5,328 nt of DNA from Kiloniellales bacterium (GTDB lineage: Bacteria > Pseudomonadota > Alphaproteobacteria > Kiloniellales > JAKSDN01). The stretch covers positions 1 through 5,328 of the forward strand of contig JAKSDN010001477.1 of assembly GCA_022360075.1 (NCBI GenBank), given 5' to 3'. Every line of letters starts with the position of its first letter. The stretch's first letter is position 1. The translations under genes and the position numbers were made by a program. This document shows positions 1-5,328 of this stretch, piece by piece. The notes beneath the pieces are model-generated. The model searched no databases and was not told where the DNA came from. It saw only the letters and a program-made list of their open reading frames with translations.

Positions 1-140
1 ACTGGCAGCCGCTCGACCGCAGCGTCGACGTGCTGGTCGGCAAGCTGCGCCGCAAGCTCAGGGACGATCCGCGCGACGCCCGAATCATCAAGACCATCCG
101 CGGCGTGGGCTACATGCTGACACCGCCGGAGGGCGAGTGA
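1..140 (+). CDS. OmpR/PhoB-family response regulator, C-terminal end (5' truncated by window edge)
   Basis: The reading frame is open from the window edge (first full codon at 3) to TGA at 138-140, giving 45 visible residues. The segment reads WQPLDRSVDVLVGKLRRKL, then a DDPRD turn, then IIKTIRGVGYML. In the OmpR/PhoB winged-helix family the 'R-VDV-V--LRRKL' stretch is the recognition helix, and 'I-T-RGVGY' is the C-terminal beta-hairpin wing. The protein is therefore a DNA-binding transcription factor acting in the cytoplasm. Its receiver domain lies outside the window, so its partner kinase cannot be told. It is convergent with the two kinase genes, so it is not co-transcribed with them, and a link to them is possible but unsupported. 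The short C-terminal tail PPEGE is ordinary. The family assignment is secure; the specific role is unknown. Confidence 0.93.
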   Translation, partial: WQPLDRSVDVLVGKLRRKLRDDPRDARIIKTIRGVGYMLTPPEGE

Positions 141-180
141 GCGGGCGATTGTTTCGGCCATCGGCCCGCTTGGTTTGTTT
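140..180 (+). terminator. Likely Rho-independent terminator of the response regulator gene
   Basis: A GC-rich stem begins at the last base of the stop codon. AGCGGGC (140-146) pairs perfectly with GCCCGCT (164-170). The stem extends by GAT (147-149) with ATC (160-162) if G163 is bulged, leaving a loop of about ten bases. It is followed at once by TTGGTTTGTTT, in which 8 of 11 bases are T (170-180). Position, stem and T-rich tail fit an intrinsic terminator reading left to right. The tract is interrupted by G, so efficiency may be moderate. Confidence 0.65.
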
Positions 181-333
181 GGTCCGCTTCGCGGACGCCC
201 CCCACCCTAACCCTCCCCCTCAAGGGGGGAGGGGATTTGCTCGCCGCTGCAATGGCTTAGACACCTCCCCCCTTGAGGGGGAGGTCGGCGCGAAGCGCCG
301 GGTGGGGGGCGTCCGCGGAGCGGACCAAGCAAA
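174..333. repeat. Large nested palindromic intergenic repeat (REP/BIME-like)
   Basis: This 160-bp stretch is built as an imperfect palindrome. The outer arms 174-206 and 301-333 are reverse complements at 31 of 33 positions; the core 26 bp, 181-206 against 301-326, has one mismatch. Inner arms 212-232 and 264-284 are exact 21-bp reverse complements, and each is itself a small hairpin of a C-run and a G-run around a CTCAAG or CTTGAG centre. A further perfect 6-bp stem with a GAA loop (CGGCGC / GCGCCG, 286-300) sits only on the right side. The C-run/G-run boxes and the GGTGGGGGGCG edge resemble repeats I know from memory in alphaproteobacterial intergenic regions. It lies between two convergent genes, so it could stop transcription from either side, but it carries no protein. 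The only open frame across it is repeat sequence and is not a gene. Confidence 0.8.
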
Positions 334-372
334 GCGATCAAGCCTGCCTTCGCCCGGAAAATGGTGACGCCA

Positions 373-2313
373 TCAAGCATCCAGTGCGTTACGTACCATC
401 CGGGCGAGGTCGTCCTTCCGGAACGGCTTTCTGACGAGCTGGAAATCGCGCGTCGGCTCGGCGAGCCGCTCCAGCGTCGCCTGGGCGTAGCCGGAGGTGT
501 ACAGCACCTTGAGCGCGGGCCGCTGTCTCGTCGCTTCTTCCGCCAGACGTATGCCGTTCATGCCGCCGGGCAGTACGAGATCGGTGAACAGGAGATCGAC
601 CGCCGGACCGCTCTCCAGGAAGCGAAGGGCAGCACGGGCATTGGCGGCCTCCGTGACGTCGTAGCCCAGCCGCCTGAGGATCTTGCTCGCCAGCTTGCGG
701 ACTTCGGGCTTGTCCTCGACCACGAGGATCCGCTCGCCGTTGCCGTTGGAATGCGCGGAAGGCGGCGGCTTGTCCGCGGGTGCAAGAGGATACCCCTTCG
801 CCCTGGGCAGGAGAAGCGCGACCGTCGTGCCCCCGCCCGGCTCGCTGTCGATCTGAAGATGGCCCTCGGACTGCATGACGAAGCCATAGACCATGCTGAG
901 CCCCAGCCCGCTGCCGTGACCGATTTCCTTGGTGGTGAAGAAGGGATGGATCGCACGCTCGACCACGTCCGGCGCCATACCTTCGCCGCTGTCGGTGACG
1001 CTGATCTTGACATACTGTCCCGGCGCGATACCTCCGTTTCTCCATGACGCTCCCACAGAGACCTCGGCGTTCGCCGTCTCGATGGTCAAGCGGCCGCCCT
1101 CCGGCATGGCATCGCGCGCGTTGATCGCCAGGTTGAGCAGGCTGGTCTCGAGCTGGTTGGGATCGATCTCGATCGACCAGAGCCCGTCGCTCCGCCGGTG
1201 CTCCACCTCGATCGTCTCGCCCAAGGCACGCTCCAGCAGGCGCGACATACCGGCGATCAACTTGCCGGCGTCGGTCGGCTGCGGGTGCAGCGTCTGGCGC
1301 CGGCCGAAGGCGAGCAGCCGGTGGGTCAGCTCCACGCCGCTGCGCGCGGACTCCAGAGCGTCCTCGATCAGTTCGCGCAGAGGCGATTCGGCTGCCAGCT
1401 CCTCCTCGACGAGATCGAGATTGCCGAGGATGACCGCCAGGAGATTGTTGAAATCATGGGCAACGCCGCCGGTGAGCTGGCCGAGCGCCTCCATCTTCTG
1501 GCCTTGCCTCAATTGCTCTTCGGCACGCCGCCGCTCGGTCGTGTCCGTGCCGATCGTGCCGACGCCCATGGGCTGCCCGCTCTCGTCCAGAACGGGAAAC
1601 CAGGTGACGAGGACTTGCCTAGGCGGCTCGCCGTCGCGCTCGATCTCGACCTCCCGCTCGATCACCCGCCCCTTTTCGAGCACCTCGCTCTCGCGGGCGG
1701 CGTAGGTGCCGGCGAGCGCCGCGGGAAACGCGCCCAAGAGCGCCCGGGCGTCGTGCCGTGATCGCGCCAGGCCGTGCCATTCCTCGAACCGCTTGTTGAC
1801 CACCAGGTAGCGGCCGTCGAGGTCCTTCAGGGCGATGGCCGAGGGCGAGTTCTCCACGATCTTGCGTAGGCGCTCCTCGCTCCGTTCCAGCTCCGCGTTG
1901 CGCTCGCGCAGCTCGGCCTCGGCCTCTGCGTGAGCGCGCGCGAGCGCGATGCGCTCGAAGCTGCGTTCCAGCGTGGCCAGCAGGTCTTCGGTGTAGAAGG
2001 GCTTACAGAGATAGTCGTAGGCGCCCGACTGCAGCGCCTCGATCGCCGTCTCGGCCGAGGCGTAGGCGGTCATCATGACGCAAAGCAGGTCGGGTTGGCG
2101 GTGGCGGAACTCGCCGACGAGCCGAATGCCGCTGCCTTCACCAAGGCGAATGTCGACCAGCGCAAGCTGGGCGGCAAAGCCCTCGAGCGCCGTGCGGGCC
2201 TCGCTTTCGCTGTAGGCGCACTCGACCCGGTAGCCTTCCAGAGTCAGGAGGTTGGAGAGACTGTCGGCGAAGTCGCGGTCATCGTCGATCACCAAGACCC
2301 GGCGCTCCGGCAC
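373..2313 (-). CDS. Hybrid sensor histidine kinase with two receivers (REC-PAS-HisKA-HATPase-REC)
   Basis: This is a soluble cytoplasmic hybrid kinase of 646 residues from the GTG start used here. The N-terminal receiver (about 4-120) has the acid pocket DDD 10-12, phospho-acceptor D54 in LVDIRLG, T82 and K104 in CKPF. An Ala/Glu/Arg-rich coiled coil (about 123-150) leads to a PAS domain (about 150-262). The HisKA domain has H286 in GGVAHDFNNLL. The ATPase domain has the N box (N398 in LAINARDAM), G1 box DSGEGM (441-446), F box PFFTTK and G2 box GSGLGLSMVYG (about 467-477). After a Pro-rich linker comes a second receiver with ED 533-534, D578 in FTDLVLPGG, T606 and K629. All catalytic residues are present. 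It has no membrane segment and no DNA-binding output. It follows the transporter-kinase, which lacks a receiver, so the first receiver is a plausible acceptor from that protein. The start is uncertain: the frame stays open to an ATG at 2466, which would overlap the upstream gene by about 94 bases. GTG 2313 puts the start just before the receiver, but its GGGAAG is directly adjacent and makes a poor ribosome site. Confidence 0.92.
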   Translation of the reverse strand: MPERRVLVIDDDRDFADSLSNLLTLEGYRVECAYSESEARTALEGFAAQLALVDIRLGEGSGIRLVGEFRHRQPDLLCVMMTAYASAETAIEALQSGAYDYLCKPFYTEDLLATLERSFERIALARAHAEAEAELRERNAELERSEERLRKIVENSPSAIALKDLDGRYLVVNKRFEEWHGLARSRHDARALLGAFPAALAGTYAARESEVLEKGRVIEREVEIERDGEPPRQVLVTWFPVLDESGQPMGVGTIGTDTTERRRAEEQLRQGQKMEALGQLTGGVAHDFNNLLAVILGNLDLVEEELAAESPLRELIEDALESARSGVELTHRLLAFGRRQTLHPQPTDAGKLIAGMSRLLERALGETIEVEHRRSDGLWSIEIDPNQLETSLLNLAINARDAMPEGGRLTIETANAEVSVGASWRNGGIAPGQYVKISVTDSGEGMAPDVVERAIHPFFTTKEIGHGSGLGLSMVYGFVMQSEGHLQIDSEPGGGTTVALLLPRAKGYPLAPADKPPPSAHSNGNGERILVVEDKPEVRKLASKILRRLGYDVTEAANARAALRFLESGPAVDLLFTDLVLPGGMNGIRLAEEATRQRPALKVLYTSGYAQATLERLAEPTRDFQLVRKPFRKDDLARMVRNALDA

Positions 2314-2372
2314 CTTCCCAGCCGAATCGGACTCGCCCGAAACGGCGGCCGCCCCTTCCCGCGGAGTCTCGT

Positions 2373-5060
2373 TTACCCCATGGCATGACCTCCGGTGCGC
2401 GGCACGGCAGAGGCGCCATCGGAGGCGACCGGCAGCGAGATGGTCACGGTCGTGCCGCGACCCCATTCGCTCTTGACCTCGATCGCGCCTTCGTGCCGCT
2501 CGACGATCCGCTTGACGAGCGGCATGCCCAGGCCGATGCCAAAGGCCTTCGTGCTGAACAGCGGCCGGAAGATCTTGTCGCCGATGTCGGGACGAATGCC
2601 GGGCCCGTTGTCGGAGACCTGCAGCTCGAAATGATCGTCGACGATCCGCGTCGCGATGCCAAGCTCGCCCGGCCGGGCCGGCTCATCATCCCGCTGCTCG
2701 ACGGCTTGTTGGGCATTCTGAAGGACGTTCACGAAGGCCAGATGCAGCTTCTCGCTGTCGATCAGAACGGTCGCCCTGGACCGCAGATCGGTCTTGAGGC
2801 TCACGCCGTCCGAAAGCCTCTGCTCGGCGAGCTGCGCGGCGACCCAGGCGTCCATCTCGACCGGTCGGACCACGATCTCCTTGTCGCGCGAGAAGTCCAA
2901 CAGGTCCTCGATGATATGGACGCAGCGCCAGATGCTGCGCTGCATGCGGTCCAGCTCGTCGCGGATCGCCTGTCCGGAGCCGTTGAGACGCTTCTGCAGA
3001 ACGGCGGCCGAGGAGTTCAGCGTGCCCAGCGGATTGCGCAGCTCGTGACTGACCATCGCCGTCAGCTCGCCGATCGTCGCCAGCCGTTCGCGCTGCATCA
3101 GCTCCTGCCGGGTCTCGCTGAGGGCTTCGAGCGAGGCCACCAGCTCGCGCTCGGCGAGCTCGCGGCTTTCGTGGGCGAGCACGATCCACCAGGCACCCAT
3201 GCCGATCAGGATCAAGGAGGCCAGGTAGACCCGGAAGAGCAGCGCGCCGCTCTCCGCGCTCACCGCCGGCGGGTCGAGGTCGATCATGCGGTAAGTGAGC
3301 AGGAACACGGCGGCGGTGACCACGGCCAGGGCCAGGAAAACGCCGAGGAACTTGGCCAGGCGCTGCACCAGGTGCGGCGGCATGCTGCGCTGAAAGCCGG
3401 GTTCCGCGACGCCGGCCTCCGGAACTTCGTCGTGAGCCTGGGGCAGCTTGCAGGAATCGTGGCAGTGGGCGTCCAGGCTGCAGCAGAGCGAGCAGATCGG
3501 TCCCTCGTAGAAGGGGCAGTAGGCCATGTCCTGCGGCTCGTAGCGATAGGTGCAGATGCTGCACTGCACGGTGTCCTGTGCCTTGGCCGCCGGCGCCAGG
3601 TCGTCCTCCCGCGCGATGTAGTAGGCGCCCTTGGTGGCGATGCCGATCAGGATGGCCATGAAGAAGGCCGTGCCCAGGGAGAGCGCCGCGGCGTAGGCCT
3701 CGGCGGCCTCGCCCAGCACGCCGCCGACCGCGGCCAGCGAGATAATGGAGGCCAAGGCCATCGCGCCGCAGCCGACCGGGTTGATGTCATGGAGATGGGC
3801 ACGCTTGAACTCGATGAAGGGCGGGCTGATGCCGAGCGGCTTGAGCACCACCAAATCGGCGAAGATGGCACCGATCCAGGCGATCGCCACGATCGAGTAG
3901 ACGGCGAGCACGGTCTGCAGGGTCTCGAAGATGCCGAGCAGCATCAGCAGCAGCGAGATCAGGATGTTGAAGACCAGCCAGACGACGCGGCCCGGGTGGT
4001 AGTGGGTCACCCGCGAATAGAAGTTCGACCAGGCGAGAGAGCCCGCGTAGGCATTGGTCACGTTGATCTTGACCTGGGAGATCAGCACGAAGATCGTCGC
4101 CGCCGTCAGCACGATCCAGGCATCGTCGACGATGAAGCCGTAGGCCTGTATGTACATGTGGATCGGCTCGACCGCGTCGATGTAGTCGACGCCGCTGCCC
4201 ACGGCCAGCACCGCGAGCAGGCTGCCGGCCAGGATCTTCAGGCCGCCGATCGAGATCCATCCCGGGCCGGCGGAGATCACCGCCGCCCACCAGCGCCAGC
4301 GGTTGTCCCGCGACTTGTCCGGCATGAAGCGCAGGTAGTCGACCTGCTCGCCGATCTGGACGACGAGAGAGAAAAGAACGCCGGTCGCCGCGCCGAACTG
4401 CAGGTAGTTGAAGCCGGAGGCCGTGCCGTCGATGCCGGCGAACTGCACCCAGTCCGACAGAACCTCCGGCTGCTTGTAGAAAATGAAGAAGAAAGGCGCG
4501 AGCAGCATCACGACCCAGATCGGCTGGGTCACGAGCTGCAGCCGGCTGATCAGGGTCACGCCGAGGAAGGTGATGGGAATGATGACGATGGAGGAAAGGA
4601 TGTAGCCGAACACGATCGGCAGGCGGAAATAGATCTCCAGGGCCTGGGCCATGATCGCGGCCTCGAGGGCGAAGAAGATGAAGGTGAAGCCCGCGTAGAT
4701 CAGCGAAGTGATGGTCGAGCCGATGTAGCCGAAGCCCGCGCCGCGGGTCAGCAGATCCATGTCGATGCTGTGCTTGCTCGAATAGTAGGCGATCGGCAGG
4801 CTGGTGACGAAGACGATCAGGCAGACCGCGATGATCGCGGGGAAGGCGTTACTGAAGCCGTAGGTGAGCGTGATCGCGCCGCCGATCGCTTCCAGGGCGA
4901 GGAAGGAGATCCCGCCGAGCGCCGTGTTGGTGATCGTGAAGGTCGGCCACTTTCGAAAGGAGCGCGCCGTATAGCGGAGCGCGTAGTCCTCCAGGGTCTC
5001 GTTGGCGATCCAGGCCTGGTACGAGCGCCGCGGCCGTACCGTCTCCGTCGTGATGCTCAT
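2373..5060 (-). CDS. NCS1-like transporter fused to a Cys-rich link and a sensor histidine kinase
   Basis: This 895-residue membrane protein has four parts. Residues about 45-478 form a 12-helix permease that resembles the NCS1 purine/cytosine permease family. Supporting segments are the NTALGGISFLALEAIGG first helix, QIGEQVDYLRFMP after helix 6 and NVTNAYAGSLAWSN at helix 8. Residues 500-537 hold eight cysteines (500, 503, 515, 523, 526, 527, 533, 537) with H532 and H534, probably a metal site on the cytoplasmic side. Two more helices follow (about 569-590 and 607-630) with a short loop between them, then a coiled coil. The kinase core has H672 in SHELRNPLG, N782 in VLQNAQQAV, DNGPGI (817-822), F box LFSTK and G2 box GIGLGM. 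There is no PAS domain or receiver. The protein probably couples solute binding or transport to autophosphorylation; the substrate is not known. ATG 5060 is chosen because the family-like sequence starts there; only a weak GGA lies six bases upstream. A TTG at 5132 would add 24 residues with no family character. It is probably co-transcribed with the hybrid kinase downstream. Confidence 0.93.
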   Translation of the reverse strand: MSITTETVRPRRSYQAWIANETLEDYALRYTARSFRKWPTFTITNTALGGISFLALEAIGGAITLTYGFSNAFPAIIAVCLIVFVTSLPIAYYSSKHSIDMDLLTRGAGFGYIGSTITSLIYAGFTFIFFALEAAIMAQALEIYFRLPIVFGYILSSIVIIPITFLGVTLISRLQLVTQPIWVVMLLAPFFFIFYKQPEVLSDWVQFAGIDGTASGFNYLQFGAATGVLFSLVVQIGEQVDYLRFMPDKSRDNRWRWWAAVISAGPGWISIGGLKILAGSLLAVLAVGSGVDYIDAVEPIHMYIQAYGFIVDDAWIVLTAATIFVLISQVKINVTNAYAGSLAWSNFYSRVTHYHPGRVVWLVFNILISLLLMLLGIFETLQTVLAVYSIVAIAWIGAIFADLVVLKPLGISPPFIEFKRAHLHDINPVGCGAMALASIISLAAVGGVLGEAAEAYAAALSLGTAFFMAILIGIATKGAYYIAREDDLAPAAKAQDTVQCSICTYRYEPQDMAYCPFYEGPICSLCCSLDAHCHDSCKLPQAHDEVPEAGVAEPGFQRSMPPHLVQRLAKFLGVFLALAVVTAAVFLLTYRMIDLDPPAVSAESGALLFRVYLASLILIGMGAWWIVLAHESRELAERELVASLEALSETRQELMQRERLATIGELTAMVSHELRNPLGTLNSSAAVLQKRLNGSGQAIRDELDRMQRSIWRCVHIIEDLLDFSRDKEIVVRPVEMDAWVAAQLAEQRLSDGVSLKTDLRSRATVLIDSEKLHLAFVNVLQNAQQAVEQRDDEPARPGELGIATRIVDDHFELQVSDNGPGIRPDIGDKIFRPLFSTKAFGIGLGMPLVKRIVERHEGAIEVKSEWGRGTTVTISLPVASDGASAVPRTGGHAMG

Positions 5061-5161
5061 GGCCGGTCCGCTGCCCCAGCTCAGCGCGTCAAGTCCCGTC
5101 GAAGACTGCCACGTGCCACTTCGGCTGTACAACGCCCCTGCAAGGCGTGGCGGGCTCGGCG
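5061..5161 (-). promoter_or_regulatory. Leader region of the transporter-kinase gene; no defined promoter
   Basis: This stretch lies between the start codon and the palindromic element upstream. Any promoter for the two-kinase unit should lie here or within the element. I see no convincing -35/-10 pair. TTGACG occurs on the minus strand about 35 bases before the start codon, but it has no AT-rich -10 box at a suitable distance. The ribosome site is weak. The label marks the likely location only. Confidence 0.3.
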
Positions 5162-5296
5162 GCTAGTGGTTCAATTCCGACACTTGAGTCCGATGAAATT
5201 GGATCAAGTGTCGACCAGAATTGAACCCAATCAAAGATCCACCTAGTGGGACGGCCCGACGTTCCGGGATCGGAATGTCGGAGTCGAACCACTAGC
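5162..5296. repeat. Pair of related palindromes with CTAGTGG ends (MITE/REP-like element)
   Basis: The first palindrome pairs GGTTCAATTC (5168-5177) and CGACACTTGA (5178-5187) with TCAAGTGTCG (5204-5213) and GAATTGAACC (5218-5227). All 20 pairs are perfect, with a 4-base ACCA insertion in the right arm and a 16-base centre. The second palindrome runs from CTAGTGG (5243-5249) to CCACTAG (5289-5295). Its inner arms 5257-5266 and 5271-5280 match at 9 of 10 positions around a GGAT loop. The outermost ends, 5162-5184 and 5274-5296, are also reverse complements at 20 of 23 positions, so the whole 135 bp has terminal inverted repeats. I see no target-site duplication beside it. It sits upstream of the transporter-kinase gene and could affect its transcription. 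It does not fold as a tRNA despite a GGTTCAATTCC string. The last 32 bases of the window show nothing. Confidence 0.65.
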
Positions 5297-5328
5297 ATCC
5301 GGCACGAAACGCGTGATCAGCGTCTCGC

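What the first reader, a model, noticed from the sequence alone, without database searches (positions are those of the whole stretch)
2373..5060. NCS1-like permease fused to a histidine kinase: a transporter as sensor
The sequence shows a full-length 12-helix permease, two extra helices and a complete HisKA/HATPase core in one uninterrupted frame. Fusions of SLC5 symporters to kinases (CbrA, CrbS) are established. From memory, the NCS1-type version is little studied and I know of no characterised member. The transporter half looks intact rather than eroded, so it may both move and sense its ligand. The natural guess is a nucleobase, hydantoin or related nitrogen compound, but residue identity alone does not fix the substrate.
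Basis: partly seen in the sequence, partly recalled or inferred. Interest (0 to 1): 0.72.

Follow-up and report, generated by a model that had tools for sequence, protein, structure and literature searches.

The report
Permease-kinase fusion beside amide-use genes
A bacterial protein that joins a transporter-like membrane part to a signalling enzyme is real and widespread, and it usually travels with genes for using small amides such as formamide or urea, so it is probably the switch that senses them.

Summary

New: the likely signal. Of 40 genomes with strong formamidase FmdA, 39 carry the fusion (Fisher p 1.4e-41); 39 of 43 FmdA genes lie within 15 kb of it. Neighbours are urtABCDE with or without FmdA or, in the window's clade (6 of 6 contigs long enough), FmdA, AmiS/UreI and FmdB beyond a convergent OmpR regulator whose end lies at the window edge. 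Short-chain amides or urea therefore replace the nucleobase/hydantoin guess. Core residues E57, E133, E238 and K331 are invariant, and absent from 10 canonical NCS1 proteins. S. meliloti SMb20609, published as a kinase of unknown function, is a member. Ligand, transport and phosphorylation are untested.

The parts
2373..5060 (-). Permease-histidine kinase fusion, 895 aa, ATG start
3591..5060 (-). Residues 1-490: NCS1-like permease, 12 transmembrane helices
   Evidence: hhalign, model, structure match
3450..3563 (-). Residues 500-537: module of eight conserved cysteines (CxxC-x11-C-x7-CxxCC-x5-C-x3-C); metal binding is inferred, fold not identified
   Evidence: motif in 121 of 121 proteins held, query included, and in 96 of 96 locus proteins; Foldseek best E 0.36
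3174..3350 (-). Residues 571-629: two extra transmembrane helices before the kinase
   Evidence: hydropathy, model
2886..3071 (-). Residues 664-725: HisKA dimerisation/phospho-acceptor domain, His672
   Evidence: Pfam; H672 invariant in 48 aligned sequences
2424..2759 (-). Residues 768-879: HATPase_c catalytic domain
   Evidence: Pfam
373..2313 (-). Second gene: REC-PAS-HisKA-HATPase-REC hybrid kinase. GTG at 2313 is a plausible start (my choice); the open frame reaches an ATG at 2466
   Evidence: Pfam; start; related gene at the same place in L001, L002, L003, L007, L009, L116, L117, with fewer domains in L002
3..140 (+). C-terminal end of a convergent OmpR-type response regulator, cut by the window edge
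   Evidence: 52-75% identical over 39-45 residues to the regulator at the same place in all seven clade loci searched; full-length copy in L007 is Response_reg + Trans_reg_C

Best explanation
It is the membrane sensor of a signalling pathway that switches on the use of small amides (formamide, acetamide) and/or urea as nitrogen source. The NCS1-like half most likely binds the amide or urea in its central cavity. The conformational change passes through the Cys8 module and the two extra helices to the HisKA/HATPase core. In the window's clade phosphate probably goes to the receiver-kinase partner encoded next to it and then to the convergent OmpR-type regulator, which activates FmdA, AmiS and FmdB. 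In the larger sister clade the gene continues into a receiver domain and a LuxR-type regulator controls urtABCDE, often with FmdA and FmdB. Shown: gene fusion, fold, conservation, linkage, co-occurrence. Inferred: ligand, direction of signalling, order of phosphotransfer, target promoters. I lean to a receptor that is not sodium coupled; whether it also transports is open.
For: Co-occurrence: of 398 Pseudomonadota genomes, 52 have the fusion and 40 a strong FmdA (E <= 1e-100); 39 have both, p 1.4e-41. Linkage: 39 of 43 strong FmdA genes lie within 15 kb. Of 57 fusion copies, 48 have FmdA, UrtA or AmiS in the stretch read, 3 more only UrtD/UrtE, 2 sit on short stretches and 4 have none. Three Tistrella-like genomes without adjacent amide genes still hold a strong FmdA elsewhere (G268, G041, G170). 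Window clade: 6 of 6 long-enough contigs have the convergent OmpR regulator, FmdA, AmiS and FmdB (two of the six are near-identical Stappia stretches); Pfam confirmed these in L007, and L002's FmdA passes NCBI's formamidase cut-off (743 against 500 bits). Cyanobacteria: 5 of 9 carriers also have FmdA against 6 of 137 others, p 9.8e-5, without adjacency. Partner: P0035 and P0046 fuse this permease to a tail 45-50% identical to the Pelagibius partner. Fold. [quoted passage not shown] CbrA uptake is not sodium stimulated (PMC7096432); [quoted passage not shown]
Against: I found no ligand-binding, phosphorylation or amide-response data for any member. The window itself holds no amide gene; the link rests on relatives. 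Four copies of the set (L162, L165, L166, L167), the Tistrella-like copies (L078, which is the record of L032, L079, L080) and L081 lack amide genes in the stretch read. Of the 20 alphaproteobacterial carriers, 6 have no strong FmdA. Nine of 9 cyanobacterial stretches and both Sorangium loci lack amide genes nearby, and the two Sorangium genomes lack PF03069 altogether. In Stappia another ABC transporter, an amidase and an amidohydrolase-family protein lie upstream as well. Genomes are related, so Fisher p overstates independence. Linkage shows shared function, not what is sensed.
Confidence: 0.66

Rival explanations
1. It regulates the same amide/urea genes but senses something else: nitrogen status, ammonium (the product), a metal or redox cue through the Cys8 module; the permease half is only a membrane scaffold.
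For: Cys8 module present in every protein checked. In S. meliloti the gene is itself controlled by the PHB regulator PhaR (PMC12542648, passages; identity of the gene), so other inputs exist.
Against: The permease residues E57, E133, K331, Q235 and E238 are as invariant as the cysteines, which a mere scaffold would not need.
Confidence: 0.2
2. It is a working transporter as well as a sensor (a transceptor like CbrA) and imports amide or urea.
For: The 12-helix fold is kept and conserved. CbrA transports histidine without sodium stimulation (PMC7096432, passages).
Against: Dedicated uptake genes (urtABCDE or AmiS) usually sit beside it. A lysine on a sodium-ligand position and the loss of at least one hydroxyl ligand argue against sodium coupling, though not against proton coupling (register uncertain).
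Confidence: 0.3
3. It senses a nucleobase, hydantoin or allantoin.
For: Nearest solved relatives are a cytosine and a hydantoin transporter. In Stappia an amidohydrolase-family enzyme lies upstream (its best model is a general amidohydrolase subfamily, below cut-off).
Against: W117, Q121, W220 and N318 of Mhp1 align with F129, E133, L229 and G340. The product names in the six annotated loci include no hydantoinase, allantoinase or cytosine deaminase; amide/urea genes dominate.
Confidence: 0.07
4. The fusion is an assembly artefact or a rare accident.
For: None found.
Against: Kinase-length frames in all 57 Pseudomonadota and 9 cyanobacterial matches at E <= 1e-60 and in plasmid records titled complete.
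Confidence: 0.01

Closest known systems
SLC5/STAC histidine kinases (CbrA, CrbS, RpuS)
   Same: Transporter fused N-terminally to a histidine kinase that controls use of a nutrient; some are hybrids with a LuxR-type regulator (PMC9100948, passages)
   Different: The permease is NCS1-like, not SLC5 (PF00474 silent at these loci in 8 genomes, hhalign 0.6%); no STAC match; a Cys8 module and two further helices stand between permease and kinase
Ks-Amt5, the Amt-histidine kinase of Kuenenia
   Same: An uptake transporter repurposed as sensor of a small nitrogen compound and coupled to a kinase (PMC5764959, passages)
   Different: Unrelated transporter family; no ammonium-transporter match in the window protein
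NCS1 transporters CodB and Mhp1
   Same: Fold over 385-429 aligned residues; G111, G114, D241, R244 and N336 invariant in the 27-row alignment of fusions and NCS1 proteins
   Different: Fused kinase; invariant E57, E133, K331; 3-residue EQV insertion in TM6; substrate and sodium positions altered
fmdCABDEF amide/urea gene cluster of Methylophilus
   Same: Formamidase and amide/urea uptake genes induced by formamide and urea (review PMC10781810, passages)
   Different: The review names only a putative positive regulator; I did not examine that locus for this fusion
SMb20609/SMb20610 of Sinorhizobium meliloti
   Same: Member of this family (52% identity over 508 permease columns) next to urtABCDE and a LuxR-type regulator
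   Different: Longer gene (about 1126 aa, subtype with LuxR partner); published as a histidine kinase of unknown function under PhaR control (PMC12542648, passages)

Membership tests
Sensor histidine kinases (HisKA type) | HisKA with phospho-acceptor His and HATPase_c with N and G boxes | tested here: met
   Pfam; H672, N778, N782, D817, G819, G821 invariant in 48 sequences
Sensor histidine kinases (HisKA type) | Autophosphorylation | not testable with these tools
   needs a bench assay
NCS1 transporters (PF02133) | Match over the curated PF02133 cut-off | tested here: not met
   No hit at E <= 0.1; PF02133 matches in 7 of 16 carrier genomes, none at a fusion locus
NCS1 transporters (PF02133) | Full-length profile similarity to NCS1 proteins | tested here: met
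   hhalign 99.4%, E 1.2e-21, 442 columns; CodB-like half of the set 98.8%, the other half 58.9%; SLC5 control 0.6%
NCS1 transporters (PF02133) | NCS1 fold above other LeuT-fold families | tested here: met
NCS1 transporters (PF02133) | Mhp1-type substrate residues and Na2 site | tested here: not met
   W117/Q121/W220/N318 fall on F129/E133/L229/G340; K331 falls on A309 (Mhp1 alignment) or T278 (CodB alignment). Of 10 control NCS1 proteins 5 differ at W117 and 6 at N318, so this is not decisive for the family
NCS1 transporters (PF02133) | Transport of a nucleobase-like substrate | not testable with these tools
   needs an uptake assay
SLC5/STAC kinases | SLC5 (SSF, PF00474) membrane domain | tested here: not met
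   (8 genomes, no match at a fusion locus); hhalign 0.6%
SLC5/STAC kinases | STAC domain | tested here: not met
   no STAC model among Pfam matches at E <= 0.1
Amt-histidine kinases | Ammonium transporter domain | tested here: not met
   no such model among Pfam matches at E <= 0.1
Known zinc-finger families (for the Cys8 module) | Recognised fold or profile | tested here: inconclusive
   no Pfam hit; Foldseek best E 0.36, PHD and RING fingers first (model pLDDT 72.5)

The most novel reading that the evidence does not exclude
A whole lineage of NCS1-fold proteins stopped being sodium-driven transporters and became dedicated receptors for small amides or urea. An invariant lysine stands where sodium bound, invariant glutamates line the core, and the signal passes through a Cys8 metal module that matches no described family to a kinase. 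It would be the main amide/urea sensor of Pseudomonadota, older than its own gene neighbourhood because it also tracks formamidase in cyanobacteria.
Probability: 0.35. Interest if true: 0.78.

Novelty: new variant of a known kind. Interest (0 to 1): 0.64.

Why it matters
It gives a large transporter-kinase family, for which I found no functional study, a concrete, testable ligand class and regulon; adds a third transporter family to the sensor fusions I know to be characterised (SLC5 and Amt); and offers a natural comparison between transporter and receptor built on the same fold as CodB and Mhp1. It would also supply a ligand-sensing regulator for formamidase/amide-uptake clusters: one recent paper names only fmdB as regulator and notes that amiC and amiR are missing at the Pseudomonas veronii cluster (PMC13209695, passages), another draws an unnamed hybrid kinase beside such a cluster (PMC13296017, passages). 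I did not examine the sequence of either locus.

Tried and rejected
Nucleobase/hydantoin ligand: set aside on neighbourhood evidence. SLC5 assignment: rejected. Free-standing permease relatives: with the permease half as query, one distant candidate (G146, 24% identity, 600-aa frame, E 4e-9) among 289 genomes, against 20 fusions. Cys8 module as a known zinc finger: no significant match. RNA families at the gathering threshold and tRNAs in the window: none. Reading the changed Trp and Asn as proof of a receptor: withdrawn, because control NCS1 proteins of the same genomes also vary there. The register of K331 against the sodium site comes from sequence alignment only and differs by three residues between the Mhp1 and CodB alignments; no coordinates were at hand, and the model is weak there (pLDDT 66 over 331-340).

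Flawed steps and their repair: one search read minus-strand loci on the wrong strand, redone; held L008 out of frame, redone; one search translated the OmpR fragment in the wrong frame, redone. L095 and L099 were dropped from the NCS1 set because their stretches were short (15 of 17 used); L004 and L168 were left out of the tree, a quick tree with long branches. L032 and L078 are one record, as are L005 and L169. In one search one of 97 aligned rows differs at the cysteine columns, although the motif search finds all eight cysteines in 96 of 96 locus proteins.

Literature: ten searches listed no paper that I recognised as describing an NCS1-histidine kinase fusion; I saw titles and abstract starts of the rows listed. 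Only open-licence PubMed Central papers are held. Of the papers cited I read passages found by search terms, not whole texts.

Full report
What is there. The window's minus strand holds one frame from ATG at 5060 to the stop at 2373, 895 residues. Pfam sees only HisKA and HATPase_c. The AlphaFold model from 48 aligned sequences (mean pLDDT 71.2) shows twelve permease helices by my count, a small module at about 500-537, two more helices and the kinase core. The module carries eight cysteines; the pattern is present in all 121 proteins held from the homologue search, query included, and in all 96 proteins found in loci. Foldseek gives it no significant match (best E 0.36, PHD and RING fingers), so metal binding is inference from the cysteines. 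A second gene overlaps or directly follows: REC-PAS-HisKA-HATPase-REC, ending at 373. At the left edge, on the other strand, lie the last 45 residues of an OmpR-type regulator, 52-75% identical to the regulator at the same place in all seven clade loci searched.

Always a fusion? With the whole protein as query, 20 of 289 alphaproteobacterial genomes, 52 of 398 Pseudomonadota (57 matches) and 9 of 146 cyanobacteria match at E <= 1e-60, every match in a frame of 894 aa or more; only the best 2 to 6 candidates per genome were scored. With the permease half alone and E <= 1e-5, where all candidates shown were scored, the same 20 alphaproteobacterial fusions return plus one 24%-identical frame of 600 aa (G146).

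Binding-site residues. Through the HMMER alignment with Mhp1, W117, Q121, W220 and N318 fall on F129, E133, L229 and G340, and the sodium ligands A309, S312 and T313 on K331, V334 and T335. Through the alignment with CodB, W108 and F204 fall on F129 and L229, and T278 and T279 on K331 and I332: three residues out of register with the first, yet K331 meets a sodium-ligand position in both. (Mhp1 substrate residues from PMC4195764 and the CodB sites from PMC9379551, passages; the Mhp1 sodium ligands are recalled.) E57 and E133 are unchanged in 95 of 95 rows that cover them, E238 and K331 in 97 of 97. In 10 control NCS1 proteins these columns never hold E or K, and a three-residue insertion (EQV, 238-240) is absent. 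But the controls also vary at the W117 and N318 columns, so those changes alone do not show a receptor. The core is rewritten and then frozen, which fits one conserved function and one type of ligand; that is inference.

Neighbourhood. Annotated plasmid relatives at 42-46% identity came first: in 5 of 6 loci read, the fusion stands divergently near urtABCDE, in 3 of them with formamidase/acetamidase FmdA as well; Tistrella has none within 8 kb. In the class sample, 16 of 20 stretches hold UrtA and/or FmdA. In the phylum sample I read new stretches for 53 of 57 copies and had 4 already: 48 of 57 have FmdA, UrtA or AmiS, 3 more have UrtD/UrtE only (L125, L154, L156), 2 are short stretches (L136, L168), 4 have none (L162, L165, L166, L167). 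Labels are by tblastn against reference neighbours, with bit-score cut-offs set by me.

The window's own clade. L002, L003, L007, L009, L116 and L117 keep the window's order: fusion, receiver-kinase partner, convergent OmpR regulator; and beyond it FmdA, AmiS/UreI and FmdB, 6 of 6; L002 and L003 are near-identical Stappia stretches. Two further members, L001 and L004, end too early to tell. The partner's make-up varies: REC-PAS-HK-REC in the window, REC-GAF-PAS-HK-REC in L007, only REC and kinase in L002. Pfam confirmed the L007 neighbours (PF03069, PF02293, Zn_ribbon_8, Response_reg/Trans_reg_C); L002's FmdA passes NCBI's formamidase cut-off. L002 also has, upstream, a UrtB/LivH-like ABC transporter, an amidase and an amidohydrolase-family protein, all below family cut-offs in the rows shown. 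In the tree the window falls in a group of 14 (SH-aLRT 100) that holds all six of these rows.

Co-occurrence. A strong FmdA (PF03069, E <= 1e-100) occurs in 40 of the 398 genomes, and 39 of those 40 have the fusion; the exception G395 is a 2.1-Mb assembly. Table 39/13/1/345, Fisher p 1.4e-41. Of 43 strong FmdA genes 39 lie within 15 kb of a fusion; of the other four, two are on another contig of G392, whose fusion sits near a contig end, one is a second gene in G472 and one is that of G395. Of the 20 alphaproteobacterial carriers 14 have a strong FmdA, among them the three Tistrella-like genomes where it is not adjacent; 6 have none. In cyanobacteria, where the genes are not adjacent (0 of 9 stretches), 9 of 146 genomes have the fusion, 11 have FmdA and 5 both, p 9.8e-5. 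Genomes share ancestry, so these p-values overstate the case. Against the trend: both Sorangium genomes carry the fusion without any PF03069 match.

Pathway. P0035 and P0046 are single proteins that begin with this permease (P0035: 70% identical to the window over its first 690 residues) and continue with a tail matching the Pelagibius partner protein (50% and 45%), in place of the permease's own kinase core, to which P0035's tail is only 24% identical. Such natural fusions support a shared pathway. The proposed flow, permease-kinase to partner to OmpR regulator, is inference.

Known members. The promoter site that PMC12542648 lists for SMb20609 lies just upstream of the fusion gene of S. meliloti 1021, so SMb20609 is a member. 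That paper calls it a kinase of unknown function, shows PhaR binding to its promoter and higher protein levels without PhaR (passages). [quoted passage not shown] I did not check either locus for the fusion. JGI names several members 'signal transduction histidine kinase/purine-cytosine permease-like protein', so the domain pair had been noted by annotation. My searches listed no functional study.

Verdict. A real, large, conserved family; a new variant of the known kind 'transporter-fused sensor kinase', with a ligand class that can now be tested directly.

Noticed in passing
window 163-344: Palindromic repeat between the second gene and the OmpR regulator: 45-nt arms (84% complementary) enclosing a perfect 21-nt inverted pair; looks like a dispersed repeat or double terminator.
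   Followed up: partly
window 5157-5301: 26-nt inverted repeat arms (85% complementary) 93 nt apart, upstream of the fusion gene; could be a small mobile-element remnant or a regulator site.
   Followed up: no
P0035, P0038, P0046, P0047, P0049, P0052, P0063, P0064, P0067 (1141-1331 aa; 9 of 120 listed): Longer variants with PAS domains and mostly a receiver after the permease; compared with the partner gene for P0035 and P0046 only.
   Followed up: partly
L125, L138, L162, L164, L165, L166, L167: A separate subclade of 7; 4 have no amide genes nearby and 3 of the 7 (L138, L162, L165) are second copies in genomes that also hold an FmdA-linked copy, so possibly another ligand.
   Followed up: no
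L006, L008 (Sorangium); G005, G007: Fusion preceded by a small receiver-like protein and a separate kinase-like protein (by eye); these genomes have no PF03069 formamidase.
   Followed up: no
G473:C2:110656-113283 (L116): Match reported with one TGA inside; a frame of 899 aa is still given. Not examined.
   Followed up: no
L178 (S. meliloti pSymB), L033: The fusion lies between urtABCDE and dicarboxylate transport genes with dctD; published as PhaR-controlled SMb20609.
   Followed up: yes
window 2385-5246, plus strand: A 953-aa open frame antisense to the fusion gene, as expected in high-GC coding DNA.
   Followed up: no
L002:152-6724: ABC transporter (UrtB/LivH-like), amidase and amidohydrolase-family protein upstream of the Stappia fusion; perhaps a second amide-related uptake cluster.
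   Followed up: partly
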